NCBI RefSeq assembly: GCF_900107995.1
Contig: NZ_FNUM01000003.1
Coordinates: 310,001-374,000 of the forward strand
Direction of reading: 5' to 3'
DNA length: 64,000 bases
From: Alcanivorax sp. DSM 26293
GTDB lineage: Bacteria; Pseudomonadota; Gammaproteobacteria; Pseudomonadales; Alcanivoracaceae
The number at the start of each line of letters is the position of its first letter. Position 1 is the stretch's first letter. Shown one piece after another: positions 1-64,000 of the stretch. The translations under genes and the position numbers were made by a program. The notes beneath the pieces are model-generated. The model saw only the letters and a list, made by a program, of their open reading frames with translations, was not told the DNA's origin and did not search any database.

Positions 1-147
1 ATGCGGAATCGGCTCTGCAGACAGGTCACGCACTACCATGGTCGCTTCCGGGTGCTGGGCCTTCAGACGCTCCACCTGCTCGTTGACCAGAGTGGAAGAA
101 TTGCCGTTATCGCCGAAGACGCTGCTTTTGATGACCAGAATATTCAT
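1..147 (-). CDS. azoR: FMN-dependent NADH-azoreductase, 5' part only
   Basis: The first 49 codons of a flavodoxin-fold NADH:quinone/azo reductase; the rest lies beyond the left edge. The translation opens MNILVIKSSVFG and continues NSSTLVNEQVERL, which matches the start of the AzoR/AcpD family: a first beta strand followed by an S-x-x-x-x-N-S-x-S-like phosphate loop that binds FMN. The enzyme is a soluble homodimer that reduces quinones and azo compounds with NADH. It is divergent from the LysR gene that begins 131 bp away, and that arrangement is common where the LysR protein controls the reductase. Regulation by the neighbour is inference. Confidence 0.8.
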   Translation of the reverse strand, partial: MNILVIKSSVFGDNGNSSTLVNEQVERLKAQHPEATMVVRDLSAEPIPH

Positions 148-192
148 GACCCCAACTCCTTGTAATGACTGTGTCGGCAACGGCCGAACGCT

Positions 193-229
193 GTTTGCTA
201 ACTGTAGGGCTATTCTGGATTCAGCAAAT
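193..229. promoter_or_regulatory. possible LysR operator in the azoR/lysR divergent region
   Basis: Between the two divergent starts there is an interrupted inverted repeat, GTTTGCT at 193-199 and AGCAAAT at 223-229. It sits where a LysR-type regulator would control both its own gene and azoR. The half-sites are 7 bp and the spacing is longer than the usual T-N11-A core, so this is only a candidate. Confidence 0.25.
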
Positions 230-277
230 GCGATATAAAACCGGATAAATTTGCACGTTTAGCTCAGGTAATTCGAT

Positions 278-1180
278 ATGTCAGCGAAAATCAGTCTGGA
301 TCAGTGGCAAGCCCTGATTGCGGTGGTGGATGAGGGCGGTTACGCCAGCGCCGCCGAGGCCCTGGACAAGAGCCAGTCCGCCATCAGCTATGCGGTGCAG
401 AAAATCGAGACCGAGCTGGGGGTCCGCGCCTTTGCCCTGGAAGGGCGGCGGGCCAGGCTGACCGAAACCGGCCAGATGCTGTATCGCCAGGCCAAGGTGC
501 TGGTGGAGGAGGCCAACCGGATCGAGAGTGCCGCCATCCAGCTCAGCCAGGGCTGGGAGCCGCTGGTACGCGTGGCCGCTGACGCCCTGTTCCCGCAACA
601 CTGCATGCTCTCGGCCCTGGATGCGTTCGCCCAGCACAGTCCGCTGACCCGCGTGGAGTACACCGAGACCGTGCTGTCCGGCTCCGATGAAGCCCTGCTA
701 CGCAAGGAGGCGGATGTGGTGATCGGCGGGCGGGTACCGCCGGGGTTCTTCGGCGATCCACTGATGCGGGTGCGCTTTGTGGCGGTGGCCGCAGCAGACC
801 ATCCACTCAACCAGGCCGACAGCCTCACCCATGAGGATCTTCGCCAGCATCGGCAAATCGTGATCCGTGATTCCGGCAGCCGCCGCATCGACTCCGGCTG
901 GCTGGGCGCTGAGCAACGCTGGACCGTGTCGCACCCGTCCACGCGTATCGCCGCCATTCGCCGGGGCCTGGGATTTGCCTGGGTCCCCGAGGCCGAGATC
1001 GGCGACGGCCTGGAAACCGGGGCACTGAAGGTGCTGCCCTTGAAAGAGGGGGTTGAACGGCTGGTGGACCTGCATCTGATTTATGCGGATGGGCAGTACG
1101 CCGGGCAAGCCGCCCGTTACCTGGGCGAGAGGATTCGCGAGGCCGCTGCGGTGCCCTGTCCCGGGGTCACCGTGTCCTGA
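278..1180 (+). CDS. LysR-family transcriptional regulator
   Basis: A 300-residue LysR-type regulator of normal family length. Residues about 6-65 form the winged helix-turn-helix: DQWQALIAVVDEGGYASAAE, then SQSAISYAVQKIETELG and the wing with RRARLTETG. The remainder is the periplasmic-binding-protein-like effector domain. It is divergent from azoR, and such regulators often sense quinones or redox-active compounds when paired with azoreductases. The effector cannot be read from sequence. The ATG at 278 is the first in frame and places the HTH at the expected distance from the N-terminus. Confidence 0.9.
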   Translation: MSAKISLDQWQALIAVVDEGGYASAAEALDKSQSAISYAVQKIETELGVRAFALEGRRARLTETGQMLYRQAKVLVEEANRIESAAIQLSQGWEPLVRVAADALFPQHCMLSALDAFAQHSPLTRVEYTETVLSGSDEALLRKEADVVIGGRVPPGFFGDPLMRVRFVAVAAADHPLNQADSLTHEDLRQHRQIVIRDSGSRRIDSGWLGAEQRWTVSHPSTRIAAIRRGLGFAWVPEAEIGDGLETGALKVLPLKEGVERLVDLHLIYADGQYAGQAARYLGERIREAAAVPCPGVTVS

Positions 1181-1204
1181 TCGTTCCAGGCCCGCCAATC
1201 CCGG

Positions 1205-1918
1205 CTAGGGTGTCTCGTCTTGCACCCGGGACGCCATGGGACGAACCCGAAGATTCTCCAGCGGCAAGGTCAACCCGGTATCCGTAAGGATAATGGGCAA
1301 CGCCCGGTTATCGGGGATCACCCGGGCCTCGAACACATTGGTGATCGGTGCGCTGATTTCCTCATCCAGATTGATGGCTGTATGAAGGGTTGTATCCACC
1401 GGCGGCCGAATGGTCTGGTCGAACCCCACCTGCACCGGCCCGTCGTACACAAACCGGATACGGGTATCCACCGGCACTTTCAGGGACACCGGCACATCCA
1501 GCTTCAAGGGCAGCTCGCCCTCCAGGGGAATGCGCGGCAGCCAGTCGGCTATCAGTTTGGTATCCCCTTCGATGGCCACGGTGGTGTCGATGGAGATCAC
1601 GTCCTGATACTCGATGGTCATGCGCAGGGGCACCATGGTATCCAGCGCCAGATTGGCCTTGTAGGTGCCACGCAGGGGTAACGGCAGGGCCTGGTGCTTG
1701 AATGGCACATCCACTTCCACCCGCCCTTGCAGGGTAATTGCCGCGTCTTCCTCCGCCCGGGTCTGCACGATCAGGCTTTCCGGCAATTTCAGCAGTGCGA
1801 ACTGTTCCTGCAGGCCCACACCGATGACGATACGGCTGTAGAGCACGAAACCCAGAAACAGCCCTGCCACAATAACCGCAAGTGACACCCAGCCCCATAG
1901 CACCCAACGGCCCATCAA
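1205..1918 (-). CDS. membrane-anchored beta-repeat protein, paralogue B
   Basis: A 237-residue protein with one N-terminal membrane segment (about residues 5-28, WVLWGWVSLAVIVAGLFLGF) and a long region of alternating hydrophobic strands with recurring proline motifs such as LPLPLRGTY, VPLRMTIEY, IPLEGELPLKLDVPV and TLPLENL. It probably sits in the periplasm, tethered to the inner membrane. It is a clear paralogue of the gene just upstream, with the same order of motifs (V-D-T-T, the G-E-L-P core, a proline-rich C-terminus). Its start codon overlaps the upstream stop by 4 bp, so the two are translationally coupled. I do not recognise a named family or function. Confidence 0.75.
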   Translation of the reverse strand: MMGRWVLWGWVSLAVIVAGLFLGFVLYSRIVIGVGLQEQFALLKLPESLIVQTRAEEDAAITLQGRVEVDVPFKHQALPLPLRGTYKANLALDTMVPLRMTIEYQDVISIDTTVAIEGDTKLIADWLPRIPLEGELPLKLDVPVSLKVPVDTRIRFVYDGPVQVGFDQTIRPPVDTTLHTAINLDEEISAPITNVFEARVIPDNRALPIILTDTGLTLPLENLRVRPMASRVQDETP

Positions 1919-2676
1919 GGCTGCTCCCCCCGGGACGGGGTCATGTCACCCTCATCAGCCGTGGCAGATTTGCCGTCCTTGACAAACGACAGGCCCACTT
2001 CCCGCAGTGGCAATTTCAGATCCATCTCGGCAATCAGGGCGTCCGCGGGTTCCAGGATGGTGGCGCTGGCGCGCAGCCGGGAACGCACCGGCACCTGCAT
2101 GGCACTTTTCAGGGGAATGGATGTTTTGATATCTGCCTTCAGTGGTACGGAAAGGTCTTCGAGAATATCCACCTTGGCGGGGGCGTTGAATTGCAATTTG
2201 ACCAGCTGATCCACCGGCACGTTCACATCAATGGGCACATCCGCTTTCACCGGTAGCTCGCCCTTGATCGGCACGGTGATCCACTTGCCCAACACCCGGG
2301 CACGCACCTCGCCGTCCACCGGAATAATCTGATCCAGCTTGATGGTATCTTTCAGCGGGACATTCATCCTGATGGGCACCGCATTATCGAAGCCCACCTG
2401 CACATCCAGGGTTTCCTTGACCGGCAGAGTCAGGGTCTGATCGATGGGCACCGTGGTATCGATCACCGTATCAATGACGATATCCAGATCATCCAGAATA
2501 TCGATGCCCACTGACATGGGCTCGGGCACCACCACACTGGCCTGTTGATCACGTAACAATAATTCTGCACCCAGATTTTTCCACACCCACCAGGCCAGGT
2601 AGGCACCGATGGCCAGCGCGATGATCAACAGCACTCCCGCACCAATAACAAACGACTTTCGAATGGTAACCTGCAT
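1915..2676 (-). CDS. membrane-anchored beta-repeat protein, paralogue A
   Basis: A 253-residue protein with an N-terminal transmembrane anchor (about residues 8-30) and a periplasmic region made of short beta-like repeats: VDTTVPIDQTLTLPVKETLD, VPIRMNVPLKDTIKLDQIIP, VPIKGELPVKADVPIDVNVP and IPLKSAMQVPVRSRL. The repeats have a period of roughly 20-25 residues, and proline and valine alternate in them. It is cotranscribed with its paralogue (4-bp overlap), with a 68-residue membrane protein ending 3 bp upstream, and with a DUF445 gene. The repeat style suggests an elongated structural or lipid-facing protein. That is inference, and no specific function is recognised. Confidence 0.75.
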   Translation of the reverse strand: MQVTIRKSFVIGAGVLLIIALAIGAYLAWWVWKNLGAELLLRDQQASVVVPEPMSVGIDILDDLDIVIDTVIDTTVPIDQTLTLPVKETLDVQVGFDNAVPIRMNVPLKDTIKLDQIIPVDGEVRARVLGKWITVPIKGELPVKADVPIDVNVPVDQLVKLQFNAPAKVDILEDLSVPLKADIKTSIPLKSAMQVPVRSRLRASATILEPADALIAEMDLKLPLREVGLSFVKDGKSATADEGDMTPSRGEQP

Positions 2677-2679
2677 GAA

Positions 2680-2886
2680 TCAGGGCTCCCCCTTGCCATT
2701 ACTGTGCGCGGGGCCATCCTGCAGATGACGCAATACTTCCCGGGCGACCTGCTGGCGAACTTCCTCATCCACCACCTGCTCCACGCGGGCACGCATACGG
2801 CGACGGGCCCGTCGCCATGACCACACCAGGCCAGCGGCGAAGCACAGCACACACAACAGGATCCAGACAATCATTAACAAGGACAT
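2680..2886 (-). CDS. small single-pass membrane protein
   Basis: A 68-residue protein. Residues 4-23 (LMIVWILLCVLCFAAGLVWS) form one membrane helix, followed by an arginine-rich juxtamembrane stretch (RRARRRMRARVEQ) and an amphipathic helical tail. The positive residues after the helix predict an N-out/C-in topology with a cytoplasmic tail. It lies 3 bp upstream of paralogue A and 19 bp downstream of the DUF445 gene, inside one probable operon. No family is recognised. Consistent operon packing and a sensible membrane protein pattern support it as real. Confidence 0.6.
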   Translation of the reverse strand: MSLLMIVWILLCVLCFAAGLVWSWRRARRRMRARVEQVVDEEVRQQVAREVLRHLQDGPAHSNGKGEP

Positions 2887-2905
2887 TGCCGACTCCAGGA
2901 CAGTC

Positions 2906-4129
2906 TCAGGAAAACATTACCAGCAACTGGAAGACACCGACCAGGAAGCCAAGGAACGCACCCACCGCAATCAGAATCCATTCGTCCTGTTCAAATGCCG
3001 GGCGCAACATGCTTTCAAACTCTTGCGGTTTGAGACTCTGCAAACGGGTAGAGAGCGTGTTTTCCAGATCCAGCGCATCGTTGGCATAGTTTTCAATATG
3101 CTTGAGCGTTTCCGGTAACCGGCTTACCAACTCCGACACGGCACATTCCTTCATGTCCCGATAGTTCTGGGTACCCACGGCAAAGGTAACAAACGGCTTG
3201 GCAAAACTGGTTTGTTCATCCACCGCTTTTTGTACGTGTTTGCCGATCATGGCAAACACCTTGTCCGAATACGGCCCCTTGAGAATCCCTTCAATAATAT
3301 TGGCCGGCGTCAGCACATAGGAGGAAACCAGACGACCATAATCCCGCGCCACCTCATCCTGACGCTTCATGAACAGGCCCTGCACATTGAACGGGCCAAA
3401 ACGCATCAACTCCTTGGGATTGAAAATCATCTGCAGGGCAATCCAGTTGGTGGCATAGCCCACCGCCAGACCGAAAACCGGCAGCAACCAGGAACCCTTG
3501 TAGAAAATCCAGGCAATCATCTGGAAGGTACCGAAAATGCCGCCAAAGTAGAGCCCGGAACGCCCGATAAACTTGAACTCCGCCGCGCCCACTTCCTGGA
3601 AAATACGGTTCAGTAGTGACTTGTCCTTGGTCAGATTGGTGATCACCATGTCCTCAAGATCATACATCTGTGCGATGTTGATCTTGATCTGTTTCATGAT
3701 GTCGGAAATCAGGCCAGGCGCTTCTTTCTTTACTCTTTTGTAGATCTGTTTCTTCACCATCTCCGGCAGCGATTCCCACAGGCCTGGCTCGTGCTGACCC
3801 ATGATGGAATCCACCACGTCTTCGATCATATTGTTGAGCACCGGCTCCAGCTCACCGGCCACCCTATCCGGATCGAGACGGTCAAAAATCTCTTCCTGGG
3901 TAATCAGGTGCGTGGTGATAGTGTCTACAGAGATCGCCGCCATCTTGGCAGCCCGGCGAGGAATAATGCCCTGCCAGCCCAGAAGAGGGGGTTTGCCAAA
4001 AAATTCCACCGGATAAAACATCATCTTGATGGCAATGACATTGGTTGCATAACCCACCAAAGCGCTGATCAATGGCATGGACAAGTACAACCAGATATTG
4101 TCGGTAAACTCGTTAATATACGCTTCCAT
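2906..4129 (-). CDS. DUF445 family membrane protein
   Basis: A 407-residue protein of the DUF445 family. The family motif VGYATN-x-IA is present twice, near residue 25 (VGYATNVIAIKMMFYPVEF) and near residue 230 (VGYATNWIALQMIFNPKEL), showing an internal duplication. A long, largely helical region lies between and after the copies, and a C-terminal membrane helix (ILIAVGAFLGFLVGVFQLLV) closes the protein. Family members are integral inner-membrane proteins with no established biochemical role. It is the first gene of a minus-strand run with the small membrane protein and the two beta-repeat proteins, and the gaps of 19 bp or less suggest co-expression. Confidence 0.85.
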   Translation of the reverse strand: MEAYINEFTDNIWLYLSMPLISALVGYATNVIAIKMMFYPVEFFGKPPLLGWQGIIPRRAAKMAAISVDTITTHLITQEEIFDRLDPDRVAGELEPVLNNMIEDVVDSIMGQHEPGLWESLPEMVKKQIYKRVKKEAPGLISDIMKQIKINIAQMYDLEDMVITNLTKDKSLLNRIFQEVGAAEFKFIGRSGLYFGGIFGTFQMIAWIFYKGSWLLPVFGLAVGYATNWIALQMIFNPKELMRFGPFNVQGLFMKRQDEVARDYGRLVSSYVLTPANIIEGILKGPYSDKVFAMIGKHVQKAVDEQTSFAKPFVTFAVGTQNYRDMKECAVSELVSRLPETLKHIENYANDALDLENTLSTRLQSLKPQEFESMLRPAFEQDEWILIAVGAFLGFLVGVFQLLVMFS

Positions 4130-4197
4130 TATTCCTCGCTTTTCGTTCTTCTTTTAGGAGTCTCTGAACAACTCCATACGCTTTCAGATACGGGTTG

Positions 4198-4983
4198 TTA
4201 TCCGGAGCAGGCCGTCCAGAATGCCTTGCCGAAAGCGGAAAGGTGTGCGGTTTCGCGAATAAAGACGGGTCGAAGCCGTGATTCCTTACGCATCATTTCG
4301 CAAGCGGCACGCACCTCCGAACCATTCTCTATGGCCTCATATTTTGCGGTCTGGGTCGTGTCTTCCGGGCCGCCATCGAGCAGCCCCAGGGAAAACAGAT
4401 GGGCAAGGTAATGGGGCACCGCTTCCGCCAGCATCACACCACTTTCGTTTCCCACGCGACTGAGAAATGCCATCACCCGGTGCTCGCTGCTTTTGAAACG
4501 ACCTCCCCGAGCCAGCAAATGACTGATGGCAATATCAGAGCCATCCGACATGGCCGTCAGGATGCGGACTTCGTCGGGGAGAAGCTGGTTAACGATACGG
4601 CCATAAACCCGGTTCATGGCGCTATCCGGGGTCTGTTCCAGGGACTGATCTGCCAGCGCGGCAAAGCGCGACTGCAGGGATCTGTCCGGGCCGTCTCCCT
4701 CAGCGGATGAGGTCCCGGCCGGACCGGGCAGATAATGACGGCTATCCATGCCACCCAGTCGCAACTGTAAATCTTCGAACAACACATCCTCGACAGCACG
4801 TGCCTGATCCAGCACATAGTGCCCGCCCGGCGCCCGCGCCACAGCCTGTCGCATTTGCCGAACGAGTCGCCCGGCCCAGGGGGTTCTGGCCGACGTATTT
4901 TTCTTTCTGTTTTCTCCAGCCAACATCGCCTCCATGGCAGGCCCGTTCCCAACCGCTATCGATTCCTTCAGTGATAACGTCAT
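4198..4983 (-). CDS. possible DUF4393 (Abi-alpha-like) protein
   Basis: A 261-residue soluble protein. The central part (about residues 120-235), with NRVYGRIVNQLLPDEVRILTAM followed by VPHYLAHLFSLGLLDGG, resembles the DUF4393/Abi-alpha domain. In that domain a 'qLsPdEarIL' motif is followed by a helical region and a short C-terminal part. The N-terminal 60 residues are basic and of low complexity. It lies 68 bp upstream of the DUF445 gene on the same strand and may lead that cluster. The start is uncertain: the first ATG has no clear ribosome-binding site, and internal ATG codons 16 and 19 residues later are alternatives. The family assignment is from memory of the motif and should be treated as tentative. 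Confidence 0.5.
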   Translation of the reverse strand: MTLSLKESIAVGNGPAMEAMLAGENRKKNTSARTPWAGRLVRQMRQAVARAPGGHYVLDQARAVEDVLFEDLQLRLGGMDSRHYLPGPAGTSSAEGDGPDRSLQSRFAALADQSLEQTPDSAMNRVYGRIVNQLLPDEVRILTAMSDGSDIAISHLLARGGRFKSSEHRVMAFLSRVGNESGVMLAEAVPHYLAHLFSLGLLDGGPEDTTQTAKYEAIENGSEVRAACEMMRKESRLRPVFIRETAHLSAFGKAFWTACSG

Positions 4984-5182
4984 TAAGTATCACTGTTTCG
5001 GGGGGTCAACAATGTTGGCAAGAATGTCGATACAAAAATGCCACAGTTGCTTAATGTTATGTGTACTTTCTGTTTGCTCTCGTTTGATACAGTGCAATGA
5101 CGGTGTTTTCCCGAATCGGTTCTCCACAGGGATTTTACGATGACGGCACACCCTGAATCGGCAAACAAAAACAGGATCGATC

Positions 5183-5386
5183 ATGAATAACAAGGATGCC
5201 ATCGAACGTATGCATCAGCGGGTGGGATTTCTTTCCTATTTGCCTGAGCCGGTAACCCAGGATCTTGACCGGGCGGTGGATGATTACCTGGAAAGCGAAA
5301 AGAGTCGCCTGAACAAAGCCATTGATACCGGCGTTCAGGCCTTGCCACTCTGGCTGCGCAGTATTGCCCGCAGCGCCCTTCGCTAG
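5183..5386 (+). CDS. small conserved-looking protein of unknown function
   Basis: A 67-residue, charge-rich helical protein (start MNNKDAIERMHQRVGF, end LWLRSIARSALR). It lies 21 bp upstream of a 482-codon gene on the same strand, so the two are probably one transcript. Neither a signal peptide nor a membrane segment is seen. No family is recognised. The 200 bp between it and the minus-strand DUF4393-like gene must hold promoters for both directions, but I see no convincing -35/-10 pair there. Confidence 0.5.
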   Translation: MNNKDAIERMHQRVGFLSYLPEPVTQDLDRAVDDYLESEKSRLNKAIDTGVQALPLWLRSIARSALR

Positions 5387-5407
5387 TTCCGCACCAAGGA
5401 TGCCTAC

Positions 5408-6856
5408 ATGAACGACCTGACCACGAACCTGGAAATCCAGATTGAGCTGGAAAAGCTTGAACAGTATCTGACCCTCAACGACGCCACCTGGCAGGCGCTT
5501 GCAGACGCCGGCACCAACAACCTGCGTGCCCTGCGTGAACATATTGAACAGGAAATGTATGACCAGCACCGCAAGGGCTTTCAGCACCTGGCAAGCTGGA
5601 CCCGCTGGCTTTCCATCAAGCAACTGGCGAAGCTGGCTTATGCCGTGGGCGCCAAAATGGCCGCTCGCCTGGTCGGGGAAATGGATCCTTACTTCGCCGT
5701 AAAGGTTGCCCGGCGGCTGACCCCGGATTTTCTCGGCGAGATTGCCGCACAGGCAGACCCGCGCAAGATTCGTGAAATTATTCGACGCCTGCCGGCCGAG
5801 ACCATCCGCGAGGTGGCACTGAAACAAATTCAGGAAAAACAGTTCCTGCTGTTGGGCCGCTTCGCCGACGCACTGTCTGCGCCCTCTATCCGTGAAGTGG
5901 TGAATGCAGTGAAGGACGATGGTGCATTGTTGAACATTGCCTTCTACATGGAAAACACCACCCAGCTCAGTAACGTGATCCGCATGATTGATAACAGCCG
6001 ACTGGCCAGTATCGTGCGTTCCGGTACCGAGAATATCGATCTTTGGCCCAAGGCCATCTGGGTAATCGACCATGTGGAGGGAGAACTGAAAAGCCGGCTC
6101 GGCAACATCATGGCCGAGCAAGATGAACGCACCCTGGATTCCCTGGTAGGTGTGGCCCACCGCCAACAATTGTGGGGGCCGGTGCTGCGCGCGTTGTCCG
6201 TCATCAACCCCCGCTACCATCGCAAGATCGTCAACCTGCCCGCTCTTCGCAATAACAGCGTGATTACCGATCTGGTGAATGCGGCAGTCAGCAAGAACCT
6301 GCTGGAAGAAACCCTGCCTCTGGTAAAAGCCATGCAACGGGACTATCAGGAAGTGGTCGCCCACACCGCCCTGCGCCAGGGCGAAGAGGTGGCGGAAGCC
6401 GTGGTGCAGGCGGCACACCAGAGCGGACAGTGGGATCTGATTCTGGACCTGGCACAGTTCCTCGGCGACGACGAACGCAACATGATGGCAAAACTGCCCA
6501 GCAGTCATAACCCCTCGGTGATCGAGGCGTTGATGCGTAACGCGGCCAAATCCGGCAAGACAGACTTGCTGCTGGATTTTGCCCGCCGCTTTCACCGCGA
6601 AGGCCTGCAGACCGTGGTGGAAATCAGCCTGCGCGACGGCGGTGACCTGCTGCAGGCATTCCTGGACGCTGCCCGCGATACCCGCAACGGCTGGCAGGCC
6701 ATCGCCACGGCCGTCAGCGTGGTGGACGCCCCGGACATGCTCCGCGATATCGGCCGTGTCTATCAGCGCCAGCCCCCGCAGGACCAGCAGGCTTTCCGTG
6801 AAGCCGCCAACGAAACCGGCCTGTGGCCACGGCTGGAACAGGCATTGCCGGCCTGA
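5408..6856 (+). CDS. large alpha-helical repeat protein of unknown function
   Basis: A 482-residue soluble protein, almost entirely helical, without signal peptide or membrane segment. From about residue 130 onward it reads as irregular helical hairpins of 35-40 residues, for example SPSVIEALMRNAAKSGKTDL-like units and VAEAVVQAAHQSGQWDLILD. This resembles alpha-solenoid scaffolds (HEAT- or TPR-like) without matching a consensus. An N-terminal stretch (about 40-110) is rich in K, R and W. It is the second gene of a two-gene unit with the 67-residue protein. A scaffold or protein-interaction role is inference, and I recognise no named family. Confidence 0.65.
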   Translation: MNDLTTNLEIQIELEKLEQYLTLNDATWQALADAGTNNLRALREHIEQEMYDQHRKGFQHLASWTRWLSIKQLAKLAYAVGAKMAARLVGEMDPYFAVKVARRLTPDFLGEIAAQADPRKIREIIRRLPAETIREVALKQIQEKQFLLLGRFADALSAPSIREVVNAVKDDGALLNIAFYMENTTQLSNVIRMIDNSRLASIVRSGTENIDLWPKAIWVIDHVEGELKSRLGNIMAEQDERTLDSLVGVAHRQQLWGPVLRALSVINPRYHRKIVNLPALRNNSVITDLVNAAVSKNLLEETLPLVKAMQRDYQEVVAHTALRQGEEVAEAVVQAAHQSGQWDLILDLAQFLGDDERNMMAKLPSSHNPSVIEALMRNAAKSGKTDLLLDFARRFHREGLQTVVEISLRDGGDLLQAFLDAARDTRNGWQAIATAVSVVDAPDMLRDIGRVYQRQPPQDQQAFREAANETGLWPRLEQALPA

Positions 6857-6910
6857 CCGCTGAACCCTTCGCCCACAGAACGGTCATACTTATCAAGCTG
6901 AAGGCAGCTA

Positions 6911-6936
6911 CGCCCCGGAGCCTGTCTGCCGGGGCG
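6911..6936. terminator. GC-rich hairpin after the helical-repeat gene
   Basis: CGCCCCGG (6911-6918) pairs with CCGGGGCG (6929-6936) around a 10-nt loop. It stands 55 bp after the 482-codon gene and 70 bp before the next start. There is no T-run after the stem, so termination strength is uncertain. Confidence 0.4.
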
Positions 6937-7005
6937 GCTATTTCACGGTATCCTGCCGCTCCCCTGTGATAATGGGAGGCATTCATTCCAACCGGGAGAA
7001 GCATC

Positions 7006-7518
7006 ATGCGCTGGTTTTTCCTATCACTCTGTCTGGTCCTTGGCGCCTGCGTCAGCCCGGTGGTTATCGATAGCCAGGAAGGCGCGAGCCTGAACCAGTA
7101 CCGTAGCTACGCCTTTGTGGAACAGAACGAGGATCAGCCCCGGGAACTGGACGACCAACGGGCCCGTAACGCCCTGAAAAGTGCCCTGGCTGAACAGGGC
7201 CTGACGCCCGCCGCCTCCGAACAGGCCGATGTGCACGTGAAACACTACTTCAAACGTGAACAGCGGTATGACGGCTCGGTGCTGCAGTTCGGTTTCGGCT
7301 TCAGCCGCAATAATGTGGGGGTGGGCACCACCACCCCGGTGGAAGGCGACATCACTGAGGAATACAAGCTGGTGGTACAAATGATTGAGCCCGCCACCAA
7401 CAACGTGGTCTGGCAGGCAACCAGCCGTGACCGCCTCTATGACGAAATGAGCAGTGAGCGTCGCAGCGACCGGATCCGCAAGGCCGTTGCTGAAATGTTT
7501 CAACGTTACCCTGGCTGA
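7006..7518 (+). CDS. DUF4136 lipoprotein
   Basis: A 170-residue outer-membrane-type lipoprotein. Residues 1-15 are a lipoprotein signal (MRWFFLSLCLVLGAC) with the lipobox LGAC, so Cys15 would be lipidated. The mature part fits DUF4136: an early Y-x-S/T-Y-A-F motif (YRSYAFVEQ), a middle 'a-D-v-x-V-x-y' segment (QADVHVKHYF) and a C-terminal NNVVWQATSRDRL followed by a helix that ends in a basic region. Family members are small envelope lipoproteins of unknown role. It sits 33 bp before the TlpA-like gene on the same strand, and linked expression is possible. Confidence 0.85.
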   Translation: MRWFFLSLCLVLGACVSPVVIDSQEGASLNQYRSYAFVEQNEDQPRELDDQRARNALKSALAEQGLTPAASEQADVHVKHYFKREQRYDGSVLQFGFGFSRNNVGVGTTTPVEGDITEEYKLVVQMIEPATNNVVWQATSRDRLYDEMSSERRSDRIRKAVAEMFQRYPG

Positions 7519-7551
7519 CAGGGAGTCCCACACAGGTAAAGAGGCCCTGCA

Positions 7552-8361
7552 TTGGATGCTATCCTGATCGGCCCGCTGGCATTGCCGGCGGGCACGGTTG
7601 TGGCTTTGATCACTTTCTCCGCCGCCGTGCTGGCCAGCATCTGGTGGCAATGGCGTGGCAAGCCAGTGGAAAAATGGCTATGGCTGATCACCCTGGCTGC
7701 CCTGGCTGGGGCACGTCTGGCATTCGTGTTGCGTTACCCCGATCAGTACTCCGGCTTGATGGCCATGGCAGATATCCGTGATGGCGGCTGGTGGTGGCCT
7801 GGGGCCCTGGCAGCCCTGCCCGTTTTCGGCCTGTGTCTGTGGCGACGTCCGGCACTGCGGCTGGCGTTACTCTCCAGCACCGCCGCGGCAATGGTCGCCA
7901 TGGGGCTCTCTCTCACCGCACTTCACAGCATGACCCCTGACGCAACACCACTGCCGGAAATCACCCTGGAGAACCTGCAGGGCACTCCGGTTCCTCTCAA
8001 GCCGCTAACCCAGGGGCCGACCCTGATCAACCTCTGGGCCACCTGGTGTCCCCCCTGCCGGCGAGAAATGCCGATACTGGCCGAGGCGCAAACGCGCTAC
8101 CCCCACGTCCGTTTTGTCCTCGCCAATCAGGGGGAAACCGCCCAGGCAGTGCGGGATTACCTGATCCAGGCCGAACTCCATTTCGACCTGCCCCTGCTGG
8201 ACCCGCAGATGGCGCTGGGTCACCATGCCGGTAACGGCGGTTTACCGCTGACACTACTCTTTGATGAGGACGGCAACGAACTGGCCCGCCACTTTGGCCC
8301 GCTGTCCCGGGCCAGTCTGCATCACTTTCTTACCCACCATCTGGATGGTCCCCACCCATGA
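7552..8361 (+). CDS. TlpA-like membrane thiol:disulfide protein
   Basis: A 269-residue protein with about four N-terminal membrane helices (residues 5-30, 43-60, 80-98 and 103-125). The segment GARLAFVLRYPDQYSG is also seen in prolipoprotein-transferase-like domains. A periplasmic thioredoxin-fold domain follows (about 135-265) with the redox motif WCPPC near residue 164, inside NLWATWCPPCRREMP. The fold probably keeps cysteines of cell-envelope proteins reduced. The start is a TTG at 7552, with AAAGAGG about 8 bp upstream; no in-frame ATG fits better. The stop overlaps the next start by 4 bp (ATGA), so it is coupled to the DsbG-like gene. Confidence 0.8.
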   Translation: MDAILIGPLALPAGTVVALITFSAAVLASIWWQWRGKPVEKWLWLITLAALAGARLAFVLRYPDQYSGLMAMADIRDGGWWWPGALAALPVFGLCLWRRPALRLALLSSTAAAMVAMGLSLTALHSMTPDATPLPEITLENLQGTPVPLKPLTQGPTLINLWATWCPPCRREMPILAEAQTRYPHVRFVLANQGETAQAVRDYLIQAELHFDLPLLDPQMALGHHAGNGGLPLTLLFDEDGNELARHFGPLSRASLHHFLTHHLDGPHP

Positions 8362-8909
8362 AATTGCTCACCCTGCTACTGTCCTTGCTGCTTCCCCTCT
8401 CCACCGTGGGCGCGCAGGCGGACATGGACAGCCTGCTGGCACGACTGGAAAGCAGCAGCTGGGTGGCGGAGGGTGCCGACCCTCCCCAGCGGGTGGCGTA
8501 TGTGTTCACCGACATGGCCTGCCCCTATTGCGCCGAGCTTTGGGAAAACATGCAGCCCCTGATCCAGCATCCGGACAACTCCCTTCAGGTGCGCCATATC
8601 ATCGTCGGCCTGATCCACCCGAAACGCAGCTTCACCCAGGGAGGCGCCATCCTCGCCGCCCCGGATCCGGCGGCGGCACTGGCTGAACACGAAGGGCACT
8701 ATGACGACGGCGGCATCCGCCCGCTGGAACGGGTCCCCGACGCCATCCGCAGCCAGATCCACAACAACACGGCATTGATGATCGGTTTGGGCCTGCAGGG
8801 CACCCCCGCATTGGTCTTCGAAGATAGCCAGGGACGCTGGCGCCTGGCCCCCGGCGTGATTGGGGAGGAGGCGTTGCGGGCGGAGGTGTTTCAGATCAGT
8901 GAACAGTGA
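8358..8909 (+). CDS. short DsbC/DsbG-like thiol:disulfide isomerase
   Basis: A 183-residue secreted thioredoxin-fold protein. Residues 1-21 are a Sec signal peptide (LLTLLLSLLLPLSTVGAQA). The active-site CPYC lies in YVFTDMACPYCAELW, and the cis-proline loop is GTPALVF, with GLGLQGTPAL before it. Canonical DsbG/DsbC proteins are about 230-250 residues with an N-terminal dimerisation domain. This one starts almost directly at the catalytic domain, so it should be a monomeric DsbG-like or DsbA-like oxidoreductase. It is translationally coupled to the TlpA-like gene and shares its oxidised/reduced envelope context. The stop codon lies inside a repeat element. Confidence 0.8.
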   Translation: MKLLTLLLSLLLPLSTVGAQADMDSLLARLESSSWVAEGADPPQRVAYVFTDMACPYCAELWENMQPLIQHPDNSLQVRHIIVGLIHPKRSFTQGGAILAAPDPAAALAEHEGHYDDGGIRPLERVPDAIRSQIHNNTALMIGLGLQGTPALVFEDSQGRWRLAPGVIGEEALRAEVFQISEQ

Positions 8910-9058
8910 AGAGTTAACAGTGAACAGCTCGCGCCCACAGGCATCTGGGCACTGAAACGCAAGAGGCCGCGCCCGGCGTTCAGGCGCGGCCTCTTGCGTT
9001 AAGGAACAAAGAACCCATCCCGCGAACTGTTAACTATTCACTGTTAACTGTTCACTGA
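8896..9058. repeat. nested inverted repeat between the dsbG-like gene and pyrC'
   Basis: Two 38-bp arms (8896-8933 and 9021-9058) form an inverted repeat with 32 of 38 positions matching. Each arm is built from degenerate copies of CTGTTMAC. The left arm covers the dsbG-like stop codon, and the right arm ends 2 bp from the pyrC' stop. A second perfect hairpin lies inside. The layout looks like a small mobile or REP-like element placed between convergent genes. Confidence 0.7.
8956..9000. terminator. 18-bp perfect-stem hairpin, probable bidirectional terminator
   Basis: An 18-bp perfect stem (8956-8973 with 8983-9000, core AAGAGGCCGCGCC) around a 9-nt loop, between the convergent dsbG-like gene and pyrC'. 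Neither side carries a T-run, so it may be a repeat that also terminates transcription. Confidence 0.55.
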
Positions 9059-9059
9059 A

Positions 9060-10346
9060 TCAGTCCGTCAGCCAGCTCACCTTGCCCTGACACACCGTCA
9101 GCTTCACGTTGCCCTTGAGCACGGCGCGGCGCCAGGGAGAGTTGTTGCCGGCGGACAGCCAGTGTTCGGCGTAATCCTTTTCGGCGCTGGCATCCAGCAC
9201 GCACAGGCTGGCCGGGCGGCCGGTTTCCAATTGGCCGGCCAGGATGCCCAGGCAGCGGGCGGGGGCGGCCGTCACCGCATCCAGGGCCCGGGGCAGTGCC
9301 AGCTTACCGTCGTCCACCAGTTGCAGCACCAGGCCAAGCAGGGTATCCAGCCCGGCCATGCCCGGCTTGGTGGCCGGGAAAGGGGCCGCCTTGCTGGAAG
9401 AACCAATGGGGGTGTGCTGGGAGCAGATGGCATCAATGGTACCGTCGGCCACCGCCTCCAGCAGGGCCTCGCGATCCGCCGCACTGCGCAGGGGCGGGAT
9501 CACGTGGCAGTGGCTGTTGAACCCTTCCAGGGCCGATTCATCCAGCAGCAGGTGCTGAATGCTCACGTCCGCCGTCACCGGCAGGCCGCGACGCTTGGCA
9601 GCGCGCAGTAACCGCAGGGAGTCAGCACTGGATATCTGCTGGAAATGGGCACGCACACCGGTGGCTTCCACCAGCAGCAGGTCCCGGGACAGGTCCACGC
9701 TCTCCGCTACCGCCGGAATCCCCGGCAACCCCAGACGGGTGGCCACGGCCCCTTCGTGGGCACAGCCGCCCGCGCTAAGCGCGGAATCCTGGGGCCGGAA
9801 CATCACTGGCAAATCGAAGGTGGAGGCATATTCCAGGGAACGCTTCAGCACCAGGGCGCTGGCGACCTTGCGGCCCGCATTGCCCACGGCAATACACCCT
9901 GCCTTGGCCAGGGTGGCCATTTCCGCCAGCTGGTCGCCGGCCAGACCCTGGGTCATGGCGGCAATGGGCATGATGCGCGCGAATCCGGCCTGGCCGGCCT
10001 GCTCGCGGATCAGCCTCACCACGGCGGTGGAATCCACCGGTCCGCAGTCCGGCTGGGCCACCAGGTGAGTAATACCACCCGCGGCGGCGGCGCGGGTTTC
10101 GCTGGCAATGTCGCCACTGCGACCGCTGCCCGGCAGGGACAGGTGCACACAGGCGTCTACCAGCCCGGGCAACACCCAGTGGCCTTCCGCGTCCACGATA
10201 TCGGCGCCGGGGGCATCCAGGCTGGCACCGATGCGCACCAGACGGCCATTTTCAATCAGCAGGTCGGCAACCTCGTCGCGACCATTGGCCGGATCGATCA
10301 CCCGGCCCTTGCGAATCAGGATATTGGCTTTCTTGCTACTGGCCAC
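9060..10346 (-). CDS. pyrC: non-catalytic dihydroorotase-like subunit PyrC'
   Basis: A 428-residue amidohydrolase-fold protein that follows pyrB. Active dihydroorotases have D-x-H-x-H in the first strand. Here the segment is [12 protein letters not shown], so the first metal His is Cys. The usual catalytic T-D-H-A-P-H is SQHTPIG, which replaces the catalytic Asp. This matches the inactive PyrC' of Pseudomonas, which is needed to assemble the PyrB dodecamer but does no catalysis. A GTG start at 10346 is chosen because AGGAGG lies 5 bp upstream; a longer ATG reading at 10373 lacks this. The start overlaps pyrB by 11 bp, so the two are coupled. A true dihydroorotase must be elsewhere in the genome. 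Confidence 0.88.
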
Positions 10347-11343
10347 GCTCACCTCCTGTGCGGCCCTGGGCACTGCTTTCCTGGCCGCTGATGGCCATGG
10401 ACATGACCGCCATGCGCACCGCGATACCGAAGGTCACCTGGTTGAGGATCACCGAGCGCGGGCCGTCTGCCACTTCCGAGGCAATTTCCACGCCCCGGTT
10501 GATGGGACCGGGATGCATGACGATGGCATCCGGTTTGGCCAGCTGCAGTTTTTCGTTGTTGAGGCCGTAAAGGCGAAAGAATTCGCTCTCGCTGGGCAAC
10601 AGGGCAGAATCCATGCGCTCTTTCTGCAGGCGCAGCATGATCACCACATCCACATCCTTCAGGCCCTGGCCCATATCCGTGAACACGGTGGCCCCCAGCC
10701 CCTGGGCATCCACCGGCAACAGGGTTTTCGGGCCAATGAGCCGCACTTCCTCGGCGCCCAGAATGTTCAGGGCGTGAACCTGTGAGCGGGCCACCCGAGA
10801 GTGGAGAATATCGCCGACGATGGCGACCTTGAGCCCCTCGAAACCGCCCTTGTAGTGGCGGATGGTGTACATGTCGAGCATGGCCTGGGTGGGGTGGGCA
10901 TGGCGCCCGTCACCGGCATTGATCACCGCCACATCCGGGGTCACTTCGTTGGCGATGAAGAAGGGCGCGCCGGAATCCTGGTGGCGCACCACGAACATGT
11001 CCGCGGCCATGGCTTCCAGGTTGCGCAGGGTATCGAGCAGGGTTTCGCCCTTGCTGGTGGCGGATTTGGCAATGTCCAGGTTGAGCACGTCGGCGCTGAG
11101 GCGCTGGGCCGCCAGCTCGAAGGTACTGCGGGTACGGGTGCTGGATTCGAAGAACAGATTGACCACTGTCTTGCCGCGCAGCAGCGGCACCTTCTTGATG
11201 GACCGGCCACCCACATCCACAAAGCTGGCGGCGGTATCGAGAATATCTTCCAGTAAAGAGCGGGGCAGGTGCTCGGTGGTCAGGAAATGGCGTAACTTAC
11301 CGTCGTCGGTGAGTTGTACGCGGGAGGATGGCGCAAGCGTCAT
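10336..11343 (-). CDS. pyrB: aspartate carbamoyltransferase catalytic subunit
   Basis: A 335-residue PyrB that joins carbamoyl phosphate and aspartate in the second step of pyrimidine synthesis. Visible signature: [19 protein letters not shown] (carbamoyl-phosphate binding S-T-R-T-R), then [12 protein letters not shown] and MLRLQKERM. The start [11 protein letters not shown] at 11343 gives the length of Pseudomonas-type class A PyrB, whose N-terminal extension binds regulatory nucleotides. A longer open reading frame upstream runs into a repeat and is rejected. It lies between the pyrR hairpin and the overlapping pyrC'. Its ribosome-binding region (ACAGG about 9 bp before the ATG) lies in one arm of that hairpin. 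Confidence 0.95.
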
Positions 11344-11347
11344 TCGG

Positions 11348-11613
11348 AGGCCTGTTATCAGTTTCCTGGGCCACCGTGCCGGTGGCAGTTTTTTCGCAAG
11401 ACAAGGCGCCGTGAGCACCGTGTAGTTATTCTACATAAGCGAGCGGCAACACCGTATTGCGGAAAAAGGGACCCGGCCCTTCGGGTTGTGCCGTAAATAG
11501 CGCCATGCCGTGTTGCTCGTCGTTCATTTGGGTAAACCAAACATCGCTCCTCGCGCCTTGCCTGGCGCTATTTACGGCGCAACACGGCGGCCCAGGAAAC
11601 TGATAACAGGCCT
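11348..11613. repeat. 266-bp hairpin element with 25-bp perfect terminal inverted repeats
   Basis: The arms are 11348-11372 and 11589-11613 and are perfect complements (core CTGTTATCAGTTTCCTGGG). Inside, the two halves are diverged inverted copies of one another, each with CAAGGCGC, a short spacer, AGC, then a CAACAC-containing end. The element fills almost the whole pyrR-pyrB spacer. The right arm carries the pyrR stop codon and the left arm ends 4 bp before the pyrB ATG. It could be a MITE-like unit or two head-to-head intergenic repeats. In the mRNA it would fold into a long hairpin. Confidence 0.8.
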
Positions 11614-12115
11614 AGGCCATTGTCTCTCGTATCTCCGCCACAAGGGGGGCGGGCCCGCGTAATTCTACCCGCTGATGGGGGGGCAATGCCAAAGTTTCAC
11701 CACAGATATCGGCACGAATTGGCAATTCCCGGTGACCGATATCAAACAGCACCACCAGGCCGATCGAGGCCGGGCGCCCGAAATCGAACAATTCGTTCAT
11801 GGCGGCACGAATGGTGCGGCCGGTCATGAGCACGTCGTCCACCAGCAGAATATGCTGCCCGTCCACCTCGAAAGGCAGCTTCGACGGCGAGACCGTGCGC
11901 TTGAGCCCACGGGTATCAAAGTCATCCCGGTAGAAAGCCGGATTCAGGGTCCCCAACGGTAGCGGCTTGGCCAACATCGCGTTCAATGCCCGGGCCACCC
12001 AGGCCCCACCGGACTCGATCCCCACCAGCAGCGGGGCCCGCTCACCGTATTGCTCGGTGATGGCCCGGGCCATGGCACCCAGGTGTGTCTGCAGTTGTTG
12101 TTCGTCCCAGCTCAA
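11612..12115 (-). CDS. pyrR: PyrR bifunctional regulator / uracil phosphoribosyltransferase
   Basis: A 167-residue phosphoribosyltransferase-fold protein. The PRPP-binding motif is ILLVDDVLMTGRTIRAA (about residues 90-106), and LLVGIESGGAWVA is the other loop. The gene is first in a pyrR-pyrB-pyrC' unit, as in Pseudomonas. PyrR proteins bind pyr mRNA and may have UPRT activity. A TTG start at 12115 is preferred: AGGAGA is 6 bp upstream and the length matches the family (about 170). A longer TTG-initiated reading from 12163 is possible but has no ribosome-binding site. The stop codon TAG is embedded in the hairpin element downstream. Confidence 0.88.
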   Translation of the reverse strand: MSWDEQQLQTHLGAMARAITEQYGERAPLLVGIESGGAWVARALNAMLAKPLPLGTLNPAFYRDDFDTRGLKRTVSPSKLPFEVDGQHILLVDDVLMTGRTIRAAMNELFDFGRPASIGLVVLFDIGHRELPIRADICGETLALPPHQRVELRGPAPLVAEIRETMA

Positions 12116-12373
12116 GGGGCTCTCCTGCTCTGTGTATGGCGATATCCGACGTTCGCCCTGCAAGCATGGCGCCTGCCGGAGAAAGAATAAAGGCCAGGAC
12201 CCGACAAACCTTCAGGCCAGGTGATCAAACCGTTCAGTTTTTTGGGATGGCAGTAACACCCCGCCAAGGTGAGGATGGCAAAGCCGTCGCCGGTAACGGT
12301 AAGTTTTGTAAAGGGCGGAACCCGGCTAGCGGGCAACACTCCAATCATCAGGAAGATCGGGTAGGGTACAGGG

Positions 12374-12946
12374 ATGCAACTGCGCAACGACTCACAACGC
12401 TTCGGCATCATCACCATCGCACTGCATTGGCTGGTGGCGATGACGGTGGTGGGCATGTTTGCGCTGGGGCTTTACATGGTCGACCTGACCTACTACCACG
12501 ACTGGTACCGCAGCGCGCCGCACCTGCATCGCAGCGTGGGCATCCTGCTGTTTCTGGTGATGGGCGCCCGCCTACTGTGGCGGCTGATTTCTCCACCCCC
12601 GAAAGCCCTGCCCACCCATCAGCCCTGGGAAAAAGTCAGCGCCCACCTGACCCACTGGGCCCTGTATCTGTTGCTGTTCACCGCCATGATCAGCGGCTAT
12701 CTGATCACCAGCGCCGACGGGTCTGCCATCGATGTATTCAACTGGTTTGCCGTACCCTCTATGACCGGCGACCAGAAGGGCCTGGAAGATCTTGCCGGAG
12801 ACATCCACGAGATTGCCACCTGGGCGATCATCATCCTCGCCGGCGTGCATGCCCTGGCCGCGCTCAAACACCACTTGCTTGATCGGGACGACACCTTGCG
12901 CCGCATGCTGGGCAAAGCGCCCCGTGACCCAGACAACCTTTCCTGA
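12374..12946 (+). CDS. cytochrome b561 family protein
   Basis: A 190-residue, four-helix di-haem membrane protein (CybB type). Histidines that can ligate haem are spaced as the family requires: H near residue 16 (IALHWLVAMTVVGMF), H50/H52 region (SAPHLHRSVGILLF), H near 158 (DIHEIATWAIIILAG) and H166 (VHALAALKHH). It moves electrons across the inner membrane from a quinol-like donor. It lies 25 bp upstream of a YceI gene, a pairing seen in several proteobacteria, where YceI is thought to carry isoprenoid quinones. It is divergent from pyrR and interrupts the otherwise Pseudomonas-like pyrR-ruvX order. Confidence 0.88.
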   Translation: MQLRNDSQRFGIITIALHWLVAMTVVGMFALGLYMVDLTYYHDWYRSAPHLHRSVGILLFLVMGARLLWRLISPPPKALPTHQPWEKVSAHLTHWALYLLLFTAMISGYLITSADGSAIDVFNWFAVPSMTGDQKGLEDLAGDIHEIATWAIIILAGVHALAALKHHLLDRDDTLRRMLGKAPRDPDNLS

Positions 12947-12971
12947 CAACCTTTAATCCAAACGGAGTTCG

Positions 12972-13568
12972 ATGCTTATGTTGACGCTAGCAAAGAAAAT
13001 CACCATTCCCGCCCTGGCACTGCTGCTCAGCAGCATGGCCTTTGCCGATAAACCCGGCGGCACCTATGCGTTTGATAAAAAGGGCGCTCACCAGTTTGTC
13101 ATGTTCAAGATTTCCCATCTGGGCTACAGCTGGTTGTACGGCCGCTTCAACGATTTCGACGGCAGCTTCACCGTGGACGCGGACAACCCGGAGAACAGCA
13201 GCGTGCAGGCCACCATCCAGGTCGCCAGCCTGGACAGCAACCACGCCGAGCGTGACAAGCACCTGCGCGGCGATGACTTCCTCGAGGTAGACGAGTACCC
13301 CACCGCCACCTTTAAGAGCACAAAGATTGAAAAGACCGGCGAAAAAACCGCCAAGATTACCGGCGACTTCACCCTGCACGGTGTCACCAAACCGGTCACA
13401 CTGGACGCCAAACTGCTGGGCTACGGCGATGATCCCTGGGGCGGCTACCGCATGGGCCTGGAAGCCTCCACAACCCTGAAACTGGCGGACTTCGGCATCA
13501 CCTACGACCTGGGTCCAGCATCGGAAACCGTGGACATCATTATCTCGGTGGAAGGGATCAGACAGTAA
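12972..13568 (+). CDS. YceI family periplasmic lipid-binding protein
   Basis: A 198-residue secreted protein: signal peptide to about residue 25 ([11 protein letters not shown]), then a lipocalin-like beta barrel of the YceI family. Typical motifs are [11 protein letters not shown]-like ([18 protein letters not shown]), [23 protein letters not shown] and [15 protein letters not shown]. Family members bind polyisoprenoids in the periplasm. It is the second gene of the cytochrome b561 unit and is followed directly by a strong terminator. The ATG at 12972 has GGAG 5 bp upstream; ATG at 12978 is also possible. Confidence 0.9.
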
Positions 13569-13581
13569 TGCAGTGATAACG

Positions 13582-13612
13582 AAAAACGCCAGCTTCGCGC
13601 TGGCGTTTTTTT
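13582..13612 (+). terminator. rho-independent terminator after yceI
   Basis: AACGCCAGC pairs with GCTGGCGTT around a TTCGC loop, followed by TTTTTTT. On the minus strand the same stem is preceded by A-rich sequence, so it can also end transcription of ruvX. The ruvX stop codon lies in the tail. Confidence 0.85.
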
Positions 13613-14015
13613 ATGGCAACGCTTCGCCACCCTCACTCAAAAACCCTTCGGCAATGATCACCGCCGCCATGGAATCCACCCGGCTATCCGCCTGACGAAT
13701 TCCGGTTCGCTCCCGCGCTTCGCGGGTACTCAAGCGTTCATCCACCAACCAGACTTTCATGCCAAAACGGCCTTTCAGACGATTGGCAAATTTCTTTGCC
13801 CGTGCCGTGGATTCGCTTTCACTGCCATCCATGTTCAACGGCAGACCCACCACCAGCTCTTCCGGCTCCCACTCTTTCAACAAGGCAGCAATGTCGTCCC
13901 AGTTGGGTTGAGTGTTCTTGCAGGGCAGGGCTTTTAACGGCGTGGCTGTACCCAGCAGGCTGTTGCCGCTGGCCACGCCGATTTTTTGGGTGCCGTAGTC
14001 AAACGCTAGAATCAT
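13611..14015 (-). CDS. ruvX: RuvX/YqgF RNase H-fold nuclease
   Basis: A 134-residue RNase H-fold protein. The opening MILAFDYGTQKIGVASGN carries the first catalytic Asp (residue 6), LVVGLPLNMDGSE the second strand, and VWLVDERLSTREA with RVDSMAAVIIAEGFL the final catalytic acid. It is a putative Holliday-junction resolvase, also implicated in 16S rRNA 5'-end processing. It is convergent with yceI. In Pseudomonas it is next to pyrR and algH; the same order is kept here except for the inserted b561/yceI pair. Confidence 0.93.
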   Translation of the reverse strand: MILAFDYGTQKIGVASGNSLLGTATPLKALPCKNTQPNWDDIAALLKEWEPEELVVGLPLNMDGSESESTARAKKFANRLKGRFGMKVWLVDERLSTREARERTGIRQADSRVDSMAAVIIAEGFLSEGGEALP

Positions 14016-14036
14016 ATGACGAGTCGGTTATTGAGG

Positions 14037-14125
14037 CCGTAGGAGCCATGCTTGCATGGCGAAGGACTTTCAGGAAGCACCGCTCCAGATCAAAACCTTT
14101 CGCCATGCAAGCATAGCTCCTACGG
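14037..14125. repeat. REP-like pair, ATGC subfamily
   Basis: Two 30-bp arms (14037-14066 and 14096-14125) form an inverted repeat. The core CGTAGGAGCYATGCTTGCAT is followed by GGCGAA. Two REP-like sequences thus face each other across a 29-bp spacer between algH and ruvX. This is a variant of the TGTAGGAGC family seen at five other places in the window. Confidence 0.8.
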
Positions 14126-14139
14126 TGCGAAAGGACATG

Positions 14140-14700
14140 TCAGCTGTGTCCCGCCTGGGTCGCAATCAAGCTCATGTCCACACCAATACGCGCTGCGGCG
14201 GCTTGCCAGGTTTGTTCGAAGGGGGTGTCGAGCACCAGTTCACGGCTGGCCGGGGTGCTGAGCCAAGCGTTTTCCACCAGTTCCTGTTCCAGCTGGCCGG
14301 GTTCCCAGCCGGCGTAGCCCAGGCAGATCAGCGATTGCTCCGGTCCTTCGCCGATGGCGATGGCTTCCAGAATATCGCGGCTGGTGGTGAGCATCAGGCC
14401 GTCGCTGAGCGGCACGCTGGACTGCCAGTGGGTGGAGGCAGCGTGCAACACGAAACCGGCCTCCTGCTGTACCGGACCGCCAGCAACCACCCGGTGCCGC
14501 TCCGAGGGCGGCACTTCGATGTCGATGTCCATGTCGCTGAGGATATCGCCCAGGCTGATCTGCACGGGGCGGTTGAGGGTCAGCCCCATGGCGCCCTCGC
14601 TACCGTACTCGACGAGATAGGTGACGGAATGTTCAAAGTTGGGGTCGGCCATCTGCGGCATGGCCACCAGCAACTGGTGTTTGAGGGTCGTGTTGTCCAT
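14140..14700 (-). CDS. algH: AlgH/YqgE family protein
   Basis: A 186-residue UPF0301 protein. Family landmarks: LVAMPQMADPNFEHSVTYLV near the N-terminus, GAMGLTLNRPVQISL, then VVAGGPVQQEAGFVLH and FLGYAGWEPGQLE-like CLGYAGWEPGQLEQELVENAW. In Pseudomonas, AlgH affects alginate and virulence gene expression, but its chemistry is unknown. The start at 14700 (MDNTTLKHQLL) fits the family; a longer reading adds 14 residues with no homology. It lies between tonB3 and ruvX as in Pseudomonas, and a REP-like pair separates it from ruvX. Confidence 0.93.
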   Translation of the reverse strand: MDNTTLKHQLLVAMPQMADPNFEHSVTYLVEYGSEGAMGLTLNRPVQISLGDILSDMDIDIEVPPSERHRVVAGGPVQQEAGFVLHAASTHWQSSVPLSDGLMLTTSRDILEAIAIGEGPEQSLICLGYAGWEPGQLEQELVENAWLSTPASRELVLDTPFEQTWQAAAARIGVDMSLIATQAGHS

Positions 14701-14727
14701 GGGGACAGTATCCGGGGTGGGTGGGAG

Positions 14728-14878
14728 AGCTGCAAGCTTCAAGCTACAACGCGGGACATGCCGATAGTTACCGTTGATGCCGTGCCCGCATTCACCACGA
14801 ATGGTGCGCGGGCACTGATCTTAAAGCTGGCAACACCCCAATCCGCGCCTTGCCGCTTGTAGCTTGAGGCTTGCAGCT
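14728..14878. repeat. 22-bp inverted repeat flanking the algH/tonB gap
   Basis: Arms at 14728-14749 and 14857-14878 match with one mismatch (core TCAAGCTACAA). The motif belongs to the AGCTGCAAGC type of short repeat. The 107-bp region between the arms contains an imperfect hairpin (TGCCCGC...GCGGGCA). The element fills the space between algH and the TonB-type gene, so it could affect RNA processing there. Confidence 0.6.
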
Positions 14879-14879
14879 A

Positions 14880-15755
14880 TTACTTCGAAGACACCCGCTG
14901 GTTCTTGTCGAACTTCCAGGTGCGGATGATTTCCAGCACGTCCATGTTCTTGCGCATCTCCGCCGTGAAGGGATCGAAGGGGGCGGCCAGTCGCACGCTC
15001 TGGATGGCCGCCTGATCCAGGAAGGTGTGGCCGGAGGATTTCAGCAGACGCACCTCCTTCAGTTTGCCATCTTTCTGGATCGCCACCATCAGCCGTACGG
15101 CGCCAAAGGTATTGCTGTTCAGGGCCCGGGACGGGAAATTGCGGGTGCCCATGGCTTCCACTTCGCGGCGGAAGCTGTCGATGTACTGGGCTTCGTAGTG
15201 GGCCTTGGCGGATACCGAGGTAAGGCGACGAATCCGAGGGCGCTTGGCGTAGGCCTGTTTCTGGGCATCCAGGCGGGCCTGCAGGCTGGCGATTTCCCGG
15301 CTCAGGTCCTGCAGGTTTTCCTGTTTGGCCACCTTGAGCGGTTTCGGGTCGGTTTTTTCCTGCTGGTCCGCGTTGACCTTCCGGTCGCTGGCGCGGGCGG
15401 TGGTAATGACCAGCAATTGGGACTGGCGATCGCGGCGCTCCCGGGTGGTCTTTTCCTTGAGCTGCACGTTGTCGAGTTTGTTGTCGGCGAAGTCCACCTG
15501 CTCGGTGGTGGTCAGTTCCTGTTTTTCCGCCAAATCACCGGAACCCAGCTGGTTGCTCTGGGCAATAAAGTCCGCCTCGTCCGGCGCGTCATCGCTGCGA
15601 TGCTGGGACAGGGTCACTTCCAGGGTATGGGGGGCGGCGCGCTGTTTCTCCGGGGCAAAGCTGACCCCGAAGATGAGGATGCCGTGGAAGGCCAGCGCCA
15701 GAAACACCGTAAAGGTGAGACGATCTGATGCGCTGACGGTGGAATTGGCTGCCAT
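14880..15755 (-). CDS. tonB3: TonB-family energy transducer (TonB3-like)
   Basis: A 291-residue protein with one N-terminal membrane helix (about residues 14-34, FTVFLALAFHGILIFGVSFA), then a long charged periplasmic linker with coiled-coil-like stretches (LSREIASLQARLDAQKQAYA, about 160-180). The TonB C-terminal domain is at about 195-285 (YIDSFRREVEAMGTRNFP, AVRLMVAIQKDGKLKEVRLL, SSGHTFLDQAAIQSVRLAAP). The linker lacks the long Pro-Lys repeats of classical TonB. In Pseudomonas, the TonB3 gene at this same position affects twitching motility; the gene order here supports that role. It ends immediately at the edge of a repeat. Confidence 0.88.
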   Translation of the reverse strand: MAANSTVSASDRLTFTVFLALAFHGILIFGVSFAPEKQRAAPHTLEVTLSQHRSDDAPDEADFIAQSNQLGSGDLAEKQELTTTEQVDFADNKLDNVQLKEKTTRERRDRQSQLLVITTARASDRKVNADQQEKTDPKPLKVAKQENLQDLSREIASLQARLDAQKQAYAKRPRIRRLTSVSAKAHYEAQYIDSFRREVEAMGTRNFPSRALNSNTFGAVRLMVAIQKDGKLKEVRLLKSSGHTFLDQAAIQSVRLAAPFDPFTAEMRKNMDVLEIIRTWKFDKNQRVSSK

Positions 15756-15819
15756 GGTTTCTTCTTTTTGTTACTGCCTTTGATCGGCCGGAGAGTGTGC
15801 CCCGGCCCGCACTCATCGT

Positions 15820-16773
15820 CTATGACGGCTGCCGCAACTCCAGCAACATGTCGAACAGCTGACCGGCAATGTTGATATTGAAGATCGCGTCCAGCTCGCG
15901 GATACAGGTGGGACTGGTCACGTTGATCTCGGTGAGATAATCACCGATCACGTCCAGACCCACAAAATACAGGCCCTTGCGCTTGAGGGTAGGCCCCACC
16001 TGCTCACAGATCCAGCGGTCCCGGTCACTCAACTCCCGCCCCTGGCCGGTGCCGCCGGCCGCCAGGTTGCCGCGCAACTCGCCCTCCTTGGGGATCCGCG
16101 CCAGCGCATAGGGCACCGGCTCGCCATTGATCATCAGGATGCGCTTGTCACCCTCGGTGATCTCCGGCACGAAGCGCTGGGCCATGATCGGCGTCTTGCC
16201 ATGCTGGGTCAGCACCTCGATCACCACCGAGATATTGGGGCTGTCCTTGCGCACCCGGAAGATATTGCTGCCGCCCATGCCGTCCAGCGGCTTCATCACA
16301 GTGTCACCGAACTCCTGTACAAAATCGCGCAGCAGTCCGGACTGGCTGGACACCAGCGTAGGGGCACAGCACTGGGGGAAGTCGGTGGCAAACAGCTTTT
16401 CATTGCTGTCGCGAACACTGCCGGGCCGGTTCACCACCAGTACGCCTTCCCGTTCCACCTTTTCCAGCAGGTAGGTGGCATAGATGTATTCTGCGTTGAA
16501 CGGCGGGTCCTGGCGCATCAGGATAATATCCAGATCGGCCAGATCGTGATTCACGGCATCGGCCAGACGGTACCAATCGTCGTTATTGTCGGTGACGGAC
16601 AGTGCCCGAGTGGCCGCAAAGGTGCGACCATCGCGCACATACAGATCCGCCGGCTCCATGTAGAGCAATGACCAGCCACGTCGTTGCGCTTCCAGCAGCA
16701 TGGCGAAGGTGCTGTCTTTCCAGGGTTTGATTTTGGCGATGGGGTCCATCACCACACCAATACGCAAGCTCAT
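15820..16773 (-). CDS. gshB: glutathione synthetase
   Basis: A 317-residue ATP-grasp enzyme that joins gamma-glutamylcysteine and glycine to make glutathione. The start is LRIGVVMDPIAKIKPWKDST, typical of GshB. The ATP-grasp region has VMKPLDGMGGSNIFRV and RFVPEITEGDKRILMINGEPVPYALAR, and the end EINVTSPTCIRELD contains the conserved N-V-T-S-P-T. Length is normal for proteobacterial GshB. It is divergent from pilG, a pairing conserved in Pseudomonas. The 243 bp between them must hold both promoters. Confidence 0.97.
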   Translation of the reverse strand: MSLRIGVVMDPIAKIKPWKDSTFAMLLEAQRRGWSLLYMEPADLYVRDGRTFAATRALSVTDNNDDWYRLADAVNHDLADLDIILMRQDPPFNAEYIYATYLLEKVEREGVLVVNRPGSVRDSNEKLFATDFPQCCAPTLVSSQSGLLRDFVQEFGDTVMKPLDGMGGSNIFRVRKDSPNISVVIEVLTQHGKTPIMAQRFVPEITEGDKRILMINGEPVPYALARIPKEGELRGNLAAGGTGQGRELSDRDRWICEQVGPTLKRKGLYFVGLDVIGDYLTEINVTSPTCIRELDAIFNINIAGQLFDMLLELRQPS

Positions 16774-17016
16774 GGGGTCTCCACAGACAATAAAGCGGGC
16801 CGGGGAATCTTAGCAGTGCAGGCCGCCTATCGCTATGCAGGGATGCGCGGGGCATTTTCTCAAGTTTCATAGGGTCTTATAGATTGATTGTAGAATCTGT
16901 GTTAAAAACTTCGCTTGGGCTTGTATCGCTACACACCCCGCCCATCGAATTACTAGAAAGGCCAAAAATTACAATAAGTTGCGGCCAAAAACGGTTCACG
17001 GTTAAAGGCAGTTTCC

Positions 17017-17400
17017 ATGACTGACAATTTCCAAGACCTCAAGGTAATGGTGATCGACGATTCCAAAACCATCCGTCGCACCGCGGAAACCTTGTTGAAG
17101 AAAGCAGGTTGTGAAGTGATCACCGCCACCGATGGCTTCGATGCCTTGGCCAAAATCGCCGACAGCAAACCCAATATCATCTTCGTCGACATTATGATGC
17201 CGCGTCTTGACGGGTATCAGACCTGCGCCCTGATCAAGAACAACAGTGCCTTCAAGGCCACCCCGGTGATCATGCTGTCGTCCAAGGACGGCCTTTTCGA
17301 CAAGGCCAAGGGGCGAATAGTGGGGTCCGACGAGTATCTGACCAAGCCGTTTTCCAAGGACGAGCTTCTCGGCGCGATTCGACAGCATATCAACGGTTAA
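17017..17400 (+). CDS. pilG: twitching-motility response regulator PilG
   Basis: A 127-residue single-domain response regulator. The acidic pair is at residues 14-15 (VIDDSK), the phospho-acceptor Asp58 is in IIFVDIMMPRLDGYQT, and the T/S and K residues are in VIMLSSKDG and YLTKPFSK. In the Pilus-Chp pathway, ChpA phosphorylates PilG, and PilG promotes pilus extension and cAMP synthesis. It is the first gene of an eight-gene plus-strand operon and is divergent from gshB. Confidence 0.97.
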   Translation: MTDNFQDLKVMVIDDSKTIRRTAETLLKKAGCEVITATDGFDALAKIADSKPNIIFVDIMMPRLDGYQTCALIKNNSAFKATPVIMLSSKDGLFDKAKGRIVGSDEYLTKPFSKDELLGAIRQHING

Positions 17401-17432
17401 GCGACAGCGTCGCTGAGCCTGAAGAGGATAAG

Positions 17433-17801
17433 ATGGCACGTATTCTGATAGTGGATGACTCTCCCACCGAAACCTACAAGTTGCGGGAGATTCTGGAAAA
17501 GCACGGCCACGAAGTACTCGAGGCCGCCAACGGGGCTGATGGCGTGGCCATGGCCCGCTCCGAGCTGCCCGAACTGGTGTTGATGGATGTGGTGATGCCT
17601 GGCCTGAACGGCTTCCAGGCGACCCGCCAGCTCACCAAAGGCGCCGATACCGCGCACATTCCCATCGTTATCGTTACCACCAAGGATCAGGAAACCGACC
17701 GTGTCTGGGGCAAACGCCAGGGCGCCAAGGACTATCTGACCAAGCCGGTGGACGAGGATGTGCTCCTGCAAACCGTCGACCGCATGCTGGCCGACGGCTA
17801 A
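17433..17801 (+). CDS. pilH: twitching-motility response regulator PilH
   Basis: A 122-residue CheY-like protein with acidic residues at LIVDDS (8-9), phospho-acceptor Asp52 in LVLMDVVMPGLNGFQ, and the conserved Lys in YLTKPVDED. PilH is thought to oppose PilG, acting as a phosphate sink or a retraction regulator. It lies 32 bp after pilG and 13 bp before pilI, with a good ribosome-binding site (GAGGA) ahead of the ATG. Confidence 0.96.
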   Translation: MARILIVDDSPTETYKLREILEKHGHEVLEAANGADGVAMARSELPELVLMDVVMPGLNGFQATRQLTKGADTAHIPIVIVTTKDQETDRVWGKRQGAKDYLTKPVDEDVLLQTVDRMLADG

Positions 17802-17814
17802 TCCGGAGCCCACG

Positions 17815-18363
17815 ATGAGCGCAACTGCTTCCGCCGCCTATATCCAACTGGCCGACTACAACCGTCGCTGCCGTGAGCAGGCCAAAGACCTGCCCATGCA
17901 GCAGGATGCGGTGAGCTACTGGAGCGGTGTGGGCTTTGTGATGGATGGCAAGAAATACGTGGCACCGCTGGATGAGGTTTCCGAAATCCTCTCGGTGCCG
18001 GCCTACACCCGCATTCCCGGCGCACGCAGCTGGATGAAGGGCGTGGCCAATGTCCGGGGCCGACTGATGACCGTGATGGATCTCAGCGGCTTTCTGGAAA
18101 AGAGTTCACCGGTCCAGGAAAAACGTCGGCGACTGCTGGTGCTGGACCAGGACGACTTGTACACCGGCATGACGGTGGATGAAGTACTGGGGATGCAACA
18201 TTTTCCCATTGATGAATTTGTGGAATCACTGCCGGTCAGCGACAGCAGCGTGACGCCATTTGTGCGCGGCGCCTACCGGCGGGACGGGGAGTACTGGTCC
18301 GTGTTCAGCCTGACTCGGCTGGCAGAGGATCCACGCTTTATGCAGGTCGCCCGCACCGGCTGA
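17815..18363 (+). CDS. pilI: CheW-like adaptor PilI
   Basis: A 182-residue CheW-domain adaptor that would couple the receptor PilJ to the kinase ChpA. The CheW fold is visible in [52 protein letters not shown] and [20 protein letters not shown]. The ATG at 17815 ([12 protein letters not shown]) follows CGGAG and comes 13 bp after the pilH stop. A longer frame starting inside pilH is rejected. Confidence 0.94.
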
Positions 18364-18422
18364 TCCGCAGACAAGCATTTGGGGTACATAAGAAGAGCGA
18401 ACGCCAGGCCAGGAGCCAGACT

Positions 18423-20447
18423 ATGAAGTTCAATTCGGGAGCAATCTTTGACAAATTGCGGGGGGGCGCGGAAGGCAGCACGCTGAATATCGCGCTGTAT
18501 ATCGGGCTTGCCGTCTTTATCGTCCTGGCGGTGGTGAACTTTCTGCTGTCCGCCACCACGGCGAACCAGGCCCAGGAAAACATTACCCTGGCCTCGGAAA
18601 TGCGCGTTATTTCCCAGCAAATCGCCAAGAACGCCCTGGAAGCGGCTGCCGGTAACGCGGACGCTTTCGAGCTGCTGGCCAAATCCCAACAGAGCTTCCA
18701 GTCTGCCTGGGATGATGTGAAAGACGAGCCGGTCGAGAACCCGGAGGTGAAAGAACGTCTGAGTAGCCTGTGGTCCGAAGTGAACAGCAACGCCGGCACC
18801 ATCCTGCGCGGGGAAGATACGGTTCTGGATCTGCACGAAGTGGCAGATACCCTGGCCCAGACCATTCCTTCCCTGCAAGCGGAATACGAAGGCGTGGTAG
18901 AGATCCTGGTTGCCACCGGTGCCGAGCCGGATCAGATCGCTTTTGCCCAACGTCAGTCCCTGCTCGCAGAACGGATTCTCAGCTCCATCTCCAAGGTACT
19001 GGAAGGGGGCGATGGCGCGGTGATCGCAGCGGATGCTTTCGGTCGTGACGCCAGCCTGTTCGGCCGGGTCATGAATGGCATGATCGAAGGCGACGACGCC
19101 ATGGGCATTGACCAGGTGAACGACCCGGATGCCCTGGATTACCTGGCTGAAATTGCTGACCTGTTCGACGAATTCGTTAACCAGTCCGTGGACGAAATTC
19201 TGGAAACTGCTCCCGAACTGTTCCAGGTACGTAACGCGGCCGACACCATTTTCCGCCGTTCCCAGGATCTGCTGCAGGAATCCAGCAACCTGAACACCCA
19301 ATTCGAAGGCTCCACCAACACCTTCTTCCCGTCCGTGACACTCGGTGGCCTTTCTGCCGCCATCGCGGTGCTGCTGTTCTTCCTGATCATGGCGCAACGG
19401 AACCGTCAGGCAGCAAAACTGAAGGACGAACTGGAAAGCGAGAACCAGCGTAACCAGGCCGCGATTCTGCGACTGCTCGACGAACTGGGCGACCTGGCGG
19501 ACGGTGACCTGACCGTACAGGCAACGGTGACCGAGGACTTCACCGGGGCCATTGCGGACTCCATCAACTACTCCATTGACCAGCTGCGCAGCCTGGTACA
19601 AACGATCAACAACTCGGCGGTACAGGTGGCCTCTGCGGCCCAGGAAACCCAGTCCACGGCTATGCATCTGGCCGAGGCCTCCGAGCACCAGGCCCAAGAA
19701 ATTGCCGGGGCCTCTGCCGCGGTGAACGAAATGGCGGTCTCCATTGACCAGGTATCCGCCAACGCCGCCGAATCCGCCGCGGTAGCGGAACGGGCGGTAG
19801 CCATCGCCAACAAGGGCGCCGAAGTGGTACAGGCGACCATCCACGGCATGGACACCATCCGCGAACAGATTCAGGAAACCTCCAAACGGATCAAGCGTCT
19901 CGGTGAGTCCTCCCAGGAGATTGGTGACATCGTATCCCTGATTAACGACATCGCCGACCAGACCAACATCCTCGCATTGAACGCCGCCATTCAGGCATCC
20001 ATGGCCGGTGAAGCGGGCCGCGGCTTCGCGGTGGTAGCGGATGAGGTACAGCGACTGGCGGAACGTTCCGCTGCTGCGACCAAGCAGATTGAAACCCTGG
20101 TAAAAACCATTCAGACCGATACCAACGAAGCGGTAATCTCCATGGAAGCCACCACCGCCGAGGTGGTAAAAGGGGCCCGCCTGGCGCAGGACGCTGGTGT
20201 GGCACTGGAAGAAATTGAGAACGTATCGAAAACCCTGGCGGACCTGATCCAGAACATTTCCAACGCGGCGCGCCAGCAGGCCGCCTCCGCGGGTCACATT
20301 TCCAACACCATGAACGTGATCCAGGAAATTACCTCGCAGACCTCCGCCGGTACCACCGCCACTGCGCGGTCCATTGGTAACCTGGCCGAGATGGCGCAGG
20401 AGATGCGTAATTCCGTTGCCGGCTTCCGCCTGCCGGAGCACTCCTGA
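18423..20447 (+). CDS. pilJ: methyl-accepting chemoreceptor PilJ
   Basis: A 674-residue inner-membrane chemoreceptor. Membrane helix 1 is at about residues 25-46 ([20 protein letters not shown]) and helix 2 at about 302-322 ([20 protein letters not shown]). The periplasmic sensor lies between them, then HAMP and the long helical signalling domain with the hairpin tip [20 protein letters not shown] followed by [20 protein letters not shown]. In the Pil-Chp system it senses pilin or surface contact and controls ChpA. It is the fourth gene in the operon, 59 bp after pilI. Confidence 0.96.
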
Positions 20448-20478
20448 TCCGGCTCGCGCCGGTTAGCGGGGTGATGCT

Positions 20479-21357
20479 ATGGGTGCTGCCGTGACAGACC
20501 GCTGGTCGATCAAAAGCACGCCCGCCATGGATGCGGAGCAGTTCCAGCTATGGCAGGCGCTGCTCGAAGAGCGCACCGGCATGACCCTGTCCAACGAGCG
20601 CAAGACCTTTCTCGAAACCAGCTTGAGCATTCGCATGCGCGAGCTGGGCATCGAGGACTACAACACCTATTACGAACACCTGATGGTGGGCTCCACCGAA
20701 TCCCGGGCCATGGAATGGTCGGTACTGGTGGACCGGCTCACGGTTCAGGAAACCAGTTTTTTTCGCCACCCGAGCTCCTACGCTCTGGTGGAAGAATTCG
20801 TGCAGCGCTTCAAGGCAGAACAGCCGGACGGCGCCAACCTGGATGTGTGGAGCGTGGGGTGCTCCACCGGCGAGGAAGCCTACTCCCTCGCCATGATGAT
20901 CAATGAGCAGCTGAACGACACGGATCGCAAACTGTTCTACGGCATCACCGCCACCGATATCAGCCTGCCCACCCTGGCCAAGGCCCGCAAAGGGGAATAT
21001 CCCGCGCGCCGGGTACTGCAGGTGGACCCGCAATTGCGGGAGAAATATTTCCAGCCCAGCGGCAACGAACAGACCCTGGCCGTGGCGCCCGTGCTGCGCG
21101 AACGCATCTGTTTTGCGCGGCTCAACGTGCTGGATCTGAGCACCGCGCCAATGAACGACATGGATCTGATTTTCTGTCAGAACATGCTGATTTACTTCCG
21201 CCGCTGGCGGAAACGTCAGATCGTCAACCGACTGGCGGAACGGCTGGCGCCCGGTGGCATTCTGGTACTCGGTCCCGGGGAAGTGACCGACTGGCAGCAT
21301 CCGGATCTGGAACGCATACATTTCGCCGATACGCTGGCTTTTCGGCGCTGTCGATAA
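20479..21357 (+). CDS. pilK: CheR-type methyltransferase PilK
   Basis: A 292-residue SAM-dependent methyltransferase that methylates glutamates of the PilJ receptor. The helical N-terminal CheR domain contains LLEERTGMTLSNERKTFLET. The SAM-binding fold follows, with VWSVGCSTGEEAYSLAMMI (the G-C-S-T-G-E-E loop) and DLIFCQNMLIYF (the N-V-L-I-Y-F-like motif). Neighbours pilJ and chpA fit the family order. The ATG at 20479 follows GGGGTGATG-type sequence; there is no better upstream start. Confidence 0.94.
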   Translation: MGAAVTDRWSIKSTPAMDAEQFQLWQALLEERTGMTLSNERKTFLETSLSIRMRELGIEDYNTYYEHLMVGSTESRAMEWSVLVDRLTVQETSFFRHPSSYALVEEFVQRFKAEQPDGANLDVWSVGCSTGEEAYSLAMMINEQLNDTDRKLFYGITATDISLPTLAKARKGEYPARRVLQVDPQLREKYFQPSGNEQTLAVAPVLRERICFARLNVLDLSTAPMNDMDLIFCQNMLIYFRRWRKRQIVNRLAERLAPGGILVLGPGEVTDWQHPDLERIHFADTLAFRRCR

Positions 21358-21374
21358 GCGCTGTAGATAATAAA

Positions 21375-21401
21375 AAACCTGCCCGCAGTGACGGCAGGTT
21401 T
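21375..21401 (-). terminator. hairpin between pilK and chpA, T-run only on the minus strand
   Basis: AAACCTGCC (21375-21383) pairs with GGCAGGTTT (21393-21401). Read on the minus strand it is followed by six T residues, so it is a good terminator for antisense transcription, but it has only three T after it in the operon's own direction. It could still partly attenuate chpABC. Confidence 0.5.
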
Positions 21402-21420
21402 GAGTATGACAGGAGACGTC

Positions 21421-24400
21421 ATGAGTGACCGTCACGACTATCTGGCTCTGGACTGGGTTCGCGGGGAGATCCAGGAAACCCTGAACCAGGCGCAGCAGGC
21501 ACTGGAAGCGTTCGTGGATACCCCGGACGACGCCACCCGCATGCGTTTTTGCCAGGCCCATCTGCACCAGGTGTACGGCACCCTGCAAATGGTGGAGTTC
21601 TACGGTGCTGCTCTGCTCGCCGAAGAAATGGAAAAGCTGGCTCAGGCGCTGCTGGAAGCCCGGGTCGGCAACGTGGGAGATGGCCAGGAAACCCTGATGC
21701 GGGCCATCCTGCAGCTGCCGCCTTATCTCGACAGGGTAGCCAGCAACCGGCGCGACCTGCCGGTGGTACTCCTGCCCCTGCTCAATGATCTGCGAGCCGC
21801 CCGTGGCGAACCGCTGCTGTCGGAAACCGCCCTGTTCAAACCGGATCTCACCGATGCCACCGGCCGCGGCCAGATCCCCGAAGACCTGCTCAACGACCCG
21901 CGCTTTATCCAGCTGGCCAAGAAAATCCGTCAGATGTTCCAGATCGCCCTGCTCGGTGTGCTGCGCAACGACAATATGGGCGAGAACCTGGGCTACATGG
22001 CCAAGGTCTTCACCAAGCTGGAGCAGATCACCGGCGACGCTCCTCGCGCTCCCCTGTGGAGCATCAGCAATGCCCTGGTGGAAGGGCTCTCCGAAGACGC
22101 CATTGTCCTGGGCACCTCGGTAAAACTGATGCTGGGCCACGTGGACCGCAACCTGCGTGAACTGGTCAGCGAAGGCGCGGCCAGCCTGAACCGTCCGGCG
22201 CCCACGGAACTGCTCAAGAACCTGCTGTACTACGTGGCCAAGGCGGACGCGGACAGTCCGCGCATCCGCGACGTGAAAGCCCGTTTCCGTCTTGACGATG
22301 CCTTGCCTTCCGATGACCTGATCAACGCGGAACGGGCCCGCATGACCGGCCCGGATGCCGAAGCCATGAATTCCGTGGTGAAGGCGCTTTCCGAAGAGAT
22401 CACCACCGTCAAGGACGCCCTGGAAGCCTTCGTCCATAACGGCGAAAGCGATGCCAGCAAGCTGCATCCACAGACCGTAACCCTGAAACAGGTGGCCGAC
22501 ACCGTGGCCGTACTGGGCCTGGGCCAGCCACGCACCCTGGTGGAAGAACAGCTCCACGCGGTAGAGGACATTGTTGCCGGTAAACGCCCTGCGGAACGCG
22601 AAACCCTGATGGATATTGCCGGCGCCCTGCTTTATGTGGAAGCGACCCTGGCCGGTATCAGCGGCGGCGACCGCCGCGGAAAATCCTATAACGGTGATCA
22701 GAACGACGTGCCCGGCCACGTGGGCCAGGCCATGGAAGCGGTACTGCGCGAATGCCGAGCCGGCCTGGAAGAGGCCAAGGACGGTATCGTCGAATTCATT
22801 GCGTCCCAGTGGAACCCGGAACATCTTCACCCGGTACCGGAACGACTCAGTGCCGTGCGCGGCGGCCTGGAAGTGATCCAGCTCAACAAGCCGGCACTGA
22901 TATTGCGCCAGTGCGTGCAGTTCATTCAGGAAAAACTGCTTGATGCGGACCAGCCCAAGCCGGACTGGCGCAGCATGGACACTCTGGCGGATGCCATCAC
23001 CTCGGTGGAGTACTACCTGGAACGTCTCAGCGACGATCCGGAAACCACCGACGATATCCTGCAGCTGGCCCGCGCCAGTGTGGACGCGCTCGGTTATCCC
23101 CTGGATCAGGGCAGCGGCTTCGGCGATGACCCGGTGGAAGTGGAACGCATCGAGCTGGACGCCGACGTGCAGATCGACAGCGATACCACTGGCCAGATCG
23201 GCGACAGCGACGACCACACCGAGGACTATCCGGAGTCGGACATTTCCCTGGAGCCGGCCTTCAACGATCCCGCCGAAGTGACCTGGGACACCGCGGATGA
23301 CCAGGACGACCCGACTCTCGAGATTACCGGCCTGGCGCCCACAGACCAGGGCACGGACAGCGCGGAGCCAGAATCACCGGAGACCACCGAAAACCTGGCG
23401 GATGAAGACGATGACAATCTGATCGATGATGAAATCATCGAGATTTTCCAGGAAGAAGTGGGCGAAGTGCTGGAAGCCCTGGACCAGTATTTCCCCCGCT
23501 GGGCCGCCAACACCAGCGATGAAGAGTCCCTGGTGGAATTCCGTCGCGCCTTCCATACCCTGAAAGGCTCCGGCCGAATGGTCGGTGCCAGTACCGTGGG
23601 TGAGCTGGGCTGGTCCGTGGAAAACATGCTCAACCGGGTGATTGACCGCACCATTGAGCCCACCGCCGTACTCATTGATCTGGTGCAGGAAGTCCGCAAC
23701 CGGGTACCCGCCCTGGTGGATGCCTTTACCCAGCGACAACCGGATCCGTTCGATGTGCAGCCCCTGGCCGACGCCGCCGATACCCTGGCCGCCGGTGGAC
23801 AGATCGATCAGGTGCCGGCGATCACAGGCCAGACCGGTAGCGACACCCTCCCTGCGGACAGCGCTGACACCGTCGACCAGGACGACGATGCCTCCGCTGA
23901 TGACGCACAGGCCGACGACACCCTGGAACTGACCCTGCCCGCAGACAGTGACGGGTTCACGGACCGCAGCGATGACCACGGCGACAGCCTGTCCGTGGAA
24001 GATCTGGCCGCCTTCAACGACGCCAGCGACGAGGGCACGCCGCTTGATTGGGAAAGCGACGATGCGTCAGAGGACGGCATCATCGAGTTCAACCTGCCCG
24101 AGGCCGACGCCCCGCAAACGGACGCACCCGCCCAGCCGCTCGACACGGACGCCAGCAGCGACAGCGAAATTGACAGCCTGGCCGACATTCCGGACATGAG
24201 TGACGGCGATGACCTTCCGGCAGAGAGCGCCAGCGAGGAAGGCACGGACCCGGTACTGCTGGAAATCTTTGCCAGCGAGGCCCTTCGCAATCTGGCATTG
24301 ATTGAGGAGTGGCTGCAGACCGTGGACCCGGACCTGTCCGAGCACAGCCTTGACGACAGCGTTCACCGTGCCCTGCACACCCTCAAGGGCAGTGCCCGCA

Positions 24401-27400
24401 TGGCAGAAATCGAAGCGGTGGCGGAAGTGGCAGAGCCGGCCGAGAAACTGGTGCGCGACCTGATCAGCAGTAACCGCCGGGCCAGCAGCCAGCAGGCCGA
24501 ACTGCTGCGCCAGGCCCACCAACTGGTGCGCGACAACCTGGAACAACTCGACCAGGCCCACCTGCCCGGTGCTGACGCCCTGATCACCGCCCTGCAGCAA
24601 CAACGGGACGGACTGGCCGAACAACGGGATTCCGGCCCGGACCCGCACATCCTTTCCGTCTTCCTGTCCGAAGGCATGGACCTGATCGTGGATGCGGAGC
24701 AACTGCTTGAGCAGTGGTCCAGGAATCCGCAGCAGACCGAAGAGCTGGTGAAACTCCGCGACGAGCTGCAACTGCTCTCCAACAGCGCCACCACCGCCGG
24801 GCTTGGCGAAATTCATGCCCTGGCTGCGGGCCTGGCGGCCTGCTACAGCGCCGTGGAATCCGGCCGGCTGGCGTACAGCGAACAGATGTTGTCCCTGGCC
24901 GGCGAAGGCCAGGATGCCCTGGTCAACATGATGGACTGCCTGGCTGCCGGCCAGACCGTGCGCCCGGAACTGGGACTGGTGGATGCCCTGCACGAACTGG
25001 CAGAAAGCAGCGGCCCGGACGACGATGGCCCCGGCTCCGGCACTCGTGCGCCGCAGTGGGATGACGCCTTCTCTGATCACACTGCCGACACCCCGGAAGC
25101 GGACAGCGATGCGGATACCCAGAGCTGGGCCGACAGCAATGAATATCAGGCCCATATGGATCCGGAGCTGGTCAGCCTGTTCCTGGAAGAGGCCGAAGAA
25201 ATTCTGGAATCCGCCAGCCACACCCTGGATCAGTGGGAAGAGGGCGATGCCAGCAATGTGGATGGCCTGCAGCGGGACCTGCACACGCTCAAGGGCGGCG
25301 CCCGCATGGCCGCCGTGGCGCCGGTGGGAGACCTGGCCCACGAACTGGAAAACCTTTACGAAGCCTTCAATACCGGCCAGCTAGAGGCGGATCCGGCACT
25401 GTTTGCCCTGCTGCATCGCTGCCATGACCGGCTCGCCGACATGATCGACGGCCTGCGCGCCGGCCGCACCCCCGACAGCGCACCGGAACTGGTCAGTGCC
25501 ATCCAGGCCTTCCTGCGTGGCGACACGACGGCTGCCGACATCCCGGGCACCGTTGTTACCTCCCCGGACAATGACGACCTTGCTGACCACACGCCTTCCG
25601 ATTTTGCTGCAGACACCGGTCCCGCGCCCGTTGCGTTTGAGGACGCGCCCAGCATGCCGGCGCCCCCTCAACCGGAGCGTGACCCGGAGCTGGTGGAAAT
25701 CTTTCTGGAAGAAGCGGATGAAATTCTGGAGTCCGCCGGCAGCAGCCTGGAACAGTGGATCAGCGAGCAGGACAACCTGATCGAACTGCAGTCGCTGCAA
25801 CGGGACCTGCACACCCTCAAGGGCGGTGCCCGCATGGCCGAAGTCCGGGAACTGGGCGATCTGGGCCATGAACTGGAAACCCTGTACGAGGGGCTGGCAC
25901 AGAGCCGTCTGGCTGTTGAAACAACCCTGCTGGATCTGTTGCATCGCTGTCACGACAAGCTCGCGGAAATGGTCGAGGCGCTCAAGGCTGGCGAGCCGCT
26001 TCCCCAGGGCGACCAGCTGATTCAGGCCATCCACGACTACGTGGCCGACCCGGCCGGCTTCAGCCTGCCCACCCTGGCCACCAGCTCACCGGCAGATCCT
26101 GCGCCTGCGGCGGTCACGGAGACGACCGCCCCGGCCAGTGAACCCGACGACAATGAATACAGCGACTGGGAATCCGACAGTGACCCGGAAATCCTGGAAA
26201 TCTTCCTGGAAGAATCCGATGAACTGGCAGAGATCATTGACGCCTGCCTGACCTCCTGGAAAGACCATCCGGAGAGCCAGGATTTCACCGACGATCTCAA
26301 ACGCGCCCTGCACACCCTCAAGGGCGGTGCCCGACTGGCCGGCCTGAAACCCCTGGGCGACATCAGCCACGATTTCGAAACCTATCTGCTGGAACTGGAA
26401 AAACGCCGCGAAGCGCCCACCCAGGAAGACTTCCAGCCCATGGTCAACTGGTATGACCAGATTGTCCGCGGCATGGAATCCGTGGCCCGCAGTGCCCGGC
26501 GCCATTCCCTCTCTCCCGCTGAGGAGACGGGCACCACACTGGCACCGGCGGCGGACAGCGCGCCACAACCGCAGCAGCCCAAACAGGATGATCGTCGCCA
26601 GCGCCAGAACCAGGCCCAGCCCCAGGAAATGGTGCGGGTGGGGGCCGACGTGCTGGAAGCACTGGTGAACCTGGCCGGGGAAACCTCCATTAACCGCGGT
26701 CGGGTAGAACAGGGGATTTCCGAGTTCACCTTCAACGTGGAGGAAATGGGCAACACGGTTCAGCGTCTCTATGAACAGCTGCGACGGCTGGATTCGGAAA
26801 CCGAAGCGCAGATCATGTCCAACTACCAGAAAGGCGTGGACCGGGGCGAAATCGACGAGGATTTCGACCCCCTGGAAATGGACCAGTACTCCGAGCTGCA
26901 CCAGATCACCAAGCAGCTGTCGGAATCCGCCTCGGACTTGCTCGATCTGAAGAACACCCTGCTGGACCGCACCAAGGACACGGAAACCCTGCTGCTGCAG
27001 CAGTCCCGCATTAACACCGAGCTGCAGGAAAAACTGATGCGCACCCGCATGGTGCCCTTCAGCCGCCTGGTGCCCCGTCTGCGTCGCATCGTCCGGCAGA
27101 TCTCCGGCGAAGTGGGCAAGCGGGTGGATTTCGATGTGCTCAACCCGGAAGGGGAACTGGACCGCTCCCTGATGGAGCGCGTGGTCGCGCCCCTGGAGCA
27201 CATGCTGCGTAACGCGGTGGACCACGGTATCGAAACCCGGGAAGGCCGCCAGAGCGCCGGCAAGGCCGACACAGGCCGCATCAATCTGGAGCTGGGCCGG
27301 GAAGGCGGCGAGGTGGTGATCACCCTGTCCGACGACGGCAAGGGGATCGACACGGATGCGGTGCGCCGTAAAGCCGTGGAGCGTGGCCTGATCGCCCCGG

Positions 27401-28503
27401 ATGCCCAGCTCTCCGAGCAGGAAATCCAGCAGTTTATTTTCCACGCCGGTTTCTCCACCGCCGCCGCCGTCACCCAGATTTCCGGGCGCGGCGTGGGCAT
27501 GGACGTGGTGGCCAGCGAAATCAAACAGATGGGCGGCTCGGTGACCATCGATTCCCACAAGGGGCAGGGCACCCGCTTTATCATCCGCCTGCCGTTCACC
27601 CTGGCCATGAACCGGGCCCTGATGGTGAAAGCCGCCGAAGATACCTACGCCATCCCGTTGAACCAGATCGAAGGTATCGTGCGCATCAGCCCCTTCGAAC
27701 TGCAGCATTACTTCGAAGAAGACAACCCGGTCTACACCTATGTGGGCCAGGACTATGAACTGCAATACCTGGGCAACTTCGTCCATGGCACCCGCAGCCC
27801 GCATCTGGACAATCACACCACTCCCATGCCGGTACTGCTGATCCGCAGCACCGAGCACACCGTGGCCATCGTGGTGGACAACCTGGTGGGTTCCCGGGAA
27901 GTGGTCGTGAAATCCGTTGGTCCGCAGCTGGCCTCGGTGGCCGGTATCAGCGGCGCCACCATCCTCGGTGATGGCTCCGTGGTAATCATTCTCGATATCC
28001 ACTCGCTGATCCGTGCCGCCCACGTGCAGGTGCCGGCAATGGGTGTCGCCGATATTCCGGTACTGCCTCAGGAACCGGTTGAGCAAGACGACCAGGACAC
28101 CGACACCAGACGCGATACTCCGCTGGTCATGGTCACCGATGACTCGGTCACCGTGCGCAAGGTCACCACCCGCCTGCTGGAGCGGAACGGCTACGAGGTG
28201 GTCACCGCCAAGGACGGCATGGATGCCATCGCCAAACTGGAAGACATCCGCCCGGATGTGATGCTGCTGGATATCGAAATGCCACGCATGGACGGCTTTG
28301 AAGTGGCCACCCATGTGCGCCACGACAGCCGCCTGAAGGACGTGCCGATCATCATGATCACCTCCCGCACCGGCGAAAAACACCGCGAGCGGGCCTTCGA
28401 TATTGGCGTGAACTGCTACATGGGCAAACCGTTCCAGGAGAACGAACTGCTCTCCACCATTCGCGAACTGCTGGGCGAATTGCAGGAAACCGGTGACGAA
28501 TGA
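21421..28503 (+). CDS. chpA: hybrid CheA-type sensor kinase ChpA with multiple Hpt domains
   Basis: A 2,360-residue fusion kinase of the twitching chemosensory pathway. Five canonical phosphotransfer domains carry HTLKG with His at about 712, 986, 1288, 1464 and 1631. A sixth Hpt-like unit has Gln1117 at the His position, and an N-terminal unit has H49 in LHQVYGTL. The acidic, Asp-rich linkers between them are low-complexity. The CheA core follows: dimerisation at about 1739 (RVGADVLEALVNLAGE), HATPase N-box at about 1925 (LEHMLRNAVDHGIETREGR), CheW-like region about 2060-2200, and a C-terminal receiver with Asp2284 in LLDIEMPRMDG. The start at 21421 follows AGGAGA. Its stop overlaps the chpB ATG. 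Confidence 0.96.
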   Translation: MSDRHDYLALDWVRGEIQETLNQAQQALEAFVDTPDDATRMRFCQAHLHQVYGTLQMVEFYGAALLAEEMEKLAQALLEARVGNVGDGQETLMRAILQLPPYLDRVASNRRDLPVVLLPLLNDLRAARGEPLLSETALFKPDLTDATGRGQIPEDLLNDPRFIQLAKKIRQMFQIALLGVLRNDNMGENLGYMAKVFTKLEQITGDAPRAPLWSISNALVEGLSEDAIVLGTSVKLMLGHVDRNLRELVSEGAASLNRPAPTELLKNLLYYVAKADADSPRIRDVKARFRLDDALPSDDLINAERARMTGPDAEAMNSVVKALSEEITTVKDALEAFVHNGESDASKLHPQTVTLKQVADTVAVLGLGQPRTLVEEQLHAVEDIVAGKRPAERETLMDIAGALLYVEATLAGISGGDRRGKSYNGDQNDVPGHVGQAMEAVLRECRAGLEEAKDGIVEFIASQWNPEHLHPVPERLSAVRGGLEVIQLNKPALILRQCVQFIQEKLLDADQPKPDWRSMDTLADAITSVEYYLERLSDDPETTDDILQLARASVDALGYPLDQGSGFGDDPVEVERIELDADVQIDSDTTGQIGDSDDHTEDYPESDISLEPAFNDPAEVTWDTADDQDDPTLEITGLAPTDQGTDSAEPESPETTENLADEDDDNLIDDEIIEIFQEEVGEVLEALDQYFPRWAANTSDEESLVEFRRAFHTLKGSGRMVGASTVGELGWSVENMLNRVIDRTIEPTAVLIDLVQEVRNRVPALVDAFTQRQPDPFDVQPLADAADTLAAGGQIDQVPAITGQTGSDTLPADSADTVDQDDDASADDAQADDTLELTLPADSDGFTDRSDDHGDSLSVEDLAAFNDASDEGTPLDWESDDASEDGIIEFNLPEADAPQTDAPAQPLDTDASSDSEIDSLADIPDMSDGDDLPAESASEEGTDPVLLEIFASEALRNLALIEEWLQTVDPDLSEHSLDDSVHRALHTLKGSARMAEIEAVAEVAEPAEKLVRDLISSNRRASSQQAELLRQAHQLVRDNLEQLDQAHLPGADALITALQQQRDGLAEQRDSGPDPHILSVFLSEGMDLIVDAEQLLEQWSRNPQQTEELVKLRDELQLLSNSATTAGLGEIHALAAGLAACYSAVESGRLAYSEQMLSLAGEGQDALVNMMDCLAAGQTVRPELGLVDALHELAESSGPDDDGPGSGTRAPQWDDAFSDHTADTPEADSDADTQSWADSNEYQAHMDPELVSLFLEEAEEILESASHTLDQWEEGDASNVDGLQRDLHTLKGGARMAAVAPVGDLAHELENLYEAFNTGQLEADPALFALLHRCHDRLADMIDGLRAGRTPDSAPELVSAIQAFLRGDTTAADIPGTVVTSPDNDDLADHTPSDFAADTGPAPVAFEDAPSMPAPPQPERDPELVEIFLEEADEILESAGSSLEQWISEQDNLIELQSLQRDLHTLKGGARMAEVRELGDLGHELETLYEGLAQSRLAVETTLLDLLHRCHDKLAEMVEALKAGEPLPQGDQLIQAIHDYVADPAGFSLPTLATSSPADPAPAAVTETTAPASEPDDNEYSDWESDSDPEILEIFLEESDELAEIIDACLTSWKDHPESQDFTDDLKRALHTLKGGARLAGLKPLGDISHDFETYLLELEKRREAPTQEDFQPMVNWYDQIVRGMESVARSARRHSLSPAEETGTTLAPAADSAPQPQQPKQDDRRQRQNQAQPQEMVRVGADVLEALVNLAGETSINRGRVEQGISEFTFNVEEMGNTVQRLYEQLRRLDSETEAQIMSNYQKGVDRGEIDEDFDPLEMDQYSELHQITKQLSESASDLLDLKNTLLDRTKDTETLLLQQSRINTELQEKLMRTRMVPFSRLVPRLRRIVRQISGEVGKRVDFDVLNPEGELDRSLMERVVAPLEHMLRNAVDHGIETREGRQSAGKADTGRINLELGREGGEVVITLSDDGKGIDTDAVRRKAVERGLIAPDAQLSEQEIQQFIFHAGFSTAAAVTQISGRGVGMDVVASEIKQMGGSVTIDSHKGQGTRFIIRLPFTLAMNRALMVKAAEDTYAIPLNQIEGIVRISPFELQHYFEEDNPVYTYVGQDYELQYLGNFVHGTRSPHLDNHTTPMPVLLIRSTEHTVAIVVDNLVGSREVVVKSVGPQLASVAGISGATILGDGSVVIILDIHSLIRAAHVQVPAMGVADIPVLPQEPVEQDDQDTDTRRDTPLVMVTDDSVTVRKVTTRLLERNGYEVVTAKDGMDAIAKLEDIRPDVMLLDIEMPRMDGFEVATHVRHDSRLKDVPIIMITSRTGEKHRERAFDIGVNCYMGKPFQENELLSTIRELLGELQETGDE

Positions 28504-29507
28504 CCGCCCCGGGCCGGGTCGGCGTGATTGCCGACAGCACATTGCAGGGCCACCTGCTATCCAGCGCTGTGAAGGCCCAGGGGTATCAGGTGGTGGTCAA
28601 CACGGACCCGGAAGCCCTGGAACAACGCTGGCTGGCGGAAGGCGCGCTGGACCTGTGGGTGGTGGACCTGTCCAGCGAAGATCGCTGGCAGAGCTTTCTG
28701 GATAATCTGCTGGAAGAGGCCGCCGCGCCGATTCTGTTCTGCGATGGTCAGGCACCGGCCCGCACCGATGCCCGCTACCCGAAATGGGAACGGCGACTGG
28801 TGACCAAGCTGGTGGATTTCATCGGCAAACCGGCGGTGGAAGAACGTCTGGACGTGATCCCGCAACGGCCACCAACCGTAAAAATCCCCACCCCCCGGGA
28901 ATTTGAAACCATTCGGCCGGGCGACCGGCCCCGACGGGTCTGGGTGTTGGGAGCCAGCCTGGGCGGCCCGGCGGCGGTAAAACTGTTTCTTGATTGCCTG
29001 CCGGCCAATCTGCCGGTGGCCTTCGTGCTGGCCCAGCATATTGATGGCAGCTTTCTGGACACCCTGTGCGGAGTCCTGGGCCGGGACAACAATATTGATT
29101 GCAAAGTGGGCGTGGACGGCAGTGCCCTGCGTCACGGGGAACTGGCCATTGCCCCGGTGGATTATGCGGTCAAGTTCCGCCACGACGGTCGCATCCAGTC
29201 CACGGGCCAGGCCTGGGAGGGCCCCTATGCGCCCTCCATCGATCAGGTGATACAGCATGTCAGCGAGGGCTTCGGCAATGCCTGCGGCGCCATCCTGTTT
29301 TCCGGTATGGGGAACGATGGCGCCATCGCCGCGCCGCGGCTGGCTGCCAGCGGTTGCCCGGTGTGGGCACAGAGTGCCGATACCTGTGCGGTCAGCAGCC
29401 AGCCCGATTCCGTCCGCGAGACCGGCTGTGTCAGCTTCAGCGGATCACCGGAGCAGCTTGCGCTGCAGCTGGTGGAACGGTTAAGAAGAGAATTAAAGTC
29501 TGCATGA
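28500..29507 (+). CDS. chpB: CheB-type methylesterase ChpB
   Basis: A 335-residue protein with a C-terminal CheB esterase domain (about residues 138-330). Catalytic Ser is in LGASLGGPAAVKL, His in LAQHIDGSFLDTL, and Asp in FSGMGNDGAIAAPRL. The N-terminal 130 residues look like a degenerate receiver fold: they lack the D-D pair and the phospho-acceptor Asp, so it is probably not controlled by classic phosphorylation. It would remove methyl groups added by PilK to PilJ. The start overlaps the chpA stop (ATGA). Confidence 0.93.
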   Translation: MTAPGRVGVIADSTLQGHLLSSAVKAQGYQVVVNTDPEALEQRWLAEGALDLWVVDLSSEDRWQSFLDNLLEEAAAPILFCDGQAPARTDARYPKWERRLVTKLVDFIGKPAVEERLDVIPQRPPTVKIPTPREFETIRPGDRPRRVWVLGASLGGPAAVKLFLDCLPANLPVAFVLAQHIDGSFLDTLCGVLGRDNNIDCKVGVDGSALRHGELAIAPVDYAVKFRHDGRIQSTGQAWEGPYAPSIDQVIQHVSEGFGNACGAILFSGMGNDGAIAAPRLAASGCPVWAQSADTCAVSSQPDSVRETGCVSFSGSPEQLALQLVERLRRELKSA

Positions 29508-29700
29508 AGGAACACGTTGCCGGTTTCACATTGCCACGCGGGAAAGGGCAACGCGGGGCCCGGGGTTTACCCAACCACCGCCGCAGCCATGGCATGACAC
29601 CTGCCCACCGCTACCGGCAGGGCCGGCCCGGTTTCAGTCAGCCTTTCGCGGACCCGCAAACTTGCAACTTGCCACTTGAAACGTCACTCAGAGGTCAACC
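29508..29700. other. 193-bp spacer between chpB and chpC
   Basis: No gene is supported here. The stretch includes short AACTTGCAACTTG-type repeats similar to the element near algH, and a ribosome-binding site (AGAGGT) for chpC. Because chpB-chpC are separated by almost 200 bp while most other pairs in the operon are tight, an extra promoter or RNA element may lie here. Confidence 0.4.
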
Positions 29701-30156
29701 ATGAGCAGCTTGCCATCCGATATTTCCAGCCTGCTGATCCCCATGCAGGGGCGCCCCTGGCTGGTGCCCAACATCGTGGTCGCTGAAATCATTCCCCTGC
29801 GCCAGCCGGACCGGCCCGGCCATGGGCCTGAGTGGCTGCTGGGCTGGCTGAGCTGGCGGGACCAGAACATACCGCTGCTGTCCTTCGAGAAGCTTAACGA
29901 ATCCGGGCAGATCACCATCGGCCAGGATGCCCGTATCGCCGTCCTCAACACCGTGGCCGGCAAAAGCACCTTCTACGCGGTCATCGTGCAGGGGATTCCG
30001 CGGATGATGAAAGTGGCCAAGGACGATCCGGTGGAAGAGCCGGTGGATACCGGCCCTGCGGAGGCCATGTATATTCAGGTGGGCGGCGATCTGGCGGTGA
30101 TTCCCGATCTGGATGCCATCGAAGGCGCCGTGGCAGGACTGCGGGACGGCGCATGA
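29701..30156 (+). CDS. chpC: CheW-like adaptor ChpC
   Basis: A 151-residue CheW-domain protein, the second adaptor of the system. Motifs: LLIPMQGRPWLVPNIVVAEI, WLLGWLSWRDQNIPLLSFEK and RIAVLNTVAGKSTFYAVIVQG. In Pseudomonas, ChpC links additional receptors to ChpA and is dispensable for core signalling. The stop overlaps the start of the next gene by 4 bp, placing two lipid-related genes in the same transcript. ChpD and ChpE, which follow chpC in P. aeruginosa, are not present here. Confidence 0.9.
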   Translation: MSSLPSDISSLLIPMQGRPWLVPNIVVAEIIPLRQPDRPGHGPEWLLGWLSWRDQNIPLLSFEKLNESGQITIGQDARIAVLNTVAGKSTFYAVIVQGIPRMMKVAKDDPVEEPVDTGPAEAMYIQVGGDLAVIPDLDAIEGAVAGLRDGA

Positions 30157-31148
30157 TCGATCGGGAACGGCTGGCAGCCCTGGCGGCAGAGGAACCCTCC
30201 CGATCCGGGGTGTATCGCAATCGTTTCGCCACCCCCCGCCATGGCCTGGGTGCCTTCCTGCGCTGGCAATGGGATACCCGGGGCCGCTTTCCCCGCCACC
30301 AATCCTTCCCGCTCCAGCAACCGGATGCCCGACGACTGGCCAACCCGGGGCCACATCCCCAGCTCACCTGGATTGGCCATTCCACTTTCCTGTTCCAGCA
30401 CCGGGGCTGGAACCTGATCACCGATCCGGTTTTCTCTGAACGCTGCTCGCCACTGCCTTTTGCCGGGCCGAAACGGGCGGTCCCCCCGGCGATCACCATC
30501 GACAAGCTGCCAGCCATCAATGCGGTGCTGGTGTCCCATAACCACTACGACCACCTGGACCGGGCCTCCGTCAAGCAGCTGCAGGCCCGCTTTGGCCGGG
30601 AGATTCTCTGGTTCGCTCCCACCGGCGTCGCATCCTGGCTGCGCAACCTGGGCGTGGAACGCATCATCGAACTGGGCTGGTGGCAAAGCGAATACCATGG
30701 CCAGGTGGAAGCCTTCTGTCTGCCCGCCCAACACTTCAGTGGCCGCGGACCCGGCGACCACAACCGGACCCTGTGGTGCAGCTGGCGGCTGAACTTTCCG
30801 GATTTCAGCCTCTATTTCGCCGGCGATACCGGCTATGCCCCGTTATTCGGCGAAATTGGCGACATTTTCGGCACCGTAGACCTGGCCCTGTTACCCATTG
30901 GAGCCTATGAACCCCGCTGGTTTATGTCGCCAGTACACATAAACCCGGCGGAAGCGGTTACAATTCACCGGGAGATTCGCGCCCGCCAGTCGGTTGCCAT
31001 GCACTGGGGCACCTTTGTGCTCACCGACGAGCCCATGGACGCACCGCCCCGGGCCCTGGCCCGGGCGCTGGAAGAACAACAGATCGATACCGAGACATTT
31101 CGGGTCCCGCAGCATGGCGAGACCCTGACAATTGAATTGCCGTCATGA
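30153..31148 (+). CDS. metallo-beta-lactamase-fold hydrolase, NAPE-PLD-like
   Basis: A 331-residue MBL-fold hydrolase. The metal motif H-x-H-x-D-H is SHNHYDHLD (about residues 128-136). Further ligands are in LPAQHFSGRG, YFAGDTGYAP and the C-terminal AMHWGTF. The opening LTWIGHSTFLFQ and the overall length fit the NAPE-PLD/UlaG-type branch, whose best-known member cleaves N-acyl-phosphatidylethanolamine. It may therefore act on membrane phospholipid derivatives, but the bacterial substrate is unknown. It overlaps chpC by 4 bp upstream and the acyltransferase gene by 4 bp downstream, so the three are coupled. Confidence 0.85.
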   Translation: MIDRERLAALAAEEPSRSGVYRNRFATPRHGLGAFLRWQWDTRGRFPRHQSFPLQQPDARRLANPGPHPQLTWIGHSTFLFQHRGWNLITDPVFSERCSPLPFAGPKRAVPPAITIDKLPAINAVLVSHNHYDHLDRASVKQLQARFGREILWFAPTGVASWLRNLGVERIIELGWWQSEYHGQVEAFCLPAQHFSGRGPGDHNRTLWCSWRLNFPDFSLYFAGDTGYAPLFGEIGDIFGTVDLALLPIGAYEPRWFMSPVHINPAEAVTIHREIRARQSVAMHWGTFVLTDEPMDAPPRALARALEEQQIDTETFRVPQHGETLTIELPS

Positions 31149-32143
31149 GTAAACAATACCAGGGCCGCCGCCTTTGGCTGGTGGTCCGTCTGCTTGCCTG
31201 GTTACCGCTGCCACTGGTCACCGCCTTCGGGGCCACGATTGCCACCCTGATCACCCTGTTGCCGCTGCGTTACGCCAGCGCCTACCGGGTCGTTCTGATC
31301 AATCTGCTGGCCACCCATCCGGACATGACCCTGGCCGACGCCAAGCGCATTGGCCGCCAGAGCATGGCGGAACTGGGCCGTACGCTCACCGAATTCAGCC
31401 ATGTCTGGCATCGCCCGGTAGAAGAAACCCTGTCCCGGATCACCCATATCCACGGCGAACAGGCCTTTCTGGATGCCTGCGCCAGTGAGCGGCCGGTACT
31501 CATGTTGTCCCTGCACCAGGGCAGCTGGGAGATCAGTAATCTGTATGTGGGCGACAAGGGCAACCGTGACCGGACCCTGATCATGTACCAGCCCCATCCC
31601 GCCACCCTGATGGACGCCATGGTCAAGGCCGCCCGGGAACGCACCGGCTCGGTACTGATCCCCACCAACAGCCAGGGCGTGAAACAGGCCCTGGCGGCCA
31701 TGAAAGCCGGCGGCACCCTGGGGATTCTCTCCGACCATAACCCGGGCAACCGCAGTAATCCCTGCGTGCCGTTCTTTGGCTATGAGGTGCCCACACCCGC
31801 ACTGATCGACAAGCTGGTGCAACGCTACCGGCCCCACGTGTTCATCGTGTCCTGCATCCGCGGTCAGGGCGGCGTCCAAGACATCCATCTGCACTTCGAA
31901 GCGGCACCGGAGATCGAACAGGCCTGCGATTGCATGGAAATCCTCACCGCCATGAACACCGGTCTCCAGCGCTGCATTGATCGCAATCTGGCCCAGTACC
32001 AGTGGACTTACAAACGCTTCAAATGGGGGCCCAATGGGCGACGGCGCTGGTACCGGCAATCCCGGGAGATACTGGGCCGCATCGCACAAGGCGAGGACCG
32101 CAAGAGTCTGGGCCTGCACCCGGACACTGACCCGGATCAGTGA
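31145..32143 (+). CDS. LpxL/HtrB-type lysophospholipid acyltransferase
   Basis: A 332-residue membrane-associated acyltransferase. Residues about 8-40 are a hydrophobic anchor. The catalytic H-x4-E is in LSLHQGSWEISNLY (about residues 122-127), and LGILSDHNPGNRSNPCVPFFG is the conserved substrate-pocket segment of the LpxL/LpxM/HtrB family. Such enzymes add acyl chains to lipid A or lysophospholipids. Its start overlaps the MBL gene (ATGA). The pair of a possible lipid hydrolase and an acyltransferase behind chpC is unusual. The exact acceptor is unknown. Confidence 0.88.
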   Translation: MSKQYQGRRLWLVVRLLAWLPLPLVTAFGATIATLITLLPLRYASAYRVVLINLLATHPDMTLADAKRIGRQSMAELGRTLTEFSHVWHRPVEETLSRITHIHGEQAFLDACASERPVLMLSLHQGSWEISNLYVGDKGNRDRTLIMYQPHPATLMDAMVKAARERTGSVLIPTNSQGVKQALAAMKAGGTLGILSDHNPGNRSNPCVPFFGYEVPTPALIDKLVQRYRPHVFIVSCIRGQGGVQDIHLHFEAAPEIEQACDCMEILTAMNTGLQRCIDRNLAQYQWTYKRFKWGPNGRRRWYRQSREILGRIAQGEDRKSLGLHPDTDPDQ

Positions 32144-32208
32144 ATCCCCGTTAAGCCAGGATTAATCTTTATCCGCCATACTGCGGTTACTGGAAACGGG
32201 AGAACACC

Positions 32209-32757
32209 ATGAAAACAACACCGACAAACTGGCATGGATTGCACAAAGGCCTCCACTGGCTGGTGGTCTTGCTGCTGGTGATGGTCTGGGGAGCGGTAGA
32301 ACTCCACGAGTTCTACGCAAAGGGAGACCCCATGCGGGAATGGTGGAAGATGCTGCACTTTTCCCTGGGATTGACGATCCTGGTCGTTGTGCTGGTTCGA
32401 CTGTATGCCCGCACCTTATACCCACGCCCGGCACCTGTGGGCGCCGCCTGGCAGCGCCAGCTATCCCGTCTTGTCCATGTCCTGCTGTATTCTGTGTTGC
32501 TTGCCATGCCGCTCGGCGGCTTTGCCATGCGCCAGTTTGCCGGCAAGACCATCGAAATCTTCGGCATGTTCAGCGTCCCCCAGCTGACAGAGATCAATAC
32601 CGACCTGGCCAAGCAGATTGCCTTCATCCACAAGGAAGTGCTGTGGACCGTATTGCTGGTCCTGATCGCCCTCCATGTTGCTGGCGCCCTGTGGCATCAC
32701 TTCATCGACGGGGACGCCACCCTGAAACGCATGCTCCCCGGCAACCATAACGACTGA
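32209..32757 (+). CDS. cytochrome b561 family protein (second copy)
   Basis: A 182-residue, four-helix di-haem membrane protein of the CybB type. Candidate haem ligands: H9/H16 (WHGLHKGLHWLVVLLL), H50 (WWKMLHFSLGLTILV), H136 (AFIHKEVLWTVLLVL) and H154 (LHVAGALWHHFIDG). It is a second, clearly diverged copy of the b561 gene near 12.4 kb and has no YceI partner here. It sits between the acyltransferase and the FKBP gene, 65 bp and 71 bp away, so it may have its own promoter. Confidence 0.87.
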   Translation: MKTTPTNWHGLHKGLHWLVVLLLVMVWGAVELHEFYAKGDPMREWWKMLHFSLGLTILVVVLVRLYARTLYPRPAPVGAAWQRQLSRLVHVLLYSVLLAMPLGGFAMRQFAGKTIEIFGMFSVPQLTEINTDLAKQIAFIHKEVLWTVLLVLIALHVAGALWHHFIDGDATLKRMLPGNHND

Positions 32758-32828
32758 GATAATTGCCCGGCAGCGGGGAAGGCGCCACAATTGCCCCCCA
32801 TTCCCATCGCCTGACAACCGGAGCATGC

Positions 32829-33317
32829 ATGACCATCGAAGACGGCAAGGTCGTTACCCTGCATTACAGCCTGTTCAACGCCGACGACGGCAGCGAAATT
32901 GAAAACTCCCGGGAAACCGGCGAGCCCATGGCGTACCTGCACGGCTATAACAACATCATCAAGGGGCTGGAAAACGCCCTCACTGGCAAGGCTGTCGGCG
33001 ATGAGGTGGATGTGACTCTGAGCCCGGAAGAGGGCTACGGGGAATACGACAACACCCTGTTCCAGCGTATTTCCCGCAAATACCTGAAACACGCCGGCAA
33101 ACTCACCCCCGGCAAGGTGGTCACGGTGTCCACCGACGAGGGCCCGCGCATGCTCACCGTGCTCAAGGTGGGCCTGAAAACCGTGGATGTGGACGCCAAC
33201 CACCCCCTGGCCGGCCAGTCCCTGCGTTTTGTGGTGCAAATCACCGACATCCGCGACGCCAGCGACGAAGAAAAAGCCCACAAGCATGCCCATGGCGTGG
33301 GCGGGCATCAGCACTGA
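32829..33317 (+). CDS. SlyD-like FKBP peptidyl-prolyl isomerase
   Basis: A 162-residue FKBP-type isomerase with the insert-in-flap arrangement of SlyD. Motifs: VVTLHYSLFNADDGSEIENS, PMAYLHGYNNIIKGLENALTG, EGYGEYDNTLFQRISR and the C-terminal NHPLAGQSLRFVVQITDI. The end (HKHAHGVGGHQH) is a short histidine-rich tail, as in metal-binding SlyD proteins that supply nickel or act as chaperones. The start at 32829 follows GGAGC. A REP-like palindrome downstream may act as terminator. Confidence 0.93.
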   Translation: MTIEDGKVVTLHYSLFNADDGSEIENSRETGEPMAYLHGYNNIIKGLENALTGKAVGDEVDVTLSPEEGYGEYDNTLFQRISRKYLKHAGKLTPGKVVTVSTDEGPRMLTVLKVGLKTVDVDANHPLAGQSLRFVVQITDIRDASDEEKAHKHAHGVGGHQH

Positions 33318-33345
33318 ACTCTGCCTTCATTGATCTTTGACTTCA

Positions 33346-33439
33346 TGTAGGAGCGTCGCTGGCGGCACGATAACCGAACCTGTAAAGATTCCACTCGCGA
33401 TAGAAAGTTTGTGATCGCGCCGCCAGCGACGCTCCTACA
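33346..33439. repeat. REP-like pair, GCTGGCGGC subfamily
   Basis: TGTAGGAGCGTCGCTGGCGG (33346 onward) faces its complement ending at 33439. Two arms of about 26 bp are separated by roughly 40 bp, downstream of the FKBP gene. It is the same family as at 47341. Confidence 0.8.
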
Positions 33440-33501
33440 GCCGAGCGCTTCCGTGCTATCTTAGTTCATCAAAATAATGCACACGCGACAGGGGCTCAGA
33501 A

Positions 33502-33969
33502 ATGGATCTGCCGGAATACAGTTACTGGATTATCGCCGGGCTGGCCCTGGTCATTGCCGAATTTGCCGTCTCCGGGCTGGTGGTGATTTTCTTTGGTATT
33601 GCCGCCTTGCTGGTGGGCTGCCTGAAGTTTCTTGGGCTGCTGGATGATACCGCCTGGGAACTGACCCTTTTCGCAATGACCAGCCTGCTGCTGCTGGTCT
33701 TCGTACGTCGGGTCATCAACGACAAACTGATGGGTACCGAACGGCAACGGCAAGGCGAAGAAGACAGTGCCGGCCTGGTCGGTGCCCGGGCCACCGTCGC
33801 AGAGGCGTTCAGCAACGGCGTGGGCACCGTGTCCTATCGGGGCGCCCGCTGGCAGGCCCAGTGCGCTCACCCCCTGCATCCGGGCGACATGGTGCGCATC
33901 ACCCAACACGACGGCCTCTGGCTCACCGTAGAGCCCTGGACACCTGGACCACAGACGCCCGCTGAATAA
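33502..33969 (+). CDS. NfeD-like membrane protein
   Basis: A 155-residue NfeD-family protein: hydrophobic segments at about residues 8-28 and 30-70 (IIAGLALVIAEFAVSGLVVI, IFFGIAALLVGCLKFLGLL, TLFAMTSLLLLVFVRR) and a C-terminal OB-fold domain (about 95-155, LVGARATVAEAFSNGVGTVS, WQAQCAHPLHPGDMVRITQ). It is paired with an SPFH/stomatin gene 58 bp downstream, as is usual for this family. The pair is thought to organise membrane microdomains. Confidence 0.92.
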   Translation: MDLPEYSYWIIAGLALVIAEFAVSGLVVIFFGIAALLVGCLKFLGLLDDTAWELTLFAMTSLLLLVFVRRVINDKLMGTERQRQGEEDSAGLVGARATVAEAFSNGVGTVSYRGARWQAQCAHPLHPGDMVRITQHDGLWLTVEPWTPGPQTPAE

Positions 33970-34027
33970 GCCCTGTGGCCAACCCGTATTCCTCTCAATT
34001 CGCTCCCAATAACAAGGAACTCTCTCC

Positions 34028-34987
34028 ATGGCAGGTTTAATCATTTCCGCTCTTATCGCCCTCGGCGTCATCGTTCTGCTCTTCATGGTCATCCGCATCG
34101 TGCCACAGCGGCAGGTGTATGTGGTGGAGAGGCTGGGCAGGTATCAGACCTCCCTGGAGGCGGGCCTGCATTTTCTGATGCCCTTTATCGACCGGGTTGC
34201 CTACAAGCATTCCCAGAAGGAAATCGTCCGGGACGTGCCACGCCAGAGCTGTATCACCAAGGACAACATCGAAGTCTCCATCGACGGCGTCATGTACCTG
34301 CAGGTCATTGATCCCAAGGCCGCCAGCTACGGTGTGGATGACTATGTCATGGCTGCCCAGCAACTGGCCCAGACCACCCTGCGTTCCGTGATCGGCAAGA
34401 TCGACCTGGACAAGACTTTCGAGGAACGGGGCGAGATCAACATGGAAGTCGTGCGCGCCGTGGACGAAGCGGCCCAGCCCTGGGGCGTGAAGGTACTGCG
34501 CTACGAAGTGGCCGACATCAACCTGCCCGTGTCCATCAAGGATGCCATGGAGAAACAGGTTCGCGCCGAGCGGGAACGTCGCGCGGTGGTTGCCGAGTCC
34601 GAGGGTGAGCGCCAGGCCGCCATTAACCGTTCTGAGGGGGATCGCCAGGCCGCCATCAACCGCTCCGAAGGTGAGAAGCAGGAGATGATCAATATCTCCG
34701 AAGGGGAAAAGATGAAGCAGATCAACGAGGCGGAAGGTCGCGCCAAACAGATCGAGCTGGTCGCCCTGGCAACGGCCAAAGGTCTGAACATGGTCGCCCG
34801 GGCAGTGAAGGAAGAGGGTGGCGAAGAGGCGGTAAGCCTGCGCATCGCCGAGCAATATGTCGCCGCCTTCGAAAAAGTCGCCAAGGAATCCACCACCCTG
34901 CTGCTGCCCCAGGGCCTCAGCGACATCGGTGGCGCCGTGGCCGGCCTGCAGAAAGTCCTCAAGACCGTGGAAAAAACCCCGGCCTGA
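34028..34987 (+). CDS. qmcA: SPFH/Band 7 membrane protein (QmcA/stomatin type)
   Basis: A 319-residue SPFH-domain protein. Residues about 4-26 are the N-terminal membrane anchor. The Band 7 domain covers about 30-200 (QRQVYVVERLGRYQTSLEAG, VPRQSCITKDNIEVSIDGVM, GKIDLDKTFEERGEINMEVV). A charged coiled coil follows, with the repeats AAINRSEGDRQAAINRSEGE. It belongs to the QmcA/stomatin group, sits behind the NfeD gene, and ends before a hairpin and a REP-like pair. A role in membrane microdomain organisation is inferred. Confidence 0.92.
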   Translation: MAGLIISALIALGVIVLLFMVIRIVPQRQVYVVERLGRYQTSLEAGLHFLMPFIDRVAYKHSQKEIVRDVPRQSCITKDNIEVSIDGVMYLQVIDPKAASYGVDDYVMAAQQLAQTTLRSVIGKIDLDKTFEERGEINMEVVRAVDEAAQPWGVKVLRYEVADINLPVSIKDAMEKQVRAERERRAVVAESEGERQAAINRSEGDRQAAINRSEGEKQEMINISEGEKMKQINEAEGRAKQIELVALATAKGLNMVARAVKEEGGEEAVSLRIAEQYVAAFEKVAKESTTLLLPQGLSDIGGAVAGLQKVLKTVEKTPA

Positions 34988-34999
34988 TCCCCACCTTAA

Positions 35000-35021
35000 G
35001 GAGCTTGCCCAGGCAAGCTCC
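35000..35021 (+). terminator. hairpin after qmcA
   Basis: GGAGCTTGCC and GGCAAGCTCC form a 9-10-bp stem 13 bp after the qmcA stop. The downstream sequence GCCCTCTCTGT is T-containing but not a T-run, so this is a moderate terminator candidate. Confidence 0.5.
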
Positions 35022-35028
35022 GCCCTCT

Positions 35029-35189
35029 CTGTAGGAGCACCGCTTGAGGTGCGATAACAGCGGTCGCGAGTCGGCAAACGCAGAAAGCCCATCGAAACTT
35101 TCTGGTTCTGTCGAACGCTGAAGCGCCTGATCGCCTTTCGTCGATTCCGCGTTGGCACGCGGTTCGCACCTCAAGCGGTGCTCCTACAG
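35029..35189. repeat. REP-like pair, CTTGAGG subfamily
   Basis: The left copy 35029-35055 reads TGTAGGAGCACCGCTTGAGG and the right copy 35165-35189 is its inverse. They lie 109 bp apart between qmcA and gloA. The spacing is the longest of the pairs in this window. Confidence 0.8.
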
Positions 35190-35287
35190 CGGCTTTGTAG
35201 ATATCGTCTTTCCGTCAAGGCTTGCATTCCCTCCCTACCATCCCGACATTCTTTAAATACCTGTGCCCACGCCAATTAGGAGCCCCC

Positions 35288-35836
35288 ATGTCCCGTCATT
35301 TCGAACAGGCCGACGGCCTCTGTGACACCCCGGACGACGCCACCCGCGATTACCTGTTCAACCAGACCATGCTGCGCATCAAGGACCCCCAGGTCAGCCT
35401 GGATTTCTACACCCGTGTGCTGGGGATGCGCCTGTTGCGCAAGCTGGACTTTCCGACAATGCAATTCTCTCTCTACTTCCTCGCCTACCTGGATGAGGAA
35501 GAGGCCAGTCAGGTCCCGCAGGACGATGCCAAACGGCTTACCTATACTTTTGGCCGTGAAGCCATGCTGGAGCTGACCCATAACTGGGGTACCGAAAAGG
35601 ATACGGATTTTTCCTACCACAATGGCAATGACCAGCCCCAGGGATTTGGCCATATCGGTATCACTGTCCCCGATGTTTATGCCGCCGCCGAGCGCTTCGA
35701 AAGCCTGGGCGTCCCCTTCGTCAAGAAACCGGATGACGGCAAAATGAAGGGCCTTGCCTTTATCAAGGATCCGGACGGATACTGGATTGAAATACTGCAG
35801 GCCGACATGATGGAAAGGCAGCAGAAAAGGGACTGA
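35288..35836 (+). CDS. gloA: lactoylglutathione lyase (glyoxalase I)
   Basis: A 182-residue glyoxalase I that converts the methylglyoxal-glutathione adduct to S-lactoylglutathione. Metal and active-site features: [20 protein letters not shown] (first ligand region), [12 protein letters not shown] (E ligand), [12 protein letters not shown] (H ligand) and GYWIEILQ (E ligand). At about 180 residues it matches the longer Zn-type GloA found in Pseudomonas. The start at 35288 ([11 protein letters not shown]) follows AGGAG. It is downstream of a REP-like pair. Confidence 0.96.
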
Positions 35837-35855
35837 ATCGTTTCACTTTTTTGAC

Positions 35856-35911
35856 AGCCAAAAAGTTTTTTTGCCACATTGGACGCTTGTCCCTAAGGTG
35901 AGTTTTTGGCT
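35856..35911 (+). promoter_or_regulatory. structured leader upstream of the lysine-rich HTH gene
   Basis: AGCCAAAAA (35856-35864) pairs with TTTTTGGCT (35903-35911), enclosing a smaller GGAC-gctt-GTCC hairpin. The outer stem is followed by TTTT. It could be a weak terminator after gloA or a leader hairpin that controls the gene starting at 35944. Confidence 0.4.
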
Positions 35912-35943
35912 TTTACTCGCAACCTTTACTGAGGGGACAATCC

Positions 35944-36411
35944 GTGGCCACCGCTTCCTTACTGACCGCGCAACAGCGCAAGCTCTGCCAGACCCAAAGC
36001 AACCAGCCTGCACCCAACGGCCCCCGCGCCAAAGCCCTGCTGGCCCTGGATGAAGGGAACACCCAGCAACAGGCGGCGGAAGCATCCGGGCTGTCACTGG
36101 GCCAGGTACGCTACTGCCTCCGCCGCTTCCGCACCGTGGCCCTGGACCTGTTCGACCCAGCCACGTCAACGACAAACAAGCCGGCTGCCAAGACCGTTAC
36201 CGCCGCCACCGATGGCGCAACTGCCAGCAAGCCCGCCAAAGACAACAAGAAGTCCAAGAACAAAAAGGATGACAAGAAAGGAAAAGCGAAAAAGAAAGAC
36301 AAAAAGCTGAAACCGATCAAGCCCAAAACCGACAAGGGCGACAAGAAATCCAAGAAGAAAGACAAGAAAGGCGACGGCAAGAAAGGCAAAAAGAAGAGCA
36401 AGAAAAAGTAA
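35944..36411 (+). CDS. lysine-rich histone-H1-like protein with an N-terminal HTH
   Basis: A 155-residue basic protein. Residues about 25-65 form a helix-turn-helix-like domain (RAKALLALDEGNTQQQAAEA, then SGLSLGQVRYCLRRFR), similar to Sigma70-region-4/homeodomain-like HTHs. From about residue 90 to the end the chain is almost only Lys, Asp, Gly and Ala, with repeated K-K-D-K-K and KKKSKKK at the terminus, like AlgP/H1-type nucleoid proteins. It would bind DNA both specifically and by charge. The start is GTG at 35944, with GAGGGG 7 bp upstream. I do not recognise a named family that combines these two parts. Confidence 0.75.
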   Translation: MATASLLTAQQRKLCQTQSNQPAPNGPRAKALLALDEGNTQQQAAEASGLSLGQVRYCLRRFRTVALDLFDPATSTTNKPAAKTVTAATDGATASKPAKDNKKSKNKKDDKKGKAKKKDKKLKPIKPKTDKGDKKSKKKDKKGDGKKGKKKSKKK

Positions 36412-36575
36412 CGCGGCTGGCATCACGAAGGGCGGCAGCAGCCCGGGCATCCACGCCATAATGTCGCTGACTGCCGGGTAAGCAAGTGTGACTGCGAAAG
36501 CGGAGACACCACGCCCCCGACTCCGCGCCGCGTGCTACACTTCGGGCTTGATCACCGGCAACATCGGGGGATGCC

Positions 36576-37235
36576 TTGCTGACACGTTTACCGCCCTGGG
36601 TGGAAGTCGGGGCCTTCCTGCTCGCTTTTCTGGCCGGTAGCGTCAATGCCGTGGGCCTGCTGGGATTCAGCCACCAATCCGTATCACACCTTACCGGCAC
36701 CTCCTCGCTGCTGGGCCTGGCATTGGCGGATCTTGATCTGTCCGTGGCCCTGCACCTGCTGTTCACCCTGCTGAGCTTTCTCGCCGGCGCCGCCCTTAGC
36801 GGTGTACTGATCACCAGCACTGCCCTGAAGCTGGGCCGCCATTACGGGTTCTCATTGCTGATCGAAGCGGCTCTGCTGGTCATGGCCATGTTGTCCCTGC
36901 AACAGGGCAGTGATCTGGGCATCTATCTGGCGTCCATGGCCTGCGGCCTGCAGAACGCCATGGTGACCACCTACAGCGGTTCCATTATCCGTACCACGCA
37001 CCTGTCCGGGATCTTCACCGACCTGGGCATCATGCTCGGCAACCGCCTGCGTGGCATTCCCCTCAACGGCCGCCGGCTGTTGCTGTTCGTCTTGTTGATT
37101 GGCGGCTTCGTCTGTGGCGGCGTGGTCGGCACCTGGCTGTTCCGGTTGCTGCATTTCACCGCCCTGTTGGCCCCGGCCACCCTGGCCGTCTCACTGGCCG
37201 GCGTGTATTGGGCGTACAGCCGGCGGTATCGTTAA
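36576..37235 (+). CDS. YoaK/DUF1275 family membrane protein
   Basis: A 219-residue polytopic membrane protein with six predicted helices. The family signature is LAFLAGSVNAVGLLGFSHQS near the start, and MACGLQNAMVTTYSGSIIRT and THLSGIFTDLGIMLGNRLRG in the middle. DUF1275 proteins are transporter-like; their substrate is unknown. The start is a TTG at 36576 preceded by CGGGGGA; the nearby ATG at 36571 is out of frame and closed by a stop. The 164 bp between the lysine-rich gene and this one hold no other gene. Confidence 0.82.
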   Translation: MLTRLPPWVEVGAFLLAFLAGSVNAVGLLGFSHQSVSHLTGTSSLLGLALADLDLSVALHLLFTLLSFLAGAALSGVLITSTALKLGRHYGFSLLIEAALLVMAMLSLQQGSDLGIYLASMACGLQNAMVTTYSGSIIRTTHLSGIFTDLGIMLGNRLRGIPLNGRRLLLFVLLIGGFVCGGVVGTWLFRLLHFTALLAPATLAVSLAGVYWAYSRRYR

Positions 37236-37273
37236 GTCACCTGACCGGTTTGCCCGGATGGCGAGCCAAGCCG

Positions 37274-37849
37274 TCACCGCTGCCAGGCATAATCCATCTG
37301 CCGGGCCGTCTTGTCCGCCAACTCCCGGCCATGCAGTCTTTCCACCAGATGCAGGCTCATATCGATACCGGCGGAAATACCCGCCGAGGTGAGACGATTG
37401 CCATCCTCGACCCAGCGGATTTTTTCCTGCACATCCAGCGCCGGGAAACCATGGCGCAGGTCAGCGATATCTTCCCAGTGGGTGGTTACCCGATGGCGGG
37501 TGAGCAGGCCAGCCCGGGCCAGCAGAAAGGCCCCCGTACAGACCGATGTGACCCAGCGGGCGCCGTCGCCGGCCTCGCGCAGGGCTGCCAGCAACACGGG
37601 GTTATCCATGGCAGCGGTATGTACCCCGCCGCTGACCACTAATACGTCCAGCGGCGGGTGATCCGCGAGGGTAAAGTGACTTTGCACCGCAAAGCCGCCG
37701 CGGGCCATCACCTGATGGCGTTCGCTGATCAGCGACACCTGCCAGGGCGGGGCATCACAGAGCCGGGCGGCGGTGGCAAACACTTCGTAGGGGCCGGCAA
37801 AATCCAGCACCTCGGCGTCATCGTAGATCACAATCCCGATTTGCAGCAT
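37274..37849 (-). CDS. DJ-1/PfpI family protein
   Basis: A 191-residue class I glutamine-amidotransferase-fold protein. Signature: IGIVIYDDAEVLDFAGPYEV at the N-terminus and the nucleophile elbow VTSVCTGAFLLARAGLL (Cys about residue 104), followed by VTTHWEDIADL with a His that could assist. This pattern fits the isonitrile hydratase/AraC-type DJ-1 group. The substrate cannot be predicted. It is the last gene of a minus-strand run with TfoX and MAPEG genes, 15 bp after TfoX. Confidence 0.87.
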   Translation of the reverse strand: MLQIGIVIYDDAEVLDFAGPYEVFATAARLCDAPPWQVSLISERHQVMARGGFAVQSHFTLADHPPLDVLVVSGGVHTAAMDNPVLLAALREAGDGARWVTSVCTGAFLLARAGLLTRHRVTTHWEDIADLRHGFPALDVQEKIRWVEDGNRLTSAGISAGIDMSLHLVERLHGRELADKTARQMDYAWQR

Positions 37850-37864
37850 GGCAATTCCAGGCAG

Positions 37865-38200
37865 TTATTTGGGGGGCAGGGTGCGCACGAAGGCAAAACA
37901 GTGAGTCAGCCAGCGTTGTAGCGCAGCCTCCTCGGCTACCGTCTCCGCGTCAATCATCAGCATGCCCTTCATGCGCCGGCCGGTGAAATCCATTTCGCCG
38001 GCGCCAGGCTCAGCGGACAGCCTTTCATGGGCCTGCGGCCCGACCCGGGCCATCAGGCGGTCACCCAGAATGCCGCAGCACATGTTGCCGGCGATCATGA
38101 AACAGAGGCCGCCGAACATGCGCTTTTCATCGGGCAGGGCACCACTGACGGCCAGCAGACCTTCGCGGACCCGCTGCGCCAGATCAGCATCAAACGCCAT
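37865..38200 (-). CDS. TfoX N-terminal domain protein
   Basis: A 111-residue protein of the TfoX/Sxy N-terminal family. Motifs: KRMFGGLCFMIAGNMCCGIL, LMARVGPQAHERLSAEPGA and DFTGRRMKGMLMIDAETV. Free-standing N-terminal TfoX domains are common; their function is not established, though full TfoX activates competence genes. The ATG overlaps the MAPEG stop by 1 bp (TGATG), showing coupling. Confidence 0.85.
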   Translation of the reverse strand: MAFDADLAQRVREGLLAVSGALPDEKRMFGGLCFMIAGNMCCGILGDRLMARVGPQAHERLSAEPGAGEMDFTGRRMKGMLMIDAETVAEEAALQRWLTHCFAFVRTLPPK

Positions 38201-38625
38201 CAGAACACGGCGCGCAGCGCATTGACGGTGAGCCCGATCAACGCCAGAGAAGACAGAGCAAACAGCACGAAACGCAGTTCGATCTTGTTGATCAATGCCT
38301 GCAACAGGGAATGCACCACGCGGATCCCCACATAGGCCCAGGCCAGTGTCAGGTTGATGCCATCCCCCTGGCCCAGCAGCGCCAGTGACAGGGCCACCGC
38401 ATAGAATACCGTCGGCTGCTCCATCAAATGATTATAGTTATCCGCCTTCCAGCGAACCCTGGCGGGCAGGGTGCTCATCTGCTCACCCCGCGGCGCCAGC
38501 GGGTCCGGCTTCATGCTGGCGGCTTTCATGGCCGGCAACCGGGTGACATACATCCATAGCCACATGACCATGGACCAGGCCACCAACACCACCACCGGGG
38601 CCAGAATCGGGCTTGTCACTTGCAT
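38200..38625 (-). CDS. MAPEG family membrane protein
   Basis: A 141-residue, four-helix membrane protein of the MAPEG family. It has an N-terminal helix (about 8-28), a conserved loop with LPARVRWKADNYNHLMEQPT, and helices with YAVALSLALLG and AWAYVGIRVVHSLLQALINK. Family members include glutathione-dependent enzymes in eukaryotes; bacterial ones are largely uncharacterised. It forms a coupled pair with the TfoX gene downstream. Confidence 0.87.
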   Translation of the reverse strand: MQVTSPILAPVVVLVAWSMVMWLWMYVTRLPAMKAASMKPDPLAPRGEQMSTLPARVRWKADNYNHLMEQPTVFYAVALSLALLGQGDGINLTLAWAYVGIRVVHSLLQALINKIELRFVLFALSSLALIGLTVNALRAVF

Positions 38626-38659
38626 GGTTATTCCTCGCGCTCAGTGCGCCCTGAAACCA

Positions 38660-38899
38660 TCATAACGCTTGTTCCAGAGCCGCCAGCAGCAAGCCGGCCA
38701 TAAAGGCGGACAGCATCACCGCGGCTATTTTTATTTTGGAAACCGGTGGCGTTAGCTCAGGCAATCCCCAGACGGAACAGGACGCAACCCAGGCTTTCGC
38801 GGCACCGCGACTCATCGCATGCCGCCGACACAACAGAGCCACGGCGGCCTTTTCCCCTCTGACAAACAGTACGCTTTCCACATCTTCCGGCAGTCTCAT
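38660..38899 (-). CDS. small membrane protein of unknown function
   Basis: A 79-residue protein with one C-terminal membrane helix (about residues 55-75, IAAVMLSAFMAGLLLAALEQ) and a soluble N-terminal part with two Cys (residues 24 and 41). It lies 34 bp upstream of the MAPEG gene on the same strand and could be the first gene of that run. No family is recognised. Codon use looks like that of its neighbours. Confidence 0.45.
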   Translation of the reverse strand: MRLPEDVESVLFVRGEKAAVALLCRRHAMSRGAAKAWVASCSVWGLPELTPPVSKIKIAAVMLSAFMAGLLLAALEQAL

Positions 38900-38993
38900 G
38901 GTTCTTCCCTGTTTGTTATTATTGATAGTCTTTCCAGAAAACTCTTACCCTCCAGGCCGCATTGATAGCAGCCTCAGCGGCAGTCTGCTTTTT

Positions 38994-39656
38994 TCAAAGC
39001 TGGCCGCTGATCCAGCCCCATTCCTTGAGGGTGATCAACCCGCCCAGCGCTCGCACATCCAGCCAGTCACGCAAGGGCGCCATTTGCGTGCTGAAAACGA
39101 ACAGACCCAGCACAACAAGATTTACCACGGCCCCCAGCCAGAAAAAAGTACGAAATGGCTGCTTGCGGGTTTTATGACGAAATAGCGGGCGGGCCAGCAT
39201 GGCGCCGGGCCAGCCACCGGCAAGGGACAAGAGGTGCAGGGTATTTTCCGATACTCGCTGGCGGTCATTCACCGCCGCCCGCTTGTCCAGCGCGAATATC
39301 AGGAACGTCACGGCGGCGATCAACAGCAGGTAACTCATCAGGAAAAACCGGAACGCATACTGCGACAAGCCCCCCCACAAGCCACCATAGAAAGCTGCCA
39401 CCGCAAACACTGGAAACAGAAACTCCGGCAACAAAAGATGACCGGGACGCCAGCACCGTTCCACGTCCACGGCACGCACCCCTTTGGCCGCATCCGGCTC
39501 AACACGAAACCGGACTTTCTCTCCCGCTTTCGGGCGCGAGCGGCTCCCCTCAAAGGCACTGACATGAACAAAAATGTCCCGCCCTTTTCGATCGGTAATA
39601 AAACCGAAGCCGCGCGCATCATCCCACTGCTTCAGCAGCCCTTCTTGCTTCTTCAT
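38994..39656 (-). CDS. cold-shock domain plus DUF1294 membrane protein
   Basis: A 220-residue two-domain protein. Residues 1-70 form a cold-shock domain (GLLKQWDDARGFGFITDRKG, DIFVHVSAFEG) with the RNP-1-like GFGFI and RNP-2-like IFVHV motifs. About residues 75-215 are a four-helix membrane region, with the DUF1294 signature ALDKRAAVNDRQRVSENTLH followed by LLSLAGGWPGAMLARPLFRH. The fusion is known in many proteobacteria. It suggests an RNA-binding domain held at the membrane. Function is unknown. Confidence 0.9.
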   Translation of the reverse strand: MKKQEGLLKQWDDARGFGFITDRKGRDIFVHVSAFEGSRSRPKAGEKVRFRVEPDAAKGVRAVDVERCWRPGHLLLPEFLFPVFAVAAFYGGLWGGLSQYAFRFFLMSYLLLIAAVTFLIFALDKRAAVNDRQRVSENTLHLLSLAGGWPGAMLARPLFRHKTRKQPFRTFFWLGAVVNLVVLGLFVFSTQMAPLRDWLDVRALGGLITLKEWGWISGQL

Positions 39657-40059
39657 GATAGTTCTTCGCTAACAGTGTGATGGCCATGCCAGGCCGACCT
39701 TGTCATCTGAACTTGGCCAACGAACAGCCCGCAACCGCGGTGACGCAATAATAAATGTAAAAACTTTCCTGTCATGGCGCGCTTTCCGACGCCTTGGCAG
39801 GCGTATTTTCTGGCACCCGGGGAGTAGCGTTTTCCCTGAAAAATCCTCGGTATGGGCGGATCCAGGGACAACCTTTTTTACGGGTATTGCGAAAAGAAAA
39901 ACTGTGCCATCAGTCATTGTTCTGATGTCATTTTGTCTCCCCCCAACCCATGACCGATAGGCGTCGGCTTTCATTCTCCCTATCCTTTTTTCGCTCACCC
40001 GATGCCAGGGTGAATATTTGGACCATGGCACTAAAAATAACCAATAAAAAGGAAAATCA
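39657..40059. other. 403-bp region without a supported gene
   Basis: The region lies between divergent genes (cold-shock/DUF1294 and the secreted protein) and is less GC-rich than its surroundings. It contains several short T- and A-runs. Small open frames of up to 120 codons occur on both strands, but none has a ribosome-binding site or a convincing protein pattern. It should contain the promoters of both flanking genes; the long leader could be a temperature-sensitive UTR for the cold-shock gene, but I cannot show that. Confidence 0.5.
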
Positions 40060-40893
40060 ATGAAACGCCATTACCGCTACCTCGCACCCCTTTTGTTTTT
40101 CATCTTTCTCTCCCCGGCCCTGTCACAGGCAGACAGTTGCCGGCACACCTTTAGCGCTGACGAGTATCAGGCTCTGCTATTCCATAGCAACCCTGACAAC
40201 GTCCAGACCTTTTCTGACGCCTTGCCCCATATCCGTGAAATCGAAGAGCTTTTCACTCGCTATGGCGACCATCGCGGCGTATTTGCCATTTTTTACCGGA
40301 ACATTCTTGAAACGGCGGCCCCGGAGATCGAACAGGGCAATTTCAAATTCAATGGCTGGAGCGAAGCGGTAAGCCGTCAGTTTGTGCTCCGCTACATGGA
40401 TAACCTGCATCGCCATTTACTGGGCCAGCCGGTGACAGAGTCCTGGCATAATTTCTATCTTATCAGCGGCGATTGTTCCCGGTCTGTCGGACGGGCGGCA
40501 GCGGCAGCGTTGACCGCGCACCTCACCCTGGATTTCCCGGAAGCCATCAACGACGCCAACTCATACTTTTTTCATTTCAATGATTTCTATGCCATCGGGC
40601 AACTATTGACCGACGTGACCCTGTCGCTGGTCGATGACATTGAAAATGTCTACGGCGTTGACTTGACTGATTTCTTTAATCTGTATTTTTTTGGTGAAGC
40701 CATTGATCAACAGTACGGTGATGGCGTGAGTTCCGAAATCCTTTTCCAGAGTGTTCGCATCACCTCCTGGTCCCACGGGTTGTCCTTGCGGGCCCGGTGG
40801 ATTGATAACGAAAAAACGCGTCAAGCCATGCTTAACCTTTGGTTATTCGAAGAACATAACCTGGATATCCTGGAGTCGCTCAATAAACTTTGA
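40060..40893 (+). CDS. secreted protein, DUF5995-like
   Basis: A 277-residue secreted protein. A Sec signal peptide covers residues 1-25 (LAPLLFFIFLSPALSQADS). The mature chain is helical, with GDHRGVFAIFYRNILETAAP, RQFVLRYMDNLHRHLLGQPV and AAAALTAHLTLDFPEAINDA. These match the general pattern of DUF5995 proteins (R-G-x-F...Y-x-x-I-T, AHI-x-x-D-L-P), with some substitutions. No enzymatic role is known. AAAGGA precedes the ATG. It is followed by the convergent rsmE gene. Confidence 0.6.
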   Translation: MKRHYRYLAPLLFFIFLSPALSQADSCRHTFSADEYQALLFHSNPDNVQTFSDALPHIREIEELFTRYGDHRGVFAIFYRNILETAAPEIEQGNFKFNGWSEAVSRQFVLRYMDNLHRHLLGQPVTESWHNFYLISGDCSRSVGRAAAAALTAHLTLDFPEAINDANSYFFHFNDFYAIGQLLTDVTLSLVDDIENVYGVDLTDFFNLYFFGEAIDQQYGDGVSSEILFQSVRITSWSHGLSLRARWIDNEKTRQAMLNLWLFEEHNLDILESLNKL

Positions 40894-40960
40894 GCGACTG
40901 CCCACCGCAGCGATCAACCGCTCACCAGTTCAACGGGGCTGAAGATCGCTGCGGTGATGA

Positions 40961-41689
40961 TCACCGGCTGTTTTCCAGCCACGCCCATAACGCGGCCAGC
41001 AGCGCCACCGGTGCGGTTTCCGCGCGCAGTACCCGGTTGCCCAGGGCGAAGGGGATAAAGCCCCTGTCAGCTGCCGCCTGCAATTCCTCATCGGAGAACC
41101 CGCCCTCCGGCCCGGTGAGCAGAGCCAGCCCGTCCACACCATCCAGAGCTGCCGGCGAGAACGGTTTTTCTCCCGGGTGGGCGATCAGGCGCAGCGCGGG
41201 CAGAGCACCGGCAAGCCAGGCCGACAGTGGCACGGCCCCTTCAATCACGGGTGGCCGATTGAGCCCGCACTGTTCGCAGGCGCTGATGGCGATTTGCTGC
41301 CACTGGCCCAGCTTTTTTTCCTGCCGCTCGCCCTTGAGACGCACCTCGCAGCGTTCCGTGTCCAGCACCACAATCCGGGCGGCCCCCAGTTCCGTGGCTT
41401 TCTGGATGGCATAGTCCATCCGGTCGCCCTTGATCATGGGCAGCGCCACGGTGACCGCCAGCGGCGCGGTGCGATCCTCATCCACAAATGCCAGCGGCTC
41501 CACGGTCACCGACTTCTTGCCCACCGCCAGGATGCGCGCCGACCATTCGCCGCCATGCCCGTTGAACACCACCACCTCATCGCCAGGCGCCATGCGCAGC
41601 ACCTTGCCAATATGATGACTGGCATTGGCGCCCAGCTCGGTAGCAAGGCCGGACTGGAATTCCTGATCGTCGTAAAAGCGGCGGGCCAT
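40961..41689 (-). CDS. rsmE: 16S rRNA (uracil1498-N3)-methyltransferase
   Basis: A 242-residue SPOUT-class methyltransferase. The N-terminal PUA-like part begins MARRFYDDQEFQ. The catalytic SPOUT knot lies in VALPMIKGDRMDYAIQKATE, LGAARIVVLDTERCEV, LLTGPEGGFSDEELQAA (the G-P-E-G-G loop that binds SAM) and IPFALGNRVLRAETAP. It methylates U1498 in the small-subunit RNA. The ATG at 41689 fits the family length (about 240). A longer open frame to 41803 overlaps the next gene's start and is rejected. Confidence 0.96.
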   Translation of the reverse strand: MARRFYDDQEFQSGLATELGANASHHIGKVLRMAPGDEVVVFNGHGGEWSARILAVGKKSVTVEPLAFVDEDRTAPLAVTVALPMIKGDRMDYAIQKATELGAARIVVLDTERCEVRLKGERQEKKLGQWQQIAISACEQCGLNRPPVIEGAVPLSAWLAGALPALRLIAHPGEKPFSPAALDGVDGLALLTGPEGGFSDEELQAAADRGFIPFALGNRVLRAETAPVALLAALWAWLENSR

Positions 41690-41778
41690 GGGGTCTCCAT
41701 CAACAATGGGTGCCAGTGGGAAAATCAAAAGGCTACCATAGCGCCGGTCGAAGAGACTGCTATCGAGTGAGAGATTCC

Positions 41779-42765
41779 ATGGGCGAAATCGTAGCCTCCC
41801 CATTCCAGCCGCCCCTGTGGCTGCGCAACCCGCATCTGCAGACCCTGTGGGGGCCCTTGGGCCGGGCCTTGCCGGAGGTGGAGCGGCACAGCGAATGGCT
41901 ACCGCTGGCGGATGGCGACCGGCTGCTGCTGGACTGGGCGGGCCCCGAGCGTCATCCCGGGCAGTTGACCGTGATTCTGCTCCACGGCCTGTCCGGGTGC
42001 AGTGACTCCCACTATATGCGGGGCATTCAGAAGGCCCTGGCGGATGCCGGGGTCCGTTCGGTGGCCATCAACAGTCGCGGCGCCAAGCAGCCCAACGACA
42101 CCGCCCTGTGCTACCACGCCGGGGAAACCGACGATGTGGATGCGGTGATCGAGCATGTCTTTGACCAGGACCCCACCGGCAACCGCATCGCCATCGGCGT
42201 CTCCCTGGGCGGCAGCCGACTGCTGAACTGGCTGGCGCACCGGGACAACGGCAAGCTGACGGCGGTGGCGTCGGTGTGTGCGCCCCTGCGGCTGGACCTG
42301 TGCGCCAACCGGCTGGACCGGGGCCTGTCGAAACTGTACCGCCAGCATTTGTTGAAAACCCTGCTGACTCAGCTCGGCGACAAGAAACGCCACCTGGACA
42401 AGGTCAACCAGCCGGAAGCCAAGCGCCTGCACCGGCTGAACATGAGCGGCATCCGCTCCTTCTGGCGCTACGACGACCAGATCATTGCGCCTCTATACGG
42501 TTTTCGCGGGGCCTACCACTACTACGCCCAATGCTCCGCCGGCCCCAAGCTGCTGCAGATCCGCACCCCCACACTGATGCTGCAAAACCGCGACGACCCC
42601 TTCATGACCCCGGAGACCCTACCGCGCCAGGAAGAACTGGGCCCGGCAGTGACCCTGGAGGTGAGTGACTACGGCGGCCATGTGGGCTTTATCAACCACG
42701 CGCCCCAGCGCTACTGGCTGGAGCAGCGGTTGATGGCGTTTGTGCAGGGGTTCGGGTTTCGCTGA
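41779..42765 (+). CDS. YheT-family alpha/beta hydrolase
   Basis: A 328-residue alpha/beta hydrolase of the YheT/ABHD1-3 family. The start is SPFQPPLWLRNPHLQTLWGP, which is diagnostic. The nucleophile elbow is AIGVSLGGSRLLNWLA (Ser about residue 142), and the catalytic Asp and His are likely in NRDDPFMTP and YGGHVGF. Human and yeast relatives act on lipid esters. It is divergent from rsmE, with 89 bp between the starts. Confidence 0.92.
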   Translation: MGEIVASPFQPPLWLRNPHLQTLWGPLGRALPEVERHSEWLPLADGDRLLLDWAGPERHPGQLTVILLHGLSGCSDSHYMRGIQKALADAGVRSVAINSRGAKQPNDTALCYHAGETDDVDAVIEHVFDQDPTGNRIAIGVSLGGSRLLNWLAHRDNGKLTAVASVCAPLRLDLCANRLDRGLSKLYRQHLLKTLLTQLGDKKRHLDKVNQPEAKRLHRLNMSGIRSFWRYDDQIIAPLYGFRGAYHYYAQCSAGPKLLQIRTPTLMLQNRDDPFMTPETLPRQEELGPAVTLEVSDYGGHVGFINHAPQRYWLEQRLMAFVQGFGFR

Positions 42766-42806
42766 CAGGCATGGCCTCGCCCCTCAGCCTGGGCGAATCC
42801 ATCCCG

Positions 42807-42831
42807 TTGGAGCCCATGCTTGCATGGCGAA
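42807..42831 (+). repeat. REP-like half copy (ATGC subfamily)
   Basis: TTGGAGCCCATGCTTGCATG followed by GCGAA matches one arm of the pair at 14037-14125. No inverse partner is seen nearby, so this is a solitary or decayed copy at the edge of the accessory island. Confidence 0.55.
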
Positions 42832-42901
42832 CCGAGCGACAGCGAGGCCGTGATGGTTTTCGGCAAAGAAAAGGGCGGGCAGGCGAGGTTGCCTTACGTT
42901 T

Positions 42902-42952
42902 ATCAGGTCTTGTCTTTTACTGCTTGGGGCACGGGGCAAGACCTGACCCCAA
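42902..42952. repeat. GGGGTCAGG palindrome, left copy
   Basis: ATCAGGTCTTGTC (42902-42914) and GCAAGACCTGACCCCAA (42936-42952) form an imperfect hairpin. The right part is the exact reverse complement of TTGGGGTCAGGTCTTGC at 43967-43983. The GGGGTCAGGTCTTGC motif is often found beside Y1-type transposase (RAYT-like) genes. Here it interrupts a truncated cassette gene. Confidence 0.7.
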
Positions 42953-43027
42953 GTCTCTCATATCTATAAGCCACACCCCCATGGCTGCCAGGGCAAACGC
43001 GATTACTAAACCTATACTCAATTTCAT
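42917..43027 (-). pseudogene. truncated second integron cassette gene
   Basis: Immediately after the attC cleavage point (minus strand, 12 bp into the next unit) an ATG opens a 36-codon frame. It begins MKLSIGLVIAFALAAMGVWL and is clearly the first membrane helix of a small membrane protein. The frame then enters the GGGGTCAGG element and stops. The start of a second cassette, cut off by a repeat, is the simplest reading. There is no evidence that it is expressed. Confidence 0.55.
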
Positions 43028-43033
43028 AGCGAC

Positions 43034-43093
43034 ACTTAACGCTTGCAGCAGGGGCGCGACGCCAGGAGCGTCCCTTGCCTGCACTTGTTAGCG
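43034..43093 (-). other. integron attC recombination site (60 bp)
   Basis: Read on the minus strand: R'' box CGCTAAC (43093-43087), arms TGCAG...CTGCA with imperfect pairing between, then GCAAGC and R' box GTTAAGT (43040-43034), which fits G^TTRRRY. The length is 60 bp, as for classic 59-base elements. The R'' core departs from consensus RYYYAAC, but it is the exact complement of GTTAGCG at the cassette's other boundary, as expected of a cassette excised as a circle. The TAA stop of the gene lies within R''. Confidence 0.8.
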
Positions 43094-43741
43094 TAGTGTC
43101 TCATTTATTTTTTCACCGAACTGGATAGATTGAGTTCGATGCCGTTTAACAATCGAAATTAGTTCCACATCACGAACTTCAGGAAATAACTGATCCCTGT
43201 AGCTAAACGCCTTGAAATTTACGCCGTGGAAAAATCCGTCTTCCATCGAGAGTTGGTAGTTAGGCTTCACCAGGTGTATGTGCTTTATGGTGTTCGTGAA
43301 TGCCTTGATATATTTACTTTCGTCAGAGCGGATCAAGGTTTCGAATGCCTCCCTCAAGAGACCCGGCTTCATCCTTTTCATTACCTTGCCTGACGTCACA
43401 TCGTTAACCTTTAGGCGGTTCGATAAAGATACGACGTTAAGGACTTGCGCCAGTACGTCAGGTAGCGTGTTCGCCATCATCACAGCTGATGCTAGCGAAA
43501 ATTCCCTAATTCTTGTCGCTATCTGAAACTTATCATCTTGCGAAAACAGCTTCTTAGTTATCTGTGCTTCATTCATCTCGGCATATGGTTTGAAGCATTC
43601 ATCTGCCTGAAGCAAATGATAATACGTCGCTTTACTCTTCCAATCGAAAGAATCGAGAAACTCAATAAGCTCCTTTTTCTCAGCATCATTAAGAAAAACG
43701 GCGGCCTTCTCTCGAAGTTCCTTTAGATTCCAACTCGCCAT
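43088..43741 (-). CDS. integron cassette gene of unknown function
   Basis: A 217-residue soluble, lysine-rich helical protein (MASWNLKELREKAAVFLNDA). Further in are KKLFSQDDKFQIATRIREFS and GFFHGVNFKAFSYRD. No signal peptide, membrane segment or recognised domain is seen. The gene is visibly lower in GC than its neighbours and uses AT-rich codons. Its TAA stop lies in the attC site, and the unit starts at a G^TTAGCG core 10 bp before the ATG on the minus strand. A GTG two codons upstream (43747) is an alternative start. There is no integrase nearby, so it is an orphan cassette. Confidence 0.7.
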   Translation of the reverse strand: MASWNLKELREKAAVFLNDAEKKELIEFLDSFDWKSKATYYHLLQADECFKPYAEMNEAQITKKLFSQDDKFQIATRIREFSLASAVMMANTLPDVLAQVLNVVSLSNRLKVNDVTSGKVMKRMKPGLLREAFETLIRSDESKYIKAFTNTIKHIHLVKPNYQLSMEDGFFHGVNFKAFSYRDQLFPEVRDVELISIVKRHRTQSIQFGEKINETLR

Positions 43742-43750
43742 ATTCACTAC

Positions 43751-43757
43751 CGCTAAC
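43751..43757 (-). other. cassette left boundary (core GTTAGCG), with a decayed attC-like stretch upstream
   Basis: On the minus strand G^TTAGCG (43757-43751) marks where the 717-bp cassette would begin. The stretch 43751-43821 ahead of it can be read as a degenerate attC: ATTTAAT in place of R'', AATTGTGATATGAAGCC and GGGCTTCCTAATACC as imperfect arms, and this core as R'. The boundary itself is better supported than the decayed attC. Confidence 0.6.
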
Positions 43758-43966
43758 AGGTATTAGGAAGCCCGCTCGAATATCCAATGAACGCGCCGGC
43801 TTCATATCACAATTATTAAATTTGCATATCGAAACATAAAAGCAGAAAAGTCAGTCAGTTACAAACCGGTCGGTTTACGCATGATTCAATATGTTGACCT
43901 CTTCTTTTCCCTGACCCAATAACACTGATCATAAAGACAGAGTGATTGAGAATAGGCTCCAAAAAT

Positions 43967-44022
43967 TTGGGGTCAGGTCTTGCACTGTGAATGAGTGCAA
44001 CATTAAAAAGGTATCTGACCCC
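43967..44022. repeat. GGGGTCAGG palindrome, right copy
   Basis: TTGGGGTCAGGTCTTGC at 43967-43983 faces CTGACCCC at 44015-44022. The first 17 bp are a perfect inverted match to the left copy about 1 kb away, so the two copies bracket the cassette unit. Confidence 0.7.
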
Positions 44023-44040
44023 ACTGTTCCTGAAAAAGCT

Positions 44041-44448
44041 TCAACCAATCAAAGTGTCCTTGAAGTTGAACCAAGCCCAAAGGGCAAATAACATATAAAC
44101 CGCTATCATGATATTGGCTTTTTTTCCTTTTACCTTTGTTCTTTTGGGCTTCACTGACGCAATCGAGTCTCCTCCCCGAACAATGTCCAGCTCGTAATAT
44201 CCGTAACCCAGCCTCCGAATGACATCCACAGATTCACCATGAATTTCAAATGAAAACTTATCCCCCATAGACTCCGACACCCTGACCCCATCAACATAGA
44301 GAATCTTATTTTCAGAGGACGAAGAATAGGCCACTATCCATTCATATCCTTCAACTTTATAGATGTCATAGGCCCAACCATCAGGAATATCGGGCTGTTG
44401 GTTCCCCACCACCTCAGAAACTTCGTAGACATTTTTTTCGTTATCCAT
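44041..44448 (-). CDS. hypothetical protein with C-terminal membrane helix
   Basis: A 135-residue protein (start MDNEKNVYEVSEVVGNQQPD). Residues 1-105 look like a small beta-rich domain (GWAYDIYKVEGYEWIVAYSS, YVDGVRVSESMGDKFSFEIH). After a lysine-rich linker (KPKRTKVKGKKA), one C-terminal helix follows (IMIAVYMLFALWAWFNF). Topology is probably soluble domain in the cytoplasm with a tail anchor. AT-rich composition unlike its surroundings marks it as foreign. A longer frame to 44502 adds 18 residues. No family is recognised. No attC is seen right after it, so it is not proven to be a cassette. Confidence 0.5.
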   Translation of the reverse strand: MDNEKNVYEVSEVVGNQQPDIPDGWAYDIYKVEGYEWIVAYSSSSENKILYVDGVRVSESMGDKFSFEIHGESVDVIRRLGYGYYELDIVRGGDSIASVKPKRTKVKGKKANIMIAVYMLFALWAWFNFKDTLIG

Positions 44449-44502
44449 AAATACTTTTCCTTCTGAAACCGGGCTCAGATACTCTTTTGACGTACAAGCC
44501 AC

Positions 44503-45014
44503 TCTATCGATACTGCTACCTTAAAGGGCTGCACTGATTTCAATACACCATAAAGTCAGCTTAATCAGCTTTAGCACACTCGCGCCCACGACGGCTTTCG
44601 GTTCAGCTCACGCTGTTCTGGATGTTAGACCATGGTGTTTATTGTTGGACTTTGATGCTTGGCAGCCATGCTAGGCACGCACAACGCCTTTCTTGCAGCA
44701 CCAAATCAGAAAATTCACTTTATCTCAGCAACTTACAAAAATATGTAAGCCATATCCTACATATTCAACTTGCGCGCGGGTGAAAAACGGCGGGATGGCG
44801 AGCAAAAAAGGGGAGGGACATCGGCAAACTGACAACCAGACATTCAACGGTCATCAACGCCTGCACTGAAAAGGGATTGGGGGATGGGTTATTAGCGGGG
44901 TAAAGTTTGGCGCATTCACCACAGAGGGCAGAGAGAAAAGAAGGTTTTCCTCCGTGTTCTCTGTGTCCTCGTGGTAAGACCGTTTTTATAACGGCAGCGG
45001 GAGGGGAAGGGCCC
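44503..45014. other. 512-bp gap without a supported gene
   Basis: This stretch is AT-rich in its first half. It contains GTCTAAC on the minus strand near 44630, matching an attC R'' box, but no convincing R' partner. At 44917-44976 there is an imperfect palindrome of the type CACCACAGAGG...CTCTGTGTCCTCGTGGT, which occurs between genes in many bacteria. No open frame has a credible start and pattern. Confidence 0.5.
44917..44976. repeat. CCACAGAGG...CCTCGTGG palindromic repeat
   Basis: CACCACAGAGGGCAGAGAG and a matching inverse with CTCTGTGTCCTCGTGGTA form an imperfect 60-bp inverted repeat with an AGAAGGTTTTCC centre. It lies 39 bp downstream of the TetR gene (which is on the minus strand) and may act as its terminator. 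Confidence 0.5.
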
Positions 45015-45716
45015 CTATTCGCTGCCGGTTCTGTCCAGCCCGGGCACATGGCCGAGCAGCAACGCCGAGGTGGTATCCACCGCCCGGTAGCGGGCCTTCA
45101 TTTCTTCCAGGTGTTCGCGGGCTTCGCCGCGCAGGAAGGGTTCTTCCAGGCAGATGATCTGGTAGATGCCGTGGCGCATCAGGGATTCGTCCAGGGCTTC
45201 ATCAGCGGCCGCATCCGGGCGCAGGCCGTGAACCAGTGCCGCCCAGGAGGACATCAGCACCCAGGTGTTCACCATCAGCCCCTGTAGCTGCTCGTCATCC
45301 ACGGCGATGATGCCACTGCTGCGCAGCTCCCCGTAAATCACCAGCCCCCGTTCCAGCACCACTTCCACAAAAGCCTGGTAGCGCGCCGCCAGGGCCGGGT
45401 CGGCATGCAGAAAGTGGGTCAGGTCCCGGTGGAAAAACCGGTACTGCCACATGGAGGCCAGCAGCCCTTCGAAATAATGGGTCTTGATGGTCCAGGTCAG
45501 CGGCCCCTGGGGGGCTTCCAGCAGGGCCAGCAAGTTCTGGCTGTAGCGCTCGAACAGGGCGGCCACGATGGTGCCCTTGTTTCGGAAGTGGTAGTAGAGA
45601 TTCCCCGGGCTGATGCCCAGGGCCTCGGCGATGTGATTGGTGGTCACATTGCGCTCACCTTCCCGATTGAAGAGAGCCAGGCTGGTATTGAGGATCCGTT
45701 CCTTGGTGCTGGTCAT
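45015..45716 (-). CDS. TetR-family regulator
   Basis: A 233-residue TetR-type repressor. The N-terminal HTH is at about residues 4-50 (TKERILNTSLALFNREGERN, then IAEALGISPGNLYYHFRNKG). The remainder is a helical ligand domain with hydrophobic helices, consistent with a fatty-acid-like or aldehyde effector. It is divergent from the aldehyde dehydrogenase operon and a palindromic operator lies between. It most likely represses both genes and is released by an alcohol, aldehyde or fatty acid; the ligand is inference. Confidence 0.9.
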   Translation of the reverse strand: MTSTKERILNTSLALFNREGERNVTTNHIAEALGISPGNLYYHFRNKGTIVAALFERYSQNLLALLEAPQGPLTWTIKTHYFEGLLASMWQYRFFHRDLTHFLHADPALAARYQAFVEVVLERGLVIYGELRSSGIIAVDDEQLQGLMVNTWVLMSSWAALVHGLRPDAAADEALDESLMRHGIYQIICLEEPFLRGEAREHLEEMKARYRAVDTTSALLLGHVPGLDRTGSE

Positions 45717-45750
45717 TGTGGGCCAAATGTAGTGATTTTATTACTGCCGG

Positions 45751-45779
45751 TTGACTCCTAGAGTAATTACTCTAAAAAT
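45751..45779. promoter_or_regulatory. TetR operator and promoter of the aldehyde dehydrogenase operon
   Basis: A perfect 16-bp palindrome TAGAGTAATTACTCTA lies at 45759-45774. On the plus strand a -35-like TTGACT (45751-45756) and a -10-like TAAAAA (45773-45778) surround it, so bound TetR would block RNA polymerase. It lies between the tetR and aldehyde dehydrogenase start codons. Confidence 0.65.
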
Positions 45780-45865
45780 CAGACTCAAGGTTAATTTTTG
45801 ATCGCCAGCCAGGGCTGGCGGCCTTGCCATCATACATAATGAAAAGCCTCGGGAGGCAAGTGACC

Positions 45866-47308
45866 ATGGTCGCCGAAGTGAAAGATCTCCACAGCAACAA
45901 TGCTGACGTCGAACGCATGCAGCAGATCTTTGCTGCCCAGAAAGCGGCCTACCGCCAGCACCCTTACCCCAGCGCGGAGCAGCGCATCGAGCTGATCAGC
46001 CGCATCAAGCCGCTGCTGCTGTATAACCTGGATGCCTGGATCGAGGCCCTCAACAACGATTTCACCACCCGCGCCGCCGACGAAACCAAGTTGGCGGAAA
46101 TGCTGATCACCCTGGAAGGGCTCAAGTACACCACCAAGAAGCTGCGCAAGTGGATGAAGCCCCAGAAGCGTAGCGTCAGCGCACTGAGCTGGCCGGGCAA
46201 GACCTGGGTGGAATACCAGCCGCTGGGCGTGGTGGGCATCATGGTGCCCTGGAACTACCCGATCCAGCTGGCGGTGGTGCCGCTGATTACTGCCCTGGCC
46301 GCCGGCAACCGGGTGATGATCAAGATGAGCGAAGCCACGCCGCGCACCGGTGCGCTGCTGGAAAAACTGATCGCCGACACCTTCCCGGAAGAACAGGTGG
46401 CCGTGATCAATGGCGAAGTGGATGTGGCCCAGGCGTTTTCCAGCCTGCCGTTTGACCACCTGCTGTTCACCGGCTCCACCACCGTGGGCCGCCACATCAT
46501 GCGCGCCGCCGCCGCCAACCTGACCCCGGTGACCCTGGAGCTGGGCGGCAAGAGCCCCTGCATTATCGGCCAGGACTTCCCCATGAAGGACGCTGCCGAG
46601 CGGATCGCCTTCGGCAAGTGCCTGAACTCCGGCCAGACCTGTGTGGCCCCGGATTACATCCTCTGCCCGGAAAACCGGGTGCAGGAATTTGTGGACGCCT
46701 GGAAAGCCCAGGTGGCCCAGTCCTACCCGACCATGCTCAACAATCCGGACTTCACCGCCATCGTCAACCCGCGCCAGTACGGCCGTCTGCAGGGCTACCT
46801 GAAGGATGCCCGTGAAAAGGGCGCGGATGTGATCGAGATCAACCCGGCCAATGAAGATTTCACCGGCAGCCAGAAGATCCCCCATACCCTGGTGCTGAAC
46901 GTGACCGACGACATGCAGATCGCCCAGGACGAGATCTTTGGTCCGCTGATGATCGTGGTGCCCTACAAGAACCTGGATGACGCCATCGACTACGTGAACG
47001 AGCGTCCCCGTCCGCTGGCCCTGTATTACTTCGACTGGGATCAGGGCAACTGTGACCGGGTGCTGAAGAACACCCACTCCGGCGGTGTCTGCCTGAACGA
47101 CACCATCTCCCATGTGGGCGTGGACGATATTCCGTTCGGCGGCGTGGGCGATTCCGGTATGGGCGCCTACCACGGTCCGGAAGGTTTCCTGACCTTCTCC
47201 CAGGCCAAGGGCATCTACAAGAAGGGCAAGTTCAACGCCACCAAGTTTATCCTGCCTCCTTACGGCCGTGGCATGCACAAGATCATCGACAAGTACTTTT
47301 TGAAATAA
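45866..47308 (+). CDS. coniferyl-type (fatty) aldehyde dehydrogenase
   Basis: A 480-residue NAD(P)-dependent aldehyde dehydrogenase of the coniferyl aldehyde dehydrogenase group. Motifs: GVVGIMVPWNYPIQLAVVPL, VTLELGGKSPCIIG (catalytic Glu), and the catalytic Cys in NSGQTCVAPDYIL; a C-terminal FGGVGDSGMGAYHGPEGF. The group oxidises long or aromatic aldehydes. It is the first gene of an operon with a Tat protein and a GMC oxidoreductase, so it likely completes oxidation of an alcohol to an acid. The start at 45866 has GGGAGG upstream; two earlier ATGs (45824, 45839) lack one. Confidence 0.93.
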   Translation: MVAEVKDLHSNNADVERMQQIFAAQKAAYRQHPYPSAEQRIELISRIKPLLLYNLDAWIEALNNDFTTRAADETKLAEMLITLEGLKYTTKKLRKWMKPQKRSVSALSWPGKTWVEYQPLGVVGIMVPWNYPIQLAVVPLITALAAGNRVMIKMSEATPRTGALLEKLIADTFPEEQVAVINGEVDVAQAFSSLPFDHLLFTGSTTVGRHIMRAAAANLTPVTLELGGKSPCIIGQDFPMKDAAERIAFGKCLNSGQTCVAPDYILCPENRVQEFVDAWKAQVAQSYPTMLNNPDFTAIVNPRQYGRLQGYLKDAREKGADVIEINPANEDFTGSQKIPHTLVLNVTDDMQIAQDEIFGPLMIVVPYKNLDDAIDYVNERPRPLALYYFDWDQGNCDRVLKNTHSGGVCLNDTISHVGVDDIPFGGVGDSGMGAYHGPEGFLTFSQAKGIYKKGKFNATKFILPPYGRGMHKIIDKYFLK

Positions 47309-47340
47309 CAACGACGGTTACAGGGTTACCGTTACCTTGC

Positions 47341-47407
47341 TGTAGGAGCGTCGCTGGCGGCGCGATAACCCGACGTGTGGAATCGCGCCGCCAGCGCCAC
47401 CCCTACA
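47341..47407. repeat. REP-like pair, GCTGGCGGC subfamily, inside an operon
   Basis: TGTAGGAGCGTCGCTGGCGG at 47341 faces an inverse copy ending at 47407, with three substitutions in the right arm. The hairpin lies between the aldehyde dehydrogenase gene and the Tat protein gene. It might reduce expression of the downstream genes. Confidence 0.8.
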
Positions 47408-47437
47408 GATAACGACAAACAACAATAAGAGTGTGCT

Positions 47438-47971
47438 ATGGACCAGGGAATTGACCGCCGCAGCTTTCTCAAGCTGGGCGCCGCCGGTAGTGCCTTGCTG
47501 GCCACCGGCTCCAGCCTCACCTTGCTCACCGGCTGTTCCAGCAATGACGGCCCGGCGGCAGGGTATCGCCATTTTCGCCAACAGGATGTGGACCTGCTCA
47601 CCCCGCTGGTCGGCGCCGTGCTGGGCAAGGCCCTCACGGATGTGGGCGCCAGTGCCGAAGACGGCATGAAGGCTTACGACGATCTGCTGGACGGGGCCAT
47701 GCCCGGCACCCGGGCCACCCTGTTCCAGATTCTTGATCTGATGCAGCTGGGCGCCGCCCGCTGGTTTATCACCGGCACCTGGGCCAGCTTTGCCGAGCAG
47801 AGCGAGGACGAGCTGCAACAGACCCTGGCCCACTGGTCCGCCAGTGATCGGGGCCTGTCGCGCATGGCCTTCAAGGGCCTCACCCAGCCCATGTTCATGG
47901 CCTGGTATGTGAAACCCGAGGCCGCGCGCAGCACCGGCTACCCGGGCCCCCCACAAAAAATCGTCGCCTGA
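47438..47971 (+). CDS. Tat-exported protein, gluconate dehydrogenase subunit 3-like
   Basis: A 177-residue protein with a twin-arginine signal, RRSFLK at residues 7-12, then a hydrophobic stretch ending in a lipobox-like LTGC (Cys36). It may therefore be a Tat-exported lipoprotein. The mature helical part resembles the small subunit that accompanies GMC-type dehydrogenases (AAGYRHFRQQDVDLLTPLVG, FQILDLMQLGAARWFITGTW). It lies between the aldehyde dehydrogenase and the GMC oxidoreductase, and it would help assemble or export the flavoprotein or pass electrons from it. The partner role is inference from context. Confidence 0.75.
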   Translation: MDQGIDRRSFLKLGAAGSALLATGSSLTLLTGCSSNDGPAAGYRHFRQQDVDLLTPLVGAVLGKALTDVGASAEDGMKAYDDLLDGAMPGTRATLFQILDLMQLGAARWFITGTWASFAEQSEDELQQTLAHWSASDRGLSRMAFKGLTQPMFMAWYVKPEAARSTGYPGPPQKIVA

Positions 47972-48018
47972 ACAGCAACGCTTTTTCTGCACCAGCCCGA
48001 AAATAAAAGGACAACGCC

Positions 48019-49635
48019 ATGCAGGATCTGTCTTCCCTGCCCATCAAGGGCATTAACGACCCGTGGAAAACCGGCATCAAGAACGGCTGGGATGTAATCG
48101 ACGGGCGTACCGTTTCCGCTGACCGCACCCTGGAAGCGGATGTGGTAATCATCGGCACCGGTGCCGGCGGCGGCGTCAGCGCGGAAATTCTCACCCAGCG
48201 CGGCCTCAAGGTGATTCTCATCGAAGCCGGCAAGCTGATGAGTTCTGACGACTTCACCCTGAACGAAGGCGAGGCCTACCGGGACCTGTATCAGGAAGGC
48301 GCCATGCGCGCCACCAAGGATGCCGGCATGACCATTCTGCAGGGCCGCACTGTGGGCGGCACCACCGTGGTCAACTGGACCAGCTCCTTCCGCACCCCCA
48401 GTGAAACCCTGCAGTACTGGCAGGACACCTTCGGGGTGGAAAACCTGCTGCGCAATGATCTGGAACCCTGGTTCCGGAAGATGGAGGAACGGCTCAAGAT
48501 CAGCCAGTGGATCATGCCCCCCAACGCCAACAACGACGTGCTGAAAAAGGGCTGCGACGCGTTGGGCTGGGAATGGGCGGTGATCCCGCGCAATGTGGAA
48601 GGCTGCTGGAACATCGGCTATTGCGGTATGGGTTGTCCCACCAACGCCAAGCAATCCATGCTGGTGACCACCCTGCCTGCCGCCATGAATAATGGCGCCA
48701 CCCTGATCCACAGCGCCCAGGCCCACCGCCTGCTTATCGACGGCGACACCGTCACCGGGGTGGAAGTGCGTCCGCTCAACAACGACAAGGTGCCCACCGG
48801 CGCCACCGTTACCGTCAAGGCGAAAACCGTGATTGCGTCCGGCGGCGGTATCCAGACCCCGGCCTTGCTGATGCGTTCCGACGCACCGGACCCCCAGGGC
48901 CGGGTGGGCAAGCGCACCTTCCTGCACCCGACCACTTTCACTTTCGGCATTTATGACCAGGAAGTGGCACCGTACTACGGCGCACCGCAATCCCTCTATT
49001 CCGACGAGTTCGTGTTCAAGCACGGGGTGGACGGCCCGGCAGGGTACAAGCTGGAAATGATGCCCATGCACCCGGGCCTCACCGGTGCCCTGATGGGCGG
49101 TTACGGTGGCGATGCCCGCAACGAAATCGAGCGGCTGCCGAACCTGGCCTCCTCCATCGCCCTGTTGCGAGACGGTTTCCACGCCGACAACCCGGGCGGC
49201 AATGTGGAACTGCGCGATAATGGCGAGCCGGTCATCGACTATCCGGTTGACGCCTATCTGCTGGAAGGCGCCAAGCGCTCCCACCTGACCATGGCGGAAA
49301 TGCACTTCGCGGCAGGGGCCAAAGAGATCCGGCCCAGCCATAGCCATGCGGGCTATTACAAAAGCTGGAAAGAGGCCAAAGAGGCCATCAACAAGCTGGC
49401 CTATGATCCGGTGATCACCGGCCTGGGCAGCGCCCATGTGATGGGCGGCTGTGCCATGGGCCAGGATGCGTCCCAGTGTGTGGTGAACAGCGATGGCAGC
49501 TACAAATACCTGAACGGCCTCTACATTATCGACGGGTCCGTGTTCCCCACCAGTCTGGGCGTCAATCCGCAGCTCACTATCTATGGCATGAGCGCCCGCA
49601 ACGCCACCGCCCTGGCAGACAAACTGAAAGCCTGA
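48019..49635 (+). CDS. GMC-family FAD alcohol oxidoreductase
   Basis: A 538-residue flavoprotein of the glucose-methanol-choline family. The ADP-binding loop is VVIIGTGAGGGVSAEILTQR (about residues 36-55). Other parts are GRTVGGTTVVNWTSSFRTP and the C-terminal DGSVFPTSLGVNPQLTIYGM. The active-site His/Asn pair is expected in GLGSAHVMGGCAMG and VNPQ. It probably oxidises an alcohol to the aldehyde used by the first gene. Together with the Tat subunit it may work at the periplasmic face. Confidence 0.93.
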   Translation: MQDLSSLPIKGINDPWKTGIKNGWDVIDGRTVSADRTLEADVVIIGTGAGGGVSAEILTQRGLKVILIEAGKLMSSDDFTLNEGEAYRDLYQEGAMRATKDAGMTILQGRTVGGTTVVNWTSSFRTPSETLQYWQDTFGVENLLRNDLEPWFRKMEERLKISQWIMPPNANNDVLKKGCDALGWEWAVIPRNVEGCWNIGYCGMGCPTNAKQSMLVTTLPAAMNNGATLIHSAQAHRLLIDGDTVTGVEVRPLNNDKVPTGATVTVKAKTVIASGGGIQTPALLMRSDAPDPQGRVGKRTFLHPTTFTFGIYDQEVAPYYGAPQSLYSDEFVFKHGVDGPAGYKLEMMPMHPGLTGALMGGYGGDARNEIERLPNLASSIALLRDGFHADNPGGNVELRDNGEPVIDYPVDAYLLEGAKRSHLTMAEMHFAAGAKEIRPSHSHAGYYKSWKEAKEAINKLAYDPVITGLGSAHVMGGCAMGQDASQCVVNSDGSYKYLNGLYIIDGSVFPTSLGVNPQLTIYGMSARNATALADKLKA

Positions 49636-49772
49636 CCTGCCTGCACCGACCTTGCGCCGTTAGCCCCCAACGGGGCAGGGTCGTGCCCTTTGCCCTTCCA
49701 GCCGCTCCCGATTTCACCCCGATACCTCAGGTAGCAGGGGAAGCCGGACGCCAAATAGGGTATAAGTGCGGC

Positions 49773-50636
49773 ATGAAAACCCCGCAACGATTACAACCCC
49801 TGGTAGATGACGGTCTCATCGACGAGGTCATCAGCCGTCTTATGAGTGGCAAGGAGGCGGATATCTTCGTGGTCCGCTGTGGCGACGAGATACGCTGCGC
49901 GAAAGTCTACAAGGAAGCCGCCAAACGGAACTTCAAGAAAGCGGCCCAGTACCGGGAAGGCCGCAAGGTCCGTAACAGCCGCCGCAGCCGGGCCATGGAG
50001 AAAGGCTCCAAGTTCGGCCGGGAACAGCAGGAAAAAATCTGGCAGAGCGCCGAGGTGGATGCCCTGCGCCGACTGGCCGAGGCCGGCGTGCGCGTGCCCA
50101 AGCCCTACGACATGCTCGAAGGGGTGCTGCTGATGGAGCTGGTCACCGACGATGACGGTGACGTGGCCCCGCGCCTCAGTGAAGTGGTGATGTCCGCCGA
50201 ACAGGCAGAAGAAGATCATGCGCTGATGATGCAGTACGTGGTGCGCATGCTGTGCGCCGGCATCATCCACGGCGACCTGTCCGAGTTCAACGTGCTGGTG
50301 GACGACTACGGCCCGGTGATCATCGACCTGCCCCAGGCCGTGGACGCCGCCGCCAATAACAGCGCCGAAGCCATGCTCTACCGGGACGTGGACAACATGA
50401 CCCGCTATTACGGCCAGTACGCGCCCTCACTACGCGGCAGTCGTTACGGCCAGGAAATCTGGGCGTTGTATGAAAGCGGCGAACTGACCCCGGACAGCGA
50501 ACTCACCGGCCAGGTAGAGGACGACGACCATATTGCCGACGTGGACGACGTGCTGGCAGAGATCAAGGCGGCGTTCGAGGAAGAACAGGAACGTCGCGAA
50601 CGGCTCAGCGGCGACGCGGAAGACAGTGGTTATTGA
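49773..50636 (+). CDS. RIO-type serine/threonine kinase
   Basis: A 287-residue atypical protein kinase of the RIO1 family. The N-terminal ATP region includes GKEADIFVVRCGDEIRCAKV (Lys about residue 45). The catalytic loop is HGDLSEFNVLVDDYG with Asp about 171, and the metal-binding Asp is in VIIDLPQAVDAAAN. The C-terminal tail is rich in Glu and Asp. Bacterial RIO1-like kinases have unclear roles. The ATG at 49773 fits; an earlier in-frame ATG inside the GMC gene is rejected. Confidence 0.9.
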   Translation: MKTPQRLQPLVDDGLIDEVISRLMSGKEADIFVVRCGDEIRCAKVYKEAAKRNFKKAAQYREGRKVRNSRRSRAMEKGSKFGREQQEKIWQSAEVDALRRLAEAGVRVPKPYDMLEGVLLMELVTDDDGDVAPRLSEVVMSAEQAEEDHALMMQYVVRMLCAGIIHGDLSEFNVLVDDYGPVIIDLPQAVDAAANNSAEAMLYRDVDNMTRYYGQYAPSLRGSRYGQEIWALYESGELTPDSELTGQVEDDDHIADVDDVLAEIKAAFEEEQERRERLSGDAEDSGY

Positions 50637-50686
50637 ACGGCCCTGTCCACGATCCGCTTTCCACGCATTTTAAAATAGAAGACAGG

Positions 50687-50768
50687 GTAGGGTGCACTGA
50701 GCCTGAGGCGAACTGCACCAATTCGGCGTTTGGATGGTGCAGTTCGCCTTAGGCTCAGTGCACCCTAC
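50687..50768. repeat. 34-bp inverted repeat GTAGGGTGCACTGAG
   Basis: Arms 50687-50720 and 50735-50768 match over 34 bp with one mismatch (core GGTGCACTGAGCCT...GGCGAACTGCACCA). The right arm contains the stop codon of the next minus-strand gene. It is a different family from the TGTAGGAGC repeats and would act as a terminator for both neighbours. Confidence 0.75.
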
Positions 50769-51244
50769 GCATCTTGCAGCGCCTGGCCCAGACACCGGCT
50801 AACATCCGGCGACAGCGTATCGATCATGGCGTCCGCCCAGAAAAACCCCTGCACCGATAACCCACACAATAACAGCACCAACAGGAAAAAGAGCAGCGGC
50901 TTGATACGCGCCCGGTGGCCGTACACATAGCGGGCAGGGCGGAATACTTTTTCGTCGGGCAAGGGCGACTGGCCCAGTCGCAACACACGAACACTGTGCC
51001 GCCCTTCAATGGCCAGCACCACCAATGCGAGCCCCAGCGGCAAACCGATAAAGAGGTTGTAGATCACCAGCTCCAGGCCATTAAGAGACCCATAGTGGTG
51101 ACAGTGGGCCGTTTCCACATAGCGCTCGAACCAGGGGAAAAAGAAAAACTCGGTCAGCAGGAAAAGGGGCACAGCCCAGGCGGCATGAAACAATAACAGG
51201 CGGATTCGCTCGGCCTTGCTGTATTGCGGTGCCCAATCGGCCAT
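50765..51244 (-). CDS. multi-pass membrane protein of unknown function
   Basis: A 159-residue membrane protein with three or four predicted helices (about residues 20-38 LLLFHAAWAVPLFLLTEFFF, 57-80 LELVIYNLFIGLPLGLALVV, 116-136 PLLFFLLVLLLCGLSVQGFF). The N-terminus is acidic and aromatic (MADWAPQYSKAERI). The ATG at 51244 has GGGGGAAG upstream; an earlier ATG adds 15 residues. Its C-terminus reads into the 34-bp palindrome. No family is recognised. Confidence 0.6.
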   Translation of the reverse strand: MADWAPQYSKAERIRLLLFHAAWAVPLFLLTEFFFFPWFERYVETAHCHHYGSLNGLELVIYNLFIGLPLGLALVVLAIEGRHSVRVLRLGQSPLPDEKVFRPARYVYGHRARIKPLLFFLLVLLLCGLSVQGFFWADAMIDTLSPDVSRCLGQALQDA

Positions 51245-51330
51245 AAGCTTCCCCCGAATCGACGTCCCTGTGGGAGCGGTGTCTCGCACAGGCGTTCCTT
51301 ATTATTCAGGGGATATTCTGGCAGAAAGAC

Positions 51331-51909
51331 TTAGCGGTCGTCGCGACGCAGCACAAAGAAAAACGGCTGCTTCATGCCTTTCAGATCCATGATGCCGAGC
51401 ACGGTGTTGTCGTCCACCTTGCGGAACACATCATTGATGGGCAGGTTGTCGTAGGACATGGTGGCCGAGGTTTTTCCCCGGTAGTGGATCATGCGCAGGC
51501 GGGCGGCAGAGCGGCGCCCGGACAGCAGCGGCAGGGTAAACTGGAACAGTTTGCCCACCGATTCTGACTTCAAAAACGGCAACCGGTCCAGCAGTCCCAG
51601 GCCGGGCATTACCAGCATCGGCTTTACCGTGGTCAATTTACCGGATGCCTTGCGGAACACCAGCGGGTGCACGTGTTCGGCGCTGTCAAAACGCTTGCCA
51701 TGCCAGTGGCAACGCTCCAGCACCCCATCCAGCGGATGACCGGTTGCGAAGCCTTCGCCTTTCCAGGCGCCAAGCATGAAGTCCGTATCAATGGGCTCCA
51801 GGGCATCATAAATGGCCAGCGCATCCTCACAGGAGACCTGCCCGGCCTGCTGAGCTTGCGCAAAACTTATTTCTTTCATGCTTTTCTTGTCTGCCTGAGA
51901 CACACCCAT
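51331..51909 (-). CDS. GXWXG/DUF4334 domain protein
   Basis: A 192-residue protein with the N-terminal GXWXG motif in FMLGAWKGEGFATGHPLDGV and the C-terminal DUF4334 region ARLRMIHYRGKTSATMSYDN followed by LPINDVFRKVDDNTVLGIMD. This two-domain family is common in Actinobacteria and gammaproteobacteria and has no known activity. AGGAG precedes the ATG at 51909. It is separated by 86 bp from the membrane protein downstream. Confidence 0.88.
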   Translation of the reverse strand: MGVSQADKKSMKEISFAQAQQAGQVSCEDALAIYDALEPIDTDFMLGAWKGEGFATGHPLDGVLERCHWHGKRFDSAEHVHPLVFRKASGKLTTVKPMLVMPGLGLLDRLPFLKSESVGKLFQFTLPLLSGRRSAARLRMIHYRGKTSATMSYDNLPINDVFRKVDDNTVLGIMDLKGMKQPFFFVLRRDDR

Positions 51910-52124
51910 GATCTACTCCTGAAGCCGCACGAAGAATGGACCCATACGCTAAGCACAGCCCGGTGAAATCACCAGTGTTTGTGCGCCATTGTCAGGCAAG
52001 GGTGTTCACCAAAAACACCATTCGTTGACCAAAACGGTCTTCTGGAAAAAACGAACGCTAAAAAGAGAAATATCACACGCTATTGTTTACTGCGCCCGGC
52101 GTAGCCGCCCCACGTAACAACGCA

Positions 52125-52508
52125 TCATCTGTTGCAATGTCCTTGCTGCCGCAACGCGGCGGCACTCTCTTCCAGCCGTTTTTGCTCGCGACCAAGAAGG
52201 GCGCTGACCCGTTTCCATTCGCGGATCTTCTCGTCCACCGCCGCCTTCTTTTCCGCCATCAGCACAGCACCTTGTTCGCAATCGATGCTGTCACTGCGCA
52301 GGGCGTCCAGCACCTCTCGTATCTCGCGCAGGGAAAAACCCAGCGCTTTGAGCTGGCGCACCATGGCCACCCGTTCCACCGCCTTTTCCGGATAGTCCCG
52401 GTAATTGTTGCCACGGCGACCCACTTCCTGAAGCAATCCGGCCTTTTCGTAATAGCGCAGGGTATGGCGGTTCACCCCGGTGCGCTGTTCCAGTTCCGCA
52501 ATCTGCAT
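52125..52508 (-). CDS. MerR-family regulator
   Basis: A 127-residue MerR regulator. Residues 1-70 are the winged HTH (MQIAELEQRTGVNRHTLRYY, EKAGLLQEVGRRGNNYRDYP, RVAMVRQLKALGFSLREIRE). A coiled-coil dimerisation helix follows (AEKKAAVDEKIREWKRVSAL). It lacks a cysteine-rich metal-binding tail, so it probably senses an organic or redox signal. It is divergent from an epimerase gene with a MerR-type promoter between. It likely controls both genes. Confidence 0.9.
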   Translation of the reverse strand: MQIAELEQRTGVNRHTLRYYEKAGLLQEVGRRGNNYRDYPEKAVERVAMVRQLKALGFSLREIREVLDALRSDSIDCEQGAVLMAEKKAAVDEKIREWKRVSALLGREQKRLEESAAALRQQGHCNR

Positions 52509-52528
52509 GGCGGCCTCGCAATCCGCTG

Positions 52529-52560
52529 TTGACCTTAGAGCATACTCTACCCTTTAGGGT
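52529..52560 (+). promoter_or_regulatory. MerR-type promoter with long spacer
   Basis: TTGACC (52529-52534) and TAGGGT (52555-52560) are separated by 20 bp instead of 17. The spacer holds the inverted repeat TAGAG-CATA-CTCTA (52536-52549). A long spacer with a central dyad is characteristic of MerR-activated promoters, and it is placed ahead of the epimerase gene at 52590. Confidence 0.55.
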
Positions 52561-52589
52561 GGTGGCATACCTCATCACGGAGACCTGCC

Positions 52590-53654
52590 ATGACCATTCT
52601 CATCACCGGCGCCAGCGGCTTTATCGGCCGCCATGTCTGCGCTCAGTTAAGCCATCATCACGACATCCTGGCGGTATTGCGCCAGCCGGACAGCCAGCTC
52701 CCCGTCCTGCGCCAGCAAGTCCATGCCCTGGGCGGGCAGGGCGAGCGTCTGCAGGCGGTGCAGGGGGATCTGGATTTGCCCGGCCTGGGCTTGCCGGAGG
52801 ATCTGCCTGCCCCACAGGCCATCATTCATCTGGGCGCCCGCTTTGCCTGGCAACTGGATCGGGAGACCGCCCAGCGCACCAATGTGGCCGGCAGCCTGGC
52901 GGTGGCGGAGCTGGCCCGCCGCCATGGCAGCCGTCTGGTGTTTATCAGTGGCTTCATGCTGGAAAACCATGAGCATCTTCAGCGGCTGGGCATCACCGGC
53001 GACGATCCGGACCAGGTGGATTGGCAGCAGGTCTATCGCCGGGCGGGCGGCTATGAAGCCAGCAAACTGGAAGCGGCAATCCGGGTGCGGGCCCTGGCCG
53101 CCACCAGTGACCTGGAACTGGTGGAAGTGCAGCCCGCGACTGTCGCCGGTCAAAGCCATACCGGCGCTCTGGATAGTGCCCAGCCGCTGTATTCGCTGAT
53201 CGATAACCTGGCGCGGGGGCGGATGGCCATGGTCCCCGGCAGCCCGGATCACTGGCTGCCACTGGTGGCGGTGGACCATCTGGCGGCGCTGATTGCGGAG
53301 GCGACCCGGGCCCAGAACGTGCCGCAACGGCTACTGGCCCTGGAACCCACCACGCCCAACTTGCAGGGGCTGCTGGCCATCGCCGCCGACACCCTGGGGC
53401 GGCGCCCTCCGCAGCGGCATTTGCCGATTCCGGTTCTGGCGGCTCTGCTTCACCTGCCGGGGATGCCACGGCTGATGAACACCTGGCCGGAGGCCCTGCA
53501 CTTCATCCAGACCACCCGTTTCGACACCACCGCCACCGATGCCTTTCTGGCGCAGCAGGGGCTAACTCGCCCCGCCATGGCGGCGGTGATTGCCCGCAGT
53601 GCCCACTGGTACCAGCAACAAGGGCATGATCAGGCGGATCCGTCACCGGCCTGA
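52590..53654 (+). CDS. NAD-dependent epimerase/dehydratase family protein
   Basis: A 354-residue short-chain-dehydrogenase (extended) protein. The Rossmann glycine motif is ITGASGFIGRHVCAQL at residues 4-19. The usual Y-x-x-x-K is YEASKLEAAIRVRAL (Tyr about 152, Lys about 156), with FISGFMLENHEH before it. A C-terminal helical region gives the family's substrate domain. It is under MerR-type control, suggesting a stress- or ligand-induced reductase/epimerase; the substrate is unknown. Confidence 0.85.
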   Translation: MTILITGASGFIGRHVCAQLSHHHDILAVLRQPDSQLPVLRQQVHALGGQGERLQAVQGDLDLPGLGLPEDLPAPQAIIHLGARFAWQLDRETAQRTNVAGSLAVAELARRHGSRLVFISGFMLENHEHLQRLGITGDDPDQVDWQQVYRRAGGYEASKLEAAIRVRALAATSDLELVEVQPATVAGQSHTGALDSAQPLYSLIDNLARGRMAMVPGSPDHWLPLVAVDHLAALIAEATRAQNVPQRLLALEPTTPNLQGLLAIAADTLGRRPPQRHLPIPVLAALLHLPGMPRLMNTWPEALHFIQTTRFDTTATDAFLAQQGLTRPAMAAVIARSAHWYQQQGHDQADPSPA

Positions 53655-53700
53655 CCCTGCATCTTTGCGGGCGCTTGGGGTATGCTTGCGGGCATTGTGG

Positions 53701-53721
53701 GTGCCCGGCACGGCCGGGCAC
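53701..53721. terminator. short hairpin upstream of coaD
   Basis: GTGCCCGGC and GCCGGGCAC form a perfect 9-bp stem around ACG, 28 bp before the coaD ATG and 46 bp after the epimerase stop. There is no T-run, so it may be a leader hairpin or a weak terminator. Confidence 0.4.
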
Positions 53722-53736
53722 GGTATTCAGCGATAA

Positions 53737-54243
<507 letters not shown>

Positions 54244-54390
54244 CGCCACCCGACAGCGCGAGTCAGCCCCTGCATACAGTCAGGCCAACCCCGCGAACCG
54301 GAACCAGTCGCGGGTAGCGGCTTTTCAGAAGCGGTAGCCTTGGATCGCGTTGTCAGAATAGCCACTCAATAATAATAACGCTGACAACGC

Positions 54391-54470
54391 TGTAGGAGCG
54401 CCGCTTGAGGCGCGAAGCGATCCGGGAAGGCTTTCGCAAGCAGATTCGCGCCTCAAGCGGCGCTCCTACA
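54391..54470. repeat. REP-like pair, CTTGAGG subfamily
   Basis: TGTAGGAGCGCCGCTTGAGG from 54391 faces its inverse at 54445-54470, with 28 bp between. It lies just upstream of ggt, whose ribosome-binding site (GGAGGA) begins 18 bp beyond the right arm. Confidence 0.85.
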
Positions 54471-54497
54471 GACAATATCCCCATCCACGGAGGAACC

Positions 54498-56171
54498 ATG
54501 CGCATTCTGCTTCCCTTGCTGCTGCTGATCACCGTCACCGCCCAGGCCGCCGGGCCGGGCAAGAACGCGGTAGCGAGTGCTCACCCACTGGCCACCGACG
54601 CCGGCATGGAGATCCTCGCGAAAGGCGGCAATGCCTACGATGCCGCCATCGCCGTGGCGGCAGCCCTGGCGGTGGTGGAACCCTACTCGGCCGGCATGGG
54701 CGGTGGCGGCTTCTGGCTGCTGCACCGGGAAAGTGACGGTCTGCAGACCTTCGTGGACGCCCGGGAAACCGCCCCGGATGCGGCCATCCCCACCATGTAC
54801 CAGGACCGCGACGGCAAGGTGGTCCGTGACTGGGCCCTGAACGGCCCCAGCGCCGCCGGCATTCCCGGCCAGGCCGCCGCCTTTGTGCATCTGGCGGACA
54901 ACTACGGCAAGCTGCCCCTGAAGACCTCACTGGCACCGGCCATCCGGCTGGCCAGGGAGGGCTTCGAGGTGGAAGACCACTACCGCAAACTGGCCGGTTA
55001 CCGGGAAGAGGTGCTCAACCGCTTTCCCGAAGCCGCCGCCCTCTTCCTGCACAACGGCAAAGTGCCCCCCGCTGGCCATGTGATCAAACAACCGGATCTG
55101 GCCCGGGTACTGACCCTGCTGGCCGAGAAGGGCAAGGCCGGTTTCTACCAGGGCGAGGTCGCCCGCAAACTGGTGGAAGGGGTGGAGCAGGCCGGGGGGA
55201 TCTGGACCCTGGAAGACCTGGCCAACTACGACGTGATTGAGCGCTCACCTACCGTGAGCACCTTTAAAAATGCCCGTATCGTTTCTGCCCCGCCGCCCTC
55301 CGCCGGCGGCATTGTGATGGGCCAGGCCCTCAATATTCTCAGCCAGTTCGAGGGCGAACCGGACACCCACCTGATCGTGGAAGCCATGCGCCGGGCCTAC
55401 CAGGATCGGGCCCGCTATCTGGGCGACCCTGACTTTGTGGATATCCCTGTGGATAAGCTGTTGAGCAGCGAATACGCCCGGCAACGGGCCCGCAGCATCA
55501 ACCCGGACGAAGCCACCCCCAGCCATACCCTGGGCGAGCCGCTGACCGTGGAGGAGGGCTTCCATACCACCCACCTGTCGGTGCTGGACAAGGCCGGCAA
55601 CCGGGTCGCCGCCACCCTGAGCATCAATCTGCCCTTTGGCAGCGGCTTCGTGCCACCGGGCACCGGCGTCCTGCTCAACAACGAAATGGACGACTTCTCC
55701 GCCAAGCCGGGCAGCCCCAACGCCTATGGCCTGGTGGGTAGCGAGGCCAATGCCATCGCTCCCGGCAAACGGCCCCTGTCATCCATGACCCCCACCTTCG
55801 TGGAATTCGACGACCGCGTGGCCATCCTCGGCACCCCCGGTGGCAGTCGCATCATCACCATGGTCATGCTGGGCGTGCTGGAAGCGGCCAACGACCAGCC
55901 CGTGGATGCCTGGGTCAACCGGGTCCGTTTCCACCACCAGTACCTGCCCGATGAAGTGCAGGCGGAGCCGGCCTTTGTCGGCAGCGAGGCCGCCAAGGAA
56001 CTGATGCTGCGCGGCCACCATGTGGTCTCCACCGGCCGCGATTACGGCAACATGCAGGCGATCCTGTGGCGCAAGGGCAGCAATGAGGTCACCGCCGCCA
56101 GCGATCCCCGCGGGATTGGCAGCGCCGCCGTCAGCGGGCAGGCACCGCTGAAGAAAACCGGCACGGATTAA
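54498..56171 (+). CDS. ggt: gamma-glutamyltransferase
   Basis: A 557-residue periplasmic Ntn hydrolase that cleaves glutathione and gamma-glutamyl compounds. A signal peptide covers about residues 1-17 (LLPLLLLITVTAQAAG). The autoprocessing and catalytic Thr lies in GFHTTHLSVLDKAGN (Thr about residue 357). A large and a small subunit are formed after it. Other motifs are GGGGFWLLH and PLSSMTPTFVEFDD. The ATG at 54498 follows GGAGGA; a longer frame would extend into the REP-like repeat. Confidence 0.95.
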   Translation: MRILLPLLLLITVTAQAAGPGKNAVASAHPLATDAGMEILAKGGNAYDAAIAVAAALAVVEPYSAGMGGGGFWLLHRESDGLQTFVDARETAPDAAIPTMYQDRDGKVVRDWALNGPSAAGIPGQAAAFVHLADNYGKLPLKTSLAPAIRLAREGFEVEDHYRKLAGYREEVLNRFPEAAALFLHNGKVPPAGHVIKQPDLARVLTLLAEKGKAGFYQGEVARKLVEGVEQAGGIWTLEDLANYDVIERSPTVSTFKNARIVSAPPPSAGGIVMGQALNILSQFEGEPDTHLIVEAMRRAYQDRARYLGDPDFVDIPVDKLLSSEYARQRARSINPDEATPSHTLGEPLTVEEGFHTTHLSVLDKAGNRVAATLSINLPFGSGFVPPGTGVLLNNEMDDFSAKPGSPNAYGLVGSEANAIAPGKRPLSSMTPTFVEFDDRVAILGTPGGSRIITMVMLGVLEAANDQPVDAWVNRVRFHHQYLPDEVQAEPAFVGSEAAKELMLRGHHVVSTGRDYGNMQAILWRKGSNEVTAASDPRGIGSAAVSGQAPLKKTGTD

Positions 56172-56192
56172 GTCACAAAGGAACCTGACCCC

Positions 56193-56387
56193 ATGAAAGG
56201 ACTTCTGCTGTTGAGCTTCGCCGCACTGCTGGCCGCCTGTAGTGAGAAGGCGGTCTACAACAACCTCCAGCACAACAACCGCCTCCAGTGCGACAAGGTG
56301 CCGTTGTCGGAATACGATGCCTGCATGGAGCGGGCCAGCAAGCCCTATGACGACTATGAACGGGAACGCCGGGAATTGAACGACTAG
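56193..56387 (+). CDS. small lipoprotein
   Basis: A 64-residue lipoprotein: residues 1-16 form a signal with lipobox LLAAC (MKGLLLLSFAALLAAC), then a short hydrophilic chain with one more Cys at residue 33 and a charged end (YERERRELND). It begins 21 bp after ggt and may be cotranscribed. No family is recognised; the lipobox and spacing support a real gene. Confidence 0.55.
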   Translation: MKGLLLLSFAALLAACSEKAVYNNLQHNNRLQCDKVPLSEYDACMERASKPYDDYERERRELND

Positions 56388-56456
56388 CCGCCACGCTGGC
56401 CTGGCAGCCGGTTTCCGGTTAGCGTAGCTCCCCCCGTGACTGCGACCGGAGCCGCC

Positions 56457-57491
56457 ATGTCTGCCCTGTTTGCTACCGACCTTCCCCTGATCCAGGCCCC
56501 CATGGCCGGCGTGCAGGACTGGCGCCTGGCTGCGGCAGTGTGCGAGGCCGGCGGGCTGGGATCCGTGCCGGCGGGGATGCTCAGTGCCCAGGGGCTGGAA
56601 GAACAACTGACGCAACTGTCTGCCGTCACCAACCAACCCTGGAATGTGAATTTTTTCTGCCACACGGCTCCCGCGCCGGACCCGGCAGGGGAGCAGCGCT
56701 GGGTGGACGCCCTGCAGCCTTTCTATGAGGAATTCGCAGCGGATACCTCGGCCATTGCCAGCGGCCCCTCCCGGCAACCCTTCGACGAAGACAGCGCGGC
56801 GGTGCTGGAACGGTTTCGCCCGGCGGTGGTGAGCTTCCATTACGGCTTGCCGGCCCCGGCCTTGCTGGCGCGGGTAAAAGCCACAGGGGCCCGGGTGCTG
56901 TCCAGCGCCACCACGGTAGAAGAAGCCATCTGGCTGGCAGAGCACGGTGCCGACGGGGTGATTGCCCAAGGGCTGGAGGCCGGCGGCCATCGGGGCCATT
57001 TCCTCAGTGACGACCTCAGCCTGCAGCAGGGCACCTTCAGCTTGCTGCCACAGATTTGCGACGCCATTTCCCTGCCGGTGATCGCCGCCGGCGGCATTGC
57101 CACCCCGGCAGGGGTCCGGGCCGCCCGCGCGCTGGGCGCCAGCGCCGTTCAGGTGGGCACGGCCTATCTGCTGTGCCCGGAAGCCACCACCAAGGCCGTG
57201 CACCGGCAGTGGCTGCAGAGTGAACGCGCCCGGCATACGGCCCTGACCACAGTGTTTTCCGGGCGTCCCGCCCGGGGCATGGTGAACCGGCTGATGGATG
57301 CCCTGGGCCCCATGCCGGACGTGACCCCGGCCTTCCCCCTGGCGGGCAACGCCATCGGACCGTTGCGGGCAGCGGCGGAAGCCAAGGGCAGCGGTGATTG
57401 CTCCCCCTTGTGGGCAGGGCAGTTCGCCAGTGCGTGCCGGGACATATCGGCGGCAGAAGTGACCCGGTGGCTGGCCGAGGGCTGGGGTTAG
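56457..57491 (+). CDS. nitronate monooxygenase-like FMN enzyme
   Basis: A 344-residue TIM-barrel flavoprotein of the nitronate monooxygenase/2-nitropropane dioxygenase group. Motifs: LIQAPMAGVQDWRLAAAVCE, ADGVIAQGLEAGGHRGHFLS and VIAAGGIATPAGVRAARALG, then ALGASAVQVGTAYLLCPEAT. The FMN phosphate loop GGI-A-x-x-x-G-V is clear. It would detoxify nitroalkanes or an unknown substrate. The ATG at 56457 has CCGGAG just upstream; a GTG at 56436 is a possible alternative. Confidence 0.88.
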   Translation: MSALFATDLPLIQAPMAGVQDWRLAAAVCEAGGLGSVPAGMLSAQGLEEQLTQLSAVTNQPWNVNFFCHTAPAPDPAGEQRWVDALQPFYEEFAADTSAIASGPSRQPFDEDSAAVLERFRPAVVSFHYGLPAPALLARVKATGARVLSSATTVEEAIWLAEHGADGVIAQGLEAGGHRGHFLSDDLSLQQGTFSLLPQICDAISLPVIAAGGIATPAGVRAARALGASAVQVGTAYLLCPEATTKAVHRQWLQSERARHTALTTVFSGRPARGMVNRLMDALGPMPDVTPAFPLAGNAIGPLRAAAEAKGSGDCSPLWAGQFASACRDISAAEVTRWLAEGWG

Positions 57492-57496
57492 TTTTT

Positions 57497-57510
57497 TGTA
57501 GGAGCTATGC
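57497..57510 (+). repeat. REP-like half copy
   Basis: TGTAGGAGCTATGC matches the start of the ATGC subfamily. It lies 6 bp after the nitronate monooxygenase stop and has no inverse partner within 150 bp, so it is a relic. Confidence 0.4.
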
Positions 57511-57645
57511 AGGGCCACTTCCCCCCTATGGCCCGATTTAACCTTGCAGGTTGCGGGGCAGCGGTCAGAATCGACATCCTGTTTACCGGCCATGCCGGTG
57601 TGAGACTTGCCCGGCCCGCTGCCGGGCCCCAGCGGAGTGCTTTAC

Positions 57646-58065
57646 ATGCAGCGTATCGAGATTACCAAGACCTTCCCGTTTTCCGTGGACAAGCTGTTCG
57701 ACTTTCTCAGTGACCACGAAAACCTGGAAGTGATTTTCGCCCCGGCCAAGATCAAGCGAGTGAAGCCCGGCATCGACAGCCCCAACGGCGTGGGCTCCAC
57801 CCGCCGCATGCGCATCCTGATCGCGCCGCCGTTCGAAGAAACCGTCACCAAGGTGGTCCCCAACGAACTGATCGAATACAAGATCAGCAAGGGTAGCCCC
57901 CTGAAGAACCACAAGGGCACCATGCGCTTTTCCGAAAACGGCAACGGCGGCAGTCAGCTGCACTATGTGATCGAGTTTGAAGGCAAGCTGCCGCTGCTCG
58001 GTCCGGTAGTAAAAGCCGGCCTGGGTCAGGCCATCAGCCGTGGGCTGAACAAGCTGAAGCTGTAG
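57646..58065 (+). CDS. SRPBCC-family protein
   Basis: A 139-residue START/SRPBCC-fold protein. The start is MQRIEITKTFPFSVDKLFDF, and later FAPAKIKRVKPGIDSPNGVG and VIEFEGKLPLLGPVVKAGLG. The fold makes a hydrophobic pocket for a small ligand. A 36-bp longer frame is possible, but the ATG at 57646 follows GCGGAG and fits better. It is convergent with the Kef-type gene. Confidence 0.8.
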   Translation: MQRIEITKTFPFSVDKLFDFLSDHENLEVIFAPAKIKRVKPGIDSPNGVGSTRRMRILIAPPFEETVTKVVPNELIEYKISKGSPLKNHKGTMRFSENGNGGSQLHYVIEFEGKLPLLGPVVKAGLGQAISRGLNKLKL

Positions 58066-58156
58066 TTCCGCCTGTCCGGGCTGGCGGGGCGCTCCTGGCT
58101 TGAGCGACCCGGCGAGCCCGGCGCCTGTCCCGGCGACAACGGCTCGGCAACGCGCA

Positions 58157-59917
58157 TCAGTCGCCGCTGGACAGCAGGGATTCCAGCTCTGCCCGGCCGC
58201 GCTGGTTGGCTTCCACCAGCTTGTCGCCATCGTGCTGGTGTTCCACCTGCTCGCGCAGCAGTGTCTCGTCCAGTTCCCGGAAGCTGCGCACCAGATCGAT
58301 GGCGGTGGATTCCGGCACACCCAGTTGCATCAGCGTCACCCGGGTACTGAGCAGGGCGGACTCGAACGTCTCCCGGATTACCTGATCGACCCCCAGGGCA
58401 TGAAGCTTGTAGGCGTGGAAGCGGTCCCGGGCACGGGCCACGATGGTCACATCAGGGAAGTGGTGACGCACCAGTTCCGCGGCCTTGAGCGAGTCGTCCA
58501 CATCGTCCACCGCCAGCACCAGCACCCGGGCGTATTCCAGTCCCGCATTGCGTAACAGGTCCAGGCGGGTCACATCACCGAAGTACACCTCGTTGCCATA
58601 GCGGCGCAGCATGTCGATCTCGTCCGGATCGGAATCCAGGGCGGTGAACGGGATCTTGCGTGCCACCAGGATCCGCGCGGTGATCTGCCCGAAACGCCCC
58701 AGGCCAGCGATCACCACCCGCGGGTGATGGTCGGGCATGTCTTCCGCTTCCAGGTCCGGGCGCGAGGTGCTCTTGCTGCGCTCAGGCCACAGCAGGGTGA
58801 CCAGTTTCAGCAGCATCGGGGTGGCGGCCATGGACAGGGCCACCACCAGGTTGAGCTGGCCCACCAGGGTGCTGTCCAGCAGGTTCAGGGCCTGGGCCTG
58901 GGTGAACAGCACAAAGGCGAATTCACCGCCCTGGCAGAGCAGGATGCCGAACAGGGCGGTGTTGCGCCATTCCACCCCGCGTACCCGGCTGATCACCGCC
59001 AGCACCAGGGCTTTCAGGCCCAACAGCACCAGCAGATAGAGGGCAATGTCCCCCGGGTTGTCGACCAGCAAGCGCAGATCCATGGTCATGCCGATGGCCA
59101 GGAAGAACAGCCCCAGCAACAGACTCTTGAAGGGCTGGATATCAGTTTCCAGTTGCTCCCGGTAGGGCGAGTTGGCCAGCAGAACCCCGGCCACGAAAGC
59201 CCCCAGGCCCATGGACAGGCCCAGGTGCTCCATCAGGGCGGCGGCGCCCAGCACCAGCATCAGGGCACTGGCGATCATCAACTCCCGGTTGCGCAGTTTC
59301 GCCAGCCAGCCCAGCCAGGGATTGAGGGCATACTTGCCCGCCAGCACCATGGCCACCAATGCCACCAGACCGGCCAGCAACTGCGGGCTGTCCTCACCGG
59401 CCTGGGTGCCGGCCAGCAGGGGCAACAGCAGCAGGATGGGGATGACCGCCAGATCCTGGAACAGCAGAATGGAGAACGCGGAGCGGCCCTGGGGCGTACC
59501 CAGCTGATTGTTTTCCACCAGCATCTGTACCACAAAGGCGGTGGAGGACAGTGCCAGGGTGAAGCCGATGGCCAGACTCACGTTGGTCTCGAAGCCCAGC
59601 AGCAGAAAGGCCCCCGCCAGCAGCGCGGCACTGAGCAGCACCTGGCTGGCCCCCAGTCCCACCAGCCGGCGCCGCTGCGCCCACAGTTGTTGCGGTGCCA
59701 GTTCCAGCCCCACCAGAAACAGCATCAGCACCACACCGAGCTCGGCGAAGTGCAGCACGTCGGTGCCGCCGCTGACCAGCGCCAACCCCAGTGGCCCCAC
59801 GGCGATCCCCGCCGCCAGATAGCCCAGAATGCTGCCCAGTCCCAGTCGCTGGAACAGGGGCAATAACAACAGGGTCGCCGCCAGCAGCACCAGCGCCTGA
59901 GAGAAAAAGCCTTCCAC
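58157..59917 (-). CDS. Kef-type K+/H+ antiporter with a C-terminal RCK domain
   Basis: A 586-residue monovalent-cation:proton antiporter of the CPA2/KefB-like family. Residues about 1-380 hold 11-13 membrane helices (HFAELGVVLMLFLVGLELAP, VENNQLGTPQGRSAFSILLF, LFQDLAVIPILLLLPLLAG). A TrkA-N/RCK nucleotide-binding domain follows (about 405-520; VVIAGLGRFGQITARILVAR, DPDEIDMLRRYGNEVYFGDV), then a coiled-coil tail. It exports K+ in response to electrophiles or pH; ligand control by NAD(H) or glutathione adducts is known for the family. It is divergent from the HPP gene. Confidence 0.93.
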   Translation of the reverse strand: MEGFFSQALVLLAATLLLLPLFQRLGLGSILGYLAAGIAVGPLGLALVSGGTDVLHFAELGVVLMLFLVGLELAPQQLWAQRRRLVGLGASQVLLSAALLAGAFLLLGFETNVSLAIGFTLALSSTAFVVQMLVENNQLGTPQGRSAFSILLFQDLAVIPILLLLPLLAGTQAGEDSPQLLAGLVALVAMVLAGKYALNPWLGWLAKLRNRELMIASALMLVLGAAALMEHLGLSMGLGAFVAGVLLANSPYREQLETDIQPFKSLLLGLFFLAIGMTMDLRLLVDNPGDIALYLLVLLGLKALVLAVISRVRGVEWRNTALFGILLCQGGEFAFVLFTQAQALNLLDSTLVGQLNLVVALSMAATPMLLKLVTLLWPERSKSTSRPDLEAEDMPDHHPRVVIAGLGRFGQITARILVARKIPFTALDSDPDEIDMLRRYGNEVYFGDVTRLDLLRNAGLEYARVLVLAVDDVDDSLKAAELVRHHFPDVTIVARARDRFHAYKLHALGVDQVIRETFESALLSTRVTLMQLGVPESTAIDLVRSFRELDETLLREQVEHQHDGDKLVEANQRGRAELESLLSSGD

Positions 59918-60069
59918 GGTGATCTCCTTTTTCTGATCCGCTCATGCTAGCGGATTTACCCATGAGCCGTTGTTAAAAAGCGCTATCGGTTGCCGTGCAC
60001 CAAAATTGCCCAACCATCGCCAAAGCCTTACCATGCGCGCTCTTTATTCGCCCCGGAATAGTGCGCGAG

Positions 60070-60672
60070 ATGAGTGAACAGAATGACCGGCTGCGCCAGC
60101 AACTGGTCGGCGGCCTGTTGCGGCAACTGCATCTGGATGTGATGAGCCAGCGGTTTAATCCCCGCCTGGTGCTGGCGCTGTTCAATCTGGTCAACGGCGG
60201 GTTGAGCATTGCCCTGATCGCCATCGTTGCACTGATTACCCAGCAGTCCTTTATCTTTCCCTCCCTGGGGGCCACCGCCTTTCTGCTGTTCCACCTGCCC
60301 CTGGCGGAAGCCGCCTCGCCACGCAATGTGCTCAGCGGTCACGTGATCGGCGTGCTCTGTGGCTGGGCTGCCCTGTGGATATGCGGGCTGGACGATGCCC
60401 CCGCCGCGTTTCTGACCGGGGTGGAATGGCCTCGTGTGGTGGCGGCCAGTCTCTCACTGGGCTTCACCAGTGCCCTGATGATCCTGTTGCGGGTCGCCCA
60501 TCCCCCCGCCGGAGCCACGGCGCTGATTGTCTCCCTGGGCCTGATGCATGAGCTGCAGCAGCTACCGGTGCTGATCAGCGCCGTGGCTCTGCTGGTCGCC
60601 CAGGCCTTTATCATCAACCGGGTTGCCGGGATTCCCTATCCGCTATGGCGCAGTGAAAAGCAGAACCATTGA
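60070..60672 (+). CDS. HPP-family membrane protein
   Basis: A 200-residue polytopic membrane protein of the HPP family, with four or five helices. The name motif appears as VAHPPAGATALIVSLGL (about residues 140-156), and PSLGATAFLLFHLPLAEAAS with NVLSGHVIGVLCGW are other conserved parts. Relatives are nitrite or unknown small-ion carriers. The start is ATG at 60070; a longer frame from 59995 gives 25 unmatched residues. Confidence 0.88.
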   Translation: MSEQNDRLRQQLVGGLLRQLHLDVMSQRFNPRLVLALFNLVNGGLSIALIAIVALITQQSFIFPSLGATAFLLFHLPLAEAASPRNVLSGHVIGVLCGWAALWICGLDDAPAAFLTGVEWPRVVAASLSLGFTSALMILLRVAHPPAGATALIVSLGLMHELQQLPVLISAVALLVAQAFIINRVAGIPYPLWRSEKQNH

Positions 60673-60682
60673 CTCATTTTCG

Positions 60683-60703
60683 TAATGAGAATTGCTTTTA
60701 TTA
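60683..60703 (+). promoter_or_regulatory. Fur-box-like site
   Basis: The 21-bp site begins TAATGAGAATTGC and ends TTTTATTA. Its first half is a near-perfect half of the GATAATGATAATCATTATC consensus, while the second half is weaker. It lies 43 bp before the PepSY gene. Iron control would fit, because PepSY-type proteins are often iron-regulated. Confidence 0.45.
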
Positions 60704-60745
60704 CTGATAGACTGCGGCGCTTACTCTGATCGTCACAGGTGCCCC

Positions 60746-62005
60746 ATGCGCGCAATTCTGGTGGTTCTTCATCGCTGGTTCGGCCTCTTTATTGCCGGCT
60801 TTCTGATTATTGCCGGCCTGACCGGGGCGCTGATTTCCTGGGACCACGAGCTGGATGAATGGCTCAACCCGCACCTGTTCGAGAGCCAGAGTGAAGGGCA
60901 ACCGCTGCCCATGCTGGAACTGGTGGACCGGGTGGAGCAGGCCGACCCCCGGGTACGCGCCAGCTTTTTCCATCTGGAGCCGGAGCCCGGCCACAACGCG
61001 GAAATCTGGGTGGACGCCAGGGTGAATCCGGAAACGGGCCGCCGCTATGAGCTGGACTACGACCACGCCTTCGTGGACCCGGTCACCGGCGAGATCGTCG
61101 GTAAGCGCCTGTGGGGCAAGATCTCCCTGCACCCGGAACACCTGATGTCCTTCCTCTACAAGCTGCACTTCACCCTGCACTTGCCGGAGTGGAAGGGCAT
61201 TGATCGCTGGGGGATCTGGCTGATGGGTGCCGCCGCCATGGTGTGGCTGTTCGACACCTTTATCGCCATGGCACTGACCCTGCCGCGTAAGCGCCGTACC
61301 CAAAAGCCCGCTGGCAAGAGCTGGCTGCAACGCTGGAAACCTGCCTGGATGATTCGCCGCGGCGCCGGCGCCTACAAGCTGAATTTCGACCTGCACCGGG
61401 CCGTGGGCCTGTGGGTGTTCGGCCTGCTACTGATTCTGGCGTTTACCTCTTTCTCCCTGAACCTGTACCGGGAAATTTTCTACCCGGTCATGTCCATGGT
61501 CTCCGAAACCACCCCCGGGCCTTTCGAGACACGCACCCCCACCGCCCTGCATGAACCGGTGGAACCCCAGGTAAGCTGGCCAGCCCTGTTCGATAAAGCG
61601 CGCACCGAAGCGGATAACCGCCAGTGGCAAGAGCCCATCGGCGATACCTTCTACAGCGACAACTTCGCCGTGTTCGGGGTGCGCTTCTATTACCCGGGCG
61701 AAGACCACGACAGCGGCGGCATGAAAGTGAAAAGCCTTTACTACGATGGCGAAAACGGCCAGCTGATCGGTGACGAAGTGCCCTGGGAAGGCACCGCCGC
61801 CGACGTCTTCAACCAGCTGCAGTTCCCCCTGCATTCCGGCCGCATCGCCGGCCTGCCCGGCCGTATCATCGTATCGATCATGGGCATTGCCGTGGCCATG
61901 CTCTCCATCACCGGCGTAGTGATCTGGTGGAAGAAACGCAAGGCGCGGGTGGCGAGCAAAAAGCGTAAGCAGATCAACACATCCACCGCCACATCAGCCA
62001 CCTGA
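60746..62005 (+). CDS. PepSY-domain inner-membrane protein
   Basis: A 419-residue PepSY-associated transmembrane protein. The start (AILVVLHRWFGLFIAGFLII, then TGALISWDHELDEWLNP) has the typical H-R-W-x-G motif. Membrane helices are at about 8-30, 155-180, 220-245 and 375-400, with periplasmic loops between. Relatives include siderophore- and ferric-reductase-like proteins. A Fur-box-like site is upstream. The ATG at 60746 is chosen because a longer frame lacks a ribosome-binding site. Exact function is unknown. Confidence 0.88.
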   Translation: MRAILVVLHRWFGLFIAGFLIIAGLTGALISWDHELDEWLNPHLFESQSEGQPLPMLELVDRVEQADPRVRASFFHLEPEPGHNAEIWVDARVNPETGRRYELDYDHAFVDPVTGEIVGKRLWGKISLHPEHLMSFLYKLHFTLHLPEWKGIDRWGIWLMGAAAMVWLFDTFIAMALTLPRKRRTQKPAGKSWLQRWKPAWMIRRGAGAYKLNFDLHRAVGLWVFGLLLILAFTSFSLNLYREIFYPVMSMVSETTPGPFETRTPTALHEPVEPQVSWPALFDKARTEADNRQWQEPIGDTFYSDNFAVFGVRFYYPGEDHDSGGMKVKSLYYDGENGQLIGDEVPWEGTAADVFNQLQFPLHSGRIAGLPGRIIVSIMGIAVAMLSITGVVIWWKKRKARVASKKRKQINTSTATSAT

Positions 62006-62023
62006 ACGGCCTGCTAACCACCC

Positions 62024-62124
62024 TGTAGGAGCGCCACTTGAGGCGCGAAATAGGCTTGCGACACGATGACAAAATGGAGAGGCTATAAAACCACATGGTT
62101 CGCGCCTCAAGTGGCGCTCCTACA
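62024..62124. repeat. REP-like pair beside the RAYT gene
   Basis: TGTAGGAGCGCCACTTGAGG from 62024 (26 bp) faces its inverse at 62099-62124, with 49 bp between. It ends 7 bp before the stop of the RAYT gene. The CTTGAGG subfamily matches those at 35029 and 54391. Confidence 0.88.
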
Positions 62125-62131
62125 GCAATCC

Positions 62132-62575
62132 TCAAAGCCACATCGCATTCCAGTAAGGGTAATATCTAAGGGATTTGACCAGGCCGGCACGCAGGGGATT
62201 GGCAACAATATAACGGGCAATATCCTTGATCGATTCCTGGTAGCGGATCGCATGGTCGTGGTAGCCCCTTTGCCAGATGCGCCCCCCTGACAAACGACCG
62301 CTCCTGCCTTTTACAAGATTCATGGTTGTGGAAAGTGGGTACTTCCCCTCCAGCGTAAAAAGCCAATGGATATGATCCGGCATCACGACAAAACAGAATG
62401 AGGAGGTCATCCCCTGCTTATCGGACCAGAGCAATGTCCGGCACATGGTTCGCGCATGCTGTGCGTCTTCAAACCAAGGATACCGCCCATTCGTCACTGC
62501 AGTGACGTGATAAACCCTTCCCGCCTCGGAGTAACGACCCTGCCTGAGACGATTTCCCTGATATCGCTTTTCCAT
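62132..62575 (-). CDS. REP-associated tyrosine transposase (RAYT)
   Basis: A 147-residue Y1/HUH-type transposase. The HUH motif is H-x-H in VVMPDHIHWLF (His68, His70), and the nucleophile is Tyr122 in YIVANPLRAGLV, which is typical of RAYT and IS200/IS605 proteins. It is a free-standing copy with no IS ends. Its stop is 7 bp from a REP-like pair, and a decayed copy lies about 55 bp beyond its start. Such domesticated transposases are thought to bind and spread REP palindromes, but not themselves as an IS. The ATG at 62575 gives the best start. Confidence 0.92.
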   Translation of the reverse strand: MEKRYQGNRLRQGRYSEAGRVYHVTAVTNGRYPWFEDAQHARTMCRTLLWSDKQGMTSSFCFVVMPDHIHWLFTLEGKYPLSTTMNLVKGRSGRLSGGRIWQRGYHDHAIRYQESIKDIARYIVANPLRAGLVKSLRYYPYWNAMWL

Positions 62576-62630
62576 ACAAAAAGGATTGCGCCCAAGCACA
62601 AGGCAGCAAAGCCGATATCGCTGAAGTTTC

Positions 62631-62651
62631 TGTAGGCGGCACGATCAAGCG
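62631..62651 (+). repeat. degenerate REP-like half copy upstream of the RAYT gene
   Basis: TGTAGGCGGCACGATCAAGC resembles a decayed TGTAGGAGC arm. It lies about 55 bp before the RAYT start, so the transposase gene has relatives of its repeat on both sides. Confidence 0.4.
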
Positions 62652-62679
62652 AACGAGAGCAGGCTCTCAACAGCAAGCA

Positions 62680-63102
62680 TCAGAACCGATCACGACCGGG
62701 CTGGTTGAGGTTGTTGATGCGGGTCTTGCCTAGCAGTTTCAGTAACAGATTGCGGAAGAAACGCAGTAGCGGATAGAGCACTTTCGAGACACGCCGGGAA
62801 CGGAACATCCAGTAGTTGAAACGGTTGAAGATCCCCGAGCGGCTGCCGATCAGGGCCAGGGCATGGATGGCATCGGCGCCGTAATAGAGCTGGTCGCCCA
62901 TCTTCAGCACCATACCCTGATCGATATCCAGGCCGGCGCCGGTGATCTCGCGCATCACCTCACTGTCTTCCCGGGCATCCACGATACGCAGTTCACCCAC
63001 GCTTTCGCGGACGCGCACTACCTGGCAATAGGCGTGGCAGGCCGGGCATTCCTTGTCGTAGACCAGCAGGATGTTGGGGCGTGAAATGTCGGGACGGGAC
63101 AC
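62680..63102 (-). CDS. DCC-family (DUF393) thiol-oxidoreductase-like protein
   Basis: A 140-residue thioredoxin-like protein of the DUF393/DCC family. The N-terminal motif is LLVYDKECPACHAYC (Cys about residues 17 and 20), followed by RIVDAREDSEVMREI. Later parts (GADAIHALALIGSRSGIFNR) match the family. The start is GTG at 63102 because GGAGG lies 4 bp upstream; a longer TTG-initiated frame is less likely. It is separated by a strong terminator from the CsgG-like gene upstream. Confidence 0.82.
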   Translation of the reverse strand: MSRPDISRPNILLVYDKECPACHAYCQVVRVRESVGELRIVDAREDSEVMREITGAGLDIDQGMVLKMGDQLYYGADAIHALALIGSRSGIFNRFNYWMFRSRRVSKVLYPLLRFFRNLLLKLLGKTRINNLNQPGRDRF

Positions 63103-63121
63103 ATGGCCTCCGGCTGAACCC

Positions 63122-63146
63122 AAAAAAAGCCCCCTGTCGGGGGCTT
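63122..63146 (-). terminator. terminator after the CsgG-like gene
   Basis: On the minus strand, AAGCCCCC pairs with GGGGGCTT around a 4-nt loop and is followed by TTTTTTT. It stands 5 bp after the CsgG-like stop, upstream of the DCC gene. Confidence 0.85.
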
Positions 63147-63150
63147 GTTG

Positions 63151-64000
63151 TTACCACTGAATCGGCGCTTCCGACGAGCCCGGGCTGGGCGCCTGCCCGG
63201 CGGGTCCGGCCGTCGGGCTGTCTGCGCCAGCGGCACTGCGTACCCGGTCGCCGGCCTGCAGGGGACTGCTGGCCGGGCCGTCCAGGCGAGCGACGCCATA
63301 ATCCGGGCGCACATCGGTGACGGTCAGGGTGGCCAGGGCGTTACCCTCCAGCTTGATGGTCAGGCCGGTGTCCGGGTCTTTCATTTCCCCGGCGGGGCGA
63401 TAGACCTGCATGCTGGCATCCTGCTCCAGCCGGCCCTGACCCTGGCTCAGGAATACGGTATCGCCCTGCACCTTGATGATCTGCACCGGATAGAGCACAT
63501 CCGTGGCGGCACCGGCCATGGCCCGGGCAATGACGGGATAGAGTTCATCCGCCAGCCGCTCCGGGTGGTTGCGGTCGTCGATCTTGAGCTGACGGGCCAC
63601 CTCGCGGATGGACGCTTCAGACTGGTTCCAGTCGAACAGGTCTGCCCAGAGGATTTCGCTGCTGGTGGTATCGATCAATCGATAGCGAACCCGGATGCGC
63701 GGCTCATAACCGGAAAACTTGGCACCATAGAATTCCCGCTGACTGTCGCCGATGCTGAAATCTTCGATGGTGCCTACCAGCAGCAGATCGGCCCCTTTGC
63801 GCTGCCCCAGCCGGGCCAGCTCTTCCGGCGCCACACTGCCGCTGGCGACGACGGACTGCTCCTGATCAATGGCATCCAGGTTGGCCCGGTCCAGCACCCG
63901 GAAACGACCGGACTGGGTAAAGGCGGTAACCAGATCATCGCGCAGCTGACGCTGCACCTGGCTGGCCGGCACCTGCACGTCACCCAGGTCATAACGGGGC
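63151..64000 (-). CDS. CsgG-like/curli-assembly-type protein, 5' end missing
   Basis: At least 283 codons of a secreted or envelope protein are open to the right edge, so the start lies outside. The part seen has RRDDLVTAF-like QRQLRDDLVTAFTQSGRFRV, then ELARLGQRKGADLLLVGTIE and YRLIDTTSSEILWADLF. This is the pattern of CsgG/TolB-type domains in lipoproteins. The C-terminal 25 residues are Pro/Ala/Gly-rich. Family members form or assist outer-membrane channels. The signal peptide must lie beyond the edge. It ends in a terminator. Confidence 0.75.
   Translation of the reverse strand, partial: PRYDLGDVQVPASQVQRQLRDDLVTAFTQSGRFRVLDRANLDAIDQEQSVVASGSVAPEELARLGQRKGADLLLVGTIEDFSIGDSQREFYGAKFSGYEPRIRVRYRLIDTTSSEILWADLFDWNQSEASIREVARQLKIDDRNHPERLADELYPVIARAMAGAATDVLYPVQIIKVQGDTVFLSQGQGRLEQDASMQVYRPAGEMKDPDTGLTIKLEGNALATLTVTDVRPDYGVARLDGPASSPLQAGDRVRSAAGADSPTAGPAGQAPSPGSSEAPIQW

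Follow-up and report, generated by a model that had tools for sequence, protein, structure and literature searches.

Integrons are usually described as one platform, typically with one attI site next to its integrase gene (PMC9024848). Outside class 1, attI sites are poorly described and are not searched for by default (PMC9024848). Integrase-less cassette arrays, or CALINs, are viewed as degraded integrons, off-target insertions or the result of rearrangements (PMC9024848, PMC8618304). In Xanthomonas, CALIN cassettes are reported to be mobilised in trans and CALINs to occupy conserved places (PMC12444791). Fragments of attI within cassettes are known from mobile integrons (PMC12901181). The literature searched, most of it outside subscription journals, contained no report of genomes with many attI sites that lack an intI gene. 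The locus described here is part of a 64-kb stretch of Alcanivorax DNA, referred to as the window, and consists of a gene cassette, the start of another and the DNA that precedes them.

Cassettes and attC site

On the minus strand from 43869 to 42960, the locus reads attI, cassette 1 and the start of cassette 2, which is cut off. Cassette 1 (43040-43756, minus strand) starts with the TT of G^TTAGCGG and ends on the G of the R' box in its attC, and its ends are reverse-complementary. The cassette gene proposed by the sequence-only reading of this DNA, a minus-strand open frame of 217 aa at 43088-43741, is indeed present. The attC site of cassette 1 is 60 bp long (CGCTAACAAGTGCAGGCAAGGGACGCTCCTGGCGTCGCGCCCCTGCTGCAAGCGTTAAGT in minus-strand letters) and consists of positions 43034-43093, with the R'' box CGCTAAC at 43087-43093 and the R' box GTTAAGT at 43034-43040. 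Arm pairing alone lacked selectivity as a criterion for attC sites; instead, a covariance model (R2) was trained on 31 attC sites in related genomes, with the window attC left out. R2 returned exactly the positions that had been claimed for the attC (minus strand, 41.0 bits, E 8.6e-7). The runner-up in the whole 64 kb scored 11.5 bits (E 1.5), making the window attC unique.

The cassette boundary, CCTG^TTAGCGG, is located at 43757|43756. As the sequence-only reading had stated, the boundary core GTTAGCG and the R'' box are exact reverse complements; this extends over 7 bases, and the 8th base is mismatched. In an array of Marinobacter azerbaijanicus (L047), DNA likeness to cassette 1 (81%) stops at 43757, at the same G^TT. 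The R'' box had also been singled out for departing from the RYYYAAC consensus; it is one base off, but this is nothing unusual here, as the first-cassette attC sites of relatives often miss the consensus too (TGCTAAC, CCCTAAC and TTCTAAC, among many). Judged by its attC and matching ends, the window unit is a genuine integron gene cassette.

The cassette is not solitary, as had been thought. It is followed by the start of a second cassette (42960-43039, minus strand), the gene of which begins GTTAAGTGTCGCT-ATG past the attC of cassette 1, with the ATG at 43027. The DNA at 42960-43073 is 92% identical to genome G002, where the counterpart of cassette 2 is an intact 104-aa gene (L048, 1900-2214). 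In the window, cassette 2 ends abruptly near a GGGGTCAGGTCTTGC-type repeat. Read from the sequence, inverted copies of this repeat, GCAAGACCTGACCCC at 42936-42950 (plus strand) and GGGGTCAGGTCTTGC at 43969-43983, bracket the platform, and cassette 2 stops at the former.

Cassette protein

No Pfam or NCBIfam family matches the 217-aa product above its cut-off, and PADLOC contains no match either. The sequence-only reading, too, had recognised no family for it, but the protein does match phrog_37823, a phage family of unknown function, over its whole length (E 5.6e-13). A weak match was found to a gene of Pseudomonas phage vB_PstS-pAN (25% identity, E 7e-4). This distant homologue, pAN_27 (MW651859.1; L288, 3983-4723), is located immediately after the phage integrase gene. 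A role as a phage-related accessory protein is a guess. The M. azerbaijanicus array encodes a protein that is 78% identical. The sequence-only reading would have been refuted by the presence of the cassette gene elsewhere in the genus as a core gene without attC; the other 16 genomes of the genus that were searched lack the gene, which is therefore not a core gene. Searches of plasmids with the protein gave no match, those of viral contigs no relative and those of solved structures nothing meaningful; its AlphaFold model (mean pLDDT 32.6) is unusable.

The attI site

Cassette 1 is preceded by a type-A attI site at 43754-43869 on the minus strand (116-bp model), with the crossover G^TT at 43757|43756. 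A type-A attI model (R1), generated from 18 copies elsewhere with the window copy excluded, scores the site at 136.5 bits (E 5e-20), and conservation is highest in the ~52 bp that precede GTT (about 43758-43809). The platform has an upstream extension (43870-43961, minus strand) that is found also in the closest copies. Sister species contain further copies of the DNA before the boundary (43754-43961); the platform displays 90-94% identity with the same locus in G001, G003, G007 and G012 until 43955-43961.

The 18 attI-A copies first inspected have a different sequence after GTTA in each, usually a gene and an attC. In G003 and G005, 202-214 bp separate the attI-A element from the start of an intact intI gene. 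In G006, the element lies by an interrupted platform in which the remaining intI starts about 1.5 kb off, and at six further copies 25-147 aa of the intI N-terminus remain at a comparable distance. By this homology, the DNA preceding cassette 1 is an attI, related to the attI sites of intI-bearing integrons, and for this reason a plain CALIN is not supported. The sequence-only reading had called it CALIN-type, which is apt insofar as an attC is present without a neighbouring intI, but takes no account of the attI at the head of the array.

Within the family, R1 detected attI-A in 28 of 46 genomes; in a sample of 294 genomes of the order, no further family had the element. Scanning the attI region for promoters gave one match against 1.1 expected, and a plasmid search with attI types A and B gave none.

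The upstream part of a type-D attI platform is present at 44689-44790 (minus strand), beside a TetR gene. It aligns with the attI-D sites of G006, of G013 and of contig C22 of the genome studied here; the platform is multi-copy in the genus, and its core was not found at this position. The presence of an attI-D remnant and an attI-A in the same spot suggests that this intergenic spot has held two different attI platforms. Between the two lies a 153-aa ORF (44041-44502, minus strand) without a family match, and no attC was recognised behind it.

Integrase genes

No intI similarity is found within 2.1 kb upstream of the window attI, and the locus does not constitute a complete integron. None of the intI matches of the genome lies inside the 64-kb window. 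The absence of an integrase, as previously asserted, is correct for this neighbourhood but not for the contig. The whole-genome search identified one over-cutoff IntI (C13:100848-101786, 388 bits), and this intact intI gene is on the contig that contains the window, at a distance of 252 kb, and has an attI and a short array of its own. Its product contains what we take to be the catalytic residues of tyrosine recombinases. This IntI is of type B and is 46% identical to the type-A IntI that adjoins attI-A elsewhere. Cassette 1 of its array follows the same matching rule, with R'' AGCTAAC and start GTTAGCT. In this main integron, the second cassette has its attC interrupted by an IS3-like element with split frames (L015, 16180-17404).

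Across the genus, 13 of 17 genomes have one over-cutoff IntI each, and the other four have none; an assembly gap may be responsible. Many of the relatives are drafts. Where tested, the over-cutoff IntI adjoins a gcvPB-like gene that is 95-99% identical between species. This same gene adjoins the main integron for IntI of all three types, A, B and C (L001, L068, L076 and others). Type-A IntI is 46-50% identical to the other types. It is as if the integrase at the gcvPB-like gene had been swapped at a fixed place.

Diversity of attI sites in the genus

The 17 genus genomes harbor 139 attI sites of four types (26 A, 42 B, 38 C and 33 D, without overlaps), counts that take in degenerate copies. 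The number per genome ranges from 4 to 12, with at most one intact integrase. Only 13 of the 139 sites lie less than 2 kb from an over-cutoff intI, and the remaining 126 are orphans. Each of the 13 over-cutoff intI genes has one A, B or C site within 2 kb; no type-D site was seen beside any intI in the 17 genomes. Type B is the attI of this genome's own IntI. The genome contains nine attI-type sites covering types A-D, one of which adjoins the intact intI. Some are degenerate: C22:141276 is without GTT, and C14:428 reads GTTC.

Many B, C and D copies are alike only over the last ~50 bp before GTT. For type A, the mean ungapped pairwise identity in the genus is 0.84 over the last 52 bp, 0.64 over the next 52 and 0.50 beyond; the corresponding values for type B are 0.80 as against 0.36 and 0.53. 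At its main site, this genome has a type-B core whose 52 bp recur unchanged at orphan sites in G003, G007 and G013, genomes in which the protein-coding flanks of the window locus are about 80-93% identical. Pairs of attI sites 0.5-9.4 kb apart occur at G015:C1:2636836-2637570 (one type B and one type A), G004:C1:2056832-2063028 and G006:C1:1097195-1106821.

Matching ends were assessed by taking 7 bases from the GTT of each attI site and seeking their reverse complement as the R'' box of the first cassette's attC. Matches are present at 41 of 60 type-A and 31 of 41 type-B sites, and at 14 of 17 type-C and 8 of 9 type-D sites, the last two types being limited to sites with a legible core in the loci examined. 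In 1000 shuffles, the means were 6.1 (A), 7.4 (B), 2.6 (C) and 1.4 (D), with maxima of 15, 14, 7 and 5. With all types pooled, 94 of the 127 checked sites match, compared with about 17 expected by shuffling; about a quarter of the scored sites have no recognisable matching-end cassette. The compensation between cassette ends to which the sequence-only reading drew attention is therefore not only right but general across related sites.

Cassette turnover after loss of intI

In seven species, the window locus can be followed between two convergent genes, with aligned ends some 50-280 bp apart. The attI at this locus is type A in G000, G001, G003, G007 and G012 and type D in G006 and G013, where it carries other cassettes. 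G001, G003 and G007 have a common scar in which intI is cut after about nine codons, and their flanking DNA is 82-93% identical to that of the window. At the scarred locus, G001 carries genes of 203 and 352 aa, G003 a cassette for an HNH protein among others, and G007 five genes. Only two of the first cassettes are related, with proteins that are 30% identical. One scar combined with differing cassettes indicates that the arrays changed after intI was gone.

Two cassettes connect different sites. A 91-aa cassette occupies the first position next to intI in G003 and G013 and the fifth at the orphan site of G007, and a 120-aa cassette is 97.5% identical between a type-A orphan site in G013 and a type-B orphan site in G002. 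As judged from such sequences, the cassette pool is common to intI-bearing and orphan attI sites. The turnover would most simply be explained by loading of the scarred orphan attI in trans. Among the species that share the scar, homologous recombination between the flanks could have transferred whole arrays; arrays exchanged in this way would still need to have been loaded earlier, somewhere with a scarred attI.

Origin of the locus

The locus is probably an orphan attI-A platform, holding one complete and one truncated cassette, that was loaded in trans. Under this model, IntI made elsewhere in the cell would act on excised circular cassettes, with the attC folded as a single strand. Recombination at G^TT would join the circles to the orphan attI, a double-stranded site, and the orphan locus would thereby gain and change cassettes. 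From the comparisons above, we infer that IntI acts in trans on the window attI-A. Counting against this are the genome's own IntI, which is type B rather than the type A found with such sites, the quarter of sites without a recognisable matching-end cassette and the four genomes without an over-cutoff intI. The window attI-A is presumably still usable, and an intI gene presumably stood at the locus and has since been lost.

Part of this history would also fit the usual view of CALINs, a dead relic, in which complete integrons were stripped of intI and what is left of attI and cassettes is in decay. Remnants of the intI N-terminus at several sites, the truncated cassette 2 of the window and the degenerate attI copies of this genome (C14:428 and C22:141276) are what such decay would leave. 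We nevertheless regard the relic as unlikely, because G001, G003 and G007 have a common scar yet differing cassettes, the attI core is far better conserved than its surroundings, and 52 identical bases recur at unlinked sites in three species. The upstream element might instead be an ORF-less cassette or attC-like site travelling ahead of other cassettes, given its strong hairpin and the TAAC about 58 bp before GTTA in some copies. It is the right end that is kept across copies and not the TAAC, the element stands in the attI position by intact intI, and types B and C, likewise attI sites of intact intI genes, behave alike; this interpretation is very improbable. Lower still is the probability that the cassette was inserted off-target in a chance secondary (attG) site. 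IntI is present elsewhere in the genome, and the route is documented in work cited in PMC12901181. The reading was dropped because the upstream repeat turned out to be attI: the insertion target is homologous to attI at 136.5 bits, and the same element adjoins intact intI.

A broader and more tentative proposal is a distributed integron, which we consider possible but somewhat less than probable. In such an integron, one IntI per genome would serve 4-12 attI sites of four types that have been multiplied and selected for use in trans, and several cassettes would hold the first position at once. One enzyme may thus load genes into many chromosomal places. If most integrase-less arrays of a genus begin at real attI sites, the apparent leftovers would be extra docking stations, the conserved positions of these arrays would be explained, and several-fold more places would be available for a first-position cassette.

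Comparison with known systems

Cassettes inserted at attG sites also lie far from the integron, with IntI at a distance, but the target described there is neither attI nor attC, whereas here it is an attI homologue (Loot et al. 2024, as cited in PMC12901181). Delta-attI-type cassettes (PMC12901181) likewise display attI sequence away from its usual place by intI. In those cassettes the attI fragment forms a cassette end in one array, whereas here attI heads separate chromosomal arrays. The Xanthomonas CALINs share with the present case integrase-less arrays at fixed places in several species and one main intI locus; the accessible part of that report describes no attI, whereas here an attI would explain the fixed place (PMC12444791). 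As in CALINs generally (PMC9024848, PMC8618304), cassettes with attC are present and the integrase gene is not nearby. The window array differs in being headed by a recognisable attI and in having one attC, as against the IntegronFinder 2 default of two for a CALIN (PMC9024848). The sedentary chromosomal integron has the same parts, namely attI, a G^TT crossover and attC cassettes, and the same attI types adjoin intact intI genes in the genus. Unlike that system, the locus has no intI in cis, and the genome has several attI sites, of which this platform is one.
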